A stretch of 64,000 bases of DNA from Bdellovibrio bacteriovorus (GTDB lineage: Bacteria > Bdellovibrionota > Bdellovibrionia > Bdellovibrionales > Bdellovibrionaceae): positions 806,001 to 870,000 of the forward strand of contig NZ_CP020946.1 of assembly GCF_002208115.1 (NCBI RefSeq), in the 5' to 3' direction. This document shows, piece after piece, positions 1-64,000 of this stretch; position 1 is the stretch's first letter; every line of letters starts with the position of its first letter. The notes beneath the pieces are model-generated. The model was not told where the DNA came from. It ran no database searches and saw nothing but the letters and a program-made list of their open reading frames with translations. A program made the position numbers and the translations under genes.

Positions 1-361
1 TGTCTTCCGTAAAAGGTATTGGCAGCAGGTTGTGAAAATTCTGACCTGAGATCGAATTCCATGACATGTGATCTGAAACAATGAATGGTTCCACACGTTC
101 AATCAGTTCGCGCAGTCCCTGCAGGTAATCCACGCGAATGCCCTCGGGCGCACCGATGTTCATGGAAATCCCATGCAGAGCGACGGGATAGTCCTGGCGG
201 ATGGTTTGCAGCATCTCCAGCGAGCGTCCGTGGGTATGAATGTAGGTTTCAGTCTGCGCCTCGAACCACGCCACCTCGGTGGAGGGGCGCTGTTCAAGAT
301 AAGAAAAATGCGGGGCCCGCAGGCCCATGCCCACCTTGTGGGAGAAGCTGGAATTTTGCAT
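1..361 (-). CDS. DUF692 / MNIO-family oxidase, 3' part outside window
   Basis: N-terminal 120 codons of a protein that runs off the left edge. The start is GMGLRAPHFSYLEQRPSTEV, followed by a short WFEAQTET segment, VALHGISMNIG and VEPFIVSDHMSW. These are the conserved blocks of the DUF692 (UPF0276) family, now called multinuclear non-haem iron-dependent oxidases (MNIO), which have a TIM-barrel fold and include MbnB and BufB. The histidines of LHG and SDHMSW are metal-ligand positions in the family. The ATG (359-361) has the Shine-Dalgarno AGAGGA, which overlaps the stop codon of the YceI-like gene eight bases upstream, so the two are almost certainly translated from one message. MNIO enzymes often modify cysteine-containing peptides. 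No precursor peptide is visible here, so the substrate is unknown. The family call is strong; the role is open. Confidence 0.88.
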   Translation of the reverse strand, partial: MQNSSFSHKVGMGLRAPHFSYLEQRPSTEVAWFEAQTETYIHTHGRSLEMLQTIRQDYPVALHGISMNIGAPEGIRVDYLQGLRELIERVEPFIVSDHMSWNSISGQNFHNLLPIPFTED

Positions 362-369
362 GACGTCCT

Positions 370-975
370 CTATTTTTTTGGAGCTGCTGGAACTGCTGCG
401 ACTTTGGCTTCGCCATCGATTTCGATTTTGATCTTGTCACCGACAACAAATCCGCCCTTGTCCATGGCCTTGTTCCAGTTCAGCCCGAAGTCCTTGCGGT
501 TGACTTCGCCTTCGGCTTCAAAGGTGACAACGCGATTGCCCCAGGGGTCGGTGACTGCGCCGTTGTAATCAACATCCAGGGTGACTTTCTTGGTGATCCC
601 GCGAATGGTCAGGTCACCTTCGACTTTGTCGGGTTTGTTCTTGTCGTATTTGACGTTGGTGGATTTAAAAGTCATTTCCGGGTACTTTGCCACATCAAAG
701 AAGTCCGGACTGCGCATGTGTTTGTCGCGATCGGCTTCATTGGTGTTAATTGAATCGGTTTTGATGGTCACATTGATGTCACTTAACTTCATGGACTTTT
801 CATCGAACTCGAAACTGCCACTGACCTGGTCGAAACGGCCTTTGACTTTTGAAACCATCAGGTGCGGAGCTGTGAAGGAAACGTTGGTGTGAGCCTTGTC
901 GACATCAAATTTCGCGGCAAGGGCAGAGGTGGATACCAAAGATGTGGCCATGAAAGACAAGAGCAGCGCGCGCAT
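370..975 (-). CDS. YceI-like periplasmic protein
   Basis: A 201-residue secreted protein of the YceI family, a lipocalin-like barrel that binds isoprenoid or other amphipathic ligands in the periplasm. Residues 1-20 are a signal peptide ending ALAA. The mature start, AKFDVDKAHTNVSFTAPHLM, is the classic YceI opening, and SPDFFDVAKYPEMTFKST with LTIRGITKKVTLDV are the other family signatures. The C-terminal ...VAAVPAAPKK is a short Ala/Pro tail beyond the domain. Length is normal for the family. It is followed after eight bases by the DUF692 gene, so the pair may act on the same envelope process. What the ligand is cannot be told from sequence. Confidence 0.93.
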   Translation of the reverse strand: MRALLLSFMATSLVSTSALAAKFDVDKAHTNVSFTAPHLMVSKVKGRFDQVSGSFEFDEKSMKLSDINVTIKTDSINTNEADRDKHMRSPDFFDVAKYPEMTFKSTNVKYDKNKPDKVEGDLTIRGITKKVTLDVDYNGAVTDPWGNRVVTFEAEGEVNRKDFGLNWNKAMDKGGFVVGDKIKIEIDGEAKVAAVPAAPKK

Positions 976-1133
976 ACGTGATCCTTTCGATTGTTCTTAA
1001 ATAGGTGCTCCGGGATGGAGACGGTATTCATTAACTGTTTTTGATCGAAAGAAGATTTACAAATTAAGAAGCAGAAAGTTTTTAAGATAAAAACAGAAGC
1101 TCAAGGAATATTGTGCGGCGACAGATTTTGGGC

Positions 1134-1171
1134 AAAAAAAAGCCCGGTGCTTTGTCGGCACCGGGCTTTGA
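1134..1171 (-). terminator. Rho-independent terminator of the subtilisin gene
   Basis: Inverted repeat AAAGCCCGGTGC / GCACCGGGCTTT with a 7-base loop. On the minus strand it is followed by an unbroken T run. It lies just past the protease stop codon at 1182. Confidence 0.9.
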
Positions 1172-1181
1172 AGTTCAGAAC

Positions 1182-2600
1182 TTAGTAGCTCATCAAAGCT
1201 TTCACATCAAGCTTGCCGCCTGACACGGATTTGCGGTCAAGAGCATTGATCTTACGAGCAGATCCGATGATCGCCGCTTTCACATCCTGCCAGGATTTTT
1301 CCGGGTGAGCAGACCAGTAAAGAGCCGCGGCACCCGCAACGTGAGGCGCCGCCATGGACGTGCCATCCCAAGTTGCTTTGAAGCCAAATTTATCGATAAC
1401 AGTGTCGCTGTAGCTTTGTGCTACGGTTGTGGAATAAACCTTCACGCCCGGCGCGCCGATATCCACAGATTTTTGACCCCAGTTGGAGAATGAACCCAGA
1501 CGGTCGTTGGAATCCAATGCCGCCACAGAGATGATGATGTCGTGATCATAAGACGCAGGGTAAGCCGGAAGCTTGTCCGTGTCGTTGTCATAGCCCACAC
1601 CTTTGTGCCCGTTGCCCGCCGCTGCGATGAACAGAACACCTTTGTCCTGAGCGTATTGAACAGCATCACGCAATGCCTGATTTTCAGGAGCGCCTGGCTC
1701 TTCACCTTCAGAACCCCACGAGTTGTTCATGATTTTCGCGCCGTTATCAACAGCATAGCGGATGGATTTGATCGCATCAGCTGTGGTTCCGCCGCCCGTC
1801 ATGCCGATGAAACGCAAAGACATGATTTTCACGTTCGGTGCCACGCCCGCAATACCTTTGCCATTGTCACCACGAGCCGCCACGTTACCCGCACAGTGAG
1901 TGCCGTGACCTGGGTTGCCACCTTTGAACAGGCCGTCCAAAGAATCCACGGCAAGGTCATAAGGTTTGTTGTCGTTGGTCACAAAATCCCAGCCGATCAC
2001 GTCGTCGATGTAACCGTTGCCGTCATCGTCGATGCCGTTGTCCGGGATTTCGCCAGCGTTTCTCCAAAGATTTGGCAGAAGGTCTTCGTGTGTGTAGTCG
2101 ACACCTGTGTCGATAACCGCCACGATCATTTCCGGATTGCCTTTTGTCACTTTCCAGCCGTCAACTACGCCGATATCCAGCATGCCCCACTGTTTGGAGA
2201 ACAAAGGATCTGCGCCGGTTGTTGGTTGCGGAGCGTCAGGGATCGCCGGATTGTCCTGGCGAGCGGCTGCGCGAAGCTGAGGATTTCTTGAAAGCATTTT
2301 TGCCAAAGCGGCACGGCGAAGAGGGTCTTCGATTTTATAATCTTCCAAAAGAGAGATTTTGTAGTTCGGCTGAACGTACTCGATGGCCGGATTTTTTTCC
2401 AAAGATTGAAGGCTCATGCGGCGGGGAGCTTGAACGCGAACCCAGGATTCGCTCAATTTTTCGACTTTTGCGCCCTGAATTTCCAATTCAACGAAGCCAG
2501 GTGCCAGTTTAATAAGCAAATCTTGCTTTTGGGAGTTGGCAGATGCCACTCCGGACAAAGCAAGAATGGCAGAAGCAACGTACAGTGCCATCTTCTTCAT
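1182..2600 (-). CDS. Secreted subtilisin-like serine protease (peptidase S8)
   Basis: A 472-residue S8 protease. A signal peptide (residues 1-21, ending VASA) is followed by an inhibitor-I9-like propeptide of about 100 residues (GFVELEIQGAKVEKL..., ending IEYVQPNYKI). The catalytic triad is visible: Asp164 in AVIDTGVDYTHEDL, His232 in GHGTHCAG and Ser415 in DGTSMAAPHVAG, with the oxyanion Asn330 in AAAGNG. The acidic loop around residues 188-200 (DNGIDDDGNGYIDD) looks like a calcium site and is common in this subtilase branch. There is no C-terminal anchor or repeat, so it is probably released. The start has Shine-Dalgarno AGGAG. A secreted protease suits a predator that digests prey protein, but that role is inferred. 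Confidence 0.96.
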   Translation of the reverse strand: MKKMALYVASAILALSGVASANSQKQDLLIKLAPGFVELEIQGAKVEKLSESWVRVQAPRRMSLQSLEKNPAIEYVQPNYKISLLEDYKIEDPLRRAALAKMLSRNPQLRAAARQDNPAIPDAPQPTTGADPLFSKQWGMLDIGVVDGWKVTKGNPEMIVAVIDTGVDYTHEDLLPNLWRNAGEIPDNGIDDDGNGYIDDVIGWDFVTNDNKPYDLAVDSLDGLFKGGNPGHGTHCAGNVAARGDNGKGIAGVAPNVKIMSLRFIGMTGGGTTADAIKSIRYAVDNGAKIMNNSWGSEGEEPGAPENQALRDAVQYAQDKGVLFIAAAGNGHKGVGYDNDTDKLPAYPASYDHDIIISVAALDSNDRLGSFSNWGQKSVDIGAPGVKVYSTTVAQSYSDTVIDKFGFKATWDGTSMAAPHVAGAAALYWSAHPEKSWQDVKAAIIGSARKINALDRKSVSGGKLDVKALMSY

Positions 2601-2729
2601 GTGGGTTTTCTCCTATTGTTTAAGCTCCCTAAAGTTTGTGGTTAAACGACAGGAGAATCAATTTCATTTGGCCTGCTTTGGAAAGGTGCGTTGAAGAAAA
2701 CGGCGAGGGCCGCCAATATATATATCTAG

Positions 2730-2758
2730 TTGTCAGGATTACGGTTTTTCAGTAACTA
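2730..2758 (+). promoter_or_regulatory. Candidate promoter of the nuo operon
   Basis: TTGTCA (2730-2735), a 17-base spacer and TAACTA (2753-2758) resemble a sigma-70 promoter about 40 bases before nuoB. The match at -10 is modest. Confidence 0.35.
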
Positions 2759-2795
2759 CTTAATGATAGCTAAATGAAATTGCAGAGGTGTATTT

Positions 2796-3359
2796 ATGCA
2801 CAATGAACAAGTGCAGGGTTTGGTATCTCACGATGGGATGACCGGAACCCAAGCTGTAGATGATATGTCGCGAGGTTTTGCTTTCACGTCAAAGCTTGAT
2901 GCTATTGTTGCGTGGGGAAGAAAAAACTCTCTGTGGCCAATGCCGTACGGTACTGCTTGCTGCGGTATCGAGTTCATGTCCGTGATGGGTCCCAAGTATG
3001 ACTTGGCTCGTTTCGGTGCGGAAGTGGCGCGCTTCTCTCCACGTCAGGCGGACTTGCTTGTCGTTGCGGGAACCATCACCGAGAAAATGGCTCCGGTGAT
3101 CGTGCGTATCTATCAGCAGATGCTGGAACCTAAGTACGTGTTGTCCATGGGTGCTTGTGCAAGCTCCGGTGGTTTCTATCGTGCTTACCACGTTCTTCAG
3201 GGCGTTGATAAAGTCATCCCTGTCGACGTTTACATTCCTGGCTGCCCTCCAACACCAGAGGCGGTGATGGACGGTATCATGGCTTTGCAGCGTATGATCG
3301 CGACAAATCAACCACGCCCTTGGAAAGACAACTGGAAGAGCCCATATGAACAAGCTTGA
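2796..3359 (+). CDS. nuoB: NADH-quinone oxidoreductase subunit B
   Basis: 187-residue NuoB (PSST), the subunit that carries the last iron-sulfur cluster (N2) and passes electrons to quinone. The N2 ligands are Cys55 and Cys56 in GTACCGIEF, Cys121 in MGACASSGG and Cys150 in IPGCPPTPE; the unusual adjacent cysteine pair is diagnostic. [20 protein letters not shown] is also typical. The N-terminal ~25 residues are a variable extension. The gene opens a six-gene operon and overlaps the next reading frame by 14 bases. NuoA, which normally precedes NuoB, is absent: upstream lies a divergent protease. Confidence 0.98.
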
Positions 3360-5028
3360 AAATCTGAAACAGCTTCTGGCTGGCAAATTTAAAATTGAGA
3401 ACTTCAAGTTCACCCACGCTGTCGGCGATGACGTGATCGAAGTTCCTAAAGAAGACGCTCCGGCGCTTTTGTTGTTCCTTCGTGAAAGCGGCCAGTTCGA
3501 CTTCCTGATGGACGTGTGCGGTGCGGATTATCCAAGCCGTGAAAAGCGTTTTGACGTTGTCTACAACCTGTTCAACTCCAAGGATTCCTCCCGTCTGCGC
3601 ATCAAAGCGCAAGTGGGCGAGGGCGAGTCCATTGGTACTGCAATTCCTGCTTACCGTGGTGCGGACTGGTTCGAGCGCGAAGCGTACGACATGTTCGGTA
3701 TCATCTTTGACGGTCACCCGAACCTGCGCAAAATCCTGACTCACCACCAGTTCGTCGGTCACCCTTTGCGCAAGGACTACGATGCGAACAACCAGCAGGC
3801 GTGCACAAACTCCCTGCCGATTCATTTCAACAACGAGCCGGGTTCACCAGGCGACGTATTGAATGACAAATATCTTCCATTGAACATCGGTCCTTCCCAT
3901 ACAGCGATGCACGGAACTTTGCGTGTGATGGCTGAAATGGACGGCGAGACAATCATCCGTTGCAACAACGAGATCGGTTACCTGCACCGCTGCTTCGAAA
4001 AAATGGCGGAAACTCACCCGTACAATCAGGTGATCCCTTACACCGACCGTCTGAACTACTGTTCTGCTCCGATGAACAACATCGGTTACTGCAAAGCGGT
4101 TGAAAGACTTTTGGGCGTGGAAATCCCGCCAAAAGCTCAGGCGATGCGTGTGATCCTGGCTGAACTTTCCCGTATCATCGATCACACGATCGCAATCGGT
4201 ACCGGTGCGATGGACTTGGGGGCTTTGACCAGCTTCTTCTATATGTTCGGTATGCGTGAAAAAGTTTACGGCCTGTTCGAGAAACTTTGCGGTGCCCGTC
4301 TGACAGTGTCCATGACCCGTATCGGTGGTATGGCTCAGGATGCGCCGGAAGGCTGGTTCGATGAAGTCGTGGCTCTTTGCAAAGAAATCCGCAAGGGCAC
4401 TGACGAAATGGCGGCGATGGTTATCGACAACAAAATCTTCATCCAGCGTACTAAAAACGTATGTCCGGTGTCTGCTCAGGATGCGATTCAGTGGGGCTAT
4501 ACAGGTCCAATGCTTCGTGCCTGCGGTGTGAATCTGGATCTGCGCAAAGCGCAGCCATACTATGGTTACGACGCTTTGGACTTTGATGTTCCAGTGGGAA
4601 CCAACGGTGACATCTATGACCGTTACCTGGTTCGTTTCGAGGAAATGCGTCAGTCCGTTCGTATCATTGAACAAGTCTGCAAAAACGTTCCTGGTGGCGA
4701 TTACACAATCCGCGACAAAGGCATCGTTCTTCCAGAGAAAAAAGACGTTTACGGCAACATCGAAGGTTTGATGAATCACTTCATGCTGATCATCAAGGGT
4801 CTTCGCCCACCAGTGGGTGAAGTTTACGATGCGACAGAGGCGGCCAACGGTGAGTTGGGCTTCTATCTGGTCAGCGATGGTTCCGCGAATCCTTACCGTT
4901 TGAAAGTTCGTCCACCTTGCTTTGCGATCTACCAGTCTTTCCCGACTGTGGTTAAGGGCGCGATGCTGGCCGATGCGATCGCAACGGTTGCCTCCATGAA
5001 CCTTATTGCCGGCGAATTGGACCGCTAG
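3346..5028 (+). CDS. nuoCD: NADH-quinone oxidoreductase fused subunits C and D
   Basis: A 560-residue fusion of NuoC (about residues 1-165) and NuoD (about 175-560), the quinone-site subunits of complex I. The NuoC part ends in [20 protein letters not shown] and HPLRKDY. The NuoD part starts [15 protein letters not shown], has the [13 protein letters not shown] block and YTDRLNYC, and ends in the signature PYRLKVRPP...FP and GELDR. The fused arrangement is the same as in E. coli (about 600 residues) but the linker is shorter. Start overlaps the end of nuoB, so the two are probably translationally coupled. Both domains look complete. Confidence 0.98.
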
Positions 5029-5039
5029 AGGAAACAACG

Positions 5040-5513
5040 ATGTTTAAATTGTCTGATTCTGGCTTGGCTGCAGTAAAAAGTGAACTGGCTCGCTACGAGG
5101 CGAAAGAGTCCGCTATTATTCCAAGCCTTTATATTGCTCAAAAAGAAAATAACGGCTTCATCACGCCGGACATTATCCGTCATCTGTCCCAGGTTATGGA
5201 TATTCCGGAAGCACGTATCAATGAAGTGTTCAAATTCTACACCATGTTCAACCAGAAGCCCGTGGGCAAATACCACGTGCAGGTTTGCACGAACATCTCC
5301 TGCGCGCTTGAAGGCGGCCGTGAGATGGCAAGCCACATCTGCCATGAACTGGGTGTAAAATACAATGAAGTCACTGCTGACGGCCGCTTCACAGTTTCCA
5401 AGGTAGAGTGCCTTGGTTCCTGCGGAACTGCGCCGATGATGCAGGTGAATGACACCTACCACGAAAAGCTGACTCCAGAGACAGCGATGAATCTGTTGAG
5501 AGGTATGAAATAA
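5040..5513 (+). CDS. nuoE: NADH-quinone oxidoreductase subunit E
   Basis: 157-residue NuoE (24 kDa subunit), a thioredoxin-fold [2Fe-2S] protein of the NADH-input module. Cluster N1a ligands are Cys83 and Cys88 in QVCTNISCAL and Cys124 and Cys128 in VECLGSCGTAP, the expected C-x4-C ... C-x3-C pattern. The helical N-terminal domain (FITPDIIRHLSQVMDIPEAR) is present. Its stop codon shares one base with the nuoF start. Length is normal. Confidence 0.97.
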   Translation: MFKLSDSGLAAVKSELARYEAKESAIIPSLYIAQKENNGFITPDIIRHLSQVMDIPEARINEVFKFYTMFNQKPVGKYHVQVCTNISCALEGGREMASHICHELGVKYNEVTADGRFTVSKVECLGSCGTAPMMQVNDTYHEKLTPETAMNLLRGMK

Positions 5514-6805
5514 TGTCTGAAGTAAAAGTGCTTACAGAATTCTACCACCTGCCTGAATATCAAACTTTGGCGGGCTACAAAGCCAAGGGTGGTTACGAAA
5601 CTCTTCACAAAGCCTTCAAAATGCAACCTCAAGCCATCATTGATGAAGTGAAAGCTTCCGGTCTGCGCGGTCGTGGTGGTGCGGGTTTCCCAACGGGTAT
5701 GAAATGGGGCTTTTTGCCGAAAAACGGCGAGCCACGCTATCTTCTGTGCAACGCCGATGAAGGCGAGCCAGGGACTTTCAAAGACCGTATGATGATGGAG
5801 CGTGCTCCACATCAATTGATCGAAGGCATGATCATCTCTGCTTTCGCGATCGGTTCCAACAAAGGTTACATCTACGTTCGTGGTGAGTACGTATTCCCGA
5901 TTGAATGCCTGAACAAGGCGATCAAAGAGGCTTATGCTGCCGGTCTTCTGGGTAAAAACATCCTGGGTTCCGGTTTTGATTTCGATCTGGATGTGTACCG
6001 CGGTGCCGGTGCTTATATCTGCGGTGAGGAAACAGGCATGATCTCTTCTTTGGAAGGTCTGAAAGGCCAGCCAAAATTGAAACCGCCATTCCCGGCAGTT
6101 CAGGGTTACCTGAGAAAGCCAACCATCGTGAACAACGTGGAAACTCTGGCGGCTGTGACTTATATCATTAAGGACGGCGCTCAGACTTACCGCAAACACG
6201 GTACGGAGAAATCCGCTGGTACCAAGCTGTTCTCTTTGTCCGGTAACGTGATGACTCCAGGCAACTTTGAAGTTCCGCTGGGTTATCCGTTGATGGATCT
6301 GATCATGAAAGAGGGCGGCGGTATGAAGCCGGGCCGCAAACTGAAAGCAGTTATCCCGGGTGGTTCTTCCGCTCCGGTTTTGACGGCTGAAGAAGTGGCG
6401 AAAGCAAACTTGGATTACGAATCCCTGGCGGGTCTGGGCACAATGCTTGGTTCCGGTGCGGTGATCGTGATCGATGATTCCCAGTGCATGGTTGATATGC
6501 TGGGTGTTTTGACTCACTTCTATGCTCACGAATCCTGCGGTCAGTGCACGCCTTGCCGTGAAGGTACAGGCTGGCTGAACAAAGTTCTTCATTCGATCCT
6601 GGAAGGCCGCGGCCGTTTGCAGGACATCGACTTGTTGATCAAAGTTGCTGACAACATGAAAGGTAAAACCATCTGCGCGCTTTCTGATGCAGCGGCTTTG
6701 CCGGTATTGAGCTTCGTAACTAAGTTTAGAGATGAATTTGAATTCTATGTCCGTGAAGGACGTTCGAAAGTAAAAGGAACGACATATGCCGAAATGCACC
6801 ATTAA
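5513..6805 (+). CDS. nuoF: NADH-quinone oxidoreductase subunit F
   Basis: 430-residue NuoF (51 kDa subunit), which binds NADH and FMN and holds cluster N3. The glycine-rich GLRGRGGAGFPTGMKW (50-65) binds NADH, and YLLCNADEGEPGTFKDR (76-92) is the FMN loop. N3 ligands are Cys342, Cys345 and Cys348 in ESCGQCTPCREGT and Cys388 in KTICALSDAA. Length matches the family. The end overlaps nuoG by 20 bases. Confidence 0.98.
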   Translation: MSEVKVLTEFYHLPEYQTLAGYKAKGGYETLHKAFKMQPQAIIDEVKASGLRGRGGAGFPTGMKWGFLPKNGEPRYLLCNADEGEPGTFKDRMMMERAPHQLIEGMIISAFAIGSNKGYIYVRGEYVFPIECLNKAIKEAYAAGLLGKNILGSGFDFDLDVYRGAGAYICGEETGMISSLEGLKGQPKLKPPFPAVQGYLRKPTIVNNVETLAAVTYIIKDGAQTYRKHGTEKSAGTKLFSLSGNVMTPGNFEVPLGYPLMDLIMKEGGGMKPGRKLKAVIPGGSSAPVLTAEEVAKANLDYESLAGLGTMLGSGAVIVIDDSQCMVDMLGVLTHFYAHESCGQCTPCREGTGWLNKVLHSILEGRGRLQDIDLLIKVADNMKGKTICALSDAAALPVLSFVTKFRDEFEFYVREGRSKVKGTTYAEMHH

Positions 6806-8366
6806 TGGCAAAGAAGTCGAAGTAAAGGAAGGCACGTCGATCATCGAGGCGATGCAACAGTCTGGCGATCGTATCGCTCACTATTGCTGGCACCCGGGAT
6901 TGTCCGTGGCTGGTGTTTGTCGTCTTTGCATGGTGGAGATCGAAGGAAATCCACGCGTTCAGATCGCATGTAACACCATGGTTACTGAGGGCATGAAGAT
7001 CAACAACACGTCTGAAAAAGTAAAAGACGCTGTGAAGTGGGGCTTGGACTTCCACTTGATCAATCACCCGCTGGATTGCCCTATCTGCGATCAGGCAGGG
7101 GAGTGCGGTCTGCAGGATCAGTACATGGAATACGGCAAGTACGATCCTGAAATGGCCGAACACAAGCAAAAGAAACACAAGGTTGTAGACCTGGGTCCGA
7201 CAGTTGTTCTGGATTCCGAGCGTTGCATCCTTTGCTCCCGCTGTGTTCGTTTCACTGAGGAAGTATCCAAAACCAACGAACTGGGCCTGTTCAACCGTGG
7301 TGACCGTACTGAAATCGGCACTCACGATGGCATGCCTTTGGACAACAAATACTCTTTGAACACTGTCGACATCTGCCCGGTGGGTGCGTTGACTTCCAAA
7401 GACTTCCGTTTCCGTCAGCGCGTTTGGTATCTAAAAGATGCTGAAACTGTATGTAATGGCTGCTCTACCGGCTGTAACGTAAAAGTCTTCTATAATAAGG
7501 AAGGTTTCTTCCGTGTGAAGCCTGTTTACAATGAGCAGGTGAACGGTCACTGGATGTGCGATGAAGGTCGTGACATCTACAAGTTCGTCAACCGTGAACA
7601 CCGTCTGTTGAAGGCGCAGGTTCGCAATGCTTCCGGCTGGACAGAGATGACAGCAGGGGCGGCGGCGAAGAATGCCAATGAGGTTCTGAAAAACTCTCAA
7701 GGTGATTCTTTGGCACTGGTTCTGACTGCTCAGTACACGGTGGAAGAGTTCGATGCGATCGTTTCCTCGTTCGTGAACGAGTTCAAAACCAAGAAAGTCT
7801 TCTTCTGGATCAACAACAAGGAATCCTTCGAAAGCTTCGATGGATTGCTGTTGCGCGGGGATAAAAACCCGAACACCAAAGGCCTGCTGAAAGTTCTGGA
7901 AAAACACGGAATCACAGCGACTTGGGCGGATCTGACTTCCGGTTTGAATTCCGGAGCGATCAAAACTGTTGTGGTGGCTGGCCCGGAGAACATGAATGCG
8001 TTCCCTGACTTCGCAGATCGCGTGAAAGAGCTTTCCAAAGCTTCCAACCTGATCTGGCTGCAGGCGACCAAACAGGATGCTTTGATGGCGTTGACTGGCA
8101 ACGTATGGTTGATCCCGACAAAAACATTTGTTGAGAAAGACGGCACGTTCATCAACCACGCAGGTCTTGAGCAGAAGTTCAAAAAAGCGACGACGATTGT
8201 TTCCGAAGCACTGACATTGACTGAAGCGGCGCTGTTGATGGTTGGCAAGAACCTGGCGATCCCTGCGGTGAACGCGACGTTCATGCCGAACAACCAGCGT
8301 GAAGATCAGGTGACTTTGGAAGCTCGTAAAAAGAATGAGTTCGTGTTCAGAAGAGGTAGCCTATGA
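6786..8366 (+). CDS. nuoG: NADH-quinone oxidoreductase subunit G, short form
   Basis: 526-residue NuoG (75 kDa subunit). Cluster ligands are all visible: [2Fe-2S] N1b Cys34, Cys45, Cys48, Cys62; N5 His94, Cys98, Cys101, Cys107; N4 Cys147, Cys150, Cys153, Cys197; and a fourth set, Cys223, Cys226, Cys230 and Cys258, matching the off-path cluster N7 found in only some bacteria. After residue ~290 comes a much reduced molybdopterin-oxidoreductase-like domain of ~235 residues: E. coli NuoG is about 900 residues long. So the electron-transfer part is complete and the structural C-terminal part is trimmed. It overlaps nuoF by 20 bases and nuoI by 4 bases (ATGA). Confidence 0.96.
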   Translation: MPKCTINGKEVEVKEGTSIIEAMQQSGDRIAHYCWHPGLSVAGVCRLCMVEIEGNPRVQIACNTMVTEGMKINNTSEKVKDAVKWGLDFHLINHPLDCPICDQAGECGLQDQYMEYGKYDPEMAEHKQKKHKVVDLGPTVVLDSERCILCSRCVRFTEEVSKTNELGLFNRGDRTEIGTHDGMPLDNKYSLNTVDICPVGALTSKDFRFRQRVWYLKDAETVCNGCSTGCNVKVFYNKEGFFRVKPVYNEQVNGHWMCDEGRDIYKFVNREHRLLKAQVRNASGWTEMTAGAAAKNANEVLKNSQGDSLALVLTAQYTVEEFDAIVSSFVNEFKTKKVFFWINNKESFESFDGLLLRGDKNPNTKGLLKVLEKHGITATWADLTSGLNSGAIKTVVVAGPENMNAFPDFADRVKELSKASNLIWLQATKQDALMALTGNVWLIPTKTFVEKDGTFINHAGLEQKFKKATTIVSEALTLTEAALLMVGKNLAIPAVNATFMPNNQREDQVTLEARKKNEFVFRRGSL

Positions 8367-8887
8367 GCGTAATGCAAAACAACTCTGAAAAGTCCAAGTG
8401 GTTCCTGCCGGGGATTCTGGGTGGTCTTGCAACGACCATGAAGCACTTGCTGAAGAACTTGTTCAATCAGAAGAAAATGATGACCCTGAACTATCCTGAG
8501 GAGAAGTATGAGTACTCTCCTCGTTTCAAAGGGAATCACGTTCTGACGGTTAAAAAAGACGGTTCTTTGCGCTGCACGGCTTGTATGCTTTGTGCGACCA
8601 ACTGCCCTGCGGAATGTATCAAGATCACGGCGGCGGAACACAACGACCCATCAGTCGAAAAGTTCCCGATCAGCTATGAGATCGACATTCTTCGCTGCGT
8701 ATTCTGCGGTTTCTGTGAAGAAGCCTGCCCGGTGGATGCAATCCGTTTGGGCCCTGAATGGCAGACTCCAGGCGTGAACGGTGCAAACTTCATCTACGAC
8801 ATCAATCATCTGGCATACCGTCCAAACCTTAAGGGCGGCATCCTGACTCACGTCGACGACGAAGAACGCCACAAAGCCGGCATCTAA
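8363..8887 (+). CDS. nuoI: NADH-quinone oxidoreductase subunit I
   Basis: 174-residue NuoI (TYKY), a ferredoxin-like subunit with two [4Fe-4S] clusters, N6a and N6b. The ligands are Cys71, Cys74, Cys77 with Cys81 (CTACMLCATNCPAECI) and Cys112, Cys115, Cys118 with Cys122 (CVFCGFCEEACPVDAI). The N-terminal amphipathic segment ILGGLATTMKHLLKNLF is the membrane-surface helix seen in the family. The start codon overlaps the nuoG stop. NuoH, normally between G and I, is missing. The gene is followed by a terminator, so the operon ends here. Confidence 0.98.
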   Translation: MSVMQNNSEKSKWFLPGILGGLATTMKHLLKNLFNQKKMMTLNYPEEKYEYSPRFKGNHVLTVKKDGSLRCTACMLCATNCPAECIKITAAEHNDPSVEKFPISYEIDILRCVFCGFCEEACPVDAIRLGPEWQTPGVNGANFIYDINHLAYRPNLKGGILTHVDDEERHKAGI

Positions 8888-8957
8888 GCCGCGGCTGAAC
8901 CTTTTTGATCAGCCGCTCAAAAAGGTGCCTGGTGACTTTTTAAATCTACAATGCGTC

Positions 8958-8990
8958 AAAAAGGGAGTCGAAAGACTCCCTTTTTGTTTG
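8958..8990 (+). terminator. Terminator of the nuo operon
   Basis: AAAAAGGGAGTC-GAAA-GACTCCCTTTTT, a perfect stem with a GNRA-type loop and flanking A and T runs. It can work in both directions. A near copy of the core stem (GGGAGTC/GACTCCC) is reused at 36205-36237. Between nuoI and this site, GCGGCTGA/TCAGCCGC (8891-8917) forms a weaker extra stem. Confidence 0.9.
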
Positions 8991-9039
8991 CCCGCGCTTC
9001 GGTTCCCCTGCCAGACTTAAGTCATAGAAGGGGGATTCT

Positions 9040-9432
9040 ATGAAAAAGTTTTTGATGTCTTTGGCGTTGGTTTTAGCTCCAGCCTTGGCTTTGGCAGATG
9101 TGTCTGTTCAGCCGCTGAATGTAGAGGCGAAAGCTCAGGATCAATATCTTAACTACAACTTCGGAACCACATTTGTTCACTCCGCAAGATTCCAGGATTT
9201 CATTCTGACGGCCAATGGCCCTGATTCCACATTCATTCGTGGTATCAGCGTTCAGGGTTCCTTCGCCTATCGCGTGGACACCAACTGCCCGCAGATTTTA
9301 ATGCCGGGGCAGCAGTGTGTGATCCGTGTGATCTTCAGTCCATCCACAACCGGTGGTCACTGGGGTGATGTGACTGTTCACCTACGTGAAAGTAATATCT
9401 ATATTCGTTTGTTCGGGAACGGCATCCGCTAG
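9040..9432 (+). CDS. Secreted HYDIN/ASPM-like beta-domain protein
   Basis: 130 residues with a signal peptide (1-19, ALALA) and a single Ig-like beta-domain. NFGTTFVHSARFQDFILTAN, then CPQILMPGQQCVIRVIFSPS and YIRLFGNGIR, match the pattern of the ASPM/SPD-2/hydin type (choice-of-anchor D) domain: a substitution for 'G.V.vG......v.l.N', then 'C...l.pG..C.i.v.F.P....G...a.l.i......i.l.G.G'. Two cysteines (in TNCPQ and QQCVI) probably form a disulfide. The Shine-Dalgarno AAGGGGGA is strong. The last 51 bases overlap the convergent phosphodiesterase gene. A periplasmic or surface binding role is likely; the partner is unknown. Confidence 0.75.
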   Translation: MKKFLMSLALVLAPALALADVSVQPLNVEAKAQDQYLNYNFGTTFVHSARFQDFILTANGPDSTFIRGISVQGSFAYRVDTNCPQILMPGQQCVIRVIFSPSTTGGHWGDVTVHLRESNIYIRLFGNGIR

Positions 9433-10011
9433 GTCGGCGCTTCCGGTCAGCTTGCAACGGGCGAGGGGCTTGTACACAGGGAAGGCCCCTTGCAGTGTTG
9501 ATTCGTACAGAACGATTTCCGTAACATGAATCTTGCCGAAACTTTTGCGTTTAAAGGGCGAGATCATATCCTTCACACTTCGCGGGTTGCGAAGTCTTCC
9601 AAAGGTCAGATGCGGTGAAAATGGCCGCTCTTCAATTTTCGGCAGCAGATTCTTTTCCACCAGCTCGTGATCCAGAGCTTCCTTGAATTGATTCAGACTT
9701 CTTTTGTTTTGCACACCCAGCCACAAAACCCGGGCATCGTGCTCATTTGAAAAGGCACCGACATCCTCGATCTTCAGATCAAACGGCGCAAAGTTCTGGC
9801 AAACATTCGCCAGGGCTTCGGCTACCTTCTGAACTTCCTCTTCGGGGCGATCACCCAAAAACGTCACAGTGACGTGGTAGTTGTCCAGCGGGACCCACTT
9901 CACGGTCATGTCACGGCGATCAGCATTGATTTTGAGTTTCTTTAAGGTCGGCAGAAAGGTGTCTGCCAAAGGATCGGTAGCGTTGAGAGCAAGGAACAGT
10001 CGTCTGGTCAT
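9382..10011 (-). CDS. thpR: RNA 2',3'-cyclic phosphodiesterase
   Basis: 209-residue 2H-family enzyme (LigT/ThpR) that opens 2',3'-cyclic phosphates on RNA. Both catalytic H-x-T-x motifs are present: His46-Val-Thr48-Val in NYHVTVTFLG and His134-Leu-Thr136-Phe in FSPHLTFGR. The N-terminal RRLFLALN is also typical. The last 20 or so residues (TGSADLADAVPEQTNIDITFT) extend past the normal end, into the tail of the convergent gene at 9040, and may be a recent extension. The start codon is placed directly against a 15-base-pair hairpin that contains its Shine-Dalgarno site (see 10013-10052). Confidence 0.94.
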   Translation of the reverse strand: MTRRLFLALNATDPLADTFLPTLKKLKINADRRDMTVKWVPLDNYHVTVTFLGDRPEEEVQKVAEALANVCQNFAPFDLKIEDVGAFSNEHDARVLWLGVQNKRSLNQFKEALDHELVEKNLLPKIEERPFSPHLTFGRLRNPRSVKDMISPFKRKSFGKIHVTEIVLYESTLQGAFPVYKPLARCKLTGSADLADAVPEQTNIDITFT

Positions 10012-10012
10012 A

Positions 10013-10052
10013 AAGCCCCCTCATAACTATGATCGCTGTTATGAGGGGGCTT
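10013..10052 (-). terminator. 15-bp hairpin: terC terminator that also contains the thpR ribosome site
   Basis: AAGCCCCCTCATAAC (10013-10027) pairs perfectly with GTTATGAGGGGGCTT (10038-10052), loop of 10 bases. It follows the terC stop codon by ten bases, as a terminator would, but only three Ts follow. On the minus strand the 3' arm GAGGGGGCTT is also the Shine-Dalgarno site of thpR, whose ATG begins two bases later, so the folded RNA would hide it. Confidence 0.75.
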
Positions 10053-10062
10053 GTCTAATGGA

Positions 10063-11040
10063 TTAAGCTTCTTTTTTCGGGAATATCAGGGAAGCGGCAA
10101 TAGAGCCACCGATAAACGCGAAAATGATGCCCAAAGAGATGCCAATCGGGAAGTGGCCGCCGAAGAGCTTGTTCAGCCATACCATCTTAAGACCGACAAA
10201 CACCAGAGTCAGGGCCAGACCGTATTTCAGCAGGTGGAACTTATCAACCACGCCCGCCAGCAGGAAGTACAGGGAACGCAAGCCCAGGATCGCAAAGATG
10301 TTGGACGTGAACACAATCAGAGGTTCTTTCGTGATAGCGAAGATCGCCGGCACAGAGTCTACCGCAAAGATGATGTCCGTGAATTCCAGGAACACCAGAG
10401 CAATAAACAGCGGAGTTGCCAGTTTCACGCCATTTTCTTTAATGAAGAAGTGATCTTCATGCATGCGATCGGCAACGCGGATGTGCTTTTTAAGCCATTT
10501 GATCAACCAGTTTTGAGAAGGGTCCACTTCTTTGTCCGGCTGAAACATCATCTTCACACCTGTGATGATCAGGAACACACCGAAGATCAGAACCACAGCC
10601 TGGTATTGCATCAGGACTGATCCCAGAGCGATGAAGATCGCACGGAAGATCAGGGCTCCCAGGATACCATAGAACAGCACGCGGTGCTGGTACTTGGCCG
10701 GAACCGAGAAGAAACCGAACACGACGACGAAGACAAAGATGTTATCGACGGACAGCGATTTTTCGATCACATATCCGGTCAGGAACTCCAATCCCACCTG
10801 TTTGGCCAGGGCCGGGGTTTCCGGGTAAAGATGCAGGGTGTAGTAATACAAGCCCAAGTTGAAGAGCATCGCGATCGACACCCAAACAATCGACCAGATC
10901 GTGGCTTCTTTGAAACTCACCGTATGTGAGTGTTTATGAAATACACCCAGATCCAGGGCGAGCATACCTATGACAAAGGCGATGAAACCTGCGTAAAACC
11001 ACCAGAAGTCAGCAAAAGGGAATAGTAACGTTTCGGACAC
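10063..11040 (-). CDS. TerC/Alx-family integral membrane protein
   Basis: 325-residue TerC-family protein, close in length to E. coli Alx (321). These are membrane metal transporters tied to manganese export and alkaline stress. About nine hydrophobic segments are visible. Conserved acidic membrane motifs are present: MLALDLGVFHK, EKSLSVDNIFVFVV and FLEFTDIIFAVDSVPAIFA. The start codon is GTG (11038-11040) with Shine-Dalgarno GGAGG eight bases away. The 95-base gap to the divergent NhaR-like regulator is too short for the yybP-ykoY riboswitch that often precedes this family, and no such motif is seen. Control by the divergent regulator is therefore the simpler guess. Confidence 0.93.
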   Translation of the reverse strand: MSETLLFPFADFWWFYAGFIAFVIGMLALDLGVFHKHSHTVSFKEATIWSIVWVSIAMLFNLGLYYYTLHLYPETPALAKQVGLEFLTGYVIEKSLSVDNIFVFVVVFGFFSVPAKYQHRVLFYGILGALIFRAIFIALGSVLMQYQAVVLIFGVFLIITGVKMMFQPDKEVDPSQNWLIKWLKKHIRVADRMHEDHFFIKENGVKLATPLFIALVFLEFTDIIFAVDSVPAIFAITKEPLIVFTSNIFAILGLRSLYFLLAGVVDKFHLLKYGLALTLVFVGLKMVWLNKLFGGHFPIGISLGIIFAFIGGSIAASLIFPKKEA

Positions 11041-11135
11041 GGTAAAACCTCCAGAGCGCAGTATAAAGACTTTTGGATGTTTTAAAAATTAGATATTCTT
11101 TAACAAGTTATTCGCAAAAAGCAATGAGGTGAAAT

Positions 11136-12038
11136 ATGCCCGTTCGTATCGAAAATCAGGTTCAATGGCTGAACTACCATCATCTGCACTATTTCCACGT
11201 TATTGCCAAAGAGGGCAGTATCGCCAAGGCCGCCGAAAAGCTGAACATGGGTCAACCGACTCTTAGTATTCAATTAAAGCAGCTGGAAGAGTCCTTGGGA
11301 AAGAATCTTTTCGAAAGACGCAAACAACGCCTGTTTTTGACAGAGGCGGGGAAGATCGCCTTTGAATATGCCGACCAGGTGTTTCGCCTGGGGGCGGAAA
11401 TGGTGGAGGTTTTGCAGGATCGTATGCAGAACAACCGTGTGCACGTACAAATTGGAGCGCTGGACAGTGTGCCCAAACCGATCATTTCTGAAGTGGTGCT
11501 TCAGGCCTATAAGCAGGGGAACTGTGCGGTTTCGGTTTTGGAAGGTGCGGGCAATGATTTGTTGCGCGAACTCAGCGCGCATCAGATTGATCTGCTGCTT
11601 TCAAACTATCCTCCGAACGTGGATTTCCAGACGGTGTATGCCAAGTCCATCGCCAAACTCGATGTGGTGGTGTGTGCCTCGGCGAAGTACAAACATCTGC
11701 GTCGGGATTTTCCGTATTCACTGGAAGGTCAGCCGTTTATTTTCCCGACCATTCACAGCCGTCTGCGCCGGGATCTGGAACATTATTTTTCTATCAATGG
11801 CATTCGTGTGGATCGCATCGCGGAAACTCAGGATACCAGTCTGCAAAAACTGCTGGGTCAAGAGGGCGTGGGGCTGATTCCGATTGTGGAGGTCGCAGCA
11901 TCGGATCTGATCCGGGAGAAAAAGCTGGTGGTGCTGGGAACATTGCCGGGCATTTATGAAGAGATCTGGCTGATGGCGGCCAACCGCAAGATTGACAATC
12001 CAATCGCGGCGAAGTTGATGAAGGGTTTTACATTATAA
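11136..12038 (+). CDS. LysR-family regulator, NhaR-like
   Basis: 300-residue LysR-type transcription factor. The winged helix-turn-helix is at residues 14-75 (NYHHLHYFHVIAKEGSIAKA, then the recognition region NMGQPTLSIQLKQLEESLG, then LFERR). The 'YHHLHYF' opening, the KAAEKL block and the co-inducer domain (LLRELSAHQIDLLLSNYPP) resemble NhaR, the sodium/alkaline-pH activator of nhaA, rather than generic LysR proteins. It is divergent from a TerC/Alx-like gene, whose family is alkaline-induced, so a role in pH or cation response is a reasonable inference. Followed by a strong terminator. Confidence 0.9.
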   Translation: MPVRIENQVQWLNYHHLHYFHVIAKEGSIAKAAEKLNMGQPTLSIQLKQLEESLGKNLFERRKQRLFLTEAGKIAFEYADQVFRLGAEMVEVLQDRMQNNRVHVQIGALDSVPKPIISEVVLQAYKQGNCAVSVLEGAGNDLLRELSAHQIDLLLSNYPPNVDFQTVYAKSIAKLDVVVCASAKYKHLRRDFPYSLEGQPFIFPTIHSRLRRDLEHYFSINGIRVDRIAETQDTSLQKLLGQEGVGLIPIVEVAASDLIREKKLVVLGTLPGIYEEIWLMAANRKIDNPIAAKLMKGFTL

Positions 12039-12041
12039 AAG

Positions 12042-12074
12042 AAAAACGGCGGGAAACCCGCCGTTTGTTTTTTG
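12042..12074 (+). terminator. Terminator between convergent genes
   Basis: AAACGGCGGG-AAA-CCCGCCGTTT followed by GTTTTTTG. It serves the NhaR-like gene and, by its A-rich left flank, may also serve the minus-strand gene ending at 12078. Confidence 0.9.
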
Positions 12075-12077
12075 TTG

Positions 12078-12491
12078 TTATGTACAAAGCGCTGAAAGGA
12101 TCTTCAGTGCTTCCACTGCTTCTGGAACCACGCCGCCCTCACGGCTGGTGGAGTTTTCAATGTGCACCTTCGTGGAGTGGCAGGATTTTGCCGACACCTG
12201 GCGCATGCGGATCAGGGCGACATAGTTATCGAACTCCGTCAGGCTGCGGTACTCCTCAAGGCGCGGATCGTTGTCGGGTGTGGTCTCGATGTCCGGCAGT
12301 TCAATGGTGTTCAATCGTGAGTACAGGAAGTCCTTATAGGATTCCAGTTGGCGCAAACGAACTGAGGTGTCACCTTCCAGTTGCATGGCGTTGATCAGCT
12401 CGTCCGTCGCTCGGTACGTTTGCAGATCCTGAAAAGCCATTGCGGAATTGCCGGCAAGAACGAAAGCCAGAATCATCACTAGTTTACGCAT
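12078..12491 (-). CDS. Small secreted protein of unknown function
   Basis: 137 residues with a signal peptide (1-19, SAMA). The mature part is helical and acidic (LQTYRATDELINAMQLEGD..., ESYKDFLYSRLNTIE), with two cysteines near the C-terminus (KSCHST and SALCT). I do not recognise a family. Its start lies inside the last 13 bases of the lytic-transglycosylase-like gene, so the two are translationally coupled and may function together in the periplasm. Confidence 0.8.
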   Translation of the reverse strand: MRKLVMILAFVLAGNSAMAFQDLQTYRATDELINAMQLEGDTSVRLRQLESYKDFLYSRLNTIELPDIETTPDNDPRLEEYRSLTEFDNYVALIRMRQVSAKSCHSTKVHIENSTSREGGVVPEAVEALKILSALCT

Positions 12492-13807
12492 GTGCCACCT
12501 CCTACTGCGTTTTCGATATTATTCAAAGTTTTTGTGATCTCAGGGAAATAACGGGACGTTTCCTTGCGACGAGCGCTGGATTTGTTGGCGCTGGCCGGGA
12601 ATTTTTGCATGTACTGCTGCATTTGCTGGATGAACTGATCCGCGTTGGTCACGGTTTTTCCTCTGTAGAATGTGTTCAACAAAGTTTTTGCCGGTGTCCA
12701 GGTTCCTGCCGGGCCGGTGTTGTGGGACCAAACCATCAAAGCACGCTTGATCTTGTTCAGGTCAAATTCAGACATGCGGAATTTGTTTTTATAGTTTTTG
12801 TTTTCGAAGATCATGTTGTTCATGTCCGCTTTAACCCCTTTCAGGTAAGCGTATGTGTAAATCATGTTCTTCATTGGATTGCCGTTTTTCAAAGAAATGC
12901 GTTCACAAGACTGCGCTTTGCCCGGGCGGATCGGTTCCATCTTATCCAGAAGCTCCATGGAAAGGCGGCTGCACAGAGGGTTCTTGTTGCCTTCCAAAGA
13001 GATACGAACCGCGTTCAGTTCATTGGAATTCACATCCTGAATAGCAGGGGCGGTGAACTGGCCGATACCGCCAGCGCCGGTGCCACTCATGGCGTTGACG
13101 TGGAAGCCGGATTCGATATTGATCAAAGCGTAAACCGCGCGAACATCCAGATTCTGTGTTTCCTCGTCCTTGCCCGGAGCAATAAAGTCCTTCATGCAAG
13201 AGCTGACCAGTTCAAAGCTGTTGTTCACCATCTTGAAGTAGTTTTCAGAAATACAAGGGCGGAAGGCCTGGCGGGCGGCGCCAGCGGCATTGCACTGACG
13301 GAAGGTTTTGCTGCTGACACCAAATTTCGTGTTCATGCCCATTTGAATGCACGACGCTTTAATAATGGAGTTTGCTTTGATCGGTGCACGGATCAGATCA
13401 CCCAGCAGGCTGTTCTGTGATTCCACGGCCGTTTTCATCTCTGCTTCCAGATAGTTGTTCTGGGCATTGCACTGCATGTAGCGCATGTTGCGGATTTCTT
13501 CCTGGCAGGTGTCGCAGTTGCGGTTGGCAACATTGTCACCCCAGCCAAACAGGCTTTGGAAGCTTTTGGTTTTTTCAATCTTGTCGAGGGCATGCTCAAT
13601 AATAGGAATCGGCTCTGAGGTTGTTTCCTCTTCCTTTTTGTTTTCCACTTTGGCTTTGGAGGCGTTCAGGTTAAATGGCGCTGCCAGCCCCTTTTCTTCC
13701 TTGGAAGCCAGGTCCAAATGGAAGTCCACAGGTTTCATATTCCAGCCCATGCTAAAGCAAAGGGTCAGAAACAGCATTTTGTACAAATGGGGTGTGGTAG
13801 CTCTCAT
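12479..13807 (-). CDS. Secreted protein with a lysozyme-like (SLT) domain
   Basis: 442 residues. The N-terminus (1-~24) is a signal segment, followed by a Glu/Lys-rich linker and a Cys-rich helical region (NCDTCQEE, MQCNAQNN, ASCIQMG, RQCNAAGAARQAFRPC). From about residue 235, VYALINIESGFHVNAMSGTGAGGIGQFT matches the lytic transglycosylase SLT fold: catalytic Glu in INIESGF, then the S-x-GA-x-G-x-x-QFT block. This fold cuts peptidoglycan glycan strands. The downstream helical part is longer than a standard SLT domain. Shine-Dalgarno GAGGAGG supports the start. Activity on peptidoglycan is likely but the large Cys-rich front half is not known to me. Confidence 0.8.
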   Translation of the reverse strand: MRATTPHLYKMLFLTLCFSMGWNMKPVDFHLDLASKEEKGLAAPFNLNASKAKVENKKEEETTSEPIPIIEHALDKIEKTKSFQSLFGWGDNVANRNCDTCQEEIRNMRYMQCNAQNNYLEAEMKTAVESQNSLLGDLIRAPIKANSIIKASCIQMGMNTKFGVSSKTFRQCNAAGAARQAFRPCISENYFKMVNNSFELVSSCMKDFIAPGKDEETQNLDVRAVYALINIESGFHVNAMSGTGAGGIGQFTAPAIQDVNSNELNAVRISLEGNKNPLCSRLSMELLDKMEPIRPGKAQSCERISLKNGNPMKNMIYTYAYLKGVKADMNNMIFENKNYKNKFRMSEFDLNKIKRALMVWSHNTGPAGTWTPAKTLLNTFYRGKTVTNADQFIQQMQQYMQKFPASANKSSARRKETSRYFPEITKTLNNIENAVGGGTCVN

Positions 13808-13970
13808 GAAGCCTCCTCACGGCCTTAAAGAGCAAGAGGCCTGCCAAAGAGGATTCCACAATTATCAAGGACTTGCGGGACTGTAAGCTGTCTCGTTATG
13901 AGATTGCCAGTGTCAAAGGCCTAAACGGTCATCGCCCTGTCTAGATCATCAACAGGGGAGCTGCAGGGAA

Positions 13971-15413
13971 CTAGATAGCGCCGACAGCCTGGGCTTCGGC
14001 GGCTTCGTAACCACAGGCGCGGCACTTCATTACGAAGTGGCCCTGGGCATTCGTATCCAAATAAAGGATAGAATCCGGGCAGTGAGGGCAGGAGCTTGCA
14101 GAAACATCCTTGCGCACGATCGGAGCCTGATTCAGTTCGAAGACATAGTGAGTGTCGCCTTCAAAACCTTTGATCACGCGTTCGCCGATGTTTTTTACGG
14201 CAAAGCCTTCCATCTGCAACGTCTGTGCGATGTCGGAATCAATCAGAATCTGATCCGGTTCCGCCAAGTTTGTCAGGCGGGAGGCAAATGGCAGCGGCGC
14301 GCCAATGGCCGTGTAAGAACGGAAGAACTTTTTATTACCATAGAAGCCCACGTTGGCGTAACCGGCAGAAATACCGATGCGGATCTGCATTTCCTTTTTC
14401 CAGTTTAGCAGATAGAACTCACGATCCTGACGAAGGGCTTCGCGCACCTCCAGGGCGGCAAGGCACGTTCTTTGTGTATAGTCTCCGTAGCGGATCGGAT
14501 CGTTGGCAAAGGCCAGAATGCCGTCGCCTTGGAACTTGTCGATGGTGATGTCGTATTTCAGGAAGATACTGACAACCGTGTCCATGAACCTTGCCAGAAC
14601 CAGATCCACTTTGGCCTGATCCAGACGGACCACGCGTTCCGTGGAACCGACGATGTCCACAAAGATGGCGCAAATCTGCGCACGGCGAACACCTTTTTCC
14701 AGATCCACTTTACCTTCACGGATGGCTTGCACCACCTGCGGGCTGAACTGGGTGCTTAAGGTATTCAGACGGACAGCTTCTTCTGTTTTGGATTTGATAA
14801 TGTGATCTCGGTTGGCGATTTCGGCCTTGAGGGCCAGGCGGCTGTTGATCTCACGCATGCGCAACTGTTCGTGGAAGAAACGAATCAGGAAGCAAATCAC
14901 GATAGAGCCGACAATAAAGAACGAATTCAAAACCACCGGCCACAGATCCGTCACAGCCTGAATTTTCAGTGCAGTGAACAGATAATAAGGCAGATAGATT
15001 CCCAAAGCGGTGGCGACAAAAAAGCCCGTGGAAAACGGAATGAACGAAAGTCCCCCGATGGCCACCAGGTTCAACCCGGCATAGTAGCCGGTGCCCACGT
15101 CAGGGATAAAATAAATCATGATGTTGATGGGTAAAGCCACGAGCCCCGCATACAGGGCGGCAAACCACTGGGCGCGATGGAAGCTTTGCTCTTTGCGCAG
15201 TTCGTACTTGGCCACCAGACACAGCGGAATGATGGTCAGGCGCAGACCCAGGAACAGCCATTTGAACTGGGGAACGTAAATCAGATCGGCAATCCAGAAG
15301 GCCATGAACAAAGGCACGGCCATCCAGTTTGCGATGACTCGCAGGACAGATCTGATTTCTTCAATCACCTCAAACTCGCGCATTTGTGAGGTGGTGATTT
15401 CTTTCCCCAGCAT
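13971..15413 (-). CDS. Membrane class III adenylate/guanylate cyclase
   Basis: 480 residues. Residues ~28-180 hold about six membrane helices with no recognised sensor domain. A linker with FSPQVVQAIREG (223-234), typical for class III cyclases, leads to the catalytic domain (247-430). The two metal-binding aspartates are Asp253 (AIFVDIVGSTE) and Asp297 (IDKFQGDGILAFAN); the Lys before FQGDG favours ATP. GNKKFFRSYTAIGAPLPFASRL is the transition-state region. A C-terminal tail carries CPHC and CRAC, a probable zinc ribbon (about 443-470), which is unusual for the family. It follows the PilZ-like methyltransferase by 18 bases in one operon. A cNMP-binding protein is encoded at 34205. Confidence 0.93.
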   Translation of the reverse strand: MLGKEITTSQMREFEVIEEIRSVLRVIANWMAVPLFMAFWIADLIYVPQFKWLFLGLRLTIIPLCLVAKYELRKEQSFHRAQWFAALYAGLVALPINIMIYFIPDVGTGYYAGLNLVAIGGLSFIPFSTGFFVATALGIYLPYYLFTALKIQAVTDLWPVVLNSFFIVGSIVICFLIRFFHEQLRMREINSRLALKAEIANRDHIIKSKTEEAVRLNTLSTQFSPQVVQAIREGKVDLEKGVRRAQICAIFVDIVGSTERVVRLDQAKVDLVLARFMDTVVSIFLKYDITIDKFQGDGILAFANDPIRYGDYTQRTCLAALEVREALRQDREFYLLNWKKEMQIRIGISAGYANVGFYGNKKFFRSYTAIGAPLPFASRLTNLAEPDQILIDSDIAQTLQMEGFAVKNIGERVIKGFEGDTHYVFELNQAPIVRKDVSASSCPHCPDSILYLDTNAQGHFVMKCRACGYEAAEAQAVGAI

Positions 15414-15431
15414 TCAGTTCCTCAAAGCTTC

Positions 15432-16898
15432 CTATTTCTGAATCACTACAAACAGATTCACACCCAGAGGCTCTTTTTCCACCCAGATCTTGGAACCCAT
15501 GCCTTTGAATATACGCAGCAGGTCCTCTTCAGAGCGGTAAATCAGATGCCAGTCCAGAACCAGCTCCATGAACGGCACACAAGGATTGTCCTTGCTGAAG
15601 TTGCCGATCACGACATGGCCACCTGGTTTTACAGATGCCAGCATTTTTTGTGCTGCCATTTGTGCCACAGGTTCTGTGAAGTAATCAAACAGGCCGGCAG
15701 AATAGATCAGATCATAATCTGTCTCGGGGCAGCCAGCCGCGATCACGTTGCGGATCGCCATATTGTTGAATTTGAATTTAAAGCCGGATTTCACAAAGCG
15801 CTCAACAGAGTGCAACTGTCTTTGCGCGTGTTTCAGGGATTCTTCATCCTGATCCAGGCACGTGAATTCAGCCGGACGGCCATGATAAGGAGTCGCATTC
15901 TGCAGGAAGATCTGCTGTTCCATCGCAGGACCGCTGGCCACGGAAAGAACTTTTACCGGAGTCGTCGGTGGAGTGCGCTCAAACAGTTGAGTGATCTTTT
16001 CAAACAGATACTGACCACGGTTTTTTACCGCCGCACCCGCAGGTTCATCGATGAAGTATTTGTGCATGCACTGGTCAAACAGGGTTTTACCCACCAGTTC
16101 GTCGCGGTACAGGTGATTCATCATTTCATAGTCACCGGCATAGCCGCGTGGTTTGAAGTAAGCACGGTTGGCAAACGGAGCACCGTAAACCAGGTGACCC
16201 ACCTGTTCACGGGCAAAGTCCGTGGCCCACTTCATTTGTTCCGGCGTGAAGTCTTTCACAAGCTTCGGAACATCTGCGTATTTCATTGGAATGACCTGGC
16301 CCAGATAGTCGGACACAGAGTCCGCAATGGTCATGCGATAGTCTTGAGCTTCTTTCCAGCTATCGACCGGGGATTCCTGTTCCAGTTTGTCGATGCGGGA
16401 TTTAAGCTTTTCCAGCCAGTCCTTCATCTCGTACACAAATGTTTTAAATTCTGCCGGCAGTTGTGCCAGGTGCATGGCATATTCCGTCTGCGCATTGATA
16501 ACTTCAGAAGACACTTCCAGAGCTTTGATGCGGTCCACTTTCAAAGGTTCACCCAGAACCTCAAAACCCACGATCATTTCGCCGGTCACAGACTTGCTGT
16601 GGTTTTCAGAGCGAGCCCAGCGCAGGGAAACGTGCTGGGTTTGAATGTTTTTATAAAGGACGTCGGCTTCGAAGTGAGGATTTTTATCCCACCAAGCTTT
16701 CAAGTCCGCGTATTCCGCGCCAGGAACCAAAACAGCGCAACCAAAAGAACTGATGTTCAGAACTTCCAGATTGCGGCCGGGGATAGTTAGGAAGCAGGCA
16801 CCAGGCTCAATATCATTGCGATCCTGACGAATCACTTTTTTGCGTGTGTTTTCATCGATCTGGAAAAATTCCTGCTTCATAGCGCCGTTGCCGCCCAT
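15432..16898 (-). CDS. PilZ-like domain fused to a PhcB-like SAM methyltransferase
   Basis: 488 residues. Residues ~15-120 look like a PilZ domain (NLEVLNISSFGCAVLVPG fits the [D/N]-x-S-x-x-G half of the motif), but the usual R-x-x-x-R is not clean, so c-di-GMP binding is uncertain. A coiled-coil (about 150-185, EFKTFVYEMKDWLEKLKSRI) links to a class I methyltransferase. The YFKPRGYAGDYEMMNHLYRD block and VKVLSVASGPAMEQQIFLQN (SAM site), then EFTCLDQDEESL, resemble PhcB, which makes the 3-hydroxypalmitate methyl ester signal in Ralstonia. The substrate here is unproven. Start at 16898 has Shine-Dalgarno GAGGAG; an ATG six codons later lacks one. First gene of an operon with a cyclase. Confidence 0.8.
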   Translation of the reverse strand: MGGNGAMKQEFFQIDENTRKKVIRQDRNDIEPGACFLTIPGRNLEVLNISSFGCAVLVPGAEYADLKAWWDKNPHFEADVLYKNIQTQHVSLRWARSENHSKSVTGEMIVGFEVLGEPLKVDRIKALEVSSEVINAQTEYAMHLAQLPAEFKTFVYEMKDWLEKLKSRIDKLEQESPVDSWKEAQDYRMTIADSVSDYLGQVIPMKYADVPKLVKDFTPEQMKWATDFAREQVGHLVYGAPFANRAYFKPRGYAGDYEMMNHLYRDELVGKTLFDQCMHKYFIDEPAGAAVKNRGQYLFEKITQLFERTPPTTPVKVLSVASGPAMEQQIFLQNATPYHGRPAEFTCLDQDEESLKHAQRQLHSVERFVKSGFKFKFNNMAIRNVIAAGCPETDYDLIYSAGLFDYFTEPVAQMAAQKMLASVKPGGHVVIGNFSKDNPCVPFMELVLDWHLIYRSEEDLLRIFKGMGSKIWVEKEPLGVNLFVVIQK

Positions 16899-17073
16899 GC
16901 TGACTCCTCTAGGTTGAAATAACTGATGTAAAACTAAGCAAGGCTCTTATCGTACTTATGGGATACGAAGAATACGGGACCAAAGCAGGGGGAGCGTTCT
17001 TATTATACTTTAGTCCAGTTGGTTTTGTTCCTTAAGTGACCGAAAAAGAAAGGGACTAATTAGGAGATTATTT

Positions 17074-18603
17074 ATGAAGAAGCTCGTTTTATTGGGGGCC
17101 GCTGCGGCGGTGGGGTTGGTTACGGCCTGCACATCACCATTTAAATCTGAAGTTAAAACATATCGTCATCCGGCCAGCACGGAAGAGCTGATCACGGGCA
17201 GTCGCAAGGTTCTGGCGGATATCGGCAATCCTCAGGTGTTTAATGCCAAGACTTGTGCGGGCTTTGTGAACAAAGTCACAGACTATCTATATTATCTGCC
17301 AGCAGATCATTTCCTGCCGAAGAATGCCACAGAAGTGGAGCAATTGAAGTCCGTCGGACCTGAAGTGATGGACACCATCTTCCAGATCCGCGTGGCTTTG
17401 CATGATAAATTGCAGGAGTTTGAATCCCGCAATGAACTGAGCAAAGAGTGCATCCTGGAAATGCGTGAAGGCTTCCAGTATGCACGATTCTCTGAAGAGT
17501 ACCTTTTGGACTGGCTTTACACCAACAAGGTCTTCACCTTCAAAAAGACCCCGATCATGGTGAATTCAAAGCCGGACACCTGGACAAATCCGAAGTATTC
17601 CGGTTTTGAATTGAAAAGCGGGGATGTTCTTTTGATCCGTGGTAAGTCCTATGTTTCAGCGATGATTGCCCGTATCTCTGATGAAGAAGGCAATTTCTCG
17701 CACTTGGCAGTTGTTGCTGAAGACAAGGCCGGGAAAAAATACATCGTTGAAGCATTGATTCAGTACGGGGTGATTGTGACTCCGCTGGAAAAGTGGCGTC
17801 AGGCTGAAGATGCGCGTGTGGCGCTTTATCGTCAGCCGGATGAAGCTTTGGCGAAGAAAGCTGCGCGCTTTATGTATGATCATGCCAAAGGTGCTTTGGA
17901 TCGCAAGAAAGGCATCCGTTATGACTTTGCCATGGACGATGATGACTATTCATCTTTGTTCTGTTCTGAAGTTATCCGCATGGCTTACGACAAAGCCTCC
18001 GGTGGTCAATTTATCGTACCTAAATATCGCAGCACGGTGTCCAAGTTTAAGAACACGGATTATCCGCGTTCACTGGGTGTGACCAAGACCTCTTTGTTCT
18101 CGCCTTATGATATCGAAGTGGATCCGCGTTTTGACTTCGTCGCTGAATACCGCTTCATGCCGCTGCTTCGTCAGGTGCGCATGCAGGATGCAGTGATGCA
18201 AAGTGTTTACGGCTGGATGATTGATAAGGACTATACGTTCCACTGGGCACCTCAGCACAGTGTGAAGGCTTACTTTGCCAAAATGGTTCGTCAGTTCGGT
18301 GTGGCGAAAGATACTTTGCCGAAGTACATGCCTGTCGACAGCATCAAAACGAACGTGCAGTTTGAAGCGGTAGCGACTTTGCTTGAAAAGAACATCTATG
18401 AAAAAGAAAAAGAGTTCTATCAGAAGAAAGGTTATCTGCCGTCCTTCCAGGACATGCTGGCGATCAACGAAGCTTACCGCGTCGCTGATTGTAAAAAGCA
18501 TCAGGAGTACCGTAAACAGCCGATGACGGTGGATAACAAGCCACTTCCGGATGAATCAAAGTTCCACTGGTTCTTCTATAATAAGAGCAAAAAGTGTGAA
18601 TAA
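17074..18603 (+). CDS. YiiX/YebB-like permuted papain-fold lipoprotein
   Basis: 509-residue lipoprotein: lipobox VTAC with Cys19 as the acylation site. The central domain (about 178-320) is a circularly permuted NlpC/P60-type fold of the YiiX/YebB group: SGDVLLIRGKSYVSAMIARI, His210 in NFSHLAVVAED, Glu227 in YIVEALI, and the nucleophile Cys297 in SLFCSEVIRMAY. Order His before Cys is the permuted arrangement. Members are thought to cleave amide or thioester bonds in lipids or peptides. The flanking ~170-residue N-terminal helical region and ~180-residue C-terminal region are not recognised. It lies alone between a divergent methyltransferase operon and a terminator. Confidence 0.83.
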   Translation: MKKLVLLGAAAAVGLVTACTSPFKSEVKTYRHPASTEELITGSRKVLADIGNPQVFNAKTCAGFVNKVTDYLYYLPADHFLPKNATEVEQLKSVGPEVMDTIFQIRVALHDKLQEFESRNELSKECILEMREGFQYARFSEEYLLDWLYTNKVFTFKKTPIMVNSKPDTWTNPKYSGFELKSGDVLLIRGKSYVSAMIARISDEEGNFSHLAVVAEDKAGKKYIVEALIQYGVIVTPLEKWRQAEDARVALYRQPDEALAKKAARFMYDHAKGALDRKKGIRYDFAMDDDDYSSLFCSEVIRMAYDKASGGQFIVPKYRSTVSKFKNTDYPRSLGVTKTSLFSPYDIEVDPRFDFVAEYRFMPLLRQVRMQDAVMQSVYGWMIDKDYTFHWAPQHSVKAYFAKMVRQFGVAKDTLPKYMPVDSIKTNVQFEAVATLLEKNIYEKEKEFYQKKGYLPSFQDMLAINEAYRVADCKKHQEYRKQPMTVDNKPLPDESKFHWFFYNKSKKCE

Positions 18604-18632
18604 TTAGGATTTCCATCTCAAATGGAAGCGCT

Positions 18633-18674
18633 GAAAGCCGCACCTGTTTCAGGTTGCGGCTTTTGGCTTTTTTG
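18633..18674 (+). terminator. Terminator after the YiiX-like lipoprotein
   Basis: AAAGCCGCACCTG / CAGGTTGCGGCTTT with one mismatch, followed by a T-rich run (TTGGCTTTTTTG). Confidence 0.85.
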
Positions 18675-18752
18675 GGCTCCATACTGAATCCATAGTGCCT
18701 TGATATTCTGTGTTCAAGACGGCGGTGTTCTGTCTGAAAGGAATCAGAGGAT

Positions 18753-19562
18753 ATGGAAATCAAAAGACTGTCTCGCAGAGAGCTGATCAAATACGGTGGA
18801 ATCGCCCTTTTCGGAGCGGCCGCAGGCGGAGTGCTTGCTGGCTGTTCCCAAACGAATTTTTCCAATGCCGTGGCTGATGGCGCAGAGTCTGTCAGTGATG
18901 GTAATGGCGGAAGCTGTGCCCAGATTCCCTCTGAAACTGCGGGACCGTATCCTGCCCATGATGACAGCGCCATCAACGTGTTAAGACTGAACGGAATTGT
19001 TCGCAGTGATATTCGCAGCAGTCTGAATACGGGTGGCTATACGGGAAGCTCAACGGCCACCGGGGTGCCTTTGACCCTGACGTTGAACTTGCTCGATGTG
19101 AACGCGTCCTGTGCGCCGTTGGCGGGGTATGCGATCTATTTGTGGCATTGTGATATTAACGGCAAGTATTCAATGTATTCATCCGGCGTCACCAGTGAAA
19201 CTTATCTGCGTGGCGTGCAGCAGACCGACAGCAATGGCAGCGTGACGTTTCAGACGATCTTTCCGGGTTGTTATGATGGTCGTATGACCCATATCCACTT
19301 CGAGATTTATCCCAGCATGGCTGAAGCCGTGGATGACAGCTATATCGTCAGAACTTCACAGCTGACGTTCCCGCTGGCGACTTCTAGTTCCGTATATAAC
19401 AATGCTTCGGGGTATTCGGCCAGCAAAACCAATTTTAACAAAATCAGTTTTGCCACGGACAATGTGTTCAGCGATGGGACCGCTTATCAGATGGCGAGCA
19501 TCCAGTCCGGAAACTACAGTTCCGGCTTTGTCGCCAGCCTAGATGTGGGGATCAAAGCTTAA
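18753..19562 (+). CDS. Tat-exported intradiol ring-cleavage dioxygenase-like lipoprotein
   Basis: 269 residues. The N-terminus has a twin-arginine motif (SRRELIKYGG) and a lipobox LAGC with Cys31, so it is predicted to be folded in the cytoplasm, exported by Tat and lipidated. The domain starts IPSETAGPYP, as intradiol dioxygenases do. All four iron(III) ligands are present: Tyr139 (INGKYS), Tyr174 (PGCYDGR), His180 and His182 (THIHFEIY). Such enzymes open catechol-type rings. Extracytoplasmic members occur in many bacteria, but their substrates are mostly unknown. It ends four bases inside the convergent BamE-like gene. Confidence 0.9.
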   Translation: MEIKRLSRRELIKYGGIALFGAAAGGVLAGCSQTNFSNAVADGAESVSDGNGGSCAQIPSETAGPYPAHDDSAINVLRLNGIVRSDIRSSLNTGGYTGSSTATGVPLTLTLNLLDVNASCAPLAGYAIYLWHCDINGKYSMYSSGVTSETYLRGVQQTDSNGSVTFQTIFPGCYDGRMTHIHFEIYPSMAEAVDDSYIVRTSQLTFPLATSSSVYNNASGYSASKTNFNKISFATDNVFSDGTAYQMASIQSGNYSSGFVASLDVGIKA

Positions 19563-20029
19563 GGTTTTGCGGATTCAAAATAGGAAATGATCGGGGAGGT
19601 CTTGGTGTTTTTCACCGCCAGACGAACCCCGTCGTGTTCAATTTGGGTTTCGGTGCCTTCGCCGTGACCCACTTCGGATTCATCTTTTTGGGCATCTTCC
19701 GGGAGCAGGGCCTGCACGTCTTTTAGATGCACTTTTCCTTCAGGGATGCGGTGATAGAACGATTGCACCTTGCCGTCTTTGATTTCAATGGTGGTGTCAT
19801 AATCCAGGCTGCCGGTCTTATAGAACAGCAGCGTGTCTTTGTTTTCAGTCTTTAACGGCTTACCCAGCAGTTTGGTGATTTCGGCTTTGGTGGTTTTACC
19901 CGGGGTTACAGAGGCCAGCTTCTTTGGCAGGTATTTCGCCTTAAAAGAGGCAGCAAAGCCATCAGCCAGAGCGGGTAGTGACAAAGTCAGCCCTGCACTC
20001 AAGATCACCGCAGAAAGAGTTTTAAGCAT
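19559..20029 (-). CDS. BamE/SmpA-like-fold periplasmic protein
   Basis: 156 residues from the ATG at 20027-20029, chosen because it has the strong Shine-Dalgarno AGGAGG and starts a clean signal peptide (MLKTLSAVILSAGLTLSLPA, cleavage after ALA). The mature part, VTPGKTTKAEITKLLGKPLK then LFYKTGSLDYDTTIEIKDGKVQSFYHR, fits the BamE/SmpA-OmlA fold: 'G.t...v...lG.P', then a beta-hairpin. There is no lipobox, unlike true BamE. The C-terminal third (HLKDVQALLPEDAQKDESEV...) is extra. The function is inferred only from fold. Confidence 0.7.
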   Translation of the reverse strand: MLKTLSAVILSAGLTLSLPALADGFAASFKAKYLPKKLASVTPGKTTKAEITKLLGKPLKTENKDTLLFYKTGSLDYDTTIEIKDGKVQSFYHRIPEGKVHLKDVQALLPEDAQKDESEVGHGEGTETQIEHDGVRLAVKNTKTSPIISYFESAKP

Positions 20030-20045
20030 AACAACCTCCTGAAAA

Positions 20046-20079
20046 AACAAAACCCACAACCAATTAAAGTTGTGGGTTT
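20046..20079 (-). terminator. Terminator of the desaturase gene
   Basis: AAACCCACAAC / GTTGTGGGTTT with an 8-base loop; on the minus strand a T-rich run follows. It sits between the desaturase stop and the Shine-Dalgarno of the BamE-like gene. Confidence 0.88.
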
Positions 20080-20119
20080 GTGCTGGCGTCAACGCCTATG
20101 TCAATAATGACAACCGGAT

Positions 20120-21226
20120 CTAGACAGAGCGCAGATACACGCGCCATTGTTTCATGCCCATCTGGAATTCCAGTTTGGCAATTTCCATGTCACGGCGAAG
20201 CTCTTCCAGCTTGTGATCGTAAGCTTCTTTCAGTTCTTCACGTTTGCGAACAGCATCCAATTTGAACTGTTCATAATCCTCACGCAGCTTTTTCATTCTG
20301 TTCTGCGCTTCCAGGATCTTTTCTTTCATCTGAGCCAGTTTTTCTTCAGCAAAACCGTGTTTGGTCAGTTCGGCCGCTTCCGCCTGCAGTCGGGCTTTCA
20401 GAATTTCCACGTGAGAGATCTGGCGAAGTTTGGTCGCAAGTCCCATCGCGCTCAAAGTGCGGATCACCCATTTAGTCGGATCCCAGTGATACCACTTGAT
20501 ACCGTTGCGATAGTCGATCTGGAACTTGTGGTGGAAGTTATGGTAACCCTCACCGTGAGTCAGAATCGCCACGAACCAGGAGTCACGGGCTGAGATTTCT
20601 TTGGAATAAGTCTGTTTGCCTAAAGTGTGGCAAAGAGAGTTGATGAAGAACGTGGATTGCTGGGTCAAAGCGATGCGCAAGCCCCCGGCAATCACCAGAC
20701 CACCCAACCAAGAACCCATCGCCCAGCCCACCAGCATAGGGAAGATGAAGCCTGTCAGGATCGCGATTGGAACGTAGTGATCGTTCTGGAATTTCACCAT
20801 CCAGTCTTTTTCAAGATCCGGAGCGTGGATTTTCTGATCGACGGAGTCCTTGAAGAACATCCAGCCCATGTGGGCGTACCAGAAGCCTTCATTGATGTTG
20901 TAAGGATCTTTTTCGCCATCAATGTGTGTGTGGTGACGGCGGTGGTCAGAAGACCATTTCAACGCAGAACCCTGGAAGGCGGAAGCACCGATCAAAAGGA
21001 ACAGAGCTTTCACCAGTGGGTGAGCATCATAGCTTTTATGGGAGAACAAACGGTGATAGCCCGCCGTAATACCCAGGTTTGTTGCCGCGGCAAAAGCCAA
21101 CGCGAAAAGAAGGATGTCCCATTGGAAACCGAAATTGTAGAAATAAATGGGGGCCAGGATGAGAGTGATCAGTGGATTCAGAACCAAGAACAAGGCCACT
21201 GGCCATTCGATACGTTTTTTTGTCAT
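20120..21226 (-). CDS. Fatty acid delta-9 desaturase with C-terminal coiled coil
   Basis: 368 residues from the ATG at 21224-21226, preferred over a longer frame because it has GAGGT upstream and the longer frame has no ribosome site. It is an acyl-CoA-type (stearoyl-CoA desaturase-like) membrane di-iron enzyme. The three histidine boxes are HRLFSH (58-63), HRRHH (95-99) and HGEGYHNFHH (224-233). NSLCHTLG and the four membrane segments are in place. After residue ~280 comes an ~85-residue charged coiled coil (AQMKEKILEAQNRMKKLRED..., KLEELRRDMEIAKLEFQM) that ordinary desaturases lack. It would add double bonds to membrane lipids; the coiled coil may bind a partner or scaffold. Confidence 0.93.
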   Translation of the reverse strand: MTKKRIEWPVALFLVLNPLITLILAPIYFYNFGFQWDILLFALAFAAATNLGITAGYHRLFSHKSYDAHPLVKALFLLIGASAFQGSALKWSSDHRRHHTHIDGEKDPYNINEGFWYAHMGWMFFKDSVDQKIHAPDLEKDWMVKFQNDHYVPIAILTGFIFPMLVGWAMGSWLGGLVIAGGLRIALTQQSTFFINSLCHTLGKQTYSKEISARDSWFVAILTHGEGYHNFHHKFQIDYRNGIKWYHWDPTKWVIRTLSAMGLATKLRQISHVEILKARLQAEAAELTKHGFAEEKLAQMKEKILEAQNRMKKLREDYEQFKLDAVRKREELKEAYDHKLEELRRDMEIAKLEFQMGMKQWRVYLRSV

Positions 21227-21276
21227 GAGGGCACCTCGTACTACTGAGTGTAACAGAGGCGCCATGATTTCAATAC

Positions 21277-21900
21277 TTAAATGGAAAAGCCAAGGATAAA
21301 TTTACCGTAAGTCCCATTCATATTGATATCTTGAGAGGGTGCGTTACCAGTCGAGTCTGTCGCATCATTCCATTGGAAATTCTGATATCCGAACTCAGCC
21401 CCTAATGAGAAGCCAATGAGCTTTACGCCAGCCTCTAAACCCACTGTGTACGAGCTGGGAGAGCCAGCCGAATAACTGGCTTTTTTAACACCAAATTCCG
21501 TGACTTTCAGGTCGGTGGAATGTGACAGGCCGTATGTGAGGATTGGCCCGGCATAGATCAGATTATCAATGGGACGCCAATTGAGCAGCAGCGCCGTTCG
21601 GCTGAAGTGGGCGGTATAGTCCAGTCCTGATTTTGAGGTCGAAAATTCCATATTCTCATAACGAATTCCGATGCCGGGCAAAAGTGGAATCGGAAGTGTG
21701 ATAATTCCGTCTGCGCCCAGACCATAAAACGGAGTGACACTGGGAGCAGAACCGGCGCAGCCTGCGCACAAGGGGTTCAAGTCCGGATCTGAGTTCAACA
21801 TGCCATAGGAAAGGCGCGCTTCAAAAAGATCGCGAGCTTGCGCGACGGGTGACATCAGCAAAAAAGAAAGAGCCAGAATCAGAATATTAAATAGACGCAT
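21277..21900 (-). CDS. Outer-membrane beta-barrel protein
   Basis: 207 residues from the ATG at 21898-21900, which has Shine-Dalgarno GGGAG and a signal peptide ending AQA. The mature part has alternating amphipathic strands (LFEARLSYGML, IGIRYENMEF, RTALLLNWRPI, LIYAGPILTYGLS, YTVGLEAGVKLIGFSLGAEFGYQNFQW) and ends YGKFILGFSI with a terminal aromatic/hydrophobic pattern typical of outer-membrane barrels. An extracellular-type loop with CAGCAG follows the first strand. No specific family is recognised. Confidence 0.75.
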   Translation of the reverse strand: MRLFNILILALSFLLMSPVAQARDLFEARLSYGMLNSDPDLNPLCAGCAGSAPSVTPFYGLGADGIITLPIPLLPGIGIRYENMEFSTSKSGLDYTAHFSRTALLLNWRPIDNLIYAGPILTYGLSHSTDLKVTEFGVKKASYSAGSPSSYTVGLEAGVKLIGFSLGAEFGYQNFQWNDATDSTGNAPSQDINMNGTYGKFILGFSI

Positions 21901-22024
21901 AAACGAACTCCCAAAAAACCATTTCAGTGTAATGTTCCTTGCCGGGTTTCTCAAAACGGCGTCTTAAAATAAGACCTTCGTCTCACTCTCTTTTGTCGGG
22001 GAATCTGCTAGCCTTGAACGAAGT

Positions 22025-23011
22025 ATGCTCATCGATGTTGTGCGCCCTGAGACCTGGGAAGAGTTAAACGATCAAGTGAAAACCTGTTTGGGGCTGGCGC
22101 CGCGAATTCGTGCGCGTGCCTATCAGGGACTGTCTCAGGCTGTTTACGAAATTTCTCAGAGCACGGCTCACTTTATGTCCCACAAAAAAGCCATCGGTGT
22201 TGTTCAGGGTCAGACCTCTGTTTTTGAAGGTTTGCTGGGTTACTATTACAAAGAAACCTATGAAGTGAATGCCCGTTCGCACACTCAGATCACCGACGTG
22301 AAAGAGTGGGTGGAAAGTCTGAAGAAAGACACCTGCTTTGTTCTGTTCAGTGAAGATCATCCGGTGACGGGGGAGTTGTATCCTTTTGCCGACGAGCTGG
22401 ATCGCCTGCTGAATGAAAAGCGCATTTTTTCTTTCCGTGTTTCTCACGCCAGACATTTTCATGAATCCGTTGAGATTCGCCCGTACACCGTTCGTTTGTG
22501 TTCTTATGCACCGATGGTGAGTGTGGCGATTTTGGGGGAGCGTTTCCGTTCTCCAGCTTTGCAGGTGCAAAATCAGTCCTGGCTGGAGGTGGACTTTATC
22601 AATCAACTGATGAAGGCCCGCGACGGTCGCAGTGTGAATCAGTTGTTGGTTGAAAAGTTTGAAACAGAAGCGGCCTCTGTCGCACAGCCTTTTTTAAAGC
22701 CGGGCAGTGCGAGACTGTATGACCGGGCGTTGTGTGTTTTCTCGGACGTCAGTGCGGAAGCTGTGGCGCAAAAGGTTTTCAGTAAGCTGGGGCTTTCCGC
22801 CGAAGAGGGCTGGAAGAAGCTTGAGACCACCAACATGTGCCAGTGGAATGCCATTAAAATGTTCCGCCACTGGTGGGAGCCGGCGCCGTCGTCTGACAGC
22901 CTGCGTGGGCTGCTGATTGTCGGCCCGGAACTGCTGGCGACAAAAGACTTTGCCAAGCTGCTGATATCTTCGTATGAAGATATCAAAGCCCAGCAAAGTT
23001 GGAATGTGTGA
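22025..23011 (+). CDS. Unrecognised protein, possibly a degenerate PLP-fold
   Basis: 328 residues, cytoplasmic by lack of signal. I do not recognise a family with confidence. The layout FMSHKKAIGVVQGQTSVFEGLLGYYYKE followed by CFVLFSEDHPVTGELYPFADELDRLLNEKRIFSFRVSHARHF resembles the large domain of fold-type I PLP enzymes, where a substrate-loop glutamate/threonine pair precedes a strand ending near an aspartate, but no PLP lysine motif is seen. The end overlaps the recO start by 13 bases, so it is in one operon with recO. Confidence 0.6.
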   Translation: MLIDVVRPETWEELNDQVKTCLGLAPRIRARAYQGLSQAVYEISQSTAHFMSHKKAIGVVQGQTSVFEGLLGYYYKETYEVNARSHTQITDVKEWVESLKKDTCFVLFSEDHPVTGELYPFADELDRLLNEKRIFSFRVSHARHFHESVEIRPYTVRLCSYAPMVSVAILGERFRSPALQVQNQSWLEVDFINQLMKARDGRSVNQLLVEKFETEAASVAQPFLKPGSARLYDRALCVFSDVSAEAVAQKVFSKLGLSAEEGWKKLETTNMCQWNAIKMFRHWWEPAPSSDSLRGLLIVGPELLATKDFAKLLISSYEDIKAQQSWNV

Positions 23012-23607
23012 CCCAAGCTCAGAATCGCTTCATTATCCTGAAGAAAATGAAATACTCCGAATCGGATCTGATTCTGCATGCCATTTCCACTCAAGGTGAA
23101 AAGCTGTCTTTTATGGCCCGGGGGGCGGCGAAGAGCAAAAAACGCTTTGGGGGCGGGGTTTTGGAGCCGACTCATTTTGTCAGCCTGACCTACAAACAAT
23201 CTTCCGAAGAAGGCAAACTGCATGTCCTGCTGGAGGCCACACTGATTAATGATTTTGCCGGACTTCGCACGGACTATGACCGTCTGGAGCTGGCTTTGCA
23301 CATCTTAGAGTGTGTCAGCAAAGTCAGTCAGGAAGGCGACCGTCATTCCGAGTTCCTGTTCAATCTTCTGGGACACACGTTGCGCGCCCTGGAAACGGCT
23401 CAGGATCCTTTGGTCGTAAAAATGCATTTCTATCTGAAGTTTCTTCTGCAGCAGGGTGTGGTGGATGCTGAACCCTGGATGGCACCCTTTCTTAAAACCA
23501 ACATGGCCGACAGCAATCAACTGGTGTCATATCGTCAGATTGTCGATGATGAACTGAAGAACGTTGAACAAATGGTTCGTCATTATATCGTGAACGCCAC
23601 TCTTTAA
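22999..23607 (+). CDS. recO: DNA repair protein RecO
   Basis: 202 residues. The N-terminal OB fold is clear: FIILKKMKYSESDLILHAIS, GEKLSFMARGAAKSKKRFGGGVLEP. RecO loads RecA on single-stranded DNA with RecR. The C-terminal helical domain follows (LELALHILECVSKV..., LLGHTLRALET) but the four-cysteine zinc site that some RecO proteins have is absent and the protein is shorter than E. coli RecO (about 242). The start is TTG at 22999, inside the upstream gene, with no good Shine-Dalgarno; a GTG at 23008 is an alternative. Translation is probably coupled to the upstream frame. Confidence 0.88.
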   Translation: MECVTQAQNRFIILKKMKYSESDLILHAISTQGEKLSFMARGAAKSKKRFGGGVLEPTHFVSLTYKQSSEEGKLHVLLEATLINDFAGLRTDYDRLELALHILECVSKVSQEGDRHSEFLFNLLGHTLRALETAQDPLVVKMHFYLKFLLQQGVVDAEPWMAPFLKTNMADSNQLVSYRQIVDDELKNVEQMVRHYIVNATL

Positions 23608-23610
23608 AGC

Positions 23611-24495
23611 TTATTTTCCTTTACCCAGCGGATGCAGGTTTTCCATGGTGCGGGCCAGCTGATCAATGCCCAAGTGCGTGTACTTTTCCGTGGCCTGCAG
23701 ACTTTCGTGGCCCAGAAGTTCCTGTAGAGTACGAAGGTTGGCGCCGCTGCTTAGCAGGTGAGTGGCAAAGCTGTGGCGAAGCGCATGGGGATGCAGCGGT
23801 TTTAAGAGCCCCGCACGAATGCCACTTTGGCGGACCATTTCGTAAGCCGTGCGGGAATTCAGTGGCTTTTCTCCGAAAACGTATTCATCAAAAGAGCTTT
23901 CCTTTTTCCATTTCAGCAGCACATCGACCGTCAAAGACGGCAGAGCCACGACACGCTCTTTGGAACCTTTTCCCTTCACGCGCAGAACTTTCTGCGAGAT
24001 CTGCACTTCGCTCCACTTCAGATTGCAGGCCTCGCTGACACGCAGACCGCCCCCATACAAGAGCAGGAACAGAACTTTTTCTTTCAGCGGGATTTTCGAG
24101 TCGGCGTCGAAGCTTTTCAAAACGGAGAGCGCCTCATCCACACTCACAAAGTGCGGAAGCTTCTTAGGGACTTTCGGGCAGGTGATCTGCACGGACAAAT
24201 CCATCTCAGTCAGGCTTTCTTCAAAGGCCCAGGAAAAGAAGCTTTTTAGAGTGGCGGCTTTGCGGTTTCTAGAGGCCAGCGAAAGGTGCGCCCACTGGTT
24301 GAAGGCCGCCCGGGCCGTGGAAAGTAATTCGGACTCCGAAATTGATTTAGACTTAACTGAGGGATCTTCATAATTAAAGGCCTGCATCAGATCCAGGGAA
24401 TAGTGCTTGATCGTAAGGGGCGAGGCTGACTTTATAAAAGTCATGTATTTCAGGTATTTATCTATATTTTCGGAAAGCTTAAATGCCTTCGCCAT
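23611..24495 (-). CDS. Tyrosine recombinase of the XerC/XerD type
   Basis: 294 residues with an N-terminal SAM-like DNA-binding domain (1-105) and a catalytic domain. Active-site residues: Arg152 (GGLRVSEACNL), Lys176 (VKGKGSKER), His237 and Arg240 (HPHALRHSFATHLL), His263 (LGHESLQ) and the nucleophile Tyr272 (TEKYTHL). LRTLQELLGH is the Xer signature. Length fits XerC/D (about 298), so chromosome-dimer resolution is the likely job, but whether it is XerC, XerD or a single XerH-like enzyme cannot be told. No integration remnants are seen around it. Confidence 0.92.
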   Translation of the reverse strand: MAKAFKLSENIDKYLKYMTFIKSASPLTIKHYSLDLMQAFNYEDPSVKSKSISESELLSTARAAFNQWAHLSLASRNRKAATLKSFFSWAFEESLTEMDLSVQITCPKVPKKLPHFVSVDEALSVLKSFDADSKIPLKEKVLFLLLYGGGLRVSEACNLKWSEVQISQKVLRVKGKGSKERVVALPSLTVDVLLKWKKESSFDEYVFGEKPLNSRTAYEMVRQSGIRAGLLKPLHPHALRHSFATHLLSSGANLRTLQELLGHESLQATEKYTHLGIDQLARTMENLHPLGKGK

Positions 24496-24682
24496 AGCCC
24501 TGAAAGTCCCTGTATTGGGTTTGAGACCCTAAAAAAAAGTTAACGTCGTGCATTATTTTTATTGCAATTACTACACGACCAAAGTTATAACTCAATGCGT
24601 TGTCGCGGCGTATCAAAGCGAGATAATCAAATTGAGACGCCCACCCAAGTTTAAAAAAGTACGTAAACCGAAAGGTGGAGCT

Positions 24683-25741
24683 ATGAACGAAAACAACTCA
24701 ACGACTGTTTTGCCCTCTTCTCAGAATGCAAACCAAGTTATGTGGAACACAAATCAAACTTCCAAAGTGGTTGAAAACAAGACCATCGTCTATCAGTCCG
24801 AAGTGATGGGCAGTTTGATGAAGATGATCGACCGTGTAGCTCCATCCCAAGCCAACATCCTGGTTCTGGGTGAATCCGGTACTGGTAAAGAGCTGATCGC
24901 CCGCTCCATCCACGATCGCTCCGGCCGCAAGAACAAACCGTTTGTTGCGATCAACTGCGGTGCCCTTCGTGAAACATTGCTTGAGTCCGAGTTGTTCGGT
25001 CACGAAAAAGGTTCCTTCACCGGCGCTTACAACCGCAAAATCGGTTTGGCTGAAGCGGCTAACGGCGGGACTTTGTTCCTTGATGAAATCGGTGAATTGG
25101 ATCCGGCGATCCAGGCTAAGCTTCTTCGTTTCATCCAGGAAGGTGAAGTTTACCGTGTGGGTGGCAAAGACCCAATCAAAGTTGATATCCGTCTGATCTG
25201 TGCGACCAACCGTGAGTTGGATCAGGAAGTGACTCGTGGCAACTTCCGTGAGGACTTGTTCTATCGTATCAACACGATCGTGGTAAGTGCTCCGCCTCTG
25301 CGTCGTCGTAAGGAAGACATCCCTGCATTGGTGAATCACTTCCTGAACAACTCCCAGCACGCCTACCTGAACCGTGGTCGTTCTGTGAATGAAGAAGCGA
25401 TGAAGGCTCTGATTCGCTATGAGTGGCCGGGTAACATCCGTGAACTTCAGAACGTGTGTGAAAGACTGCAGATCCTGTCTGACGGTCACATGATCATGTT
25501 GAATGATATTCCAGAGAATATCCGTAACGGTGAAGCTGAAAAAGACGTTATCGCTTACGATCCTGCGATGACTTTGCATGAGCTTGAAAAGCGTTACATC
25601 CTGAAGGCGTTGGCTCACTTCGGTGGCAACAAAACTCAGGCGGCAAACAATCTGGGTATCACGATCAAGACCCTTTATAACAAACTTCATGAGTACGGCG
25701 AATTCGAGAAATTCGCGGTTCACACGAAGCCGATGAAATAG
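24683..25741 (+). CDS. Sigma-54-dependent transcription activator without a receiver domain
   Basis: 352 residues from the ATG at 24683, chosen for its GGTGGAG ribosome site; the longer frame starts in AT-rich non-coding DNA. It has a short N-terminal tail (~35 residues, Asn/Gln/Ser-rich), then the AAA+ domain: Walker A GESGTGKE, FGHEKGSFTGAYNRK (the sigma-54 contact loop, intact as GSFTGA), Walker B TLFLDEIGE, arginine-finger region FREDLFYRIN. The C-terminal Fis-type helix-turn-helix is NKTQAANNLGITIKTLYNKL. With no receiver it is probably constitutively competent or regulated by partner binding. The intact motifs contrast with NtrX at 53417. Confidence 0.94.
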   Translation: MNENNSTTVLPSSQNANQVMWNTNQTSKVVENKTIVYQSEVMGSLMKMIDRVAPSQANILVLGESGTGKELIARSIHDRSGRKNKPFVAINCGALRETLLESELFGHEKGSFTGAYNRKIGLAEAANGGTLFLDEIGELDPAIQAKLLRFIQEGEVYRVGGKDPIKVDIRLICATNRELDQEVTRGNFREDLFYRINTIVVSAPPLRRRKEDIPALVNHFLNNSQHAYLNRGRSVNEEAMKALIRYEWPGNIRELQNVCERLQILSDGHMIMLNDIPENIRNGEAEKDVIAYDPAMTLHELEKRYILKALAHFGGNKTQAANNLGITIKTLYNKLHEYGEFEKFAVHTKPMK

Positions 25742-25754
25742 TTTTGTACTAGCA

Positions 25755-25830
25755 ACCCGGAGTGGTTCCTCTCTCTTTCCACTCCGGGTGTTCTCTTCTC
25801 TCTTCGAAAGGCCCTTTGCGGGGCCTTTTG
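25755..25830 (+). terminator. Double terminator after the sigma-54 activator
   Basis: First hairpin ACCCGGAGTGG / CCACTCCGGGT (25755-25789), then TTCTCTTC. A second, AAAGGCCC-TTTGC-GGGGCCTTTT (25807-25829), follows. Confidence 0.85.
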
Positions 25831-25992
25831 TCGTTTAAGCCCCTGGAACTGTTTGTATTTACCGGCCTTGTCGCCGCAGAAAGCGGCACTGCTGTCAAAC
25901 TTGTGCGCAGGTAAAATACTCCAAAACGTACAGAATTGAGATGGTTTTGGCGCAGGCATTGCAACTCAAGGCCTTGGATAATAGAGGTTCAT

Positions 25993-27306
25993 ATGAAACG
26001 CGCTTCTGTAACATTATTGATGATTATTGCCATGGCCAGCTCTGCCAATGCGTGGATCAAACGTGGAAATGGCAACAACAATCCGCCAGCACCGCCGCCG
26101 CCGGGAGCTGTGGCTTCTCAGACAATGGGAAGTTGTGCAGATAATCTTTTTAATGGCTTGGATTTGTGGCCGTCATCTGCTGAATATGCCTGTGGTCTGG
26201 GACGCGTGGATGTTCAATTCCAAAAATGCGTGATTGATCTTACGAAGGTTCTGGATAACAAGGCCAATCCAAATAAGGACCATTTGTCATACTCTGATCA
26301 TAATAAATATGTTGGTCGTGCTGCTGATGTTTGTGTTACCTCCAAACGCGCAGATGCGGTTCAGTGTATGCTTGATTTGTCCAAGAAACGTTCGCTGACC
26401 TTGGAAAACGCTGCGTTCTTCTGCGAAAGAGGCGTTGAAAACAATTTGCCAGCTCAGCTTTGTACGGAAAGTCTGGAAAAGTCGTTCCCACGTTATGGTC
26501 AGGCTAAAGAGTATTCTCTATTTATCTGCCGCCAGTCAGCCAGCCCTACGTTTGATAAGTGCGTATCGCAACTTTACAACCAGGGTGCTCTTGAGGTTGA
26601 AAACAACCGCTTGCAGTACGATGCTTTGAGACTTTGTAAGAACGGAACCAACACCGCACTGAATAAGTGTATCGTGGATGAAGTTCAAAACCGCGGTCGT
26701 ACGGGTGTTTCTGCGGCAGCAGTTTGTATGGAAAGACACGACGCTGAAACCCGCGCTCGTGCCGAGGCCGAACGTCGCCGTATTGAAGAACAGCGCCGTG
26801 TCGAAGCAGCCAAGGCGGAAGCTGCGAAAAAAGCGGCTGAAGAAAAACGTCGTCAGGATGAGCAGCGCAAAGCCGACGAAGTTCGTCGCCAGCAGCAACA
26901 ACAGCAAGAGCAGGCTCGTAAACAGGAAGAGGCTCGCAAGCAAGAAGAGCAGCGCCGTAAGGAAGAAGAAAACCGCAAGCAGCAGGAAAAGCCACAGCCG
27001 ATCCCGCAGCAGCCTTCCAAGCCGACAGCTCCGACGACTCCTTCTCAGCCATCTGTAGATTCCGGCAAACAGCAGGAAGATCAGAAGCGTAAGGACGAGG
27101 AAAAACGCCGTCAGGAAGAACAGCGTAAGGCCGACGAAAAACGCAAAGCGGACGAACAGAAAAAGAAAGACGAAGAAAAGAAAAAAGAGGAAGAGAAGAA
27201 AAAGCAGGAATCCCAGCAGCCACCAGCGCCGTTGGATCCGGTGACGACTCCTCCACCTCCACCACCAGATGGCGGCCTGATCATCGATCTGCCAATGCCA
27301 GAGTAA
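25993..27306 (+). CDS. Secreted protein with Cys-pair repeats and a long charged coiled coil
   Basis: 437 residues from the ATG at 25993 (Shine-Dalgarno AGAGG; signal peptide ending SANA; the longer frame has neither). After a Pro-rich spacer (PPAPPPPG) lie 12 cysteines at 48, 67, 79, 114, 125, 144, 157, 179, 190, 215, 226 and 245. Five C-x10-12-C pairs recur every 30-47 residues, each in a helical context such as ADVCVTSKRADAVQCMLDLS and FICRQSASPTFDKCVSQL. From ~250 to 335 and ~355 to 415 the sequence is Lys/Arg/Glu/Gln/Ala-rich coiled coil, separated by Pro/Thr-rich spacers, and ends in PPPPPPDGG. No known family; probably a periplasmic or surface-linked scaffold. Confidence 0.82.
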   Translation: MKRASVTLLMIIAMASSANAWIKRGNGNNNPPAPPPPGAVASQTMGSCADNLFNGLDLWPSSAEYACGLGRVDVQFQKCVIDLTKVLDNKANPNKDHLSYSDHNKYVGRAADVCVTSKRADAVQCMLDLSKKRSLTLENAAFFCERGVENNLPAQLCTESLEKSFPRYGQAKEYSLFICRQSASPTFDKCVSQLYNQGALEVENNRLQYDALRLCKNGTNTALNKCIVDEVQNRGRTGVSAAAVCMERHDAETRARAEAERRRIEEQRRVEAAKAEAAKKAAEEKRRQDEQRKADEVRRQQQQQQEQARKQEEARKQEEQRRKEEENRKQQEKPQPIPQQPSKPTAPTTPSQPSVDSGKQQEDQKRKDEEKRRQEEQRKADEKRKADEQKKKDEEKKKEEEKKKQESQQPPAPLDPVTTPPPPPPDGGLIIDLPMPE

Positions 27307-27327
27307 TCAAAACCAAAATCACCAAGG

Positions 27328-27358
27328 GCCTGTCGGTAAAACGACGGGCCTTTTTCAT
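27328..27358 (+). terminator. Terminator after the Cys-repeat protein
   Basis: AAGGGCCTGTCG / CGACGGGCCTT with a mismatch, loop GTAAAA, then TTTTT. Confidence 0.85.
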
Positions 27359-27452
27359 ATTAAAAGACCAAGGTCCTAAACAATTTAATTTGTGTTTACA
27401 CATTTGCGGCCCCCGAAAGATCATCAATCCACGTGCATTTCAGGAGTACAGC

Positions 27453-28067
27453 ATGAGAATTTTCGCAGCAGCAGTGATGATGATTTTGGGTTTTTCCACG
27501 ACGGCCAACGCCGAGTGGAGATATGGTGTTCAGATCGGGTACAGCCCGAATTATCTGGCGAAGCTTTCCGGTGACGGAACTGTTTCGGGGACTCCAACAG
27601 ACATTGATTATGATCTGGAATACAAAGGCGCCCTTGAGGTCGGCTTCAACGCCTGGTACGCACCTCAACATTCCTGGGGTTTTATCAGTGGTATTTCATT
27701 GGGCGGGGAACGTGATCTGGACAAGATGACCCTGAACGGAATCACTTACAGCGCAACCGGCAGCACTTCCAAATTCCAGACGCACTTCCTTTATGCGGGA
27801 ACGCTGTATCGCTGGGAATCCTTCTATCTTCCACTGGGTCTTGCTTATGGTATCAACAAGTTCACTCCGGCAGGAACGGGTGACGGCGAAGCGACCAACG
27901 GGGTGGGTGTTTTGTTCGGCCTGGGCTGGTTCTTTGCGGATAATTTCGTGATTGAATATATCGGACGATCCACGACGACCGAGCTGAAGCTGTCTTCCGG
28001 TACGGACACGATAAAAACAAAGGGCGCTATTGGAAGCGCCCTTTTGAACCTGAAGTATTTCTTCTAG
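27453..28067 (+). CDS. Outer-membrane beta-barrel protein
   Basis: 204 residues from the ATG at 27453, which has Shine-Dalgarno AGGAG and a signal peptide ending TANA. The mature chain has eight or so amphipathic strands (WRYGVQIGYSPNYLA, ALEVGFNAWYA, WGFISGISLGG, THFLYAGTLYRWES, YLPLGLAYGINKF, GVGVLFGLGWFFADNFVIEY) and ends SALLNLKYFF, with a C-terminal Phe as outer-membrane barrels require. It looks like an OmpA-like or OmpW-like small barrel. It ends overlapping the TetR gene by four bases. Confidence 0.8.
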   Translation: MRIFAAAVMMILGFSTTANAEWRYGVQIGYSPNYLAKLSGDGTVSGTPTDIDYDLEYKGALEVGFNAWYAPQHSWGFISGISLGGERDLDKMTLNGITYSATGSTSKFQTHFLYAGTLYRWESFYLPLGLAYGINKFTPAGTGDGEATNGVGVLFGLGWFFADNFVIEYIGRSTTTELKLSSGTDTIKTKGAIGSALLNLKYFF

Positions 28068-28714
28068 GACTTTGTGATTCCGGCGGTGTAGTGCCCGATG
28101 AATCGGCGGGCACTTTTCACGACTTCCTCTTCCGGAGTTTCTGAAAGAATCAGATCAAACAGGAAGGCGCCGTGCAGGTAGGTTTCGATCTCTTCGGCGA
28201 TTTCATCCAGCGTCATGCCGTCTCTGATCTGACCTTTTTGCTGGAAGCGCGCCATACGATCAATCAGCTTGGGATCCGCAAACATGGGAATACGTTCTAA
28301 TGCTTTTTTACGGAACTTATTGTCTGTCAGACACTGGCAGATAATGATTTTACCAAGACAGTCGCGTTCATGGCTTTTGCCCACTTTGAATTCGACATAC
28401 TTGATGAGCTCGTTCTCCAGGTTTTCCTGAGGAGGGTAATCAAGTTCTTCGTTGCGCATTTCTTCGATGAAGCGTTCGACGATGGTAAGTAACAAACCTT
28501 CCTTGCCGTCAAAGTAGCGACCGATCAGGGATTCATTTACGTCGGCCTTTTTTGCAATCAACTTAGTAGTGGAGCCGTCATAACCATGCTTGGAGAAGAT
28601 TTCGATGCCCGCAGCAATCAGACGCTCTTCAGAAGCACTTCTGTCACGCTTTTTACCCTTTTGGCTATCAGCACTTTCATCCTGAACAGTCTTAAGTTGA
28701 GATGTGTCAGACAT
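28064..28714 (-). CDS. TetR-family repressor, likely of the efflux operon
   Basis: 216 residues from the ATG at 28712-28714 (Shine-Dalgarno GGGGG). The DNA-binding domain is at ~25-75: RLIAAGIEIFSKHGYDGSTTKLIAKKADVNESLIGRYFDGKEGLL, the standard TetR helix-turn-helix. The ligand domain (LDYPPQENLENELIKYVEFKV... LHGAFLFDLIL) is not assigned to a subfamily. The gene is divergent from TolC-like and RND genes. A perfect inverted repeat TATGTAAGCGATTACATA lies at 28830-28847, between the two starts. Control of the pump by this protein is a good inference. Confidence 0.9.
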   Translation of the reverse strand: MSDTSQLKTVQDESADSQKGKKRDRSASEERLIAAGIEIFSKHGYDGSTTKLIAKKADVNESLIGRYFDGKEGLLLTIVERFIEEMRNEELDYPPQENLENELIKYVEFKVGKSHERDCLGKIIICQCLTDNKFRKKALERIPMFADPKLIDRMARFQQKGQIRDGMTLDEIAEEIETYLHGAFLFDLILSETPEEEVVKSARRFIGHYTAGITKS

Positions 28715-28752
28715 GGATAAACCCCCTAAATACCTAAAATCACTATCTATAA

Positions 28753-28847
28753 GATACTGTATCATAAGGTCAATTGATATTCAATTAAGTAATTGATTGC
28801 ATACTTATCATCATTGGGGTACAAACTTGTATGTAAGCGATTACATA
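28753..28847. promoter_or_regulatory. Candidate operators between TetR and TolC-like genes
   Basis: Three perfect inverted repeats stand in the 169-base divergent gap: GATAC-T-GTATC (28753-28763), AATTGA-TAT-TCAATT (28772-28786) and TATGTAA-GCGA-TTACATA (28830-28847). The last has 7-base arms, the form expected for a TetR-family operator, and lies 37 bases before the tolC-like start. Confidence 0.6.
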
Positions 28848-28883
28848 TTCAACCAGTCAGTAATTGGACTTTGGAGAACTAAT

Positions 28884-30326
28884 ATGGAAAAAAACAAGAT
28901 CATACAATGGGGAGCGAAGTTCCTCATCTGTGGGACTCTTTTGCACGGAGCTTCGGCCTCCGCACTGACTCTGAACGAGTATCTCGATCAGGTGAAAGGT
29001 GACAGTACGGCCTATAAAGGAAGTGCTGAGCAGTCAGAAGGTGCCCAGTTAAAATCCCGTGAAGCAGATTTGATCTTCACGCCGAAGCTTTTTGCAGAAG
29101 CCCGCTGGGGCTATGACGGCAAGCCCGGCAATCCGAAAATGTATGACGAAGTTAAAAGTCAGTATTACTCCCTGGGTGTAAGTCAGCAGTTCAGTTTCGG
29201 TCTTCAAACCAAATTGTCTTATGATCTGACGCGCACACAATTTGAAGGGCTGGCGCCAACGTCTCCGATCAATCCATCCAAATACTGGGATGCAACTCCG
29301 AAGCTGGAATTGTCCATGCCTTTGTGGGCCAATGGTTTCGGCCGTACCGCTCAGGCCAATGAAGAGGCTTTGCGCGCGCAGAACCTTGCGGAAAAATTCT
29401 CAAGCCAAGGGCAATCCCTGAACATTCTTGCGGGTGCAGAAGCGGCTTATTGGAAGCTTGCTGCGTGGCAGGACGTGGTGACGATTCAAGAACAGGCCAA
29501 ACAAGCGGCGCAAAGTATTCTTGATTATGTCAGCCGTAAAAAAAGAATGAATCTGGGCGAAGAAGCGGACGTTCTGCAGGCCCGCGCTTTGGTTGAAGCG
29601 CGTACTTTGGAACTGCAAGTGGCTCAGAACGAATATCTTGAAGCCCAACGCATGTTCAATAAATTCCTGAACCGCGAAGCCTCTGCCAAAGTAGAGACAC
29701 TTGAAAAGGTGAACTATAAATCATTGGAGCAACTGACCATCCCGGGCGCTCGTCCGGGCAGCCGTGCGGATGTTGAAGCGACTAACGCTCAGTTGGCAGC
29801 AGCCCGCGCCAATGCGGTGATCACGCTGGAAAGAAACCGTCCGTCTCTGGATCTTTACGGTAACTATGCAATGAACGGCCGCGATGAGGAATACAACGAA
29901 GCGATGAAAGAATCCGGTAAAACGGACCAGGACACCGCTTTTGTAGGTGTTCGCTTCAGCATGCCTTTGAATATCGGTGCGGCATCTGACACAAAAGCCG
30001 GTGCTCGCAAAGCGGAACGCGCGGCAGAGCTGAACCGTGAATATGCTTACTATGCCCAGGAAATCGATTGGACCAATTTGACCCGCAATCTTCAGGATGC
30101 CCGTGACAACCTTCGTTTGTTGTCTCGCATTGAAGATGCTCAGAAAGCGAAGCTTGAAAACGAGCGCGTTCGCCTTCGTCAGGGTCGTACGACGACGTAT
30201 CAGGTTCTGTTGTTTGAACAGGACTATACAACGTCCGCAATCAGCAAAGTAAAATCAGCAGCAAATATCCTTGGTTTGCAGGCGCAAATCAAACTTTACC
30301 AAGCCTCTCCTGAAGGAGGGAAATAG
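28884..30326 (+). CDS. TolC-family outer-membrane efflux protein
   Basis: 480 residues from the ATG at 28884 (GGAGAAC ribosome site; signal peptide to about ASA). TolC-type channel: outer-membrane barrel strands alternate with long helices. LTLNEYLDQVK at the start and repeats of helical segments (LRAQNLAEKFSSQGQSLNI, EAQRMFNKFLNREAS, ADVEATNAQLAAARANAVITLER, DRLRL-like ARDNLRLLSRIEDAQ) are visible, as is an internal two-fold repeat. LRQGRTTTYQVLLFEQDYT is the conserved C-terminal block. It is followed after two bases by the RND pump, making one operon. No adaptor gene lies between them. Confidence 0.92.
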   Translation: MEKNKIIQWGAKFLICGTLLHGASASALTLNEYLDQVKGDSTAYKGSAEQSEGAQLKSREADLIFTPKLFAEARWGYDGKPGNPKMYDEVKSQYYSLGVSQQFSFGLQTKLSYDLTRTQFEGLAPTSPINPSKYWDATPKLELSMPLWANGFGRTAQANEEALRAQNLAEKFSSQGQSLNILAGAEAAYWKLAAWQDVVTIQEQAKQAAQSILDYVSRKKRMNLGEEADVLQARALVEARTLELQVAQNEYLEAQRMFNKFLNREASAKVETLEKVNYKSLEQLTIPGARPGSRADVEATNAQLAAARANAVITLERNRPSLDLYGNYAMNGRDEEYNEAMKESGKTDQDTAFVGVRFSMPLNIGAASDTKAGARKAERAAELNREYAYYAQEIDWTNLTRNLQDARDNLRLLSRIEDAQKAKLENERVRLRQGRTTTYQVLLFEQDYTTSAISKVKSAANILGLQAQIKLYQASPEGGK

Positions 30327-30328
30327 TC

Positions 30329-33300
30329 ATGAGCTTACCTAAGTTATCCATCAGCCGTCCGATATTTATCACGTGTGTGACCATCGCCATGGTGGTTGTC
30401 GGTTGGGCCTCCTTCAAATCCATGTCCGTTGATCTTTATCCGGACGTTTCCATTCCGGTGGTAACCGTACAAACCGTTTATGCGGGTGCGGGTCCTGCCG
30501 AGATCGAAACTCTGGTCAGCCGTCCTATTGAAGAGGAAGTCAGTACGATTTCCGGTATTAAACGTCTGACCTCCAAATCCCTGGAAGGTGTTTCCCAGGT
30601 TATCGTTGAGTTCAACAGTGAAGTGGACGTCAAACACGCCGAGCAGGAAGTGCGCGACAAGGTCAACCTTGCCAAAGCCAAATTGCCTGACGACGTTGAA
30701 GATCCACTGATTAAACGTTTTGACCCGGCGGACACGCCGATCCTGACGGTGTCTTTGACTGCCAAAGACCTTGGCGATGCGGCACTGTTTGATATCGCCG
30801 ACCAGTTTGTGAAACCGCGCCTTGAGCAGGTTCGTAACGTCGGGGCCATCGAGATCATCGGGGGTCGTGAGCGTGAAATTCATGTGCTTCTGGATCGCAA
30901 AAAACTGCGTGCCCGTGAGATCTCTGTATCTCAGGTGGCGGCGCAAGTGGGCGCTTCCGGTCAGAACATCCCTTCCGGTAAAGTGAATCAGGGTCAAAAA
31001 GAGATGGTCTTCCGTGGTCTGGGTGAGTTCTCATCCGTGCCGGAAATCTCGGACACTCTGGTAAACCTTTACGGGAATGAAGTCCCAACTCGCGTGGCGG
31101 ACCTGGGTAAAGTCGTTGACACTCTGGCCGATGAAAAATCCCGTGCTTATGTAGACGGTGAAAAATCCCTGTTCCTGCAAGTGTATCGTCAGTCCGGTTC
31201 CAACACTGTGAAAGTGGCCCAGGACGTGATCAAGCAGATGAACCGAATCAAGCCTGAGCTTGAAAAAATGGAAGGTGCTCCGGTTGTCGCGGTCATGACA
31301 GATGCTTCCGTGAAAATCTCGGACAACTTGTATGACGTTTACGAGACGATCATCATCGGTATCCTTTTGACAGTTATTACCGTGTTCTTCTTCCTGGGAA
31401 GCCCGCGTTCCACATTCATCACAGCCTTGTCTGTTCCAATTTCTTTGATTGGTGCGTTCATGGTCATGAAGATTGCCGGGTTCTCTATCAACATCGTATC
31501 CATGCTGGCATTGACTCTGGCCGTGGGCCTGTTGATCGATGACGCGATCGTGGTTATTGAAAATATCTATCGTCGTATGGAGCTGGGTGAAGAATCCCTG
31601 ACTGCGGCGGAAAAAGGGACAACTGAAATCCAGATGGCCGTTATGGCGATCACTCTGGTGGTTATCGCGGTGTTTGTGCCAGTGGGTACAATGTCCGGAA
31701 CCATCGGTCAGTTCCTGAAACAGTTTGGTATGACGGTCGTGTTCTCGATGGCGATCAGCTGGTTCGTGGCAATGACTTTGATCCCGATGCTGACAGCATA
31801 CTTCGGTGGCTCCGGTCACGGTGGTGGTCATGACAAACACAAGCCAGCAGGCTTGTATGACAAGACTCTGGGCCGCATGGTGAAAGGTTTCGACCGTTTC
31901 CAAACCATGCTTGAAAACGTGTATGTGAAACTTTTGAATGTATCTCTGGATTGGCCGAAGGTGACTATCGGTCTGACCATGATGGTGTTCTTCCTGAGTA
32001 TCTATACAGTGACGAAAGTTCCAGGCGCGTTCATTTCCGATGATGACTCGGGTGAATTCTCTGTGACTTTGGAACTGCAGCCAGGCACCAGCTTGGATGG
32101 TACAGAAGAAGTGGCTCGTCAGGTGGACAAGATCCTGCACGACAATCCGGAAGTTCGCTTCACGACAATGATCGTGGGCAGCTTGTACGGGGAGTCCAAT
32201 AAAGCCAGCTTCTATGTTCGCATGAAGGATGGTAAAGAGCGCGGGCCTCTGACAACAGAGCAGTTCCGTGACAAAATCCGTGGTCAGTTGACGCATTTGT
32301 CCTCTGCGAATCCGGTTGTTAAAAAGTATGACGCAACTGGCGGTATGGGTGGTCAGCCATTCATTCTGAACATTATTTCTGCGGACCCGGTGGAGTTGGA
32401 AAAAGCCGGCACAAAAATGTATGAACTTTTGAAGAAGGATCCACGTCTAAAGGACGTCGACTCGAACTATCGCCCGGGTAAACCTGAAATGCAGGTTCAC
32501 TTGAAACCAGGCGCGGCTAAAGTATTTGGTATCAACACCAGCACTATGGGGGGCGAGCTTCGTGCCCAGGTCGAGGGTTTGACGCCGGCGAAATTCCGCG
32601 AACGTGGTCGTGAGTACGAAGTTCGTGTTCGTTTGCAGGAAGATCAGCGCGACTTGATGAAAACGTACAATGACGTTTATGTTCCGAACGTGAACAGAAA
32701 ACTGGTGCGTTTGAGCGATATCGCCAAAGGTGAAGTGGAGTCCGGACCGGCTTCCATCGAACGTCAGGACCGCGGTCGTTACATTCAGATCACTGCAGGT
32801 CTGGCACCGGGTGCAGGCTTGAGTGACGTGGTGAATTCAGCCGTGGCAGCAATGACGACGGGTGAAAATGCTCTGCCTCCAAGTGTGCGCTATGGATTTG
32901 GTGGTGATGCGGAAAACATGCAGGAACTGATGACATCCACGGTGATGGCACTGGGCTTTGCGATTCTGTTCATCTATCTGATCCTGTCGTCTCTGTACGA
33001 GTCCTTCATCACGCCGATCACGATCATGGTGGCGTTGCCGTTGGCTTTGTGCGGTGCCTTCCTGGCGCTGTTCCTGACCGGTGAAGTTCTGACGATCTTT
33101 GCGATCTTCGGGTTCTTCATGCTGATCGGGGTTGCGGGTAAGAACGGTATTTTGCTTGTCGACTTTGCCAAGCAGATGATGGAAGAGGGTAAAAACCGCC
33201 GTGAAGCTTTGATTCTGGCTGGTAAGACCCGTCTTCGTCCGATCCTGATGACGTCCTTCGCATTGATCGCCGGGGTTGTTCCGGTGGCGATCGGTATGAA

Positions 33301-33541
33301 TGCGGCTTCCAAAACGCGTACGGCGATGGGGGTTGCGATCATCGGGGGTATGATTTCATCCACGATCCTGACTTTGATTGTGGTACCGGCAGTGTTCACT
33401 TACGTGGACAGATTCCGTGTGTGGGCAAATAACTTCGGAGCTAGATTTACTTCCCAGAAAAAGATGGAAGAAAAATCCAGAGATGCCGTGATTGAAGAAT
33501 CCGAGAACCATGACGACAAAGGCATGATTCCGGCTAAATAA
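30329..33541 (+). CDS. RND-family efflux pump (HAE1/AcrB type)
   Basis: 1070-residue RND transporter, with 12 membrane helices and two large periplasmic loops. LSISRPIFITCVTIAMVVVG opens TM1. The proton relay is present: LAVGLLIDDAIVVIENIYRRM (TM4, two aspartates) and GKNGILLVDFAKQM (TM10, lysine). VMALGFAILFIYLILSSLYESF and YGFGGDAENMQEL are other conserved parts. An inserted His/Gly loop, GGSGHGGGHDKHKPAG, follows TM6 (about residue 491) and is unusual; it may bind metal. No periplasmic adaptor gene is near, so it must borrow one from elsewhere. The most likely cargo is a hydrophobic compound, but this is not proven. Confidence 0.95.
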   Translation: MSLPKLSISRPIFITCVTIAMVVVGWASFKSMSVDLYPDVSIPVVTVQTVYAGAGPAEIETLVSRPIEEEVSTISGIKRLTSKSLEGVSQVIVEFNSEVDVKHAEQEVRDKVNLAKAKLPDDVEDPLIKRFDPADTPILTVSLTAKDLGDAALFDIADQFVKPRLEQVRNVGAIEIIGGREREIHVLLDRKKLRAREISVSQVAAQVGASGQNIPSGKVNQGQKEMVFRGLGEFSSVPEISDTLVNLYGNEVPTRVADLGKVVDTLADEKSRAYVDGEKSLFLQVYRQSGSNTVKVAQDVIKQMNRIKPELEKMEGAPVVAVMTDASVKISDNLYDVYETIIIGILLTVITVFFFLGSPRSTFITALSVPISLIGAFMVMKIAGFSINIVSMLALTLAVGLLIDDAIVVIENIYRRMELGEESLTAAEKGTTEIQMAVMAITLVVIAVFVPVGTMSGTIGQFLKQFGMTVVFSMAISWFVAMTLIPMLTAYFGGSGHGGGHDKHKPAGLYDKTLGRMVKGFDRFQTMLENVYVKLLNVSLDWPKVTIGLTMMVFFLSIYTVTKVPGAFISDDDSGEFSVTLELQPGTSLDGTEEVARQVDKILHDNPEVRFTTMIVGSLYGESNKASFYVRMKDGKERGPLTTEQFRDKIRGQLTHLSSANPVVKKYDATGGMGGQPFILNIISADPVELEKAGTKMYELLKKDPRLKDVDSNYRPGKPEMQVHLKPGAAKVFGINTSTMGGELRAQVEGLTPAKFRERGREYEVRVRLQEDQRDLMKTYNDVYVPNVNRKLVRLSDIAKGEVESGPASIERQDRGRYIQITAGLAPGAGLSDVVNSAVAAMTTGENALPPSVRYGFGGDAENMQELMTSTVMALGFAILFIYLILSSLYESFITPITIMVALPLALCGAFLALFLTGEVLTIFAIFGFFMLIGVAGKNGILLVDFAKQMMEEGKNRREALILAGKTRLRPILMTSFALIAGVVPVAIGMNAASKTRTAMGVAIIGGMISSTILTLIVVPAVFTYVDRFRVWANNFGARFTSQKKMEEKSRDAVIEESENHDDKGMIPAK

Positions 33542-33549
33542 TGCAGTAC

Positions 33550-33600
33550 CGGGCGGACCTTGAGCAATCCGGCTTTGCCGGAGTAGGGGAACCCGCCCTT
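33550..33600 (+). promoter_or_regulatory. Nested hairpin between the pump and MarR genes
   Basis: GGGCGG ... CCCGCCC encloses an inner stem CCGGC-TTTG-CCGG. There is no T run, so it may be an mRNA processing or stability element rather than a terminator. Confidence 0.4.
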
Positions 33601-33623
33601 GATTTCAGATATTGGAGGCCTTT

Positions 33624-34145
33624 ATGGCAAAATTATTCATTCAAGATCTCCCTTCCCGTGAAGAGGTTCATACGTCTTTGACGACACTGCCGGTGGCGGC
33701 AGAGCCGGATTCCATGGCGGTGTATTCCAATCTGCTGTTCCTGAAAGTGGCCAGCGAGATTGAAAACAGCCTGGACAGCCTGCTTGCCAAGTACAACCTT
33801 TCCAGCGGTCGATTTATGTTGTTGTTCCTGCTTCGAAATGCGCCTGCGGGATTGCGTCCTTCCGAGTTGGCCAACCAGGTGGGTGTAACCCAAGCCACGA
33901 TTTCAGGTTTGATCAACAGCCTAGAAAAAGCTGAATTGGTGGTTCGTGAGGGGCATCAGTCTGACGGTCGTTCCTTTGTGATTCGTCTGGCTCCAAAAGG
34001 GGAGCAGGCGATTCAGGATATCTTCCCTCAATGGTATCCACGCATTGTGAACTTCTGGAATGTGGTTTCCAACGAGGAAAAAAGCAGCCTGAACGGTCTG
34101 ATGGAAAAGATGATTCAGAACAAGTCAGCGCTGACACCGAGATAG
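33624..34145 (+). CDS. MarR-family regulator
   Basis: 173 residues from the ATG at 33624, whose Shine-Dalgarno GGAGG is ideally spaced; the TTG 12 bases earlier overlaps that site. The winged helix is clear: LNLSSGRFMLLFLLRNA-type helix YNLSSGRFMLLFLLRN, then LRPSELANQVGVTQATISGLINSLEKAELVVR (helix-turn-helix) and the wing DGRSFVIRLAPKGEQAI. It follows the RND gene and may act as a second local control of efflux besides the TetR protein. The ligand is unknown. Confidence 0.9.
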   Translation: MAKLFIQDLPSREEVHTSLTTLPVAAEPDSMAVYSNLLFLKVASEIENSLDSLLAKYNLSSGRFMLLFLLRNAPAGLRPSELANQVGVTQATISGLINSLEKAELVVREGHQSDGRSFVIRLAPKGEQAIQDIFPQWYPRIVNFWNVVSNEEKSSLNGLMEKMIQNKSALTPR

Positions 34146-34175
34146 AAATTAGACATTGGAAATTTGAAATTGGAA

Positions 34176-34206
34176 GAAAAAAGGCCGTCTTGTGACGGCC
34201 TTTTTT
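34176..34206. terminator. Bidirectional terminator
   Basis: AAAAAAGGCCGTC-TTGT-GACGGCCTTTTTT. It serves the MarR gene and the convergent receiver/cNMP gene, whose stop overlaps it. Confidence 0.92.
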
Positions 34207-34957
34207 AGTTTTGAACTTTGTCTTCGTTGGAATTTTTCAGTCGCAGGGAAAGTGTTTTCACCAGCGCCTTGGACCAGGCGGGTTTTGAGAACAGCACCAC
34301 GTCCAGACAGTTGTTGGGGATTTCAATCAGTTCGCAGTTGGTCAGGCTCATGACGTTGGCGGATCTGGGTTCGCCGTTGATGTAGGCCATTTCACCCACG
34401 AATTCGCCGGGATTGATATGACCCAACAGGGTTTCAACACCGTTGTCAGCCTTGTAGGCTTTCAACTGCCCGCGTTTCACCAGGTACACGGACTCGGCTT
34501 TTTCACCTTCACGGATCAGAATCTGATTGGCCGCCAGGAACTTCATGCGATAGTTGGCATTGTCACCGTTCACAATCCAGTTCAAGGCGCGCGTCAGGTG
34601 TTCAATAAATGTTGCCTCATCGGTGGGGCGGGTCAGGATGTGCACCTGGCCCGTGACCACTTCGTCGACAAAGTGATCCGTGTCCGGAAGCGGTGACATG
34701 ATGATGACAGCGATGCGCTCTTTTCTTTGAATCAGCTTTTGTGTCAGATCCAGAGCACTGACTTTGGCGATCTCGGAATCCACGATGACCACATTCGGGA
34801 TCACGTTTTCGGCTTTGAAAAGGGCGGCACTGCCATCAGTGGCGGTGAAAACGGTGGCATTTTGTATGTGCTTGGTCAGGGTGCTTTCAATTTTCTCTGC
34901 TTCTTCCGGTTTGGCAGAAGCGATCAGAAATATTCTTTTACTTTCAAGGTCAGCCAC
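34205..34957 (-). CDS. Receiver domain fused to a cyclic-nucleotide-binding domain
   Basis: 250 residues. Residues 8-125 are a receiver (CheY-like) domain with a probable phosphoacceptor Asp60 (NVVIVDSEIAKVSALDL). Residues ~130-245 are a CRP-type cyclic-nucleotide-binding domain (ILIREGEKAESVYLVKRGQLKAYK, then the binding cassette GEFVGEMAYINGEPRSANV). The cassette has the G-E ... P-R-S-A residues that bind cyclic phosphate in CRP. There is no DNA-binding domain, so it probably acts by protein contacts. The acidic pocket of the receiver looks weak (SAKPEEAE at the DD position), which questions phosphorylation. A class III cyclase is encoded at 13971. Confidence 0.85.
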   Translation of the reverse strand: MADLESKRIFLIASAKPEEAEKIESTLTKHIQNATVFTATDGSAALFKAENVIPNVVIVDSEIAKVSALDLTQKLIQRKERIAVIIMSPLPDTDHFVDEVVTGQVHILTRPTDEATFIEHLTRALNWIVNGDNANYRMKFLAANQILIREGEKAESVYLVKRGQLKAYKADNGVETLLGHINPGEFVGEMAYINGEPRSANVMSLTNCELIEIPNNCLDVVLFSKPAWSKALVKTLSLRLKNSNEDKVQN

Positions 34958-35041
34958 GCGAATTCCCTTCTTCGGACTCCTTAATAAAGAATAGAGAATT
35001 CTTCGGCTTGTTCAACGACCGCGAGGGCTGCCTCGACCTTT

Positions 35042-36190
35042 CTACAGACGGGCGATCACGCTGCGGACATCTTCTGTATCATGATACAACCCGAAGCCGA
35101 AACGCAGGCGGTTCTTGCGTGAATCCACATGGACTCCGCGAGCATCCAGATCCCGCACCAGCTTCTGGCAGTCCTCGGTGGTGGGAAGATCGAAAGTCAG
35201 AAAGTGACCATGATGATCAAGATCCAAAGCCATCAGACGCGAGCGGTTCAGCAGGGGATGCTTCTTTTGATCCAGTTCCTGCAGAAAGACCTTTTGATTA
35301 TTTTGAATGTGGGTGTGAATGGCCGTGACCGTCAGGCCTTCTTTCTTGAATGTTTCCAGCGAGGCAATCAGGCGGTACAGCGCTGAAAAGTCCATGGTGC
35401 TGCCAGCGTACTGAAGGGCATCGGTCGGATAACCCACTTCATTTCCCACGGCAGAAAGCTTGGAAAGTTCGGCAAACCATCCCGTGTGAAACGGACGGTG
35501 ACGGGTGCTTGGGGGAACATAAAGGAAGCAGGCCCCTTCGCCTCCCTGGGCGTATTTGTAAGAGCCGGCAAGATAGAAAAGGCGATCTTCGATGGGCTTT
35601 AAATCCGTCGGCATCGCCATAAAGGCATGATAGCCATCCACCACGAACAAACTGTCGGCGGGGGCGGCTTTCGCCAGACGGTGAATATCGCAAGCAAGTC
35701 CTGAGTTAAAGAACACCTGGCTGACAAAGACCAGATCCCAGGCTGAGGATTTTGCTGCCGCCTCGAATCTTTCCTGGAAGGTCTCAAAGGGCAGGGTGGG
35801 CACTTTCACCACTTCAAACGGAGCCATTTCAGACAGGCGGTTGATCTGACGGTCGAAGCTGTAAAATTCTGAATCGGTGGTCAGGATGCGCAGTTTTTTA
35901 TCCCAGTTCAGGGAGCTGAGCAGGCGAAAGACAAATTCGTGCGTGTTCGGGGCAAAAACAATCTGTTCGGGATGGGACAGGTTCAGATTTTCGGCGATCA
36001 GTTTTTGTGCCTGGGGAACCTTGGTGGAAAAAATGTGGTTCCATTTGTTGTCGACATATTTGCAGGAATCATCCCAGTACTGCAGGTGGGCTTCGCGGGT
36101 GGCATCCGGCCAGTAGTGGTGGCTGTGGCAGGCAAAATGGATCTGCTGGGGATGGGCATCAAGGAAGCGCTTATAAAGGTGTTTGTACAT
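35042..36190 (-). CDS. Kynureninase-like class V PLP enzyme
   Basis: 382 residues of fold-type I PLP enzyme. FACHSHHYWPDATREAHLQYWDD is the N-terminal substrate loop; VFVSQVFFNSGLACDIHRL and LFVVDGYHAFMAMPTDL hold the PLP-ring Asp; the PLP lysine is in YLAGSYKYAQGGEGACFLYVP. This pattern is close to kynureninase and other class V aminotransferases. C-terminal small domain is complete (VHVDSRKNRLRFGFGLYHDTED). Kynurenine pathway partners are not nearby, so the substrate could differ. The start follows a terminator by 14 bases. Confidence 0.83.
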   Translation of the reverse strand: MYKHLYKRFLDAHPQQIHFACHSHHYWPDATREAHLQYWDDSCKYVDNKWNHIFSTKVPQAQKLIAENLNLSHPEQIVFAPNTHEFVFRLLSSLNWDKKLRILTTDSEFYSFDRQINRLSEMAPFEVVKVPTLPFETFQERFEAAAKSSAWDLVFVSQVFFNSGLACDIHRLAKAAPADSLFVVDGYHAFMAMPTDLKPIEDRLFYLAGSYKYAQGGEGACFLYVPPSTRHRPFHTGWFAELSKLSAVGNEVGYPTDALQYAGSTMDFSALYRLIASLETFKKEGLTVTAIHTHIQNNQKVFLQELDQKKHPLLNRSRLMALDLDHHGHFLTFDLPTTEDCQKLVRDLDARGVHVDSRKNRLRFGFGLYHDTEDVRSVIARL

Positions 36191-36204
36191 GCCCTGATGA
36201 TAAT

Positions 36205-36237
36205 AAAAAAGGGAGTCAAAGACTCCCTTTTTTATTT
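36205..36237 (-). terminator. Terminator of the H1-like gene
   Basis: AAAAAAGGGAGTC-AAA-GACTCCCTTTTTT. It shares its stem core with the nuo terminator at 8958. Confidence 0.9.
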
Positions 36238-36253
36238 GCTGTGTGCGCAGCGA

Positions 36254-36824
36254 CTAGAAGTAACCTTCGTCATCACCGAAGTCTTCGTCGTCTTCATCGT
36301 CATCGTCGTCGCCATCATCATCGTGTTTGGAAGTGATGTCTTCTTCGATTTCGTCTTCGTCGTCTTCTTCGATGGAACCTTCGCCTTCTTCAGACTCGTC
36401 TTCGTCATCCCATTCGTCGTCTTCAGAAACAGCTTCTTCTTCGATGTCGATCATGCTGTCGATTTCAGCTTCGTCATCGAAATCCGCTGTCATGTCTTCA
36501 ACCTGAGGTTTCAGAACTTCAACGGCAGCGATACCACCGGCAGCAGCGGCTGCAGCTTTTTCCTTTTTAGGAGCAGCTGGTTTCTTCGCAGCAGGTTTTT
36601 TTGCGGCTGGCTTTTTAGCAGCGGCTTTTTTCGCAGGCTTCGCAGCTTTTTTGGCAGCTGCTTTTTTAGGAGCGGCTTTCTTAGCTGGTTTAGCGTTTTT
36701 TAGCAGTCGCTTTTTTAGCTGGTTTAGCAGCTTTTTTAGTTACTTTTTTTGCGGCAGCTTTCTTAGCAGGTTTCGCTGCTTTCTTAGCTACTTTCTTCGC
36801 AGGTTTTGCTTTTTTCTTTGCCAT
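36254..36824 (-). CDS. Histone H1-like Lys/Ala-rich protein with acidic tail, one-base frameshift
   Basis: The ATG at 36822-36824 (ribosome site AGGGAG) opens a Lys/Ala/Pro-rich chain (MAKKKAKPAKKVAKKAAKPA...) that meets TAA after 44 codons at 36690. The frame one base away continues seamlessly in the same style (NAKPAKKAAPKKAAAKKAAK..., KPAAPKKEKAAAAAGG) and runs to a highly acidic end (DDEDESEEGEGS..., DDDGDDDDDEDDEDFGDDEGYF) with stop at 36254. Removing one base from the A6 run just before the TAA (codons GCT AAA AAA CGC TAA) gives one protein of 189 residues. It resembles H1-type nucleoid proteins such as Hc1. The shift may be an error, a real loss or slippage at the A6 run. Confidence 0.75.
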
Positions 36825-36933
36825 GATTCGCTCCCTGAAATGTCCTGGTTCAATAATGGAAATGCCCCCTTAGACTAGCGAGAATTAAGGGGGCAGGCAA
36901 ATCAAAATAGAATTACGATGAGGACGGTCTTGG

Positions 36934-37710
36934 TTACTTGATAACCCCACTCAAGTGGTCATCGATGATCTTGGCCAGATCATTCGGAAGGATGAAGGAC
37001 AGGAACAGACCACCATTATAGGCGCCGGATTTAGGGACAATCGTGAAATAGCCCAGGGTGCGGGTCGCAGCAGCGTTCTTAAGAGGGTACGTCAGGCCCA
37101 GGAATGCCGGGAACAAGGAACTTTCGATAAACATTCCGACCGCATTCACGCCGAAATACAGATAAACCTTGTTGTCCGAGTTCGGATTCAGACCCAGCCC
37201 AAGGGATGGAAGCTCTCCGCTTGGCATCATTGGCAGGTTGTTACCATTTGGCAATTTAGTCGCCGGCAGGGTTGTAACGCGATCTTTAACAATCAGTTTC
37301 AGTGGAATGCTGACGGCTACGCGCGCCTTTTGCTGGGAATCCATGACCGTCTTGATCTGAACCCCCTTTACTTGCGGCACATCTATATAAAGACTGCTGA
37401 AGGCACCAGGCAGGGGGAGGTACAGAAGCAAAGCGTTGTTGGCTTTGTCGATACCAAGCACCTTTTCATTTTCATAGGTGCCGCCGCCCACGTATCCATT
37501 TAAATCCATTTTGTCGTAAGCACTTGGAGGAGCTGGCTCTGTCGGAGCAGGTGTGCCACCTTGACCAGAGTTCCCGCCATCACTGGACCCTTGGCTGGTA
37601 TTGCCGGTAGCGCCAGGCAGGGACTCGAATCCTCCTTGTTTGCCACAGGCGGCAAGAGCTGCGGTGGCGAAAAGAGCGACCATCAATCTTGCTGTGATAT
37701 GTTTAGTCAT
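36934..37710 (-). CDS. Lipoprotein of unknown function
   Basis: 258 residues from the ATG at 37708-37710 (Shine-Dalgarno GGAGG), preferred over a frame starting eight residues earlier. The lipobox is ALAAC with Cys22. A Gly/Ser/Pro-rich spacer (SSDGGNSGQGGTPAPTEPAPP) holds the domain away from the membrane. The domain has beta-strand character (MDLNGYVGGGTYENEKVLGIDK, RVAVSIPLKLIVKD, KVYLYFGVNAVGMFIESS). A long leucine-rich end (LFLSFILPNDLAKIIDDHLSGV) follows. No family recognised. Confidence 0.8.
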   Translation of the reverse strand: MTKHITARLMVALFATAALAACGKQGGFESLPGATGNTSQGSSDGGNSGQGGTPAPTEPAPPSAYDKMDLNGYVGGGTYENEKVLGIDKANNALLLYLPLPGAFSSLYIDVPQVKGVQIKTVMDSQQKARVAVSIPLKLIVKDRVTTLPATKLPNGNNLPMMPSGELPSLGLGLNPNSDNKVYLYFGVNAVGMFIESSLFPAFLGLTYPLKNAAATRTLGYFTIVPKSGAYNGGLFLSFILPNDLAKIIDDHLSGVIK

Positions 37711-37899
37711 ACAAAACCTCCATGCTTCTTCCATATTTTTCGGAAGGTTTTGCCCTGGACTTTAGCTAAATATTTGAAATTATTGGTAAAAAAGTTCTAC
37801 ACTTTTCTGGTGCTAATTATCTAGGCAGCTTTGCCTGGAAAAACTTTGAACATTAAAAATGAAAAAGGGAAGCCGATGCCTAGCCGGTTCCCCCAAAAT

Positions 37900-37940
37900 A
37901 AAAAACCCGGAAGGCGTAAACCCTCCGGGTATAAAGTTAC
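37900..37940 (-). terminator. Terminator of the flagellin gene
   Basis: ACCCGGA / TCCGGGT with a 12-base loop (37905-37930), on the minus strand followed by TTTTTTATTTT. Confidence 0.85.
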
Positions 37941-37991
37941 CTTTTACTTCAGCTTCGGGCTTGCGCCCTCAGCCTCGTCCGCTGCCGCGGC

Positions 37992-38825
37992 TTAACCGAT
38001 CAGCTTAAGAGCCAATTGGTTGGACTGGTTGGCTTGAGCCAAAGTGGATGTACCAGCTTGCAACAAGATGTTGTTACGAGTCATCTCGGAAGATGCCTGA
38101 GCAACGTCTGTGTCACGGATACGGCTGTTAGCTGCAGACAAGTTCTCTTGAGCAACACCCAAGTTGTCCACTGTAGAAGTCAATCTGTTCTGAAGGGCAC
38201 CCAGGTTGGCGCGAGTTCCAGAGATTGAAGTCTGTGCATTATCCAGCATACCCAAAGCTTCCTGAGCGCCTTCTTTAGTGGAGAAATCCACACCAGACAG
38301 ACCCAGAGCATCCAAAGTAGCCACGTTTTCAGAAGCGTTGAAGGAGATACGATCTTCTTCAGAGTTGTTGAACAAACCTACTTGGAAATCGAACTTCGGA
38401 GAAGAACCATCCAATAGTTTTGTAGTACCCCAAGTTGTTACAGAAGCAATACGCTGCATTTCTGATTTCAACTGTTGAACCTCTTTATTCAACATGCCAC
38501 GCTCTGTTTCACCAACTGTATCAGAAGCAGCCTGGATGCCCAACTCACGAAGACGAACCACGATGTTACCGATCTCGTTCAGACCACCCTCTGCAGTTTG
38601 AACCATGGAGATACCATCGTTCGCATTGCGCTGAGCTTGAGCAGCAGATCTGATCTGAGCTTTCAAGCCTTCAGAGATCGCCAAACCTGCAGCGTCGTCA
38701 GCAGCTTTATTGATGCGGCTGCCGGAAGCAAGTTTCGCCATAGAGTCGTTGATCTGTCTTTGAGAACCGACCAAGTTACGTTGAGCATTCAGTGCACTGA
38801 TATTTGTTGTTACTCTCATTCCCAT
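37992..38825 (-). CDS. fliC: Flagellin
   Basis: 277-residue flagellin. The N-terminal D0/D1 block (MGMRVTTNISALNAQRNLVG, SRINKAADDAAGLAISEGLKAQ) and the C-terminal D1/D0 block (NRLTSTVDNLGVAQENLSAA, SRIRDTDVAQASSEMTRNNI, LAQANQSNQLALKLIG) are fully conserved; the central variable region is very short (about residues 140-190). Bdellovibrio carries several flagellins of exactly this size. It is preceded by a leader of some 300 bases with several hairpins (see 38888-39112), no other fli gene is adjacent, and a terminator follows. The filament is needed for motility and prey encounter. Confidence 0.96.
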   Translation of the reverse strand: MGMRVTTNISALNAQRNLVGSQRQINDSMAKLASGSRINKAADDAAGLAISEGLKAQIRSAAQAQRNANDGISMVQTAEGGLNEIGNIVVRLRELGIQAASDTVGETERGMLNKEVQQLKSEMQRIASVTTWGTTKLLDGSSPKFDFQVGLFNNSEEDRISFNASENVATLDALGLSGVDFSTKEGAQEALGMLDNAQTSISGTRANLGALQNRLTSTVDNLGVAQENLSAANSRIRDTDVAQASSEMTRNNILLQAGTSTLAQANQSNQLALKLIG

Positions 38826-39059
38826 TTTAAATTCCTCCGTTAATATTTATTTTTCATATTCATTACCTTCCTTGATTTGTTTTGTTGGCATCAGCGAAAC
38901 CTACTTTCGCTTTGCCGGCACTGACATCCGAGTCGGTGCATTTGTATGGCCTTTGTTTTTTGCTCTTTTCAGAGCTTGGGCTTAGTCCGCTTCCGAGGCT
39001 TGCAGCCTCTGCAGCTCCTGGGCTCTGCCCGGTGAACAATCTATTGTTCTATTTTACTT

Positions 39060-39104
39060 TCATCCTTGAAGGCCCTCCTTTCGGTTCAGCAAGAGAGTGA
39101 CCAT
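39060..39104 (-). other. Possible 14-codon leader peptide in the flagellin leader
   Basis: ATG at 39102-39104 reads MVTLLLNRKEGLQG and stops at 39060. A purine-rich AAGGAG lies nine bases before it. The perfect stem CAAGAGAG/CTCTCTTG (39090-39112) has ATGGTCA as its loop, so the start codon would be displayed in the loop. Not known to be translated. Confidence 0.3.
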
Positions 39105-39143
39105 CTCTCTTGACTCCTTCTGAGTGAATCGTTGATGTGCATT

Positions 39144-39170
39144 AGATCGGGATTTGGTACGAGCTCTTGA
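39144..39170 (-). promoter_or_regulatory. Candidate flagellar (sigma-28-like) promoter of fliC
   Basis: On the minus strand TCAAGAGC, an 11-base spacer and CCCGATCT compare with the sigma-28 consensus TAAAGTTT-N11-GCCGATAA. Spacing is exact and CCGAT matches, but the -35 match is partial. Confidence 0.35.
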
Positions 39171-39391
39171 CAGGACGTCGGGCGGGTTTTGTTTGTTTTT
39201 CACAATACTGGCCGTAAGGCAGATCGGGGTTTCAGGACGTAGGATTGTCCTGAATCATTTGTACACAGTACTTTCAGAGGGAAAAATCGAATTTGGCAGG
39301 ACTTTGGATAAGTCAATTTTCTGAATGGGGATAAAGGGCTTAAGCGACGCAAAGGCCGCAAACCCGCTGCTGGAGTGCAAAGGAACAGAAT

Positions 39392-39652
39392 TTAATCGAT
39401 TTCGATAAAGCGGCAGAAGGCCATGTTGCCCGCCAGTTCGTACTGGTGGGTCTGTGTGGCTTTCAGGTGATGAATGGGATTGTACCCAATAGTGCAGACA
39501 ACTTTTTCGCCATCATAGTGAGAACAGTCCTCACAGGAAAAGCGTGTGTCATATTCCATGTAGTCCTTGGGGTTGACGCGGTCTTTTTTGATGGATGGAT
39601 GCAGGCGCGGCTGGGATTTGCCTTTACCTTTGGGATTTACGATACCTGCCAC
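39392..39652 (-). CDS. Small conserved-looking Cys-motif protein
   Basis: 86 residues. The start is taken as GTG at 39650-39652, which has AAGGCGG at a good distance; in-frame ATG codons only exist further upstream within the divergent clpB gene. The basic N-terminal half (VNPKGKGKSQPRLHPSIKKD) is followed by CEDCSHYDGEKVVCTIGYNPIHH and MAFCRFIEID. Cysteines 40, 43, 53 and 80 give C-x2-C-x9-C-x26-C, enough for zinc or an iron-sulfur cluster. I know of no family with this layout. The start region is divergent from clpB. Confidence 0.7.
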   Translation of the reverse strand: MAGIVNPKGKGKSQPRLHPSIKKDRVNPKDYMEYDTRFSCEDCSHYDGEKVVCTIGYNPIHHLKATQTHQYELAGNMAFCRFIEID

Positions 39653-39661
39653 TGTGACCGC

Positions 39662-39689
39662 CTTGACATTGCTGAAATAAGACTCATCC
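39662..39689 (+). promoter_or_regulatory. Candidate heat-shock promoter of clpB
   Basis: CTTGACA (39662-39668), 13 bases, ACTCATCC (39682-39689) compare with sigma-32 CTTGAAA-N13-CCCCATNT. Spacing is right and the -35 is good; the -10 is partial. Confidence 0.4.
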
Positions 39690-39710
39690 TTTATTCCAGA
39701 TGGAGGGTTT

Positions 39711-42299
39711 ATGAGCAACGATATTGAAAAAATGACGCGAAAAAGCCAGGAGGCCATGCAGGCCGCCGCGAGACTGGCTGAGCGCAAAAACAGCCCCTCT
39801 GTAGAGCCGGAACACCTTCTGATGGAGCTGGTACAGCAGACCGAAGGCATTGTTCCGCGCATTCTCGACAAATTGAATGTTCCTCAGGCCCAGTTCCTTG
39901 CGGAACTGCGGACCAAAATTGATAAATTCCCTCAGGTGACGGGCGGCGGCCAAAAGCTGTTTGCCAGCCCTCGTCTTGAAAAGATCTTCAAGGCGGCCGA
40001 AGACGAAGCGCAGGAGTGGGGTGATTCCTATATCTCCACCGAGCACTTCTTTATGGCCATGCTTAAAGGGGGGGACTCTGAACTGCTTGGGCTGTTTAAG
40101 AAAAACAAAGTCACGGCGGAGGCGGCTCGCACGGCCCTGACTGAAATTCGCGGAAAACAAAAAGTGACGGATGATGATCCGGAAAACAAGTACGAGGTTC
40201 TGAACAAGTACGCCCGTGATCTGACCGCTTTGGCGGCCGAGGGCAAATTGGATCCGGTGGTGGGTCGCGATGAAGAAATCCGCCGCGTGGTGCAGGTTCT
40301 TTCCCGTCGTACCAAAAACAACCCGGTCCTGATCGGTGAGCCTGGTGTGGGTAAAACCGCCATCGCCGAAGGCCTGGCTTTGCGTATTATCAAACAGGAC
40401 GTACCGGACAATCTGATTGGCAAAAAACTGATGTCCCTGGATATGGGAGCCCTGATTGCGGGTGCCAAGTACCGTGGGGAATTTGAAGACCGTCTGAAGG
40501 CGGTGATCAAAGAAGTGACCAGCAGTGAAGGCCAGATCATTCTGTTCATCGACGAACTGCACACTTTGGTGGGCGCGGGTAAAACCGACGGCGCCATGGA
40601 TGCAGGACAGTTGCTGAAGCCGGCACTGGCGCGCGGTGAATTGCGCTGTATCGGTGCGACCACTTTGGATGAGTACCGCAAGTACATCGAAAAGGATGCG
40701 GCTTTGGAAAGACGCTTCCAGACTGTGATGGTCGAGGAACCAAGTGTTGAAGACGCCATCACCATCCTGCGTGGCCTGAAAGAAAAGTATGAAGTCCACC
40801 ACGGTATTCGCATCACGGATGCGGCGCTGGTGTCGGCGGTGAAATTGTCTCACCGTTATATCACCAACCGTTTCCTGCCGGACAAGGCGATTGACCTTAT
40901 TGACGAGGCGGCCAGCAAGCTGGGTATTGAAACCCGCTCGGTGCCGGAAGAAGTCGACAAGATCGAACGCGAGCTGATGCAGTTGCGTATTGAAAAAGAG
41001 GCGCTGAAAAAAGAAAAAGACGAAAGCGCCCGCGAGCGTCTGGCGGTGATCGATAAAGAAATCACCGAGCTGAACGCCAAGAACCAGTTGCTGCGTGAAC
41101 AGTGGGAATTTGAAAAAGGCGGCATTGAGGGTATTAAAAAACTCAAAGCCGACATTGAGGATCTGAAAGTGGCGGTGGCCAAAGCCGAGCGCGAAGGCGA
41201 CTTGGGTAAAGCGGCCGAACTGAAGTACGGAAAGCTTCCCGAGGCCGAGAAAAAACTTAAAGCCCTGGAAGAGCGCAGCAAGGAAGGCGCAAAATCCGCT
41301 TCAGAAAACCGCATGCTGAAAGAAGAGGTCGGTCCTGAGGATGTGGCCGAAGTCGTCGCGAAGTGGACGGGAATTCCAGTCAGCAAAATGCTGGAAAGTG
41401 AATCTCAGAAACTGCTGCACATGGAAGATTCTTTGAAACACCGTGTGGTGGGTCAGGATCATGCCCTGACGATTGTGGCCGATGCCATTCGCCGGGCGCG
41501 GGCTGAGATTTCAGACCCGAACCGTCCGATCGGGACCTTTATGTTCCTGGGTCCGACGGGTGTGGGTAAAACTGAAACCGTGAAGGCCTTGGCCGAATTC
41601 CTGTTCGATGACGAACAAGCCGTTGTTCGTATCGACATGAGTGAATACATGGAAAAACACGCGGTATCCCGTCTGATCGGCGCGCCTCCGGGTTATGTCG
41701 GTTATGAAGAGGGTGGTCAGTTGACGGAATCAGTCCGTCGCCGCCCGTACAGTGTGGTTCTGCTGGATGAGGTTGAAAAAGCCCATCCGGATGTGTTCAA
41801 CATCCTGTTGCAGGTTCTGGATGACGGTCGTTTGACCGATGGTCAGGGGCGCACGGTGGATTTCAAAAACACCGTGTTGATCATGACCTCGAACGTGGGT
41901 TCACAGTCGATTTTGGATCCGGGTATGTCGGAAAATCAGAAGCGTGAAGCCGTCAACGAAGCTTTGCGTGAAAGATTCCGTCCGGAGTTCCTGAATCGTA
42001 TTGATGAGATCGTGATGTTCAAGTCCCTGGGCGAATCGCAGATTTCCGGCATCGTGAAGGTGCAGTTGGATCTGGTCGCGCAACGACTGAGAGCAAAAAA
42101 GATCGGCATCGACTTCAATCAGGAGGCCATCGACTTCCTGGCGAAGAAAGGCTACGACCCGATTTATGGTGCAAGACCTTTGAAGCGTGTGATTCAGACC
42201 GAACTTCTGAACCCACTTTCCAAAGAGATCATCTCTGGCAAAGTCAAAGCCGGAGACACCATTCACGTCAAAGCCAACGGCGGCTCCTTGACCTTCTAA
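39711..42299 (+). CDS. clpB: ClpB disaggregase
   Basis: 862-residue Hsp100 chaperone that resolves aggregates with DnaK. Domains: Clp_N repeats (1-145, [20 protein letters not shown]), AAA+ D1 with Walker A GEPGVGKT (209-216), the long coiled-coil middle domain (about 400-530; [19 protein letters not shown]...), and AAA+ D2 with Walker A GPTGVGKT (614-621) and sensor regions ([10 protein letters not shown]). Length equals E. coli ClpB (857), so the full-length form with its N domain starts here. Shine-Dalgarno GGAGGG is strong. Probably heat-shock controlled (see the promoter). Confidence 0.98.
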
Positions 42300-42333
42300 A
42301 AGGGGCCTGGTTGTTTTTTCTGGCTAAACAGCA

Positions 42334-42366
42334 TCAAGCCCTGTCTCATCGAGGCAGGGCTTTTTG
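42334..42366 (+). terminator. Terminator of clpB
   Basis: AAGCCCTG / CAGGGCTT with a 10-base loop followed by TTT. Confidence 0.85.
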
Positions 42367-42417
42367 CTTCTTAAGCGATGACATGACAATTGAGTTTTAC
42401 GGGAATAGAGTGAAGGA

Positions 42418-42801
42418 ATGAAAAAACAAAAGAAAAAGACATTGGCCTTGATTGCTCACGACGGAAAGAAAGCTTTGATGGTTTCATTCGTGCGTGATCA
42501 TCTGGATACTTTCAAAAACTTCACTTTGGTGGGCACCGGCAATACCGGTCGTCTGATTCAAGCCGCGGGTCTGAAGGTTACACGCAGGCTATCGGGACCG
42601 CTGGGTGGGGACGCCCAGATCGCTGCCGAGGTTGCGACTGGCAAGTGCCAAGGGGTGATCTTTTTCCGTGATCCGCTGGGCATGCATCCCCATGACCCGG
42701 ACATCTCGATGCTGATGCGAATCTGTGACGTTCATAACGTTCCTTTGGCGACCAATCCGGCGACGGCTGAGCTGCTGATTACGGGCCTTTCCCACGACTA
42801 G
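42418..42801 (+). CDS. mgsA: Methylglyoxal synthase
   Basis: 127-residue enzyme that converts dihydroxyacetone phosphate to methylglyoxal, a glycolytic bypass. IAHDGKK (His14, Asp15), the phosphate-binding GTGNTGRLI, the catalytic Asp65 (GGDAQIAAEV), FFRDPLGMHPHDPDISMLMR (Asp85, His92) and HNVPLATNPATAE are all in place. It is slightly shorter than E. coli MgsA (152) at both ends. Shine-Dalgarno AAGGA lies immediately before. Neighbours are unrelated, so this is a stand-alone gene. Confidence 0.96.
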   Translation: MKKQKKKTLALIAHDGKKALMVSFVRDHLDTFKNFTLVGTGNTGRLIQAAGLKVTRRLSGPLGGDAQIAAEVATGKCQGVIFFRDPLGMHPHDPDISMLMRICDVHNVPLATNPATAELLITGLSHD

Positions 42802-42892
42802 TGCTGTCAGGGTTTTAGACACCTTTTGCATTCTTTTCCGTTACAGGCCTGTGGGTTGAGAAACCCCTCTGCCGAGGGCATCCTCACGGGCT

Positions 42893-44002
42893 ATGCGTCT
42901 GAATAAAGCCTTCCTTATTGCCAGTTTGATCTTTGCAACGTCGGCCCACGCCAACAAAGGGGCGAATTGCGCTGATGGTTCCGTGGTACTGGGTTTTGCC
43001 GGGGACATTCTGGTTCACGATGCTCTTTATAAAAACATTCTGCCCAAACAGAACTTCACAAGTCTTTGGAACAAGGCCATTCCGTTGTTCAACAAAGCCG
43101 ATTACATGACCGTGAATCTGGAAGGCCCGGCGGCCGTTGGTATCGACAAAGCCGGTCGTGATGTGGGCGATCAGGGTTTCACCTATGATCTGAACGTGTA
43201 TTCGGGAACGAATTTTTCCTTCAACTTCCATCCGCAGATTCTGCGTGATCTGAAAAGTTCCAATATTGATCTGATCAGCACCGCGAACAATCATTCCTTG
43301 GACAGACAATGGCGGGGAGTCGATCGCACGATTGAGGCCGCAAAAAACATCGGCCTTTCCATAGTGGGCACAAGACCGTCTTACGCGCCGAATGAAAACT
43401 TCTATCACCTGACGGATGTGCGCGGTTATCGCATGGCCTTTATTGCCTGCACCGAAGCGACCAATGGGATTGCAGACACTAAGAACCAGGTTCTTTCCTG
43501 TTATGGCAAGTCCCAGCAGGTGGAAATATTGATTCGTCAGCTGCGCGCTCGTGGCGACATTGACGGCGTGTTCGTGCTTCCGCACTGGGGTGTGGAATAC
43601 AGCCACAAGCCGGACAAATCACAAACAGCTTATGCCAAACGCTTTTTGGAAGCGGGCGCTGTGGCAGTGGTGGGATCTCATCCCCATGTCCTGCAACCTT
43701 GGGAAAGCTATCGCACCAGTGATGGTCGTTTGACGATGATTGTGTATTCTCTGGGGAACTTCCTGGCATTCCAGGCCGGGACCGAAAAGAAGACCGGCGC
43801 CGTTGTCTATCTGCAGTTGGGACGCGATGTGCAGGGCCGCACTCAGGTGCTGACATCCTATTACACGCCGACGTACCGCGATGGTTACACCGTTTATCCG
43901 ATCAGCAGCAAAGGTTCCAAGGACGCGCTGAAAGAGGCCGCCCGTCATCTGGGTACGGTAAATCGTCTGGAGCCAGACCAGAAAATCCCGCGCTGCAATT
44001 AA
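42893..44002 (+). CDS. CapA/PgsA-like metallophosphatase-fold protein, secreted
   Basis: 369 residues with a signal peptide (1-20, SAHA). CapA family: GFAGDILVHDAL, VNLEGPA, DLISTANNHSLDRQWRGVDRTIEAA, LPHWGVEYSHKPDKSQ and VVGSHPHVLQPWESY, MIVYSLGNFL are the metal-site motifs (D, N-N-H, H, H-x-H) of the calcineurin-like fold. CapA proteins help build poly-gamma-glutamate capsules, but many homologues have unknown targets, and no pgs/cap partner genes are here. Soluble periplasmic location is predicted. The ribosome site is weak. It sits at the edge of the AT-rich ATPase/PIN island. Confidence 0.9.
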   Translation: MRLNKAFLIASLIFATSAHANKGANCADGSVVLGFAGDILVHDALYKNILPKQNFTSLWNKAIPLFNKADYMTVNLEGPAAVGIDKAGRDVGDQGFTYDLNVYSGTNFSFNFHPQILRDLKSSNIDLISTANNHSLDRQWRGVDRTIEAAKNIGLSIVGTRPSYAPNENFYHLTDVRGYRMAFIACTEATNGIADTKNQVLSCYGKSQQVEILIRQLRARGDIDGVFVLPHWGVEYSHKPDKSQTAYAKRFLEAGAVAVVGSHPHVLQPWESYRTSDGRLTMIVYSLGNFLAFQAGTEKKTGAVVYLQLGRDVQGRTQVLTSYYTPTYRDGYTVYPISSKGSKDALKEAARHLGTVNRLEPDQKIPRCN

Positions 44003-44024
44003 TTGGTATATGTACTGAAGGCTG

Positions 44025-44468
44025 CTAAAAAGAGCTGGCCAACTTTATGACAACCGCAAAGTTCTTCTTGCAGTACTGAATTGACGCACTTTTGGTAGTT
44101 TTAGGGTCTCGAGTAAATAACTTCTTTACCTTTAATTCTATAGCCGCAGCGGCAAGCAAAAATTGTTGATCATCGGCATCAACGTACTTGCCTAGGTCTG
44201 CCTTTTGGCCACCCGAAATCTTTACAGGTTTTAATGTTACTATCTTGTTGTTGTCGAGTAGAAACCTGTAAATAAGATCTTCTATCGCATTTTTAATAAG
44301 ATACTCCTGCAATATTGCAGGAGTAACTCCAATTTTGAAATCAGAAGTGGCATCCGTTAACTTAATAAGGATTCGCAATGCGCCGTCTATTTCGGCGACT
44401 GGCGCGTCAGTTGCTGTGATATCCTTTTTTGAATCGAGAAGGACGTTAGTATCAAGCACAACTGTCAT
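44025..44468 (-). CDS. PIN-like-domain putative nuclease
   Basis: 147 residues. MTVVLDTNVLLDSKKD gives the first PIN acidic residue (Asp6); Glu in LQEYLIKN and the pair DADDQQFLLAAAAIEL (about 97-101) are plausible further metal ligands, and LFTRDPKT (cf. 'lvTrD') is the last. PIN domains cut RNA and occur as toxins and effectors. The ATG overlaps the ATPase stop by four bases (ATGA), so the pair is one operon. Base composition is clearly richer in A and T than in neighbours, a sign of transfer. No antitoxin-like small partner is seen; the ATPase is the only companion. Confidence 0.72.
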   Translation of the reverse strand: MTVVLDTNVLLDSKKDITATDAPVAEIDGALRILIKLTDATSDFKIGVTPAILQEYLIKNAIEDLIYRFLLDNNKIVTLKPVKISGGQKADLGKYVDADDQQFLLAAAAIELKVKKLFTRDPKTTKSASIQYCKKNFAVVIKLASSF

Positions 44469-45669
44469 TTTTTTACACTCATCTTTGCGCGGAGAATGGC
44501 ACTAATGTCTTCACTTGATGCTGAGAAGAACCCTTCTGGCCATCCTTCAAGATCGCCTGTTTCGGTAATTGAGACTTCGTCAAGAGTTGAGCCATCCTTT
44601 TTTTTGTTAACGTGGAAGAGCTTTATCTCATCTGGTGGCAGGGGAGACTTCTTTTGTGCAACTAACGAGCGCAAACGTAAAATTAGATGCTCGCTATGTG
44701 TCTCGATAAAGAGTTGGTGCCCTTCTTCTGCCATTTCGAGTAGTAGTTCGGCAATTTCTGCTTGTGCTTTTGGGTGTAAATGAAGTTCTGGCTGTTCAAT
44801 TAATATCGCACCTTTATTTGAAAAGGCCTTAGCAACGATAATCGGTAATACTTGAGATACGCCATAGCCAGTGTTTGCTAAAGCCACGCTAGTTCTTAGC
44901 GTCGGATCAGTGCCTTTTAAAATATGGGCAGAAATGCCCTTCATCTTTTCAAGTTTTGTATTATCAATAAGTTCGAGACGCTCTCCAAGCCATTTGGTAA
45001 TTACGCTGTTTAGTCTTAGTCTTTCGCTATTGGTACGAGTGTGACGTAGTAGAAAAGCTACAAGATTCGCAGCTTCTGAGTCAATTCTATCTGGATATCT
45101 GCCTTCCATGAGATAGATCGAACTCAGTGGAGCCCTTGATGGGCCGATATAGGTGATATTGGAAGAAAATGATCAAATCTGCAAGTTATCCAACTTGGCT
45201 TAGAGATAGAGCTCTTATTTTTGATGAAGCTAGCAGCTCCTCCGCTTTTCCCTTGAATTACAAAGCTTCTTCTTTGCGCTTTGTAGCCAGTCATTGTGCT
45301 GATACCAAGACGTAAATCATTTGCTTCGCCTTTAAGGTTTAGCGTCAATCGGTCATATGCGGGAGAGCTAGTGGACGAAAATGAAAGGTCAAACTTTATT
45401 GGATTGGAAATGTCGTTTTTGTGAACGACGTTTTCAAAAGTGCCTAGGTTAATACCGTTTCCGCTTAAGAGCATTCCAGTTTGTTCGCTTGGATCATACA
45501 TTGTCTCACTCAGTAACGCTAAGGCGTGCAAGACGGTGGATTTTCCAGAGCTATTCTTTCCGACGAAAATATTGAGGGACCCAAGTTTAACCGGCGATTG
45601 ATTGTCAAATGAAAGAAAATTGGAAATGCCAATCTTAGAGAGCCTAGTGTCAGAAGTATCTTTTTTCAT
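44465..45669 (-). pseudogene. AAA/ABC-type ATPase with DUF3696-like end, split by a one-base frameshift
   Basis: Two overlapping minus-strand frames make one ~401-residue ATPase. The front (45669 down to about 45167) has GISNFLSFDNQSPVKLGSLN and Walker A FVGKNSSGKSTVLHAL. The back starts FSSNITYIGPSRAPLSSIYL in the next frame, with Walker B AILIEQPELHLHPKAQAEI and the histidine switch IETHSEHLILRLRSL, ending in GDLEGWPEGFF, a DUF3696-type end. The front frame reads on through DHFLP and stops at about 45124. Adding one T to the T4 run in GATCATTTTCTTCC (RNA strand) at about 45167-45170 joins them. Such ATPases drive many phage-defence effectors. The gene may be dead, mis-sequenced or frameshifted. 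ATG at 45669 is arbitrary; a GTG at 45717 is possible. Confidence 0.8.
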
Positions 45670-45834
45670 ATTAAAATCAAAACACGCAGAGCGTTCTTCG
45701 TCCAACAATATAAACACTTTATTGTATTATTGGGATATGGTAGGTCAAAGGTCGGGGGCTTCTTGAGACCATAGTTGAAGGAATTTTTGTTTTTAGCCTT
45801 GCCGAGTTGTGTTTCAATAGTGGCAGGAGATTTT

Positions 45835-46341
45835 ATGGAAGCCACCACCGCATTCTGGCGTAAATGCAGTTCCTGCAAGAAGCCCATCAATTATGGTTCG
45901 AAATATTTCGTCTGCAGTGTTTCTACCTGCAATAACGAACGCACGGGCTATGTCTTTTGCAGTGTTCCTTGTTTTGAAACACATCTGCCAGGGGCAAGAC
46001 ACCGCGATGCCGGGGCCGTGGAAAAGGTTGCTCCCAAAGATGCAGCGGCCGCTGAAGAATCCCATCAGCGCGCTCCGGCCCGTATCATCGTCAAGTCCCC
46101 GACGGCTTCCACTTCTTCAGCTCCGGCGGGCAGTTTGGCCGCAGCTCCTCAGGAAGTTTTGATCATCGCTTCTCGTTTGAAGGACTATATTCAGGCGCGC
46201 TCTGAATACAACACTTCGGCTTCGGTGATGGATGTGCTTTCGGATCACGTGCGTATTTTGTGTGACCGGGCGATTGAAAATGCACGGGCTGACGGGCGCA
46301 AGACGGTGATGGATCGCGATTTCGAGTTTTTGAAAAAATAA
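45835..46341 (+). CDS. Histone-fold protein with N-terminal zinc finger
   Basis: 168 residues from the ATG at 45835 (Shine-Dalgarno AGGAG). Residues 8-56 hold CSSCKKPINYG, CSVSTC, FCSVPCFETHLPGARH: cysteines 11, 14, 27, 32, 42, 46 and histidines 50, 56, enough for two zinc sites. A flexible Ala/Pro/Ser linker follows. Residues 105-166 align well with archaeal histones: RLKDYIQARSEYNTSASVMD (cf. helix 1 and the long helix 2), then ENARADGRKTVMDRDFEF (cf. ARHAGRKTIKAEDIEL), with the R-T and D residues of loop 2 preserved. Bdellovibrio is known to use a short histone as a chromatin protein; this one adds a zinc finger. DNA or protein bridging is inferred. Confidence 0.86.
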   Translation: MEATTAFWRKCSSCKKPINYGSKYFVCSVSTCNNERTGYVFCSVPCFETHLPGARHRDAGAVEKVAPKDAAAAEESHQRAPARIIVKSPTASTSSAPAGSLAAAPQEVLIIASRLKDYIQARSEYNTSASVMDVLSDHVRILCDRAIENARADGRKTVMDRDFEFLKK

Positions 46342-46409
46342 AAGCACTGGTTTCGTTCCTGCAACTGAGACTACGGGTGTAATTCAGATACTTAACGAAA
46401 TGGAGTTCT

Positions 46410-46904
46410 ATGAAAAAGTTTATTGGTGCGCTTATTCTGGCAATGGGCTTTTCCTGCGCGGCCCAGGCTTCGTATGTTTCTTACGACTTAAGTGGTTCTG
46501 CCGGTTCCCGTGATGGCGAATCCTACAGCGAGATTCATCTGGGCTTGAATTACTTCCCGGTGAACTGGTTTAACTGGAGAAACTCCATCTTCACTCAGTT
46601 CGGGTCCCAGATTAACACCGTGTATGGCTTCGACACCGCTGGCCTTTTCAATTACGAGATGTATAACAGCAGCCGCACTTTGGGGATTGAGCTTTATGCG
46701 GGTCCGGGATTGCGTTTTGCCTCTGAAAATTCCAATGCAGCATTTGGAGTTGCCGGGATCACCTTCGGCCTGGGTGGTTTGCGCATCGGTGGAGGCGTGC
46801 AGCAGTTCCAGTATTTCGAGGATCGTAAGGATAAAAACGATTTCACTCTTAATAAAAGCGAGACCCAATATTTTATCACATTGTCCGGTGGCGGAAGTTT
46901 CTAA
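46410..46904 (+). CDS. Small outer-membrane beta-barrel protein
   Basis: 164 residues with a signal peptide (1-20, AAQAS). The mature part has the strand pattern of an 8-strand barrel: VSYDLSGSAGSRDG, SEIHLGLNYFPV, WRNSIFTQFG, FNYEMYNSSRTLGIELYAGPGLRF, FGVAGITFGLGGLRIGGGVQQF, ending QYFITLSGGGSF with a terminal Phe. No family recognised beyond this. Shine-Dalgarno is weak (TGGAG). Confidence 0.78.
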   Translation: MKKFIGALILAMGFSCAAQASYVSYDLSGSAGSRDGESYSEIHLGLNYFPVNWFNWRNSIFTQFGSQINTVYGFDTAGLFNYEMYNSSRTLGIELYAGPGLRFASENSNAAFGVAGITFGLGGLRIGGGVQQFQYFEDRKDKNDFTLNKSETQYFITLSGGGSF

Positions 46905-46989
46905 AAGCCCCGGAATCTTTCGCAGGTCATGACCGGCATCATACAGTGAGAGGGATTCACTCCGACAAGAGCCTCGGAGGAATCCCCGC

Positions 46990-47316
46990 ATGAGAATAAA
47001 CGACATTGTTCTGGCCCACGCCAAATACAAACTCAGCCTTAGGAATTTTGTGGAAACCGGTTCAGAGCTGCAGGTCCCTGATGAGGATCTGCTTTTCTGG
47101 TTGCAGGACAACAAGCACAATCTTTCGCATCTGCCCGCGTTTAAGCATCTGGAAAAAGAACACGAGGCTTTTTGCAACTATGTTTCCGCCGTGCTGACGC
47201 TGGTAGATGCCGGGCAGCGATCGCAAGCCCGGGAACTAATTAAGAGCGAAATGTTTGTGCTGTTGTCAGAGGAAATTGTCAGCAGCATTGCGGTGCTGGA
47301 GCGGGCGGCCAAGTAG
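46990..47316 (+). CDS. Stand-alone CZB-like (chemoreceptor zinc-binding) protein
   Basis: 108 residues, cytoplasmic. DIVLAHAKYKLSLRNFVETG, then HLPAFKHLEKEHEAFCNYVSAVLTLVDAGQRSQARELI and SSIAVLERA fit the all-helical CZB fold, whose zinc site uses His (first helix), Cys and two His. The first His (AHAKYK) and the late ones (HL..., EKEHEAF) are seen, but the C-x-L-G-x-W motif is here DEDLLFWLQD with no Cys, so the usual ligand is lost. A second Cys (EAFC) might replace it. Ribosome site GGAGG is good. It may sense zinc or redox, or may have lost that. Confidence 0.72.
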   Translation: MRINDIVLAHAKYKLSLRNFVETGSELQVPDEDLLFWLQDNKHNLSHLPAFKHLEKEHEAFCNYVSAVLTLVDAGQRSQARELIKSEMFVLLSEEIVSSIAVLERAAK

Positions 47317-47625
47317 CCGTCCGAAAATTCTTTATTGGTATTTCGTTTTTTTGTGATCAAGGTTTTGACGTTCAGAGTATTCACACTAGTGATTTCACCA
47401 TTCAACTTTTCTTAAACAGTCTAAACATTCGACAAGGCAATTTTTTTTGAAAATTGCTGTTTTCAATGCTTGCGAACAAATTCAGACACTTAGCGTGTCT
47501 CAAGGTGAAACCGGTTTCGTTTTTGCAAATGAGTTCGCAAACTTACACCCGGTTTAAGGTCCAGCCTTTTCATTCCGTATACTGTGCAAGAACCGCCTCG
47601 ATAGATGGAGTGGAAAGGGAATATC
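47317..47625 (+). promoter_or_regulatory. Gene-free stretch with nested inverted repeats and a promoter-like site
   Basis: About 309 bases. TTGCGAAC (47470-47477) and GTTCGCAA (47533-47540) enclose AGACAC-TTAGC-GTGTCT (47484-47500) and the perfect palindrome GAAACCGGTTTC (47507-47518). A good -10, TATACT, is at 47578-47583; its -35 is weak. A T-rich stretch lies at 47341-47355. Confidence 0.55.
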
Positions 47626-48822
47626 ATGAAATCACAGGGCACAGCAAAATGGTCGAAGAAGTTTTTCAAAGCGGGCGTGATGATCGCCGGTGCGGCCATG
47701 ACTATGGGGAACCAGAAGTGCGAACAGAAGCAGGTTGAAGCCCCACCGCGTGTTCTAAAAAAGATTGTTGAGATGGGTGCGATCCGCTCCAGTCCTCTGA
47801 TCTTCCCTAACGGTTCTTTTGACTTCCAGTTTGTTGCCAATGAACAGATTTACGGAGTGCTCATGGAGAGCAAAGAGTTTGCGCTAAGATATGCGCCTCC
47901 CATCGCTGTTCCCCCCGAGCAGGCACGCAGCGGGGATGAAAGCTTCTTCAATCTGACCAAAGCGGACGGTCAGATGATGAAGGCGTTCGCGCAGGCAGTC
48001 GGTAAAGACAACTACAATGTGCAGTACGCGCAAACCGCGTGGTGTATGGTGAATATCCCGCAGGCGAAACTTTCCGGTGCGGTGAATTCGTTTGAATTGA
48101 TCGGTGGTGGTGGTCTGACGGTAGGTTTCACTCCGGCAGGAAACTATTCCACGAATGGCCTGGCTTCGGCGGGCTTGAATGTCGAGTGGGCGCAACTGGA
48201 TCTTTCCATGATGGCAACTCGTCCGCTGACCTCGAAAGTCATGACCGCCGCCAATGTGACGACAAAACAAACCAAAACCAAAGTGAACTTCGGTCTGAAC
48301 TTCGGTGCTTTCACCATCGGGCCAAGTGCATACTATCAGACTCCGCTGGCGCAAGTGACCAAGAACGCGTTGGTCAAAGCCGTGGGTGAACTGAACTCCG
48401 GATTGAAATCGGAAGAATGGCACACCCGTGTGATGGCCAATCACGACACGCATCTGGTGATCGTGGGTGGTTTGGATGTGGGCCTGGAGGCGGGCGACCA
48501 GTTGTTGGTTTATAACGAGGACTACTACTGGGAAGGCGAGCCTTGTAATTCGAAGTACCTGGGTGGTGGTGCCGCGGCAGGTTCGGCTGTTGCCAAGATC
48601 GAGATCGACTGGGTGGGCGATGAGATCTCGCGTGGTCGCGTGATTGAACAAAATGCCAATAACGCTGTTATTGGAGCCAAAGTAAAACTGTTCCAGTTCC
48701 ATGCGGCGGATTATAAGCCCCAGGATCCGGGGGTTCAGCCGGTGGATTCCTCCACGCCAGGCACTCAGACCCCGTCCAAGCCCATTGGCAATCAAAACCC
48801 GGGAAAACCGGGCCGCGGCTAG
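47626..48822 (+). CDS. Exported protein of unknown function
   Basis: 398 residues from the ATG at 47626 (AAAGGGA before it). The basic N-terminus MKSQGTAKWSKKFFKAG is followed by a hydrophobic stretch (VMIAGAAMTM) and NQKCEQKQ; the Cys could be lipidated but the lipobox is poor. The mature part is rich in beta-strand (FELIGGGGLTVGFTPAGNYST, GLNVEWAQLDLSMMATRP, VNFGLNFGAFTIGPSAYYQTP) and has a middle part that reads VIVGGLDVGLEAGDQLLVYNED, like a small beta-domain. It ends in a Pro/Gly/Ser-rich tail. No family recognised; likely periplasm or surface. Confidence 0.75.
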   Translation: MKSQGTAKWSKKFFKAGVMIAGAAMTMGNQKCEQKQVEAPPRVLKKIVEMGAIRSSPLIFPNGSFDFQFVANEQIYGVLMESKEFALRYAPPIAVPPEQARSGDESFFNLTKADGQMMKAFAQAVGKDNYNVQYAQTAWCMVNIPQAKLSGAVNSFELIGGGGLTVGFTPAGNYSTNGLASAGLNVEWAQLDLSMMATRPLTSKVMTAANVTTKQTKTKVNFGLNFGAFTIGPSAYYQTPLAQVTKNALVKAVGELNSGLKSEEWHTRVMANHDTHLVIVGGLDVGLEAGDQLLVYNEDYYWEGEPCNSKYLGGGAAAGSAVAKIEIDWVGDEISRGRVIEQNANNAVIGAKVKLFQFHAADYKPQDPGVQPVDSSTPGTQTPSKPIGNQNPGKPGRG

Positions 48823-48907
48823 GGCTTTCTCAGAGTGTAAAAGTGCCACTTTCCTTGCCACGGGCAGGGGAAAGATGTAGGGTCTCGGCCACAAGCTTGA
48901 GGCCCCT

Positions 48908-49507
48908 ATGTTTTCTGGAATCGTAGAATCTGTGATGCCCATTGAAAGCTCTGAAGAGCTGACCAATGCCTATCGTATTAAAATCAAAAAACCTTCTGAA
49001 TTCAATGACATAAAGCTCGGCGACAGCATTGCCTGTGACGGCGCCTGCCTGACCGTGGAAGCTTTTGATGATCAAACCATGACCTTTGCTTTGGCGGCCG
49101 AGACCATCAAGGTTCTTGAATGGAACCCGCAAAGCTGGCTGGGTAAGCAAGTCAATCTTGAGAGATCTTTGCGTTTTGGCGACCGTATTCACGGCCATCT
49201 GGTGACCGGTCACGTCGACAGCCTGGGGACAGTGACCCGCGCGGATCTGGAGGGGGAGTCCTTCTTCCTGGATGTGAAAGTGGCTGACACGATCCTGCCG
49301 TATGTTTGGAAAAAGGGCAGCGTGACTCTGAATGGGGTCAGCCTGACCGTTAACGAACTTGCAGGCTCTGTGGTGTCTGTCTGCCTGATTCCTGAAACTT
49401 TGAAACGCACAAACTTGGGACTGCTTAAGCCGGGCAGCCGTATCAATGTGGAGCCTGATTACATGGCTCGCGCCATCCAACGTTCTTTGGAAGTCAGAAA
49501 GGGCTAA
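48908..49507 (+). CDS. ribE: Riboflavin synthase, alpha chain
   Basis: 199-residue enzyme that makes riboflavin from two molecules of 6,7-dimethyl-8-ribityllumazine. It has the family's two tandem barrels: MFSGIVESV ... [16 protein letters not shown] and [15 protein letters not shown] ... [15 protein letters not shown], with the usual ETLKRTNLG. First of a cluster of riboflavin genes; two bases separate it from ribBX. No FMN riboswitch is recognisable in the 85 bases upstream, so control differs from that in many bacteria. Confidence 0.97.
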
Positions 49508-49509
49508 CA

Positions 49510-50640
49510 ATGGAATTCAACACAATCCCTGAGATCATCGATGATGTTCGTAATGGCAAGATGGTTATCCTGGTGGATGACGAAGATCGTGAAAACGAAG
49601 GCGATCTGATTCTAGCGGCTGAATTCGCAACGCCTCAAAATATCAATTTCATGGTGAAAGAAGCCCGCGGTCTGGTGTGCCTTTGTCTGACTGCCCAGCA
49701 GGTGGAACGTCTGCAACTTCCGCTGATGGTGCGTGACGATCTGAACTTTGCGCCGAACAAAACGGCGTTCATGGTCAGCATCGAAGCTTCTGAAGGGATC
49801 TCTACCGGTATTTCCGCTGCCGACCGTGCGCTGACGTGCCGAGTGGCTGCGAACCCGCATGCAAAACCTGCTGACATTCACATGCCGGGTCACATCTTCC
49901 CAATCCGCGCCCAGCAGGGCGGGGTTTTGAAGCGTGCCGGTCACACGGAAGCCAGCGTGGATCTGGCTCGTCTGGCGGGGTTGAATCCGGCTGCGGTGAT
50001 CTGCGAAGTGATGAACGATGACGGCACTATGGCTCGCGTGGGTGACCTGCGTGAGTTCGCAAAAAAGCACGGTATCAAAATCGGCACGATCGTGGATCTG
50101 ATTGCATACCGTCTAGCCAATGAAACTTTGGTGGAAGAGCTGACCAGCATTCCACTGCCGGCGTCTTTTGGTGAAAATATGCAGGCGCGCGTTTTCCGCA
50201 GCACCGTGGATGGGTTGGAACATTTGGTGATTCAAAAAGGTGAGATCAAGAAAGATCATCCAACCTTGGTTCGTGTCCACGTGGACAACTTCACCCGTGA
50301 CTTTATGGCGGTGGTTCAGCGTGGGGCTTCGTCTGTGCTTGAAAGCATCAAGGCGATTGCGCAGGAAGATCATGGGGCTTTTGTGTTGCTTCGCGGGAAC
50401 AACCGCACCACAGGTCTTGCTCAGGAGCTGAATGTGCTGGTGGGTCTTGAGGACATCCGTCCGACGACGCCGCTGATGGATGAGCGTGATTACGGCATCG
50501 GTGCGCAGATCCTGCGTGAAATCGGTGCGAACAAAATCCGTCTTTTGACCAACAAGCCTGAAAAGAAAGTCGGCTTGAAGGCCTTTGATATCGAAATCGT
50601 TGAAATTGTCGCAATGGAAAACTTGAAGGGACCAAAATAA
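49510..50640 (+). CDS. ribB: RibBX: DHBP synthase with inactive GTP-cyclohydrolase-II-like domain
   Basis: 376 residues. Residues 1-~200 are 3,4-dihydroxy-2-butanone-4-phosphate synthase ([55 protein letters not shown]). Residues ~205-376 have the frame of GTP cyclohydrolase II ([33 protein letters not shown]) but lack the zinc cysteines (C-x10-C-x-C; here [15 protein letters not shown]) and the catalytic RQEGRGIG (here LRGNNRTTG). This is the RibBX variant, in which the second domain does not make the first pathway intermediate. Genuine GTP cyclohydrolase must be elsewhere. Shares one base with ribH. Confidence 0.92.
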
Positions 50641-51179
50641 TGGGAAAAATCAAAGTTGGTGTTGTCACCGCTCGTTGGAATCAGGAAATCACCTCTAAAC
50701 TTGAAGAAGGCGCTATCAGCTATCTGGAGTCCTGTGAAGACGTAGAGATCTTTGCAGCTTTGGTTCCGGGCGCGGTGGAAATCCCATTGGCGTGCCAGGC
50801 GTTCCTTGAGGCGGGCTGTGACGGTGTTGTGGCTTTGGGTGTGGTGATCCGCGGTGACACTTCTCACTATGACTATGTTTGCAACTCTGTGACTGACGGC
50901 GTAACCCGTCTTATGCTTGATTACAAAAAACCGATCGGTTTCGGCGTTCTGACGACTGAAAACGAAGAGCAGGCTTTCGCCCGTGCCGGTGGCGAACATG
51001 GCAACAAGGGTGAAGAAGCGGCTCAGGTGACGATGGAAATGATCGGCCTGACCCAGGAAATCCCTGCGGCCATGAAGACAGCTCTGATGCTGGCTAAAAA
51101 AGCCCCTGCGAAAGCGGCCAAGAAGCCTGCAAAAGCTGCGGCAAAAACACAAAAAAAGAAGAAAAAAGTAAGAAAGTAA
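50640..51179 (+). CDS. ribH: Lumazine synthase with a Lys/Ala-rich basic tail
   Basis: 179 residues. The body (1-152) is normal lumazine synthase: VGVVTARWNQEIT, LVPGAVEIPLA, ALGVVIRGDTSHYDYV (catalytic His76), GFGVLTTENEEQA, HGNKGEEAA. It condenses dihydroxybutanone phosphate with the pyrimidinedione and normally forms pentamers or 60-mer shells. Residues 153-179 add a tail with 13 lysines and one arginine among 27 residues, of the histone H1 (KxAAK) type, ending in KKKKKVRK. Most RibH proteins stop near residue 155. The tail may bind nucleic acid or a polyanion. Followed by ntrY after six bases. Confidence 0.95.
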   Translation: MGKIKVGVVTARWNQEITSKLEEGAISYLESCEDVEIFAALVPGAVEIPLACQAFLEAGCDGVVALGVVIRGDTSHYDYVCNSVTDGVTRLMLDYKKPIGFGVLTTENEEQAFARAGGEHGNKGEEAAQVTMEMIGLTQEIPAAMKTALMLAKKAPAKAAKKPAKAAAKTQKKKKKVRK

Positions 51180-51185
51180 TCTAGC

Positions 51186-53399
51186 ATGGGGGCTATGGAA
51201 AATACGCCCCTTAAGGATGAGTTTCTTCCTCCTGGTCCCCAGGAGTTTAAAAAGCGACGCCGCGAGATCATTTTGGTTCTTGTGGTGTCGTTTTTATTTG
51301 GTCTTCTGACGTGGTTTGAGATCCGCCTGTTCGCCACCAGTCAGCAGCTTCCGTTTGTTCACAGTATCTTCTTCTTCGGTCTGGTGAACTTCAACATCAT
51401 CCTGCTGTTGCTTCTGCTGTTCATGATCTTCCGCAATGTCGTGAAGGTGTTCGTGGAAAGGCAGGGCAAAGTCTTTGGCTCAAGCTTAAAGGCCAAACTG
51501 GTCGCGGCCTTTGTGGCGTTCAGCTTTATTCCGACCGTGCTGATGTTCATCATCTCGGTGTTTTATATCAACTCCAGCTTCGACAAATGGTTCAGTGCGA
51601 AGATGGCCGGGGTTCTGAAAAGCTCCATCGAAGTCACCAACGCCTATTACTTCAACGCCAAGAAAAAGAACTATCACTTCGCCCATCAGATTGCGGATTC
51701 CCTTCGTCCGCTGCGTGATCAGCGTGCCATCGAAAAAAAGGTGGAACAGCTGCGCAAGGATTTCAGCCTGGATGCGGTCGAGTATTATCCATCGCTGTTT
51801 GGCAAGCGCGTGGTGGTGTCGGCCGAAGATGACACGGTCCCGACGGTGCCGGCAGTCTCACTGGAGTTCCTGCAAAAAGGTATCAAACTTCAGGCTGAAG
51901 CCAGTATCATTCACCAGTTTGGTGACGGCAACCTGGTGCGTGTGATTGTACCAGTGCAAGAGGGCGCCGAGCGGGGCGCGGTTGTCGTTTCAAGTTTTCT
52001 GCCGCTTTCATTGATTTCCAAGATGAATGACATTTCGACCGCCTACGATGAATTCCGCGACATCAATCCGCTGGAATATCCGTTGAAGTCGATCTATCTG
52101 TATATTCTGGTTCTGATGACCTTCGTGATTCTGCTGGCGGCAACGTGGTTTGGATTCTATTTGGCAAAACAGTTGTCAGTGCCGATCGTGCAACTGGGCC
52201 GCGCCACCCGCCGGGTTGCCGGGGGGGATTATACTCCCCTGGACGTCAAAGCCGGTTCAGAAGAGATTGCCGACTTGATTCAAAGCTTTAACTCGATGAC
52301 TGTGACCCTGGAAAGCACGCTGGCCGAACTGGATCAACACGCGCGCTACACCGACACGGTTTTGAAAAACGTCAGCGCCGGGGTGATCTCGGTGGACAAG
52401 GCCGGGGTTGTAACCACGATCAATCGTCATGCGGCTCAGTTGCTGCGTGTGGACCCTGAAAAGTACATCGGGCATTCGGTGCGAGATCTGCTGACGCTGG
52501 AGTATTTCCGCACGTTCGCGGAACTGCAAAAAACCATGCACGATCACAAGATTGAAAGCTTGCAAAAAGAGCTGCGCCTGAATGTTCAGGGGGAAGCGAT
52601 TCCGTTGCAGGTGACTTTGTCGATGCTGAAAGATGAAAAGGGCGAAGACATCGGTAAGATTCTGGTCTTTGACGACATGTCTCCGATTGTGAACGCCCAG
52701 CGTGCGGCCGCCTGGACGGAAGTGGCCCGTCGTATCGCGCATGAAATCAAAAATCCGCTGACGCCGATCAAACTTTCCGCCGAACGCCTGCAACGCAAGT
52801 TCGGGGGCTCGATCACGGACCCGGCTTTCAGTGAATGCACCACCATGATCGTGAAGCAGGTGGATGGGCTTAAGAATCTGGTGAACGAGTTCAGCAACTT
52901 TGCCCGTTTACCACAGGCCCGTCCGGTGGTGGCGAATTTGAACTCGGTGGTGGAAGAATCCCTGGGGCTGTACCGTCAGGCCCACCCGCAGATCGACTTT
53001 GAATTCAGCAAGGATCTGGAGCTGCCGGACTTTAAGTTTGATCCGGACCAGATCAAGCGTGTTCTGGTCAATTTGGTCGATAACTCAGTTTCGGCTGTTG
53101 CAAAAGAGTCACAGCCCAGCGTGAAAATCACCACGCGCTACGATAAAGACATCAAAACCGTGCGTATGACGGTGGCGGACAATGGCGAAGGCATCCCCGC
53201 AGCGGATCGAAGTCGCATTTTTGAGCCATACTACTCTACAAAAGAGGGCGGAACTGGGCTAGGATTGGCCATTGTGAAAAGGATTATCGAGGATCACAAC
53301 GGGTTTATTCGTGCCACGGCCAATGAACCCAAAGGGATCAAGATGGTTATTGAAATGCCAGTGAACGAAGTCGGCGCATGGAAGCCGTCGGAGTCCTAG
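51186..53399 (+). CDS. ntrY: NtrY-like sensor histidine kinase
   Basis: 737-residue membrane kinase. Three membrane helices at the N-terminus (about 25-45, 55-82, 100-125), an extracytoplasmic loop, a fourth helix near 310-330, a HAMP linker (AKQLSVPIVQLGRATRRVAG), a PAS-like domain (about 380-480), the H-box VARRIAHEIKNPLTPIKLSA with His519, and the ATPase domain (NLVDNSVSAV, DNGEGIP, GGTGLGLAIV). NtrY senses signals for nitrogen, redox or envelope states in related bacteria. Six bases after ribH and 17 before ntrX: same operon. ATG at 51195 is an alternative start. Confidence 0.9.
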   Translation: MGAMENTPLKDEFLPPGPQEFKKRRREIILVLVVSFLFGLLTWFEIRLFATSQQLPFVHSIFFFGLVNFNIILLLLLLFMIFRNVVKVFVERQGKVFGSSLKAKLVAAFVAFSFIPTVLMFIISVFYINSSFDKWFSAKMAGVLKSSIEVTNAYYFNAKKKNYHFAHQIADSLRPLRDQRAIEKKVEQLRKDFSLDAVEYYPSLFGKRVVVSAEDDTVPTVPAVSLEFLQKGIKLQAEASIIHQFGDGNLVRVIVPVQEGAERGAVVVSSFLPLSLISKMNDISTAYDEFRDINPLEYPLKSIYLYILVLMTFVILLAATWFGFYLAKQLSVPIVQLGRATRRVAGGDYTPLDVKAGSEEIADLIQSFNSMTVTLESTLAELDQHARYTDTVLKNVSAGVISVDKAGVVTTINRHAAQLLRVDPEKYIGHSVRDLLTLEYFRTFAELQKTMHDHKIESLQKELRLNVQGEAIPLQVTLSMLKDEKGEDIGKILVFDDMSPIVNAQRAAAWTEVARRIAHEIKNPLTPIKLSAERLQRKFGGSITDPAFSECTTMIVKQVDGLKNLVNEFSNFARLPQARPVVANLNSVVEESLGLYRQAHPQIDFEFSKDLELPDFKFDPDQIKRVLVNLVDNSVSAVAKESQPSVKITTRYDKDIKTVRMTVADNGEGIPAADRSRIFEPYYSTKEGGTGLGLAIVKRIIEDHNGFIRATANEPKGIKMVIEMPVNEVGAWKPSES

Positions 53400-53416
53400 C
53401 AAGAAAAGGGGTCGTT

Positions 53417-54790
53417 ATGACGGCACTGAATACGAAAATTTTGATTATTGATGATGAAGCACCGATTCGTGATGTGCTTTCTGCATCTTTGCGTGATGAA
53501 GGCTATCAGGTTTCTTTGGCCCATGATGGTGAAACCGGGATTCAGGCGATTCGTGATGTTCAGCCTGATATCGTGTTTCTGGATATCTGGATGCCGGGTA
53601 AGTACGACGGTATCGAGGTTCTGAATCTGGCGCGCAAAGAATTCCCTCACGTGGAGTTCGTAATGATCTCCGGTCACGGGACCATCGAAACTGCGGTGAA
53701 GGCAACCAAGCTGGGCGCCTGGGACTTTATTGAAAAGCCTCTTTCCATGGACAAGATCCTGATTGTGATCTCCAATATCCTGAGCTACCAGCAGCAGAAG
53801 GAAGAAAAAGCGCTTCTGTTGAACAAGCTTCGTAAATCTATCGCTTTGATCGGCGAGGCTCCAAGCATCGTGGCGACGAAACAAATCATCGCACGCGTGG
53901 CACCGACCAGTTCCTGGGTTCTGATCCAGGGCGAAGCGGGCACCGGTAAAGAACTTGTCGCGCAGAATATCCATTACATGAGCTCTCGCGCCAGTCGTCC
54001 GTTTGTTGAAATCAACTGCGGTGGCATCCCTGAGGACCTTCAGGATTCCGAAATTTTCGGAATCGAAAAAGGCGCCATGCCGGGTGTTGAGCGCACGAAA
54101 AAAGGCAAACTGGATCTGGCTTTGGGCGGAACGCTTTACATTGCTGAGATCGGCGAGCTGAATCAGGCGGCGCAATCCAAGCTTTTGAAGTATCTCGACA
54201 GCCGTACCTATACCCGAGTGGGCGGTACGGAATTGATCGAAAACGATGTTCGTGTGATCGCAGCCTCTTCGAAGGATCTTGAAAAAGAAGTGAAGGACGG
54301 TCGTTTCCGTGAAGACCTTTACTATCGCCTGAACGTGATTCCTTTCCGCGTGCCTGCGCTGAGAGAGCATCCCGAGGACATCCCGGTGCTTGTTTCCTAT
54401 TTCTCTGACAACGTTTCCCGCGAAAGCGGTTATCCGAAAAAAGCGTTTTCAGAAAAAGGCGTGGAAAAAATGCTGGCCTATCAGTGGCCGGGTAACGTTC
54501 GTGAACTGAAGAATTTTATTGAGCGCGTGTACATTCTGACTCCGGGCGATTTCGTGGACGTTCACGATCTGCGCTTCGCGGGTCTGATCGACAAAGACGA
54601 CGAAAAGGCGGTGGAGATGCAGGATCTTTCCACCTTCCGTGAGGCACGCGCCCAGTTTGAAAAAGAATATCTGCTGCGCAAGATTGGCGAAAACAGCGGC
54701 AATATTTCGCGCACAGCAGAGGTGATTGGTCTGGAAAGAAGTTACCTGCACCGAAAGATCAAAGCCTACGGAATTGATACGAAAGAATAG
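53417..54790 (+). CDS. ntrX: NtrX-like response regulator with degenerate sigma-54 motifs
   Basis: 457 residues from the ATG at 53417 (AAGGGG ribosome site). The receiver has Asp12-Asp13, the phosphoacceptor Asp56 (IVFLDIWMPG) and Lys107. The AAA+ domain has Walker A GEAGTGKE (172-179) but the sigma-54 contact loop is GAMPGV (219-224) instead of GAFTGA, and Walker B reads TLYIAEIGE, with Ala243 where Asp is expected. A Fis-type helix-turn-helix ends the protein (ISRTAEVIGLERSYLHRKI). So it keeps ATP binding and DNA binding, but sigma-54 activation is doubtful; it may act as a sigma-70 regulator or repressor. The intact paralogue is at 24683. Confidence 0.9.
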   Translation: MTALNTKILIIDDEAPIRDVLSASLRDEGYQVSLAHDGETGIQAIRDVQPDIVFLDIWMPGKYDGIEVLNLARKEFPHVEFVMISGHGTIETAVKATKLGAWDFIEKPLSMDKILIVISNILSYQQQKEEKALLLNKLRKSIALIGEAPSIVATKQIIARVAPTSSWVLIQGEAGTGKELVAQNIHYMSSRASRPFVEINCGGIPEDLQDSEIFGIEKGAMPGVERTKKGKLDLALGGTLYIAEIGELNQAAQSKLLKYLDSRTYTRVGGTELIENDVRVIAASSKDLEKEVKDGRFREDLYYRLNVIPFRVPALREHPEDIPVLVSYFSDNVSRESGYPKKAFSEKGVEKMLAYQWPGNVRELKNFIERVYILTPGDFVDVHDLRFAGLIDKDDEKAVEMQDLSTFREARAQFEKEYLLRKIGENSGNISRTAEVIGLERSYLHRKIKAYGIDTKE

Positions 54791-54808
54791 AAGGAAAGAG
54801 ACAGCAAG

Positions 54809-56308
54809 ATGGCAGATACAGCAATTACCCCGACACGTTCTCAAAACTATCCAGAGTGGTACCAGCAGGTGATCGTTGCCGCTGATATGGCGGAAAACTC
54901 TCCGGTGCGCGGTTGCATGGTGATCAAACCCTGGGGCTATGCCGTTTGGGAAAACATGCAGGGCGTTTTGGACCGCATGTTTAAAGACACCGGCCATGTG
55001 AATGCCTATTTCCCTCTTTTGATCCCGTTGAGCTTCCTTGAAAAAGAAGCGGCTCACGTGGAAGGCTTTGCGAAAGAGTGCGCGGTTGTGACTCATCACC
55101 GTTTGAAAGGTGATGGCAACGGCAAGCTGATCCCGGATGGTGAACTGGAAGAACCACTGATCATCCGTCCAACAAGCGAAACAATCATCGGTCACCAGTT
55201 TGCAAAATGGGTGAAATCCTATCGTGATCTGCCGATTCTGGTGAATCAGTGGTGTAATGTGATGAGATGGGAAATGCGCACGCGTATGTTCCTGAGAACC
55301 GCCGAATTCCTGTGGCAGGAGGGTCATACCGTTCACGCCACTGCGAAAGAGGCTCAGGAAGAAACCTTGCAGATGCTGAACGTGTATGCAGAGTTCGCTG
55401 AAAAATACATGGCGATGCCGGTGATCAAAGGCATGAAAACTCCGGATGAAAGATTCCCGGGTGCGGTTGACACTTACACGATCGAAGCACTGATGCAGGA
55501 TAAGAAAGCCCTGCAGGCGGGAACCTCCCACTTCCTGGGTCAGAACTTTGCCAAAGCTTCCGAGATCAAGTACCTGAGCGCCGAAGGCAAGGAAGAGTTC
55601 GCATGGACCACCTCCTGGGGTGTTTCCACCCGTTTGATCGGTGGTCTGATCATGACCCACAGTGATGACAATGGCTTTGTGGTTCCGCCAAGACTGGCTC
55701 CTCTGCATGTCGTGATCATTCCGATTTATCGTAACGACGAAGAGCGTGCTCAGGTTCTGGATTATGTAAAAGCTCTGGAAAAAGATCTTAAGTCCCAGAG
55801 CTATGTGGGTTCTTCCGTGCGTGTGAAGATCGATGATCGTGACATGCGTGGCGGGGAAAAAGCATGGCAGTACATCAAGCAGGGTGTTCCGGTACGTGTG
55901 GAAGTCGGTCCTCGTGATATGGCAAAAGGTGAAGTCTTCGTCGGCCGCCGTGACCGCGGTCCGAAAGAGAAAGCTTCCATGGAAAGAAACGCTTTCGTGG
56001 CCAACATCACTCATCTTCTTCAGGAAATGCAGGATGGTATGTTTGAACGCGCGAAACAAATGCGCGATGAAAGTATCAAAACCATCACGAACCTGCAGGA
56101 CTTTGAAAAGTACTTCACCGGTGGTGAAAACACGGCTCCGGGCTTTGCCAAGGTTCCTTGGTGTGAAGCCGGGATGGGGCATGAGCTGCTGGCGCAGTTG
56201 AAAGTGACTCCACGTTGTATGCCGCTGGATCAGGAGCCTGTACAGGGTAACTGCATCTTCTCTGGCAAGCCCGCGACGAGCTGGGTTCTTTTCGCCAAGT
56301 CCTATTAG
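54809..56308 (+). CDS. proS: Prolyl-tRNA synthetase, archaeal/eukaryal type
   Basis: 499-residue class II synthetase. MVIKPWGYAVWENMQGVLDRMFKDTGHVNAYFPLLIP, the RPTSETIIGHQFAKWVKSYRDLP block, VMRWEMRTRMFLRTAEFLWQEGHT (motif 2) and THSDDNGFVVPPRLAP (motif 3) mark ProRS. The C-terminal anticodon domain is followed by the zinc-binding-type tail (VPWCEAG...) of the archaeal/eukaryal form. Most Gram-negatives carry the longer bacterial type with an insertion domain; this is the short kind. It ends the rib-ntrYX-proS run. Followed by a terminator. Confidence 0.97.
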   Translation: MADTAITPTRSQNYPEWYQQVIVAADMAENSPVRGCMVIKPWGYAVWENMQGVLDRMFKDTGHVNAYFPLLIPLSFLEKEAAHVEGFAKECAVVTHHRLKGDGNGKLIPDGELEEPLIIRPTSETIIGHQFAKWVKSYRDLPILVNQWCNVMRWEMRTRMFLRTAEFLWQEGHTVHATAKEAQEETLQMLNVYAEFAEKYMAMPVIKGMKTPDERFPGAVDTYTIEALMQDKKALQAGTSHFLGQNFAKASEIKYLSAEGKEEFAWTTSWGVSTRLIGGLIMTHSDDNGFVVPPRLAPLHVVIIPIYRNDEERAQVLDYVKALEKDLKSQSYVGSSVRVKIDDRDMRGGEKAWQYIKQGVPVRVEVGPRDMAKGEVFVGRRDRGPKEKASMERNAFVANITHLLQEMQDGMFERAKQMRDESIKTITNLQDFEKYFTGGENTAPGFAKVPWCEAGMGHELLAQLKVTPRCMPLDQEPVQGNCIFSGKPATSWVLFAKSY

Positions 56309-56340
56309 GAAGAAGGCCCTCAGTGAGGGCCTTCTTTTGT
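56309..56340 (+). terminator. Terminator of proS
   Basis: AAGAAGGCCCTCA-GTG-AGGGCCTTCTTTT, a long near-perfect stem and T run. Confidence 0.92.
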
Positions 56341-56483
56341 GTTAAAAAAGGATCAAGATTTATATCATTTCATAATGTTCATGAAATAATTCTCCGGGAA
56401 CACTTTGGGGTCGTGTCTTTGTATGCTTGCATTGCGCTTTTTGCGTCCAACGTTGACGATTAAAAAAGTTAACGGAGGCGGAT

Positions 56484-56759
56484 GTGTTAGCAGTAGTTAA
56501 AACGCAAGAGAGTGAAGTTAGGGATCGCATTGCATATTTGCTGGAGAATGTGGTCAAAGAAATGGCTTCTGGTGCAGAAGGTATTGAGGTGAAATACGCT
56601 TCCGGCGAACGCACGACAGTGTATCAAATCAATGTTCCTCAAGAACATCGTGGAAAGTTGATTGGGGCCCAGGGAAAGAACATTACTTCGTTGCGCAATA
56701 TTCTGGCGGCAATGGCTGGAAGCCATGGGTTTCGCGCAATCATCGAGCTTGTTGTATAG
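56484..56759 (+). CDS. khpA: KH-domain RNA-binding protein
   Basis: 91 residues. The start is GTG at 56484 with CGGAGGCG before it; an ATG two bases earlier is in another frame that stops at once. The single KH domain has the GxxG loop in HRGKLIGAQGKNITSLRNILAAMAG, preceded by VYQINVPQE. It matches KhpA, a small RNA-binding protein widely conserved in bacteria. Alone here between two terminators, so probably its own transcript. Confidence 0.9.
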   Translation: MLAVVKTQESEVRDRIAYLLENVVKEMASGAEGIEVKYASGERTTVYQINVPQEHRGKLIGAQGKNITSLRNILAAMAGSHGFRAIIELVV

Positions 56760-56785
56760 CTGAGAAAAATAGAATGCTTAAAATT

Positions 56786-56813
56786 AAAGAGCTCCCGGTG
56801 GGAGCTCTTTTCT
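56786..56813. terminator. Bidirectional terminator
   Basis: AAAGAGCTCCC-GGT-GGGAGCTCTTTT. Shared by khpA and the FecR/FN3-like gene. Confidence 0.9.
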
Positions 56814-59773
56814 TATTGAACATCGATGAAGCTTGTATTGGACCAGGGTGAAACCTGGCTGGAACTGCGCCCGCGGATTCTAAAGTACCAGCGACCTTGT
56901 GTAAGTCCTTGGCGCAGATAATAGTCTCGGGCTTCAATCTTATAGACGGTGCTGCCTTTGAAGTCCTGTTGGTTGGAAACTTCTAGTTCATACCAAGCGG
57001 CGCTAAGAATCTGTCCCCATGCAAAGCGTATGGCCTCACCTGCCTTGAAGTTGGCTCCTTTGGCTGGCGCATCCATTTCTGCGGCAATCAGGTCGGCTTG
57101 CTTGCGGTACTCCACGCCATAGACTTTAGACGGAGTGTCGAAGAAGTCCGGATTTTCGGAAATCGGGATCATGCGGAAGTAGTACCAACCCACTTCCTTG
57201 ATCGGCATGAAGATCTCAATATTTTTGGTCTCGATACGGGTGGAGTTCTTAAGGTCTTCAGTGCGTGCCACTTCGACAACGTACTTCTTGGCATTCTTTC
57301 TATGGGTCCACAGAATATGCAGGCTGTCGCTGTCTTTCGATTTCTCGATGTTAGCGTAAGTGATCTCATATCTTTCAATGACCGGTCCTGGCAGAACACC
57401 TTTGATTTTGAAAACTTCGGAGGCTGGAGAAAGTTCACCTTCCTGTGATCGTGCAAGTACACGCACAAAGCTGGGCTCTTTGGTGGCGTGTTCGACGGCA
57501 TATTTGGTTTCGTTCACTTTAATCTTAAGTTGAACATTCCCGAACATTGGTGTGTCAGCCACCTCAATAAGATAGTCTTTTGCAAATGGGACTGGCTTCC
57601 AGTTGATGGTGACTCGAACTGCGATCGGACTGATCAGATCTTCTTTTTTTTCTGTCAGTACTGGGGTGCTTAGGGGAGCCCGAATATCCACAGAGGCTGC
57701 ATTGGACCACTTGGAAGCAGGTTTATCAGCGAGTAACCTTTGGGCTCGAATGAAGTATTCGCCGGGAGTGGATATCTTAAATCCGTTCGCCAGAGTGCCT
57801 TTATAGCTATCTTCAATTTTTTTGAAGTCTTCAGTGCGACTGAGCTGCAAATTGAATTGCTCCTGGTTTTTTGCATCGCGGACCTTGGCAAGGATCTCCC
57901 ATTTGCCCCTTTCGATGAAGCGGAGCTGGGCTCGATCCAGGTTAATATCCGAGACAGCAACCAGGGAAAGACGACGCGCTTCCGTGGGTCTGCCGTCAGT
58001 TCCAACCAAACGCCAATATAGCGATCCTGGAGTTTTTCGGGTTATTCCAAGGTTTGTAGTTCCAGCGACTTTGAGTTTTTCCACATTCTGTGAAAACTGT
58101 CGGACTGGCGACAGTTCAAGAGTCACCGCCGGGCCGGACCATTTCAACTCTACGGGCTTGTCGACATAGGCGACGGAGTTGTTGGCGGGACTAAGGAGTG
58201 TCAGGTTGGCAGCAGCTGAAGCTGAGCCGGCATCGCCACTTCTATTGCTGCCGGCTTTTGCAAGGCTGCCTTTAGCAGCGTTAGAAGGTGGCTGAAGTGT
58301 GACGATATTTGAAATTGGAGAGACTTCACCTTCTGCGGCCTCTGCCTGGATGACGGCATACATATTTTGGGTCAGGCTTTCAGAAATACTGTAATCCTGT
58401 TTATTCTTCGGCAGTCGTATCACATTGGAGGAAATAAAGCTGGAGGTGCTGGACAGGCGGAGCAAGTAAAACTCTGCATCAGCAACCATATTCCAGGAGA
58501 AGGTGGCTGTCGTCACACCTTGAGAGTATTCAGTGTTCGGTGCCAAAGTTAATGTTGGTGCGACGATTGGCGGGCGAATTTGAAGAACCTTCGTGCTGGT
58601 CCACTCCGAAACCAACTGATTGCTGTATAGGCGGCGCATACGCAGGAAGAACTTTCCATCCTGATCAATCAAGGAGCGGAATGGCGGAGCCCCAACATAG
58701 GCATCATAAGGTTCGGAGAAGTTTTCAAAACGGCTCAGCTGAAATTCATAGCGGGCTTCCGGGTCTGTACTTTGTACCGTGGCCAGTAATTGCCACTTAC
58801 CCCGCTCAACAAAGTGAACGTTGACCTCTTTGAAAGCTGCGGGCTGCAGGTTGGCTACTTTGAAATAGGACGGACTGGAGTACTTTGCAATGCCTTCGGT
58901 GTAAGAGACGATTCTCCAGAAGACATCGCCTTGCATATGTTCCATTGGGATAGGGTACAGCTTCTGTCCGGTTACATTGAACTCTTTTACATTTTCATAG
59001 AAGTCCGGGTGAGTGGAGTATTCCAGAACCTGTCGATCCGACGGGCTGCATTCCCAGAGGAAAACGGTGCTTTTTTCGCCCTTATAAACGATCTGTTTTT
59101 CCACCGGGGAGATCAGCTTTATGGTCGGGTCGATAACCTGGTCAATATAAAGTTCAACGCTATTGGAATTTCCGGGTGCGCTGTTGGCATGGTTGCGATC
59201 TCTGACAACGACACTTTCACCCTGGGACAGGCTGGACTTGTCCGTAACTCCATCCATAACAAGATTTCCGGAGGCCATTGAAAGACCCAAAGCATCTTCT
59301 TTTTTCTTTACGTGAAGGTCGTAGTTGTAACCCGGGCGAATTTTGAGGCTGCCTTCACCAACACGAAGTACCAGACCCATCTGGTCGGCTTGCATGCTGC
59401 GAATATTGAAGCCTCCGTCATTCAGACTTAAAATCAGCTTGTTCTTGTCAGAGTTGTCTTCAGAAATTCGGAGCAAAGTGTTTTCAGACAAACGCGCGCG
59501 ACGTCCGCCAGAGAAAAAAAGTACAGTGGAGGACTGTCCACCGACGAAGACCTCTGAACCGTTGAACAGCTTTTGTCCGTCATCGCTGGTGCGCCAGAAG
59601 AAATCACCGGGATACTTGTGTTTGACATCTTTTTTCTTCTCGCGGACTACGGCAAGAGGTTTGCCAAATGAAGTTTCGTCTACGGTATTAATGCCGGATA
59701 AGCCAAAGTAGTATGCCAACCCTCCGACTAATCCAACGGCTCCAATCAATGCTGCAAACCATTTCTTCTGCAT
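56813..59773 (-). CDS. Membrane-anchored FecR-domain protein with FN3-like repeats
   Basis: 986 residues. One N-terminal membrane helix (about 5-24, WFAALIGAVGLVGGLAYYFG) anchors it, then a FecR-type domain (SEVFVGGQSSTVLFFSGGRR, then RLSENTLLRISED, and ILSLNDGGFNIRSM) as in proteins that bind and transmit signals in the periplasm. The rest is a series of fibronectin-like beta-domains; two units, at about residues 315-415 and 612-715, are clear copies (HFVERGKWQLLATV / RFIERGKWEILAKV, FFLRMRRLYSNQ / YFIRAQRLLADK, IRPPIVAPTLT / IRAPLSTPVLT). It lies 53 bases after the STAS-like gene, probably in one operon. Likely a periplasmic or surface protein. Confidence 0.85.
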   Translation of the reverse strand: MQKKWFAALIGAVGLVGGLAYYFGLSGINTVDETSFGKPLAVVREKKKDVKHKYPGDFFWRTSDDGQKLFNGSEVFVGGQSSTVLFFSGGRRARLSENTLLRISEDNSDKNKLILSLNDGGFNIRSMQADQMGLVLRVGEGSLKIRPGYNYDLHVKKKEDALGLSMASGNLVMDGVTDKSSLSQGESVVVRDRNHANSAPGNSNSVELYIDQVIDPTIKLISPVEKQIVYKGEKSTVFLWECSPSDRQVLEYSTHPDFYENVKEFNVTGQKLYPIPMEHMQGDVFWRIVSYTEGIAKYSSPSYFKVANLQPAAFKEVNVHFVERGKWQLLATVQSTDPEARYEFQLSRFENFSEPYDAYVGAPPFRSLIDQDGKFFLRMRRLYSNQLVSEWTSTKVLQIRPPIVAPTLTLAPNTEYSQGVTTATFSWNMVADAEFYLLRLSSTSSFISSNVIRLPKNKQDYSISESLTQNMYAVIQAEAAEGEVSPISNIVTLQPPSNAAKGSLAKAGSNRSGDAGSASAAANLTLLSPANNSVAYVDKPVELKWSGPAVTLELSPVRQFSQNVEKLKVAGTTNLGITRKTPGSLYWRLVGTDGRPTEARRLSLVAVSDINLDRAQLRFIERGKWEILAKVRDAKNQEQFNLQLSRTEDFKKIEDSYKGTLANGFKISTPGEYFIRAQRLLADKPASKWSNAASVDIRAPLSTPVLTEKKEDLISPIAVRVTINWKPVPFAKDYLIEVADTPMFGNVQLKIKVNETKYAVEHATKEPSFVRVLARSQEGELSPASEVFKIKGVLPGPVIERYEITYANIEKSKDSDSLHILWTHRKNAKKYVVEVARTEDLKNSTRIETKNIEIFMPIKEVGWYYFRMIPISENPDFFDTPSKVYGVEYRKQADLIAAEMDAPAKGANFKAGEAIRFAWGQILSAAWYELEVSNQQDFKGSTVYKIEARDYYLRQGLTQGRWYFRIRGRSSSQVSPWSNTSFIDVQ

Positions 59774-59826
59774 TCTTTTACTATCGATGATTTATGTGTG
59801 TATGTACAGTGACGTTTGAGAATTGC

Positions 59827-60309
59827 TCATGAATTTTTGAGGAAGCTAAATGTTTTATCCATAATGAAATCCGCCTCCATTGTTCCGCCACACTTTGCAC
59901 ATTTCATGTCCTCTGGAATCTGAATTTTGTAGGGACTTTGATCATTAGTGTAAAAGTAGTGAACATCTTTTGAGAGTTTGACGATTTGTTCGTGTGAGCA
60001 TTTTTCACAAAGGAAAGGCGCCATAAAAGATGTAACAAAAGAATTTTTGGGAACAAATCCCTGAACGATGTTGATCTGATTCACAATTACGAACGGACAT
60101 TCTTCCAGATAAAGTGTGGCGTCCTGCGGGATTCTGCAAGTCCATAGAATCCAATTCTTTACGCCAATGGAGTTGATGAAAGTGACCTTTGACAAGTTCA
60201 GTTTGATTTCTTTATAGGCCTGTATGCTGGCTTCAAACAAAGACGCTTTTTCACTGATAGGTCCTTCAATAGAAATTTCAATGGTGCTTCCGGTAACCTT
60301 TGTTTTCAT
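59827..60309 (-). CDS. STAS-like domain with C-terminal zinc ribbon
   Basis: 160 residues. ISIEGPISEKASLFEASIQAYKEIKLNLSKVTFINSIGVKNWILWTC follows the STAS fold of anti-anti-sigma proteins ('D.s.v.fiDS.G...l'), with INSIGVK at the regulatory site (Ser near 47). The second half holds CEKCSHEQI and CAKCGGTMEADF, two C-x2-C pairs forming a zinc ribbon. No kinase or sigma factor gene is adjacent. It precedes the FecR/FN3 gene. A regulatory role is inferred only from fold. Confidence 0.7.
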   Translation of the reverse strand: MKTKVTGSTIEISIEGPISEKASLFEASIQAYKEIKLNLSKVTFINSIGVKNWILWTCRIPQDATLYLEECPFVIVNQINIVQGFVPKNSFVTSFMAPFLCEKCSHEQIVKLSKDVHYFYTNDQSPYKIQIPEDMKCAKCGGTMEADFIMDKTFSFLKNS

Positions 60310-60603
60310 GCGCTGCCTTTGCGGTGGTATATGGTTTTCAGCATATATTTTGAATCAAAATACAGTCTGCGGCTCTTTGGAACTTGAATTGAGTATACAA
60401 AACGTTTCGTCGGTCTTCAGTAAGGATCGATAGGGGCCGGACTGGGCAAAGGTAATAGATTGAGTGTTTGAATTAATCTAACGAACACGCCGAACAACTG
60501 CTACATTCCAATAGCCGGAAAGTCTTATGTCATTAAGCTCTGATTCTCCGCGGGAGTTTGCAGGGTCTGCCAGGGTAACATAAGTGGTAAACCGGGAGGT
60601 CTC
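60310..60603. promoter_or_regulatory. Divergent gap between STAS-like and L,D-transpeptidase genes
   Basis: 294 bases. AT-rich near the STAS start. No clear promoter, structure or small gene is seen. Confidence 0.4.
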
Positions 60604-61284
60604 ATGAAATCCTTCATTCTTTCATTGGTGATGTTGCTGTCTGTAAATGCGCTTGCCGAATCGGAGCCATTGGATGACCTGATGACTCCGGATGAGATTG
60701 CCGCAGAGGCGGGGTTTCCACGTACTGAAATGAACGATAATGTCCTGAGCCTGCGGGATTTTGACTCGATCGAGTCCCTGAATGTGGCTCGGGAGTTCCC
60801 GATCGTTCTTGTCGCCAATAAAAACGCTTACGGTTATGAAGCCCAGACCATGCGGGTGATTCAGAATGGAAACCTGACAAACACCTGGAAAATATCAACG
60901 GGGAGGGAACGCTGGGAGACGGCCAAAAGCGGACGGCAATACTTCACCACAACGCCGCCGGGATGGTTCTATCCTTATTCGATTGTGCGCAATCACTACT
61001 CACAAACTTGGCAAACCAATATGGAATTCAGTGTCTTCTTTAACGGCGGGGTTGCCCTGCATGCCGCAAATTCCGCGCACAATTATCAATTGGGCCGCCG
61101 CGCTTCCGGTGGATGTGTCCGCCTGCATCGCGATAATGCAAAGTACATCTACGAACGGGTCGTGCAGGAAGGGAAAGGTCTGGTTCCCGTTATTCGACCC
61201 AACGGAGCTGTGGCCCGGGACTGGCGGGGCAATGTGATTCGCGCGGTGAAGTACCGCACACTGATCGTTGTTGAGGGATATTAA
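60604..61284 (+). CDS. L,D-transpeptidase (YkuD fold)
   Basis: 226 residues with a signal peptide (1-19, ALA). The YkuD catalytic core is at ~145-180: VALHAANSAHNYQLGRRASGGCVRLH, with His153, catalytic Cys171 and Arg173. FPIVLVANKNAYGYEAQTMRV opens the domain. These enzymes make 3-3 cross-links in peptidoglycan or attach proteins to it. In Bdellovibrio such enzymes are known to alter prey peptidoglycan; whether this one does is inference. The signal and size suggest a periplasmic or prey-secreted protein. Confidence 0.93.
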   Translation: MKSFILSLVMLLSVNALAESEPLDDLMTPDEIAAEAGFPRTEMNDNVLSLRDFDSIESLNVAREFPIVLVANKNAYGYEAQTMRVIQNGNLTNTWKISTGRERWETAKSGRQYFTTTPPGWFYPYSIVRNHYSQTWQTNMEFSVFFNGGVALHAANSAHNYQLGRRASGGCVRLHRDNAKYIYERVVQEGKGLVPVIRPNGAVARDWRGNVIRAVKYRTLIVVEGY

Positions 61285-61334
61285 ATGGACTATCGTCGGG
61301 TGCAAACGGAAGGCTTACCTAATAAACTGAAACA

Positions 61335-61697
61335 ATGAGATATTTCCTGCTCGTTTTCTTTATTTCCGCTTCCTGTCTTGCCAACGAGGTCATTCTGGAT
61401 CGCACCAATAAAATGGGCATCCGCAAGATTGATATCCTGAAAAAGGACAAGGGTGTTTACACGTTTGATGGCAAGATATTGGGAAAATCTCTTCCACCCA
61501 AAGTCGCCGCAGCCTGGAAGCAGGTTGAAAGAGGCCCGGCCTCCGCAGGCAAAGCGCGCTGCCATGCCGGCACTTATATCTATATTAATAAGATCTCCAA
61601 AAAAGAAACCCGCAAAGAAGGGTGTGCCGAAGGCGTCGAGTATGGCCGCTTTGTTCAGCATATCGAAGACATCCGCACTCACGCGCAAGGAAAATAG
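61335..61697 (+). CDS. Small secreted protein, unknown
   Basis: 120 residues with a signal peptide (1-16, SCLAN). The mature part is basic (RKIDILKKDKGVYTFDGK, KKETRKEG) with cysteines in KARCHAGT and KEGCAEG that may form a disulfide. No family recognised. Four bases before the metalloprotease start, so it is co-transcribed with it, perhaps as a chaperone or inhibitor of the enzyme (inference). Confidence 0.75.
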   Translation: MRYFLLVFFISASCLANEVILDRTNKMGIRKIDILKKDKGVYTFDGKILGKSLPPKVAAAWKQVERGPASAGKARCHAGTYIYINKISKKETRKEGCAEGVEYGRFVQHIEDIRTHAQGK

Positions 61698-61700
61698 TTT

Positions 61701-63161
61701 ATGAAGTTCATGGGGTTCGTTGCGATCGTTCTTGTCACTTCATCTCTTCAGGCACAGGAAGCTGTCAGTCCTGCCATGCGTGAGACGATCGATAAGATCA
61801 CGAAAATGCGCGAGACCCTGAAGGTCTCTGCCGACCGCAGTGGCGTCTGTGAGACGCCTCAGTCTCCGTCATGCACTTTTGAAGGCTATTGTGGAAAACT
61901 GGCCGGAAAAGCCCAGGATTTTTATCTTTATCAGGACAGCGACGGGCGCAAGGTTCCAAATATGGCGATGATCGGCAATCTGAGTTTTGCTGAACATTGT
62001 GCGAAGGGCACATTCCCGCAAACGGCGGTGCAGGATCCATTTGTTTATGCCAACCAGTTTATGGACGAGAAAGCGGCGGGCGGTAAAGAGCAGCTTCAGC
62101 GCAATAAAGAACGTCTGAAAAAAGAAACAGCCCGCACTCTCAAGGTGGTAGAGGACGCCCGCAGCCATGTTGTCAAATCCCTGGAGGCGCAGAAGACGTC
62201 GGCCAATGCAAAGCAGATCGACAATATGATCGCGCGCGTGAAGGCCATAAAATATCGTGAAGCCAAAACTGACGGCCAATACATGGATCTGGTGGCTGAT
62301 GGGTGTGAGTCTCCGAATGCTTATTATTCTTCGGAGACCAACACGATCACGGTGTGCCCGCAGATGATGAACCTGCCGGAAGCTTCTTTGTTTGCAACTT
62401 TGGCCCATGAATTCGGCCATGGTATCGATCCCTGTGCGATGGAAATGGATTTCGGCAAGGAAGGGGCGAAACTGCCGGACTTTATGAGTCTGGTGGTAAA
62501 GCCCAATCAGCCCACAGTGAATCCCGCCGTCAGAATGGCGCAGAACCCGTTTAAAAACGTGATTAGCTGTCTGCAGTCTCCGCAGTCTATTGAAGTCAGT
62601 ATTCCGACCAAGGATGCTTTGCTTCGTGAAATCAACGAATTCGAAGATGGCTTGAAGGCGGAAGTCGGCGGTGAAATCGACGAGGAAACCGGCGAGGCCA
62701 AAGCCACTGACGCCACCGATGCCCGCTTTGAAGATTCCCGTCAGAACATTGAAAAGAATTACGAGCGCTACAAATACTGCAGTGAGATCACCGGCACCGG
62801 TCATATTCAGGAAGCTTTTTCTGACTGGATTTCCGCGCAGGCTTTGACTTCAAAAATTTCGGGCATCCAGGATTCTGCCAAAGCACGTGAGTTCGCGTTT
62901 GCTTCGCAGACCATGTTCTATGGGATGGCATGTGAAAACGTGCAACAGGCGGTGGACAGCAGGATGGATCAGTTTGTGGAGGCCTGCCCTCAGTTGGAGG
63001 AAATCCGCGCCTATATGGAGGATATGAAGCATTCTGATGGTCACTCCAGTCACCCGGATGCAAATCGTCGTATCAACCGAATCTATTATGCCAAGCCCGA
63101 GATTCAGAAAGCTCTCGGCTGTGAAAGCGGTCACAACGACGCCCAAGAGTGTAAGCCCTGA
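61701..63161 (+). CDS. Secreted zinc metalloprotease, M13-like (gluzincin)
   Basis: 486 residues with a signal peptide (1-18, LQA). The zinc site is LAHEFGHGIDPC (His236, Glu237, His240) with the third ligand in EAFSDWISAQAL (Glu371, Asp375), giving HExxH ... ExxxD as in neprilysin-type (M13) enzymes and relatives. A His-rich end (HSDGHSSHPDANRR) holds further metal-type residues. Many cysteines (GVCETPQSPSC, EGYC, EHC, DGCESP, CPQ, SCL) suggest disulfides. It is shorter than neprilysin, so the M13 link is to the fold and motif. Co-transcribed with the small secreted protein upstream. Confidence 0.85.
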   Translation: MKFMGFVAIVLVTSSLQAQEAVSPAMRETIDKITKMRETLKVSADRSGVCETPQSPSCTFEGYCGKLAGKAQDFYLYQDSDGRKVPNMAMIGNLSFAEHCAKGTFPQTAVQDPFVYANQFMDEKAAGGKEQLQRNKERLKKETARTLKVVEDARSHVVKSLEAQKTSANAKQIDNMIARVKAIKYREAKTDGQYMDLVADGCESPNAYYSSETNTITVCPQMMNLPEASLFATLAHEFGHGIDPCAMEMDFGKEGAKLPDFMSLVVKPNQPTVNPAVRMAQNPFKNVISCLQSPQSIEVSIPTKDALLREINEFEDGLKAEVGGEIDEETGEAKATDATDARFEDSRQNIEKNYERYKYCSEITGTGHIQEAFSDWISAQALTSKISGIQDSAKAREFAFASQTMFYGMACENVQQAVDSRMDQFVEACPQLEEIRAYMEDMKHSDGHSSHPDANRRINRIYYAKPEIQKALGCESGHNDAQECKP

Positions 63162-63468
63162 TTTTGGCAAGATGTGTTGAATTGTCAGGATTCTGTCAGG
63201 GGTCTTGACGGAACTCTGTCACGGTCGCTAGCGTTGGTTGCATTCCACCCAATCAGCGTAAAGAGAGACCCATGACACTTGCCGTGTTTTTGAGACATTC
63301 TTCGCCACCTAGGCCCCCATCGAAGGGACCCTCTTCGGGAGAGAAATCCCGTTCGAACACCCTCCGTGTGTCTTTACACCCGAACTGCCAGCAAAAAAAA
63401 TCAAATATCAATATTAAAGAAAACGGCGTCCCAGTGACGCCGTTTTTGTTTTTTAAAGGGGTCATTCC
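63162..63468 (+). promoter_or_regulatory. purF upstream region with a terminator-like hairpin
   Basis: 307 bases. TTGACG is at 63204-63209 with a poor -10. A strong hairpin AACGGCGTC-CCAGT-GACGCCGTTTTTG (63421-63449) with a long T run ends 12 bases before purF's ribosome site AAAGGGG. This is either an attenuator or the end of a separate short RNA. Confidence 0.6.
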
Positions 63469-64000
63469 ATGTGTGGCGTTGTAGGACTCATTGGTGAAGA
63501 TCAGGCCGGCGAAAAATTGTATCCGGCGCTCTTCGCTCTTCAGCACCGTGGGCAGGATGCCGCAGGCATTCTGAGCTATGACTTTGAACGTTCTCAGTTT
63601 CATCTGGAAAAGGATCTGGGCTTGGTGGAAGACGTCTTCACCACCGAACGCCGCAAGCGCCTGAAGGGCACCATGGCTCTGGGGCACACACGTTATTCCA
63701 CTATCGGCAGCGTCGACAAAGAGGACCTGCAACCGATCTTTTTAAGTTATCCCTATGGCATCGGCATGATCCATAACGGAAACGTGACGAACTATGATGA
63801 AATCGTGGATTATCTGCGCAACCGAAAACTGCGGTGGACCTTTTCGCGCAACGATCTGGAAATTTTGATGCACATGGTGGCCGTCGGTCTGTCTTCACGC
63901 AAGGACAACCCGGATCTACCTTCCAGTCTGGCCGAAGCAGTGAAAGAGCTTCTGCAAACCGTGCAGGGTGCTTACAGCTCTATCGGAATGCTGGCCGAGC
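63469..64000 (+). CDS. purF: Amidophosphoribosyltransferase, 3' part outside window
   Basis: First 177 codons of PurF, which makes phosphoribosylamine from PRPP and glutamine, the first step of purine synthesis. MCGVVGLIGE (Cys2, the N-terminal nucleophile), ALFALQHRGQDAAGI, GHTRYSTIGS, GIGMIHNGNVTNYDE and VQGAYSSIGML are all in place. The PRPP domain lies past the right edge. ATG at 63469; ribosome site AAAGGGG. Confidence 0.97.
   Translation, partial: MCGVVGLIGEDQAGEKLYPALFALQHRGQDAAGILSYDFERSQFHLEKDLGLVEDVFTTERRKRLKGTMALGHTRYSTIGSVDKEDLQPIFLSYPYGIGMIHNGNVTNYDEIVDYLRNRKLRWTFSRNDLEILMHMVAVGLSSRKDNPDLPSSLAEAVKELLQTVQGAYSSIGMLAE

Follow-up and report, generated by a model that had tools for sequence, protein, structure and literature searches.

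The leader of hag, the flagellin gene of Bacillus subtilis, has a two-site layout for CsrA. In this organism, flagellin synthesis has been described as part of a Hag–FliW–CsrA feedback (PMC6529632), and the flaA leader of Campylobacter jejuni is reported to be a dual-function mRNA that titrates CsrA, in an account that also gives CANGGANG apical hexaloops as targets which CsrA/RsmE binds with high affinity (PMC4894983). On the iraD leader of Escherichia coli, CsrA is described as repressing through a short upstream open reading frame (uORF) (PMC5574718). FlbT together with the flagellin 5′ UTR has been assigned a post-transcriptional control in Caulobacter and Brucella (PMC4347634), and the flg-Rhizobiales RNA motif is described and listed as RF01736 (PMC2864571). 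The single filament of Bdellovibrio is reported to be made of six flagellins arranged in blocks, with FliC5 as one of the major proteins of its proximal part (PMC2791853).

The window, the 64,000-nucleotide stretch of DNA that we analyzed, is part of a 3.77-Mb Bdellovibrio genome (labelled G000), and the features that we place in the window below all lie on its minus strand. The gene at 37992-38825 encodes a protein of 277 aa and is the orthologue of Bd3052; we named it fliC5 from its size, order and mirrored coordinates relative to the six-flagellin set as reported (PMC2791853). The region upstream of this gene is most likely its ~310-nt 5′ untranslated leader, transcribed from a FliA-type promoter. 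This predicted sigma28 (FliA)-type promoter, GTCCTGTCAAG-N14-CCCGATCT at 39144-39176, has a motif that is conserved in relatives: GTCCTGTCAA and CCCGAT accompany all 24 leaders of the genus, and GTCCTGTCAA is found with 34/36 leaders of the family. An attack-phase promoter consensus, TTAAG-N16-CCGATA, has been ascribed to FliA (PMC3627812). From the position of the promoter, we infer a transcript start at ~39137, and because this conserved FliA-type promoter lies directly upstream, the leader is very probably part of the fliC5 transcript. With a promoter motif conserved ~310 nt upstream, a transcript beginning just before fliC, the case that the original prediction had named against itself, is unlikely. 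Directly 3′ of fliC5 lies a terminator-like intrinsic hairpin with a T-run (37905-37930), and therefore fliC5 is probably a single-gene transcript. Farther upstream, at 39221-39254 and ~50-80 nt from the fliC5 promoter, a perfect inverted repeat (TTCAGGAC..GTCCTGAA) is followed by a second CCCGATCT; this arrangement is retained across much of the genus and may serve as an operator or as a second promoter.

The leader is present in 24/24 Bdellovibrio genomes, as a DNA search showed. Among the 140 genomes of the order, which represent 65 genera, a covariance model of its 5′ module matched 35, spread over 6 genera; the 11 genomes outside Bdellovibrio belong to five sister genera of the family, and all 11 of their leaders precede a flagellin-like gene start. 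The model of the 3′ module matched 29/66 family genomes. Our comparison set consists of 36 leaders from 35 genomes, which are related and not independent, and the model R2 was built from 14 of the 24 genus leaders, picked for alignment in one register. An Rfam scan of the leader gave no match at the gathering score, and a known riboswitch or other Rfam family was rejected on this ground; with E up to 5, four matches appeared, all far below the gathering score (two lncRNA families, sX5 and Flavivirus_DB), none of them biologically sensible. No published report of the fliC5 leader was found in the literature searched.

The original prediction of a long, structured leader holds. Folding of the leader on the minus strand gave -90.8 kcal/mol (z -4.0), a value reached by 0/100 shuffles, and the median fold z of the 36 leaders is -3.6, with 34 of them below -2 (20 shuffles each). 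On an alignment fitted to the model, a procedure that in itself favours structure, 13/25 pairs of the 5′ module (36 leaders aligned, 32 distinct) have changed on both sides, compared with 4.0 in shuffled alignments, and 12/16 pairs of the 3′ module, compared with 6.2. None of 500 shuffles reaches either value. The 3′ count comprises the 31 of 36 leaders matched by the 3′ model, the remaining five being left out; it involves 73 changed cells, against 19.3 in shuffles, with 98.2% paired. Within the genus alone, a double change is seen in one pair of the 5′ module, and 26/500 shuffles are as good, a comparison that is little informative because the 5′ module is so conserved there. The compensatory changes in the helices therefore mark the leader as a real structured RNA, and the comparative sequence evidence indicates that it is a conserved flagellin RNA, unlisted as far as Rfam and the literature tell.

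The five inverted repeats that had been predicted before fliC are all present, at 39090-39112, 39034-39049, 38989-39015, 38893-38911 and 38918-38939. The leader itself extends beyond the span first proposed at both ends, reaching H1 (39112-39130) and the promoter on the 5′ side and, on the 3′ side, running through a uORF as far as 38825, where fliC starts. H1 (GATTC..GAGTC, with the alternative ACTC-AGAAG-GAGT) is nearly invariant in the genus and takes a different register in other genera, where two leaders (L128 and L136) show a GGAUC hairpin with an AGGA loop. H2 (39090-39112) is the outermost of the five repeats and, as predicted, has perfect CAAGAGAG/CTCTCTTG arms with an ATG (39104-39102) in its loop, CAAGAGAG-ATGGTCA-CTCTCTTG. 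Its stem covaries, with 4/6 pairs changed on both sides, while the loop core RGUCA is kept in 32 of the 35 leaders having H2 (GGUCG in two, UACCCA in one). The remaining leader, L138 (G023:C1:1158758-1159260), is a second fliC5-like leader in one genome; its 5′ module is degenerate, without H2 and without the start of the mini-ORF described below. H3 (GAACAA-TAGA-TTGTTC, 39034-39049) is a perfect palindrome whose arms are identical in 24/24 leaders of the genus. A variable middle domain with at least one hairpin follows at 38962-39032; the stretch from H3 to H6 measures 39-101 nt in the genus, and the 25 middle segments that we folded (those of the 24 genus leaders and L138, out of 36) have a median z of -2.7.

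H6 (GCAC.GAC-TCGGAT-GTC.GTGC, 38918-38939) has a covarying stem and a six-base loop with GGA, and GGA is present in the H6 loop of 36/36 leaders. The loop reads UCGGAU in 23/24 leaders of the genus and UUGGAU in the other (L034); outside the genus, it is UCGGAU, UCGGAG, UCGGAA, AAUGGAU, AUGGAAU or AAGGAAU. For five leaders (L019, L020, L027, L029 and L030), H6 was taken from the alignment, the hairpin script having picked another GGA hairpin. H7 (38887-38916) has the inner stem GCGAAA-GTAGG-TTTCGC enclosed by GGC/GCC, with 5/6 inner and 3/3 outer pairs changed on both sides; its loop GUAGG is found in 23/24 leaders of the genus and is not kept in other genera.

Three tiny reading frames lie within the leader. 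As the original prediction had stated, a 14-codon frame starts at the ATG in the H2 loop and ends at 39060 (39060-39104), with AAGGAG 9 nt upstream of the ATG. This ATG occurs in 8/24 genus leaders and 0/12 others, and because it is not conserved, the start codon in the H2 loop and its 14-codon frame are probably incidental. The proposed leader peptide is thus not borne out, with its ATG in just 8/36 leaders, and two other tiny frames are conserved instead. One of these is a mini-ORF, ATG AAA GTA AAA TAG at 39049-39063, which is a two-codon ATG-NNN-stop in most relatives. Its ATG follows the conserved block GAAAGGAGGGCCTTCAAGG in 28/36 leaders and is absent in 8; the frame has two codons in 24/36 leaders (stops TAA in 18, TAG in 4, TGA in 2) and four codons in 4/36. 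The use of any of three stop codons at this place suggests, over few independent events, that a stop is selected for; conserved frames of only two codons are rare. In the window, the stop of the 14-codon frame (39060-39104) overlaps the mini-ORF ATG (ATGA).

The other conserved frame is the uORF, MKNKY*, at 38840-38857, with five codons, or seven if counted from another in-frame ATG, at 38863. A uORF stands just before fliC in 36/36 leaders, with five codons, counted from the inner ATG, in 29 of them, six in one and nine in six; a further upstream in-frame ATG is found in nine leaders. The peptide varies (MKNKY, MKNKF, MKTKK, MKFKY, MIKTN, MELKT and others), while the ribosome-binding site and the stop are kept. 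From the uORF stop to the fliC start, the distance is 14-25 nt in 34 leaders and 3 nt in two. The fliC ribosome-binding site, AACGGAGGA at 38833-38841, has a mean unpaired probability of 0.25-0.79 across leaders.

Candidate CsrA sites lie at or next to ribosome-binding sites of the leader. The SD1 block (CCGAAAGGAGGGCCTTCAAGGATGA, 39060-39084) consists of a Shine-Dalgarno-like AAAGGAGG followed by the first CANGGANG (site 1, 39061-39068), and a second one (site 2, CAAGGAAG, 38867-38874) overlaps the ribosome-binding site of the uORF. Both sites show CANGGANG in 36/36 leaders, with variation confined to the N positions: at site 1, the first N is A in 34 leaders, G in one and C in one, and at site 2, it is A in 27, G in four, C in four and T in one. 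The site of fliC itself is AACGGAGG, with ANGGA within the ribosome-binding site. As a background, CANGGANG occurs at 1 of the 33 window ORFs having a Shine-Dalgarno-like site, and CAN precedes 31/304 GGARG sites in the window. The counts of GGA and ANGGA, compared with dinucleotide shuffles, show no clear enrichment in most of the 36 leaders, and the argument for CsrA therefore rests on place and pattern, not on number. Counting against CsrA, H6 of most species reads CUCGGAUG and not CANGGANG. A stretch AAAGGCC at 38948-38954 and the GGCCTT in SD1 could base-pair. This pairing is not firm, having a fair probability in somewhat more than half of the 36 leaders and no clear covariation, and we do not rely on it, because some of the scored matches were other AGGC stretches (L128, L130).

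The proteins required for such a control are encoded throughout the family, with CsrA in 65/66 and FliW in 63/66 genomes. Our genome encodes both, in the gene order flgL-csrA-fliW, and the best solved-structure match for either protein is the FliW–CsrA complex 5dmb. One Bdellovibrio genome has a second, weaker FliW match (G021:C2:79365-79736). FliW (Bd0543) has been reported among the proteins raised during growth inside prey in a proteome study (PMC12546842).

We made the comparison with the other flagellin leaders that had been proposed along with the original prediction. The gene fliC3 encodes the flagellin that comes first in the filament. In 24/24 species (L065-L088), its leader has a hairpin of up to nine pairs, ~15-60 nt before the gene, with CANGGAU at its loop; the loop reads AAGGAU, or AUGGAU in one species, and the stem covaries modestly. 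The ribosome-binding site of fliC3 is CAAGGAGG, and the hairpin GGA lies 24-25 nt before its GGA in 24/24 species. We therefore predict from the sequence that the fliC3 leader is a hag-like CsrA-type two-site leader. As a point against CsrA, the fliC1 and fliC2 leaders of our genome lack CANGGANG at the ribosome-binding site. The fliC2 leader (L003, L103, L106) contains AAGTAGGTATA, like the H7 loop of fliC5. A search with the fliC6 leader returned mostly coding sequence and fliC5, whereupon 18 places were selected manually; in five genomes (L041-L043, L100, L104), the fliC6 leader combines a five-codon uORF and CANGGANG with the UCGGAU hairpin or a similar one, while in most other species the apparent promoter is only ~30 nt upstream of the gene. 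The fliC4 leader of our genome also has a five-codon uORF.

Taken together, we consider it probable, with appreciable room for doubt, that FliW–CsrA flagellin feedback acts through the uORF in the fliC5 leader. The leader would present CsrA with CANGGANG at the upstream ribosome-binding site, the GGA of H6, CANGGANG at the uORF and ANGGA at fliC. Accumulated flagellin would hold FliW and leave CsrA free to bind the leader and block the uORF and fliC, switching synthesis off; CsrA on the uORF site may bridge to H6 or to site 1. Once flagellin is exported, FliW would be released and sequester CsrA, translation would resume, and ribosomes finishing the uORF would re-enter at fliC. CsrA binding, repression and uORF coupling are all steps that we infer from the sequence. 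The coupling between the uORF and fliC is the least certain of them, as the gap in 34/36 leaders exceeds that of classical coupled genes. The original interpretation is partly supported: the leader peptide fails, but control at the RNA level, CsrA in particular, has comparative evidence behind it, namely the covariation of the helices, the GGA-type sites in which only N varies, the presence of csrA and fliW in the family and the parallel in fliC3. Neither the RGUCA loop of H2 nor the GUAGG loop of H7 is accounted for by a CsrA reading, and the same holds for the invariant H3 hairpin and for the length of the leader. In a wider scheme, which we regard as unlikely, the attack-phase fliC5 RNA would have a dual function, with the uORF controlling its own flagellin and the leader serving as the Bdellovibrio CsrA sponge that orders the use of the six flagellins, the two-codon mini-ORF would switch ribosome loading near the 5′ end, and a second factor would read the RGUCA and GUAGG loops.

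Several other explanations have to be considered. The leader could be an mRNA stabiliser: its 5′ hairpins, together with a strong ribosome-binding site and the mini-ORF, would bring ribosomes onto the RNA close to its 5′ end and protect a long-lived flagellin mRNA in attack-phase cells, which do not grow. The 5′ end of the leader resembles the Bacillus STAB-SD stabiliser, an element that holds off RNase J, and GAAAGGAGG, close to that end, adjoins the two-codon mini-ORF and is nearly invariant in the genus. However, a search of our genome gave no RNase J above the cut-off, which rejects a STAB-SD element working with that enzyme; moreover, the mini-ORF start is missing in 8/36 leaders in which CANGGANG persists, and H6 and site 2 would be left unexplained. 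We regard a stabiliser as unlikely. It is a more doubtful proposal that RGUCA, GUAGG and the H3 palindrome are read by an RNA-binding protein other than CsrA, or by a sensor of a small molecule, in a FlbT-like or riboswitch-like control. The covarying H2 stem around a loop that stays RGUCA in 32/35 leaders would suit such a factor, as would GUAGG in 23/24 leaders of the genus and the similar AAGUAGGU stretch before fliC2. Nevertheless, GUAGG is lost outside the genus, Rfam offers nothing at the gathering score and nothing sensible at E up to 5, and the leader is without the terminator that a transcriptional switch would use.

Two further explanations fit the data poorly. If the repeats acted only in the DNA, as operators, with the transcript starting nearer to fliC, the perfect H3 palindrome and the identity of its arms in 24/24 genus leaders would be accounted for, but the stems of H2, H6 and H7 change in a compensatory way around fixed loops, as RNA hairpins do, and ribosome-binding sites and stops are conserved inside the leader; we consider this very unlikely. 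Attenuation by a leader peptide from the 14-codon frame is extremely improbable: the frame and its AAGGAG do exist in our genome, but the ATG is found in 8/36 leaders only. A scan of the leader's transcribed strand gave no intrinsic terminator, and transcription attenuation was rejected on this ground.

The preferred reading, FliW–CsrA feedback through the uORF, is the most economical one and combines traits of several known systems, pairing feedback of the Bacillus and Campylobacter type with repression by way of a uORF like that of iraD. The CsrA-type leader of fliC5, the simpler leader of fliC3 and the motif-free sites of fliC1 and fliC2 would provide a testable basis for the order of the flagellins and, if this reading is true, the CsrA–FliW kind of control gains a much larger flagellin leader. 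Like hag, fliC5 encodes a flagellin, stands in a genome that encodes CsrA and FliW and has a CsrA-type site over a ribosome-binding site, and fliC3 shares with hag the upstream hairpin site together with the copy at the ribosome-binding site. Unlike hag, the fliC5 leader has ~310 nt, two tiny frames, covarying hairpins and a second CANGGANG on the uORF, its sites being predicted from the sequence. The likeness to flaA as described lies in ANGGA in covarying hairpin loops, a sigma28 promoter and FliW as the antagonist; flaA itself is described as having 45 nt and two stem-loops, with no uORF mentioned in that account, and its two-site layout is matched by fliC3 (PMC4894983). The flagellin leader as a site of post-transcriptional control also recalls the FlbT and flg-Rhizobiales systems as reported, although the fliC5 leader, in contrast to RF01736, has no Rfam match. 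Finally, fliC5 agrees with the published account of iraD in having, immediately upstream of the gene, a short uORF with a CsrA-type site that overlaps its ribosome-binding site, in the case of fliC5 in 36/36 leaders. The gene is a different one, and we do not claim homology; the uORF stop of iraD is reported to overlap the start codon (PMC5574718), whereas in 34/36 fliC5 leaders the two are separated by 14-25 nt.
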